Source: Prochlorococcus sp. AG-315-I14
Lineage (GTDB): Bacteria > Cyanobacteriota > Cyanobacteriia > PCC-6307 > Cyanobiaceae
Assembly (NCBI GenBank): GCA_003283665.1
Contig: QBWF01000020.1
Location: 1-11,013, forward strand
Length of the DNA: 11,013 nt
Reading direction: 5' to 3'
A program made the translations under genes and the position numbers. This document shows positions 1-11,013 of this stretch, piece after piece. The notes under the pieces are model-generated. The model was given only the letters and a program-made list of their open reading frames with translations, made no database searches and was not told where the DNA came from. Numbering within the stretch: position 1 is the stretch's first letter; each line of letters starts with the position of its first letter.

Positions 1-831
1 CCTTGATTCGTAAACAGATATACCATTCATTATTGAATCCGGTCTAGCTAAATAAACATACTCAAAAGAACAAGGAAACAACTGTGGTTTCTCAGCACAT
101 TGTTTTGAAAACAATTCACCCGAAGAGGAAATAAAAATGGCTTCACCTGGTTCAACATCACGAACAATTTGATAATCATTATTTTCGATAACTAATGATT
201 CACTAGCAACAATCCACTCTGTTTTATAACTTTCTGAGATTCTTTTACCAATAACTAAAGGACGAATACCAAATGGATCTCTGAAAGCTAGAAGTCCATG
301 TCCAGCTATTAAAGCAATTGAAGCATAAGAACCTTCTACTCTTTTATGTACTGATTTGACAGAATTAAAAAGATCTTCTGGGCTAATTTCTTTTCCTTGT
401 ATTTCACTATTTAATTCTGTTGCAAATACGTTTAACAACATTTCAGTATCACTTGAACTATTGGTATGTCTTCTATCAACTTTGAAAAGTTCTCTTTCTA
501 ATTCTCTTGTATTTGTTAAATTTCCATTATGAACAAGAATAATTCCATATGGAGCATTTACGTAAAAAGGTTGGGCTTCTTCTTCTTTATGAGCAGCACC
601 TTTCGTCGCATATCTAACGTGTCCTAAACCAATCTTTCCGATTAAAGCTCTCATATCTCTAGTTCTATAAGCTTCACGTACTTGTCCTTTAGATTTATTA
701 ATATGAAAAACACTCCCATCCATAGTTGCTATACCAGTTGAATCTTGACCTCTATGCTGTAGTAATAACAAGCTATCGTAAATTTGCTGATTACATTCTT
801 CACCAGAAACAATACCTACTATGCCACACAT
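1..831 (-). CDS. purF: Amidophosphoribosyltransferase PurF (N-terminal 277 residues, cut by window edge)
   Basis: First committed enzyme of purine synthesis in the cytoplasm: it transfers the amide nitrogen of glutamine to PRPP to give phosphoribosylamine. The visible part covers the whole N-terminal Ntn-type glutaminase domain. The protein starts MCGIVGIV, so the nucleophile Cys2 is exposed by Met removal and there is no propeptide as in Bacillus. Further family motifs are QHRGQDS (25-31), GHVRYAT (70-76), HNGNLTN (101-107), SSSDTE (125-130), GSYAS (167-171) and FRDPFGIRPL (183-192). EYVYLARPDS (257-266) opens the PRTase part; Cys254 just before it matches a likely iron-sulfur ligand position of Bacillus-type PurF. 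The frame stays open to the left edge, so roughly 200 C-terminal residues are missing. The ATG at 831-829 is preceded by an AGAGGAAG Shine-Dalgarno sequence at good distance. The gene follows purL after 59 bases and is probably cotranscribed with it. Confidence 0.96.
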   Translation of the reverse strand, partial: MCGIVGIVSGEECNQQIYDSLLLLQHRGQDSTGIATMDGSVFHINKSKGQVREAYRTRDMRALIGKIGLGHVRYATKGAAHKEEEAQPFYVNAPYGIILVHNGNLTNTRELERELFKVDRRHTNSSSDTEMLLNVFATELNSEIQGKEISPEDLFNSVKSVHKRVEGSYASIALIAGHGLLAFRDPFGIRPLVIGKRISESYKTEWIVASESLVIENNDYQIVRDVEPGEAIFISSSGELFSKQCAEKPQLFPCSFEYVYLARPDSIMNGISVYESR

Positions 832-855
832 ATTTAAACTTCCTCTATTTTTAGA

Positions 856-885
856 AATGTTTTTATCAAAAAATTATAAAACATT
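856..885. repeat. AT-rich inverted repeat between purL and purF
   Basis: An 8-base perfect inverted repeat, AATGTTTT (856-863) and AAAACATT (878-885), is separated by a 14-base AT-rich loop. It lies in the 59-base gap between the purL stop and the purF ribosome binding site. On the minus strand no T run follows the second arm, so it is not a convincing terminator. At this AT content it could be chance. If real it could be a weak processing or attenuation hairpin setting the PurL to PurF ratio. Confidence 0.2.
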
Positions 886-890
886 GTTGC

Positions 891-3299
891 TCAATTAGAA
901 ACTCTTTTATATATAGAATTTTCATATATTTCTTCTATATCAGATATATTTAAATTAATTATCAATTTATTTTTTTGAGATATTTTTAATTTCTTTTCTC
1001 TTGTAACTTTACCTATATTTAAAATAGAAAATAAATTGGGATTTAATTTTACAAAAGCATCAAAGTTCTCTTGAAATTCTAAAACTTTTTCATTAGAAAG
1101 GCTAATTAAAATCCTTGGGCCACCCTCAGCAAAAAGAATACGATCCAATCTTTCAGATGTTTCATCTAATACTATGTCAGCTCCAAAACCTGAGGAGATA
1201 CAAGATTCAGAAATGGCAACAGCTAATCCACCATCGCCAATATCATGAGCAGATTTGACAATTTTTTTCAATATTATACTTCTCAAAAATAATTGTACTT
1301 GTTTTTCTAAATTCAAATCAATTTCAGGAGGTCTTCCTGTTTTTAAACCCTGAACATACTCTAAAAAACATGAAGCAGATAAAGTAATACGAGGATCATT
1401 CTTTTGATTATCTTGTGAAATTAATCCAATCATCCAAATTTGGTCATCTGAATGGAGCCATGATTTCTTGCAAATATTATTTATATTTTCTATTAATCCA
1501 ACCATTCCAATAACTGGTGTTGGATGAATGGGAACTACCTTATTATCTGCTTGTTTAGTCTCATTATACAATGAGACATTTCCTCCAGTAACTGGCGTAT
1601 TTAAAATTTGACAAGCATTAGTAATCCCCTTACAAGACATAGCTAATTGCCAAAAGCTAATAGAATTTTCAGGAGATGAAAAATTGAGATTGTTCGTAAT
1701 TGCAATAGGATCTGCTCCAACACAACTTAAATTTCTAGCAGATTCTGCAACAGCAGCCATACTTCCACGTTCAGGATCTAAATATACCCATCTGTCATTA
1801 CAATCTACAACTGCTGCAACTGCTCTATTTGAGTTTAATTCTTTATTAAAATTATTCTGAGGACGAAGTCTTATGACTGCTGCATCAGCATCACCAGGAG
1901 ATATAACCGTATTAGATTGTACCTGATAATCATATTGATTATATATCCATTTTTTTGAAGCAATTGTAGGAGTATCTAATAATTTTAATAGAACATCATT
2001 CCAACCAATTAATAGTTTTTCTTTTATAGAAATAATACCCTGATCTGTATATTCAGGCAATTTATTTTCATTCCATTCCCAATGTTTTTTTAAATAATTT
2101 GGTAAAGAATTTAACAAAGTATGTTCTTCAATAGGTGTATCATCAGCAAGAGCAGAAGCTGATATATCAGCAACTATTTTTCCTTTATGAGTTACTCTAA
2201 CAACTTTTTCTTCTAGTACTTTTCCTACAACCTCAACATATAAGCCCCAACAAGTAAATAATTTTCTTAATTTTTCTTCAGAGCCTGGTTTTATAACAAA
2301 CAACATACGTTCTTGAGATTCAGAAAGCAAATACTCGTAAGGAGTCATTCCTATTTCTCGTGCAGGAACGTTATCAAGATTTAATTCAATTCCAAGATCT
2401 CCTTTGGAAGCCATTTCTGAACAACTGCACGTTAAGCCTGCAGCACCCATATCCTGAGCAGCAATAACATCTCCTGTTTTAAAAGCTTCCAAACAGGCCT
2501 CGATTAACCCTTTCTCTAAAAATGGATCTCCTACTTGAACAGCAGGTCTATCATCTATTGATGTTTTAGAAAGCTCTGAGCTTGCAAAACTTGCACCACC
2601 CATACCGTCTCTACCAGTAGTATTTCCTACATATAAAATCGGGAAATTAACTCCACTAGCACCTGAACAAACTATTTCATCTGTCTCCATCAAACCTAAA
2701 GCCATTGCATTAACTAAAGGATTTCCAGAATAGCTACTATCAAAACCAACTTCGCCTCCAACAGTAGGAACTCCTACGCAATTGCCATAATGAGATATTC
2801 CAGAAACAACTCCTTCTAACAAAGTAATATTTTTTGCATTATCTAAAGGTCCAAACCTTAAAGCATTCAACAAAGCTATAGGCCTTGCACCCATTGTAAA
2901 TATGTCTCTTAAAATACCACCCACACCAGTTGCAGCTCCCTGAAAAGGTTCAACAGCAGAAGGATGATTATGACTTTCAATTTTAAAAACAAGTCTTTGA
3001 CCTTGACCCACATCTACTACACCAGCATTTTCTCCAGGTCCTACAAGAATACGAGGACCTGTAGTTGGAAAGTTTTTTAATAAAAGCCGCGAATTTCGAT
3101 AACAACAGTGTTCAGACCACATCACACCAAACATTCCCAACTCTGTTCTGTTAGGAGGTCGTTTCAATCTTCGGCAAATTTCTAAGTAGTCTTCTTTTTT
3201 TAAACCTTCTTGATCTAATGCACTAACCACGTCATATTCAACTTTAAAGTCCGTTGAATTTATTAATTTTTCAAAATGAATAATTTTAGAACTAGACAT
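891..3299 (-). CDS. purL: Phosphoribosylformylglycinamidine synthase, large subunit PurL
   Basis: Catalyses the ATP- and glutamine-dependent conversion of FGAR to FGAM, the fourth step of purine synthesis. At 802 residues it is the 'small' PurL form, which works with separate PurQ (glutaminase) and PurS subunits; those are not in this window. Family motifs run through the whole length: WSEHC (61-65), the catalytic-histidine motif ESHNHPS (108-114), [10 protein letters not shown] (120-129), then a [12 protein letters not shown] stretch near 230, [34 protein letters not shown] in the second half, [23 protein letters not shown] and FAEGGPRIL near the C-terminus. No internal break is visible. The ATG at 3299 lies 3 bases after the stop of the PRC-barrel gene; only a weak GGA is visible before it, so translation is probably coupled. 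Gene order with dnaN upstream and purF downstream matches marine picocyanobacteria. Confidence 0.97.
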
Positions 3300-3302
3300 T
3301 AA

Positions 3303-4082
3303 TCAAATCCAGGGGTCCATGTTTTTTCCATTAGAAAAATTACTTTCTCTATTGCTTGAAGGCATTCTATTAAAACTCTGAGGATTATATTCATCTTCAT
3401 CGTCTATCCAATCATCATTGAAATTTTCAGACACAGAAGAATCTAGTTTATCAAAAGAATTTATATCATTTTCATTAATTTGTTCTTCAAACCAACCCTC
3501 TAAACGATGAGAAGCTTTACCAGTGATATCCTGAAATTGTGTTCTCCATTTTCTACTTTTATTAAGTAATTCTTCTTTTATACTTGCTTTATAAATTGGT
3601 AAATCCTCAAGATTATTTAAATCAGAAGAAATAGAACCAGGTTGTTGATCTAATATATGAGAAATTTCTAAACGCCATCGACTGCTTCCAGGTATTGATG
3701 GATTTGAGCGGCTAACCAAATAATATAATATTTTTCCTTTCTTAGGTTCAAAAACAAAATCAGCTATCAAACCTATTTTGTCACCATCATTATTAAAAAT
3801 ATCTGCATGCATTAAAGTTGGAAAACGATCTAAAGTTTGTTGATCGGATAAAGATGGTTGACCTTTTACATATACTTCATGCTCACTAACAGCTATTAAT
3901 TGATCAAGCCTCCAGACTTCTCTTGTAATTTTAAAATTAGAAGGGCTACTTATCCATCCTAATAAGCGATGGAAAGATGGATACATCCAAGGAAAAATAC
4001 CAGGACCATGATCAATACCTTGATCGCAACGAACACGATGATGTATTAAATCACTAAATAAAAATTTACTAGGTATTTTCAA
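3303..4082 (-). CDS. PRC-barrel domain protein of the dnaN-purL operon, function unknown (TTG start)
   Basis: A conserved cyanobacterial protein of 259 residues without known function. A PRC-barrel-like fold is suggested by the segment at about 88-150, PTLMHADIFNNDGDKIGLI followed by ILYYLVSRSNP and SRWRLEISHILDQQPG; such domains occur in photosynthetic reaction-centre H subunits and in RimM-like RNA-processing proteins. A conserved N-terminal part (residues 1-75, with HRLLGWISSPSNF and VWRLDQL) precedes it. The last 55 residues are low-complexity and acidic (DDWIDDEDEY) and end in MDPWI, so they are probably disordered. There is no signal peptide or membrane segment. The start codon at 4082-4080 is TTG, giving MKIPSKFLFSD; the next in-frame Met is residue 33, inside the conserved part, so TTG is preferred. 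It begins 2 bases after the dnaN stop with no clear Shine-Dalgarno, implying coupling to dnaN. PRC assignment is moderately sure; the cellular role is not known. Confidence 0.85.
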   Translation of the reverse strand: MKIPSKFLFSDLIHHRVRCDQGIDHGPGIFPWMYPSFHRLLGWISSPSNFKITREVWRLDQLIAVSEHEVYVKGQPSLSDQQTLDRFPTLMHADIFNNDGDKIGLIADFVFEPKKGKILYYLVSRSNPSIPGSSRWRLEISHILDQQPGSISSDLNNLEDLPIYKASIKEELLNKSRKWRTQFQDITGKASHRLEGWFEEQINENDINSFDKLDSSVSENFNDDWIDDEDEYNPQSFNRMPSSNRESNFSNGKNMDPWI

Positions 4083-4084
4083 TG

Positions 4085-5248
4085 TTAATTTCTTATTTGT
4101 ATGGGCATTACTAAATATATAAAATTAAAATCATCATCTACAGGAGAAAAAACAGCAGGTGTCGTAGGTGAATTACAACTTAATTGAACACTCATTGTAT
4201 CTATTACTTTTAAACCTTCTAATAAATATCTTACATTAAATGCAATTTGAAAAGAATCAGAATTCATAATTACTGATAATGATTCTGAACCACTTCCTAT
4301 ATCTTGAGCTTCAGTAGTAATTTTAACTATATTAGATTCTTTGTCAGCAATCATTTTTATGACATTATTATGTTGATCAGCTAAAACAGCAATTCTTTCA
4401 AGAGAAGAAATTAATTCTTTTCTATCAAATTTCAACTTTTTAGAAAAAGACTCAGGTATTAATTGTGCATAGTTAGGATAAGAACCATCTAAAGTTCTAA
4501 TCGTAATTATTTGATCAGAAGCTATAAAAACCACTTGACCTTTATCTATAAAAAAGTTAACTGGTTCATTCCTCGCAAAGTTGCTTAAAAATTTTTCAAC
4601 TTCTTTTAAAGACTTTGACGGAAGTGTAATTGAAAATTTTTCAAATGAATCAATATTATTTTTATCATCATTTTTGTCATATAAAATATCATTTAAATTT
4701 AAAACGGCTAATCTATGTCCATCAGTGGCAGCAGATTCTACTCCTTGTCCATTAAAAGTAAGATTAACACCTGTTAATAATTGCTTAGCTTCATCAGTAC
4801 TACTTGCAAATAACGTTGATTTAATAGCATTAGATAAAAAAGTTGAATTCAATTTAAGTGATGTTCCTGTTTCAACAAGAGGTAAGTCAGGAAAGTCATC
4901 AGCGATCATTCCACGCATTTGATAGCTACCACTCTTACTAATGAGTTCTACTTGTTGACTATCTTCATCAAGATTTAAACAAAGAGGTGAATCGTTTGAT
5001 AATTTTGAAACAATTTCTCCAAATAATTTTGCCGGTAGTGTGATCTGACCACTTTTTTCAACTGAAGCATGCAAAGAAATTTGAATTCCCAGACTTAAAT
5101 CAAACCCTGTAAGACAAAGTTTTCCTGTACTAGCATCGGCAGTCAATAAAACATTGGCTAACACAGGATGAGTTGGTCTAGCTGATACAGCTCTGCTCAC
5201 AAGCTGTAATGCAATATTCAACTCAGATTGAGAACAATTTAATTTCAT
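4085..5248 (-). CDS. dnaN: DNA polymerase III beta subunit (sliding clamp) DnaN
   Basis: Forms the ring-shaped dimeric clamp that tethers DNA polymerase III and many repair proteins to DNA. The length of 387 residues fits three clamp domains per monomer, roughly 1-125, 126-255 and 256-387. Recognisable family stretches are SRAVSARPTHPVLANVLL (18-35), GFDLSLGI (48-55), DDFPDLP (117-123), FASSTDEAKQLLTGV (147-161), ATDGHRLAVL (174-183), RTLDGSYPNYAQLIP (251-265) and the C-terminal YLVMPIQI (378-385), whose MPxxx end lines the partner-binding pocket. A charged loop DKNDDKNNID (191-200) looks like a lineage-specific insertion. The ATG at 5248 has no good Shine-Dalgarno. It is the first gene left of the putative origin, transcribed away from it, and heads an operon with the PRC-barrel protein, purL and purF. 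As usual in cyanobacteria, dnaA is not next to it. Confidence 0.98.
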   Translation of the reverse strand: MKLNCSQSELNIALQLVSRAVSARPTHPVLANVLLTADASTGKLCLTGFDLSLGIQISLHASVEKSGQITLPAKLFGEIVSKLSNDSPLCLNLDEDSQQVELISKSGSYQMRGMIADDFPDLPLVETGTSLKLNSTFLSNAIKSTLFASSTDEAKQLLTGVNLTFNGQGVESAATDGHRLAVLNLNDILYDKNDDKNNIDSFEKFSITLPSKSLKEVEKFLSNFARNEPVNFFIDKGQVVFIASDQIITIRTLDGSYPNYAQLIPESFSKKLKFDRKELISSLERIAVLADQHNNVIKMIADKESNIVKITTEAQDIGSGSESLSVIMNSDSFQIAFNVRYLLEGLKVIDTMSVQLSCNSPTTPAVFSPVDDDFNFIYLVMPIQIRN

Positions 5249-5375
5249 CCAGTTATTTCAAAGAATTACTTTGACTTAAGACTTTCATAGCTATTTCAGT
5301 ATGGCAATACCTTTAAAAGAAACGAAATTTTTCTTGTTCTAACTCTATTCTTCTTTTCTTATAAAGAAATTGAAT

Positions 5376-5409
5376 TAGTAGTAGTAGTCTTTGTGGATTT
5401 TGTGGATAA
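5376..5409 (-). promoter_or_regulatory. Tandem DnaA boxes plus DnaA-trio-like element (origin unwinding core)
   Basis: Read 5'->3' on the minus strand: a perfect box TTATCCACA (5409-5401), an abutting box-like AAATCCACA (5400-5392), the spacer AAGA (5391-5388), then CTA four times (5387-5376), followed by AT-rich DNA. This is the order and polarity known for the Bacillus subtilis unwinding core, in which DnaA loads from double-stranded boxes onto repeating 3'-GAT-5' trinucleotides of one strand. The second box differs from TTATCCACA at two positions, and the spacer is not GC-rich as in Bacillus. The function is inferred from the match in layout. Confidence 0.65.
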
Positions 5410-5489
5410 TCAAAATAACCTAGTCATTGCATGATTTATTTATTTATTTATACGAGGAAAACTTAATTTGAAAGTGGAGAAATTTGCTT

Positions 5490-5519
5490 TTGTCCACAGT
5501 TAGTTGACTCTGTGGAAAA
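5490..5519. promoter_or_regulatory. Inverted pair of DnaA boxes
   Basis: TTGTCCACA (5490-5498, one change from the E. coli consensus) and TGTGGAAAA (5511-5519, exact complement of the cyanobacterial consensus TTTTCCACA) face each other. Their cores form a perfect 7-base inverted repeat, TCCACAG (5493-5499) and CTGTGGA (5510-5516), with a 10-base loop. Confidence 0.65.
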
Positions 5520-5551
5520 CATTTTTTTATTTATGTTTGATTTTTTATCTT

Positions 5552-5560
5552 TTTTCCACA
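5552..5560 (+). promoter_or_regulatory. DnaA box, cyanobacterial consensus
   Basis: TTTTCCACA matches the DnaA box form reported for Synechococcus and Synechocystis exactly. It sits after a T-rich run (5522-5551) and is the rightmost box of the putative origin, 65 bases from the thrC stop. Confidence 0.6.
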
Positions 5561-5575
5561 TATAAATGATTAGCT

Positions 5576-5617
5576 TAAGAAGTGAATTCCTCAGACACTT
5601 CTTAGATTGTTTTTTTA
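5576..5617. terminator. Hairpin between thrC and the origin, T run on the right
   Basis: A 9-base perfect inverted repeat, TAAGAAGTG (5576-5584) and CACTTCTTA (5596-5604), encloses an 11-base loop and lies 20 bases beyond the thrC stop. On the plus strand it is followed closely by a seven-base T run (5610-5616), the classic form of an intrinsic terminator for rightward transcription. On the minus strand, the direction of thrC, the bases after the stem are not T-rich. It may still end thrC transcripts, stop rightward transcription leaving the origin, or both. Confidence 0.4.
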
Positions 5618-5624
5618 TTTATCT

Positions 5625-6731
5625 TCAAAAGCCCATCGTTTTTGCGATTGAATTTATTTCAGGATCTAAACCTGAATGAAATATTGAATCATTGTTGTTG
5701 AGAGCACATTCAGGATCTTTTAATCCATTACCAGTTAAGACACAAACAATAGTGCTATTTTTAGGTACTTCATTTTTTAATTTTAGAAGACCTGCTACTG
5801 AAGAAGCACTTGCAGGTTCACAAAAAATACCCTCTTCTTTTCCAAGTATCTTGTAAGCATTAATTATTTCTGAATCAGTTACTGATGAAAACTTACCATT
5901 GCTAGATTCTTTTGCTAATAGGGCTTTTTCTTTATTTACTGGGTTACCTATTCTAATTGCAGTTGCGATTGTTTCAGGATTCTCAACAGTTTCACCAAGT
6001 ACTAATGGTGCAGATCCACTTGCCTGAAAACCCATCATTTTAGGAAGTTGTTTAGATTTATTAGCTGAAAAATATTCTTGAAAACCCATCCAATATGCAC
6101 TTATATTCCCAGCATTTCCCATTGGTATACATAACCAATCAGGAGCATTTCCAAGATTTTCTATTATTTCAAAAGCAGCCGTCTTCTGTCCTTCTAATCT
6201 GAATGGATTAACTGAATTTACTAAAGTTATTGGATATTTTTCTGATAATTCTCTAACTATATCTAGCGCTTTATCAAAGTTTCCTTTAATAGCAAGAATC
6301 TCTGCTCCATACACTAATGCTTGAGCAAGTTTACCTTGAGCAACAAATCCGTCTGGGATGATTACAAATGCTTTCATGCCTCCTTTTCTTGCATAAGCAG
6401 CAGCAGAAGCAGATGTATTACCTGTGCTTGCGCAAATTACTGCTTCACATCCAGATTCTTTAGCTTTGCTTAAAGCCATTGTCATTCCTCTATCTTTAAA
6501 AGAACCTGTTGGATTTAAACCGTCATATTTGACATAAACTTGTACTCCGTTTCCAATACGATCAGATATTGATTTAACTGGTAAAAGAGGAGTGGCTCCT
6601 TCATATAGTGATATTACTGGTGTTTTTTCTGTGACTGGTAACCATGGTCTATAGGCATCAATAAGACCAGCCCAATTATTTTTTTTTGGAGCTGTATTGA
6701 GAAATTGTTTTAACTTTTTTGAGAATGCCAC
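5625..6731 (-). CDS. thrC: Threonine synthase ThrC (GTG start)
   Basis: PLP-dependent enzyme of the last step of threonine synthesis, converting O-phosphohomoserine to threonine and phosphate. At 368 residues it is the compact bacterial form. Fold-type II motifs are present: [10 protein letters not shown] (74-83) with the PLP lysine K79, [14 protein letters not shown] (101-114), the PLP phosphate loop [11 protein letters not shown] (203-213), [11 protein letters not shown] (305-315) and LTGNGLKDP (332-340). The start used is GTG at 6731-6729, giving [10 protein letters not shown]; no ATG lies in frame just upstream and no clear Shine-Dalgarno is visible, so the first residues are uncertain. 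The gene follows the DUF1400 gene by 26 bases and is probably the last gene of that cluster. It is transcribed toward the origin. Confidence 0.95.
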
Positions 6732-6757
6732 TTGTTCAGCAAGTAGTTTTAAATAAT

Positions 6758-7330
6758 CTAAGTGCTAGAGCTTCCATCTTTCAGTTTTTTTAAAGGTGAG
6801 TTTGAATAGAACTTAATTAAATCGGTTAAAGACTCGATTTTTTTTAGTGTTGTATTTAAAGCCTTTAAATTTAAAGCGATATTTGTAGTTGGATAAGCTT
6901 TGAAAAAATCTATTAAGTTGATTTTTTCATTGTTTTTATATGAACTTATTATAATTGCTGATCGTATTGCCTTAATTTGTAATTCTTTTTCTATTATTTT
7001 ATTAGGATGAATTATTTTGGCTATTCTACTTAATAACACTTCTCCAATCTTACTATTCAATAATTTACTACTTACAATTAAAGGAACTTCAATTTTTAAT
7101 GTTAGAGCTTCTAATAATTGTTTATTATTTTGATTAGTAATATACATTAGTTTTTTTAATTTATGACTAGGTATTTTGGTCTTTTCAAAATCACTTAATT
7201 CTTTCACTAAAATTGTTCTATTGAAAGTTCCTCTATATAGATATATTTTTTCAGCTGCTTTTGTTTTAGGATGAATAATTAAAAATAAAAATAATAAAAA
7301 GCATCTTGTTATTTTATTCTTTAATGTCAT
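6758..7330 (-). CDS. Exported DUF1400-domain protein without a hydrolase domain
   Basis: A 190-residue protein with a typical signal peptide: basic start (MTLKNKITR), hydrophobic core FLLFLFLII (11-19) and a likely cleavage after KAA (24-26). It is therefore expected in the periplasm, thylakoid lumen or outer envelope. The mature part resembles the cyanobacterial DUF1400 domain: [26 protein letters not shown] at the start, then a helical segment, [18 protein letters not shown] (90-107), [29 protein letters not shown] (121-149). In larger cyanobacterial proteins this domain precedes an alpha/beta-hydrolase; here the protein ends about 40 residues later, so no hydrolase is present. It is lysine-, isoleucine- and leucine-rich. 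The ATG follows the ABC1 kinase stop directly (TAAATG), with AGGAG 11 bases upstream inside that gene. Cotranscription with the kinase is likely; function is unknown. Domain assignment is from memory of the family pattern. Confidence 0.8.
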
Positions 7331-9187
7331 TTATTGCTTCACTCCTGCAGCAACTTTTACTAATCTTACAAGTCCTTTTTCAGATGTTTTTTTGATAACG
7401 TTCATTCCCATTTTGAAAGTATCTGGCTCTTTAAGAATTCTAGGAACTTTTTTAAATATTATATTTCTTTTAAAACCAGGAATTCTTCTTGTAAGAGTGA
7501 ATAATTTTTTTATAGCTTTAAAATTTAAACTTGGATTTTTATCTTGATAAGATTTTTCAATTGTAGAGGAACGTAGCTTTATAGGTAGTTTTTTATTCAT
7601 ATTCATTAATGCTTGCCAACCTATTAAATCTATTTTTATTGCAATTGCTTCTGTTAATTCATTTCTAAGAATATTGCCATTTTGTGAGAATAAATAATTT
7701 ATTACTTGATCTATAAGTTTTTCTATATCTAATTCCTTTTGCTTGCTTGCACTTCCAATAAGATCATCTAGTTTTTCCCATTTTAATATGTTTTTGTCAA
7801 AAAGCATTTCCTTTAAACTACTTCTTAGACTTGGATCTTCATCTTCCATTAATCTTCTTGCAAAATATGGATAAGCTGCGCCCAGTATTTTAAAATTTGG
7901 ATCGACGCTTAATGCAATTCCTTCTAAAGTTATCAATGATCTTATAATTAACGCATAGTAAGGAGGCAGTCTAAATGGAAATTTATACATGATTCCTGAC
8001 ATATCATCAGTTACAGCCTTGAAATCCATTTTGTTAACTCCTACTTCTAATGCTTTTGTAAATACTTCCTCAAAGGCAGGAACAATTGGTTCTAAATCAA
8101 TATCATCAGAGATGAATCCTAATTGAACAAAATCGTTAGATAGTTTATCAAATTTCTTATTTACTAGATGAACCACTGCTTGTATTAAACCTGTTCTAGA
8201 TTCTTGACTAACATAACTCATCATTCCAAAGTCTAGATAGCATAATCGTCCGTCTTTCATTGCTAAAATATTACCTGGATGAGGATCTGCGTGAAAGAAG
8301 CCATGTTCTATTAATTGTTGAAGACTGCAATTGACTCCTATTTCTATCATTCTATTTGGATTAATACCTAATTTTTTGACTTCAACAATGTTCGTAAGCT
8401 TTATCCCATCTATCCATTCCATTGTTAGAACTCTTCGACTGGTTTCATTTCTGTAAATGCTGGGAACAGCTATCTTAGGATTGTTCTCGTGAAGCTTTTT
8501 AAATTTTTCTGCATTATTTGCTTCATTTAAGTAGTCCATTTCTTCAAATACTCTTCTTCCTAGTTCATCAATTAGAGCTACTAAATCACTTCTTATTATA
8601 CCAATATTATTTTTAAACCATATAGCAATATTTCTCACTATATATAAATCTAAGGTTATTTGCTCTCTTAAACCAGGTCTTTGAACTTTTACTGCTACTT
8701 TTTTTCCATTTTTTAATATTGCTTTGTGCACTTGTCCTAAAGATGCAGCAGAAATAGGTTCTTTATCTATGTGTTGAAAGATATCGTCTATACGACTTTC
8801 TAAATCTTCTTCAATACAATCCATAGCAAGTTTACTGTCAAAGCCTGGTAATTGATCTTGTAGTTGGGCAAGCTCTTCTAAAACGATTTGTGGAATAATG
8901 TCTGGCCTTGTAGAAAGTGCTTGCCCTGCTTTTATGAATGCAGGCCCAAGATCTACAAGTAAATTTGTAAATTCTTTTGCTCTTGTTACTTTTATCTCTT
9001 GTTTTGTTATTGATCCATTTATTTTGTCCCATCCGATGCCAATTAAAAATAAACCTATTGGCCAAAGAGTTTGCCAAAGTCTTTTAAGTAGACGAATTGG
9101 ATTTTTTTTGTAAATTGAAGCAATAGCTTCTGGGTCATATTCAAGCAGCCCTGAAGCTTCAATGAAATCGCTTAATTCTTGTGCCAT
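7331..9187 (-). CDS. ABC1/UbiB/AarF-family atypical kinase
   Basis: Member of the ABC1 (ADCK/UbiB) protein-kinase-like ATPases, which in bacteria and plastids support prenylquinone metabolism; cyanobacteria carry several copies, often membrane- or plastoglobule-associated. Numbered from the ATG at 9187 (618 residues): the family-specific KxGQ motif is KAGQ (86-89) within IKAGQALSTRPD, the A-rich nucleotide loop AASLGQVH (147-154), the lysine in VAVKVQRPG (K167), the EEMDYLNEA helix near 215-223, the catalytic-loop HADPHPGN (299-306) and the metal-binding LDFG (318-321). A hydrophobic stretch LWPIGLFLIGIGW (41-53) may attach it to a membrane. The C-terminal third (from about 440) is helical and basic. 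An in-frame GTG at 9190 directly precedes the ATG and would add one residue; ATG is preferred. It heads the minus-strand cluster with the DUF1400 protein (0-base gap) and thrC, divergent from recN. The exact substrate cannot be read from sequence. Confidence 0.93.
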   Translation of the reverse strand: MAQELSDFIEASGLLEYDPEAIASIYKKNPIRLLKRLWQTLWPIGLFLIGIGWDKINGSITKQEIKVTRAKEFTNLLVDLGPAFIKAGQALSTRPDIIPQIVLEELAQLQDQLPGFDSKLAMDCIEEDLESRIDDIFQHIDKEPISAASLGQVHKAILKNGKKVAVKVQRPGLREQITLDLYIVRNIAIWFKNNIGIIRSDLVALIDELGRRVFEEMDYLNEANNAEKFKKLHENNPKIAVPSIYRNETSRRVLTMEWIDGIKLTNIVEVKKLGINPNRMIEIGVNCSLQQLIEHGFFHADPHPGNILAMKDGRLCYLDFGMMSYVSQESRTGLIQAVVHLVNKKFDKLSNDFVQLGFISDDIDLEPIVPAFEEVFTKALEVGVNKMDFKAVTDDMSGIMYKFPFRLPPYYALIIRSLITLEGIALSVDPNFKILGAAYPYFARRLMEDEDPSLRSSLKEMLFDKNILKWEKLDDLIGSASKQKELDIEKLIDQVINYLFSQNGNILRNELTEAIAIKIDLIGWQALMNMNKKLPIKLRSSTIEKSYQDKNPSLNFKAIKKLFTLTRRIPGFKRNIIFKKVPRILKEPDTFKMGMNVIKKTSEKGLVRLVKVAAGVKQ

Positions 9188-9263
9188 CACATTATGGCGA
9201 TGTTCTACATCCCTTCTAATTCATTCTGGGTCTTGCTTGTGTCTTTTTGGTTAATTTGAAGTT
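9188..9263. promoter_or_regulatory. Divergent intergenic region between ABC1 kinase and recN
   Basis: This 76-base gap separates two divergent genes and must hold at least one promoter, unless promoters lie inside the genes. CATAAT (9196-9191, minus strand) resembles a -10 hexamer but sits too close to the kinase ATG for a normal leader. TAATTT before recN is similarly weak. No operator-like palindrome is evident, and in particular I do not see a clear LexA-type site for recN. Confidence 0.35.
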
Positions 9264-10949
9264 ATGCTAATTAGCCTTCGATTAGAAAACATAGCTCTAT
9301 TTGGGAGTCAAGAAATTGAATTTGATAACGGTTTTACTGTTTTTACAGGTCAAACTGGAACGGGTAAATCAATTTTTATCAATGCTATTAATATTCTTCT
9401 TTCTCCTACACAAAAATCTTCTGATAAGAAAATTATAAAAAGTGGTTCTTCTTTCTCATCAATAGAAGGTGTTTTTTCCATACTGCCTTCCATCAAAAAT
9501 TGGTTATTTAATCAAGAAATTGACATAGATGATGATTTAATAGTTACAAGAGAATGGCGATTAAAAGATAATAAGTATAAGTCTAGATTTAGGGTGAATG
9601 GTTCAATTGTTAATCGAGAACAAATAGCAAGTTTAAGATGTTTATTATTAGATTTTACGTTACAAGGAGATGCATATTTATTACGAGATTCTCATCGTCA
9701 AATTGATTTGTTAGATTCCTTAGCTTCCAAAGAAATTAAACAAATTATTTCTAATGTAAAAGATGCTTGGATAGTTTGGAATAATTCATTTATAGAATTA
9801 AATAATTATCAGGAGAAGATAGATAATTTCAAAATTGAATTTAAAGAAATGAAATATATTCTTGATGATTTAGAAAAATTAAAATTATCTGACCCTCTTG
9901 AAGATATTAACCTTGAAAAAGAACAGAATAGATTGTCTAATCTTTTCAGACTTCAGGAGGGAGTCAATTCTATTATGTATAGATTAAATGAAGGTTTAGA
10001 TGAGCACCCTTCTCTTTTAGACCATATAAGTTTTTGTGTAAATGAATTAAAAACTATTTCAAAATTAGATTCTTCTCTTGAATCAATTTTGGAAATGATA
10101 TTAAAATTAAATAGTAGTTTTGATGATTTTGTTTTTCTATTAAAAGAATATCAATCTACTTTAGATATCGATCCATCTTATTTAAATGATTTACAATATC
10201 GTCTTTCTTTACTTAAAATTTCTCAAAGAAAATACCAACGGAATTTACCTGAACTTATTAAATATCAAGAGCAATTAAAAAATGATTTATTAATAAATCA
10301 AAATCTTGATAATTTGGAAAATTTAGTTACTTTAGAAAAAGATTCTATGACTGTTAGAGATAATTTTAATTCTCAATTATCTAACGCACGAAAACATGTT
10401 GCTTCTCAATTTGAAAGTAAATTAATTAAATATTTAGATGAATTAGGAATGCCTAATGTTCGTTTTAAGGTATCTTTTGAGACATGCGAACCAACCTCTA
10501 AGGGAATAGATAAAGTAGAGTTTATGTTTTCCGCGAATCCAGGTCTTGCTCTGGCGCCACTCGCCGAGATTGCATCTGGAGGTGAAAAATCACGAGTATT
10601 GCTTGCCATTAAATCAATTTTTTCTACTGTCGATGGAACGAATCTTTTAGTTTTTGATGAAATTGATTCCGGAGTTAGTGGCTCGACCAGTGCTTGTATT
10701 GCTAAATTGCTTAATAAACTTTCAAGATATCGACAAGTTTTTTGTGTGACTCATCAACCATTAATTGCTGCAAATGCAGACAATCATTTTTCATTTACAA
10801 AGACCGTTGAAAGCGATAAAACTAGTTCCTACCTAAAGAAATTAGATAAAATAGAAGACCGTAAACTGGAATTAGCTTCTTTAGCAGGAGGTGAATTAAT
10901 AGAGGCTATGGCTTATGCGGCGAGCTTGCTGGAACATAAAGCCGCATGA
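9264..10949 (+). CDS. recN: DNA repair protein RecN (SMC-like ATPase)
   Basis: SMC-family ATPase acting early in recombinational repair of double-strand breaks. Length 561 residues, normal for RecN. The N-terminal half-ATPase carries MLISLRLENIALFGSQEIEF and Walker A GQTGTGKS (29-36), followed by NGSIVNREQ (112-120) and the Q-loop region LLDFTLQGD (128-136). Residues about 155-385 are the coiled-coil arms, rich in L, K, E, N and S. The C-terminal half-ATPase has PGLALAPLAEIASGGEKSRV (426-445) with the signature SGGE, Walker B LLVFDEIDSGVSG (461-473), and the switch histidine in VTHQP (495-499). The Q-loop segment departs from the IHGQHEH form of E. coli and Bacillus. The ATG at 9264 lies 76 bases from the divergent kinase; no strong Shine-Dalgarno precedes it. 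It is transcribed away from the putative origin. Confidence 0.96.
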   Translation: MLISLRLENIALFGSQEIEFDNGFTVFTGQTGTGKSIFINAINILLSPTQKSSDKKIIKSGSSFSSIEGVFSILPSIKNWLFNQEIDIDDDLIVTREWRLKDNKYKSRFRVNGSIVNREQIASLRCLLLDFTLQGDAYLLRDSHRQIDLLDSLASKEIKQIISNVKDAWIVWNNSFIELNNYQEKIDNFKIEFKEMKYILDDLEKLKLSDPLEDINLEKEQNRLSNLFRLQEGVNSIMYRLNEGLDEHPSLLDHISFCVNELKTISKLDSSLESILEMILKLNSSFDDFVFLLKEYQSTLDIDPSYLNDLQYRLSLLKISQRKYQRNLPELIKYQEQLKNDLLINQNLDNLENLVTLEKDSMTVRDNFNSQLSNARKHVASQFESKLIKYLDELGMPNVRFKVSFETCEPTSKGIDKVEFMFSANPGLALAPLAEIASGGEKSRVLLAIKSIFSTVDGTNLLVFDEIDSGVSGSTSACIAKLLNKLSRYRQVFCVTHQPLIAANADNHFSFTKTVESDKTSSYLKKLDKIEDRKLELASLAGGELIEAMAYAASLLEHKAA

Positions 10950-10962
10950 TGTGCCTCTTTTT
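10913..10962 (+). terminator. Candidate intrinsic terminator overlapping the recN 3' end
   Basis: ATGCGGC (10915-10921) and GCCGCAT (10941-10947) form a 7-base GC-containing stem, extendable by one G-T and one A-T pair, with a 19-base loop. A TTTTT run follows at 10958-10962, 8 bases past the stem, within a T-rich stretch. The stem lies in the last codons of recN, a common compact arrangement. The long loop and the gap before the T run lower confidence. Confidence 0.4.
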
Positions 10963-11013
10963 ATATACAATTAGAGATTAAAATTTCCTCCCTTATGGGA
11001 AGTTCAGACGCCA

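Follow-up and report, generated by a model that had tools for sequence, protein, structure and literature searches.

Introduction

In the basal unwinding system (BUS) of bacterial replication origins, DnaA-trios of the sequence 3′-GAT-5′ are carried on the 5′ tail (PMC8287927). In Bacillus subtilis the orientation of the DnaA boxes matters (PMC6669920), and the structure of the complex indicates how a trio is read: the first base (G) is bonded by Arg202 and Glu228, the second base (A) is bonded by Asn187 via its amino group, and the third base faces away (PMC10721633). According to the same source, the trios retain activity when the middle A is replaced by C, whereas G or T at this position reduces it.

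For cyanobacterial origins, DoriC gives dnaN as a border (PMC6323995), and Prochlorococcus is described as being without a DnaA box near dnaA (PMC4674748), which fits an origin located elsewhere. Here, we analysed a stretch of 11,013 nucleotides of a Prochlorococcus (hereafter the window), in which an earlier note had recognised a DnaA-trio-like repeat beside tandem DnaA boxes and interpreted it as a BUS. The note considered the picocyanobacterial setting significant because DnaA is dispensable in some other cyanobacteria. In this phylum, DnaA has on several occasions been lost or become dispensable, and the Paulinella chromatophore lacks dnaA (PMC7198777). However, the setting is less novel than proposed, since Synechococcus elongatus DnaA is reported to open its own box-plus-trio scaffold in vitro, for which boxes and trios are both required (PMC8287927); the main text of this study makes no mention of Prochlorococcus. 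We conclude, with a probability of roughly 90%, that positions 5376-5409 represent the BUS of the oriC of a Prochlorococcus, which would be opened by DnaA.

Results

The plus strand of positions 5376-5409 reads TAGTAGTAGTAG TCTT TGTGGATTT TGTGGATAA. These letters exactly confirm the order claimed for the minus strand, where TTATCCACA is abutted by AAATCCACA and followed by four bases, four CTA triplets and AT-rich DNA, all upstream of dnaN. The distal box TTATCCACA (5401-5409, minus strand) corresponds to the perfect consensus, while the trio-proximal box AAATCCACA (5392-5400, minus strand) is weaker, with two mismatches to TTATCCACA. A spacer of four bases (5388-5391) separates the boxes from the four DnaA-trios (5376-5387), which constitute 3′-GAT-5′ repeats on the plus strand as the read strand and CTA repeats on the minus strand. 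Past the trios lies the candidate unwinding element (5326-5375); its GC content of 20% over 50 bases ranks around the lowest decile of the window and is not extreme. On the far side from the trios, three additional boxes are located within positions 5490-5560, namely TTGTCCACA with one mismatch (5490-5498, plus strand) and two copies of TTTTCCACA (5511-5519, minus strand, and 5552-5560, plus strand).

The published survey defines a BUS by two co-oriented 9-mer boxes, the better one with at most two and the other with at most four mismatches, a distance of about 10-13 bases between the better box and the first trio, and at least three trios with a middle adenine, preferably 3′-GAT-5′, on the strand of the 5′ tail (PMC8287927). 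In the window the two co-oriented boxes show zero and two mismatches, the better box is placed 13 bases from the first trio (the 9-base second box plus the 4-base spacer), and four exact trios are present on the plus strand. AT-rich DNA follows directly past the trios, though it is unremarkable for the window. The order and strand polarity, which the earlier note had likened to the BUS of B. subtilis, thus agree with the published position of the trios on the 5′ tail (PMC8287927) and the effect of box orientation (PMC6669920).

The module is located upstream of dnaN, encoding the DNA polymerase III beta subunit (4085-5248, minus strand; TIGR00663, 322 bits, cut-off 138). On its far side, the origin region is bordered by thrC, encoding threonine synthase (5625-6731, minus strand; TIGR00260, 326 bits, cut-off 167). 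Among named genomes, the nearest derive from single cells of Prochlorococcus, whose DnaN is 90-91% identical, and a search of viral contigs for the same dnaN gave no match. In addition, we observed a second conserved block, GGTATTGC...TGAAATAGCTATGAAA, on the minus strand at about 5281-5312 between the AT-rich DNA and dnaN, which is also present at the loci L002 and L004 and is perhaps the dnaN promoter or leader. The single-cell contig QCHR01000019.1 (19 kb) harbors dnaN twice, in inverted orientation and with the same score (L008 and L009), most likely an amplification chimera.

The run of four CTA triplets occurs once in the 11,013 bases, both strands included, and none of 200 dinucleotide shuffles yielded such a run. 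The earlier note called four uninterrupted exact trios striking in this AT-rich DNA. DnaA boxes alone are common in the window, since TTWTCCACA with at most one mismatch was matched 8 times compared to 8.97 expected matches. The part that is not due to chance is the combination, order and conservation of boxes and trios. In a scan without imposed geometry, the box-box-trio score amounted to 28 for the window and to 23-28 for 32 loci of the genus, whereas it remained at or below 21 in 160 shuffles of those loci.

We then compared the regions upstream of dnaN from 121 family loci, one genome per species, and the window; 121 of these 122 regions could be scanned, as the contig of L020 ends 75 bases upstream of dnaN. 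The genus loci comprise every dnaN place found, except for one partial gene and one second copy, the 68 family loci outside the genus were chosen among the matches listed, with at least 243 of 261 genomes giving a match, and 20 loci from 47 matching genomes, together with G058, represent the other Prochlorococcus genus. Among the 121 scanned family loci, including the window, the geometry-free scan revealed abutting boxes with a spacer of four bases in 100, a shift by one triplet in 13 and another arrangement in 8. Module spacing and trio register are therefore kept in 113 of 121 loci, and five loci scored at the level of the shuffles (≤21). The deviant or low-scoring loci are GC-rich, barring L058, L072, L076 and the contig-cut L056. 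Within the genus, the spacing is exact in 30 of 32 loci and off by one triplet in the other two. The earlier note had named the outcome that would speak against its own reading, namely close relatives in which the TAG run is missing or its spacing to the boxes changes; this outcome was looked for and not found.

As L056 is mis-anchored, because the start of its contig cuts the distal box, the following counts refer to 120 family loci, in which the register was anchored and the spacing consequently imposed. CTA is present at trio 1 in 113, at trio 2 in 106, at trio 3 in 94 and at trio 4 in 62 of these loci. All four trios are perfect in 52 of the 120 family loci and in 24 of 32 genus loci; the four exact copies emphasised in the earlier note are real for the window but no constant of the module. 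Trios 1-3 carry 1.69 bits of information on average and trio 4 carries 1.31, compared with 1.20 in the boxes and 0.45 in the spacer, which is conserved in length and free in sequence. The AT-rich stretch just past the trios starts at 0.75 bits and drops to 0.44, and the outer flanks reach 0.29 and 0.18 bits. The distal box lies within two mismatches in 94 and the proximal box in 85 of the 120 loci; in the genus the boxes are often below consensus, with TTAACCACA and GAAACCACA being common. In line with the test proposed in the earlier note, the spacing within the module is kept and its surroundings drift; the distance between trio 1 and the start of dnaN ranges from 118 to 174 bases.

The CTA run might alternatively be a chance trinucleotide repeat beside DnaA boxes or the product of slippage, by which uninterrupted trinucleotide repeats can arise, and the number of perfect copies does vary among the loci. 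However, the shuffles do not produce the run, the same register relative to the tandem boxes recurs in 113 of 121 loci drawn from one genome per species, and the changes within the repeat are base-specific and not random, as detailed below. This explanation is therefore hardly credible, and a BUS is by far the more probable one.

The spacing recurs in genomes that came from a draw across the phylum. The pattern of two boxes, four bases and C..C..C..C with at most one mismatch is matched by 75 of 386 genomes. A clear CTA module is present in 18 genomes that are absent from the family draws, as judged by reading the matched strings by eye, and these genomes are probably outside the family. The remaining matches represent family genomes, or apparent repeats or chance matches. 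A looser genome-wide pattern with up to three mismatches was found in 69 of 146 phylum genomes, but since a backwards control matched often as well, only its near-perfect matches are meaningful. In the phylum genome G312 (C1:1860-1890), a perfect module of two boxes, four bases and CTA is located some 0.5 kb beyond dnaA and at a large distance from dnaN; therefore, the module need not adjoin dnaN. In 59 loci from the phylum that were not part of the main family sample, where dnaN is not always the origin border, the module was detected in none of the 6 loci without a DnaA over the cut-off and in 13 of the 53 with DnaA. This difference is not significant (p of about 0.2, calculated by hand), and the claim that loss of the module tracks loss of dnaA was dropped.

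The position 118-174 bases upstream of dnaN in 120 family loci, together with the role of DnaA in regulating genes in B. subtilis (PMC7198777), would also suit an operator or promoter that is kept for the transcription of dnaN, with DnaA regulating this gene instead of opening DNA. For a promoter element, a fixed distance to the gene is expected; here the spacing within the module is kept and the distance to dnaN varies, and in G312 the module is remote from dnaN altogether. Moreover, the substitution pattern of the trios described below fits the capture of bases on a single strand (PMC10721633). We thus regard a function in dnaN regulation alone as very unlikely compared to one as a BUS.

For the genus relative G008, with its near-complete single contig, skews were computed in 20 samples of 20 kb, and they support placing the origin at dnaN or close to it. 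All 10 samples to one side of the module have a negative T-A skew and all 10 to the other side a positive one, so that the sign switches between the two samples flanking the module. The GC skew stays above zero throughout the 10 samples of one side (mean +0.041), and on the other side it is negative in 7 and positive in 3 (mean -0.023). The best switch in GC skew maps to -142 to -47 kb (contrast 0.0655), one sample off the module, which is next best (0.0644). In this genome the module is separated from dnaA by about 0.57 Mb, taking the shorter way round.

The trio-reading residues were looked up in the DnaA of relatives. Of the two closest relatives of the window, one yielded no DnaA and one a partial DnaA. 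The DnaA of G004, a relative from the genus, aligns end to end with the B. subtilis DnaA chain 8btg, and the equivalents of Asn187, Ile190, Ile193, Arg202, Glu228 and Arg264 are identical, as counted by hand on the alignment. Asn187, Ile190, Ile193, Arg202 and Glu228 are kept in 7 of 7 DnaA proteins of the family, a sample without the GC-rich genomes that harbor the most altered trios, and the arginine-finger pattern was matched in 6 of the 7. One marine Synechococcus DnaA has 7005 homologues. Of the best 120, which are all at least 93% identical to the query and hence of little diversity, 119 contain the Asn187-Ile190-Ile193 motif and all 120 contain the Arg202, Glu228 and arginine-finger motifs.

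The base readout seen in the structure predicts how trios should vary in nature, and we tested this prediction in the GC-rich members of the family, where the trios do vary. The set consists of the dnaN loci of 60 GC-rich and 38 GC-poor genomes, the latter including the window; the tree set excludes L003 (75 bases upstream) and L009, the second of two copies on one contig. From the 60 GC-rich genomes, 26 were found via dnaN alone, and 34 were chosen among matches to a pattern with open middle bases, C at base 1 and at most one mismatch overall; L222, L225, L227 and L243 are pattern matches without a dnaN row. Changes were counted by parsimony on trees of the single gene dnaN, and the protein trees (98 and 60 taxa) and nucleotide trees (60 and 98 taxa) gave the same picture; any p-value from these counts is rough, given tree error, ties and shared history.

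On the nucleotide tree of the 60 GC-rich taxa, base 1 underwent about four changes, a count that leans on an anchor rewarding C. Base 2 changed 34 times, comprising 29 T↔G exchanges on the top strand, which correspond to A↔C on the read strand, one T↔C, two C↔G and two A↔G. Accordingly, A↔C accounts for 29 of 30 middle-base changes involving A, as compared to 27% at fourfold dnaN sites of the same taxa, where T↔C makes up 65% of the changes involving T. Trio 2 alone shows A↔C in 12 of 13 middle-base changes. At base 3 of the GC-rich loci L251-L310, 28 of 33 changes exchange A and G on the top strand, corresponding to T and C on the read strand, against a neutral share of 34% of the changes of A. 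These biases indicate that the trios evolve under the rule 3′-G-[A/C]-[T/C]-5′ on the read strand. When only the boxes were used for anchoring, 89 of 98 loci returned the same unique register and the base spectrum was unchanged, and we therefore rejected an anchoring artefact as the source of the rule. Exceptions with T or G as the middle base of the read strand occur in 6 and 3 of the 98 loci, respectively.

The rules for bases 1 and 2 fit the B. subtilis structure, but it does not account for the preference for pyrimidines at base 3, a base that faces away from the pocket there. At least one C-centred trio, exemplified by CTACGACTACGG on the complementary strand, is present in 53 of the 60 GC-rich loci, and only 7 of the 60 contain three consecutive in-register trios with a middle A, as demanded by the published survey, although its program may accept other registers (PMC8287927). 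The authors of this survey suspected deviant trios without a middle A (PMC8287927), and in the open-licence literature searched we found no report of natural C-centred trios. Taken together, these data make it likely that the trio is not fixed as 3′-GAT-5′ or NAN and that C-centred trios repeatedly evolved in GC-rich relatives under 3′-G-[A/C]-[T/C]-5′, being read via the amino group of the middle base, with an additional preference for a pyrimidine at base 3.

Base pairing offers another explanation for these changes, if the distal trios of the GC-rich relatives were kept as one arm of an inverted repeat forming a hairpin or cruciform around the AT-rich element and not for reading by DnaA. 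In the GC-rich loci L251-L310, an inverted repeat exceeds the shuffles with p ≤ 0.05 in 17 of 60 loci and with p ≤ 0.01 in 9 of 60. The arms are located at about +6 to +16 and +35 to +55 from the first trio, the first mostly in or just past trios 3 and 4 and the second beyond the AT-rich element. Their sequences vary by locus (CGGCTGTT, CTACGGGT, ACGGATTGA and GACTACTGGATTG), which hints at a conserved structure. However, trio 2 also obeys the A↔C rule, and in 16 of the 17 repeat-bearing loci this trio is not covered by the left arm. In GC-poor loci, p ≤ 0.05 was reached in 7 of 94 and 7 of 38, the latter exceeding the expected 5%, and among genus loci in 4 of 32. In the window no such repeat surrounds the AT-rich element, as 85 of 200 shuffles were equally good, and a hairpin was rejected as an explanation of the window. 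Pairing as the cause of the trio changes is thus very improbable, and reading by DnaA remains the preferred explanation.

Discussion

The anatomy of the module, its conserved spacing and its polarity support the interpretation of positions 5376-5409 as a BUS, and the skew of a relative and the residues retained in the DnaA proteins of relatives point in the same direction. Opening by DnaA we infer from analogy to B. subtilis and S. elongatus. By this analogy, DnaA would bind the tandem boxes at 5392-5409, and the AAA+ domains would extend as an oligomer over the 4-base spacer onto the plus strand. Adjacent protomers would then capture G and A, bases 1 and 2 of every 3′-GAT-5′ trio, the captured plus strand would be held away from its partner strand, and the AT-rich DNA at about 5326-5375 would open for helicase loading.

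By this interpretation, an ocean picocyanobacterium carries in its origin a textbook-clean, conserved module that is predicted to open DNA. What is new lies in the evolution of the system, namely the natural recognition code of the trios in the relatives. How the trios vary across the family gives a read-out of which bases are recognised by DnaA once the DNA is single-stranded. This read-out is consistent with the model derived from cryo-EM and biochemistry in a distant bacterium, to which it adds the pyrimidine preference at base 3. If the code is correct, the substitution tolerated in B. subtilis biochemistry has arisen repeatedly in nature. Likewise, searches for trios with a middle A would overlook these origins, and GC-rich origins elsewhere may conceal BUS elements.

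Among the known systems, the module resembles the BUS of B. subtilis oriC, composed of boxes 6/7 and trios, in its pair of co-oriented boxes, the distal one being the stronger, and in the short spacer, 3′-GAT-5′ trios and AT-rich DNA that follow (PMC6669920, PMC10721633), and the trio-reading residues are identical in the DnaA of Prochlorococcus relatives. In contrast to B. subtilis, the probable origin of the window is positioned upstream of dnaN and, in the relative G008, at the distance from dnaA given above; moreover, as compared by the published description, the window differs in its four exact trio copies and its weak trio-proximal box. The BUS of S. elongatus stems from the same phylum and depends on both boxes and trios for strand separation in vitro, and its DnaA is reported to be active with ADP as well (PMC8287927). 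A CTA-type run beside boxes and unwinding DNA, 5′-CACCTACTACTATTACTACTATGA-3′, is likewise described for oriC2 of Clostridioides difficile, whose origin differs in being bipartite around dnaA and in containing more, less perfect trios (PMC7561715).
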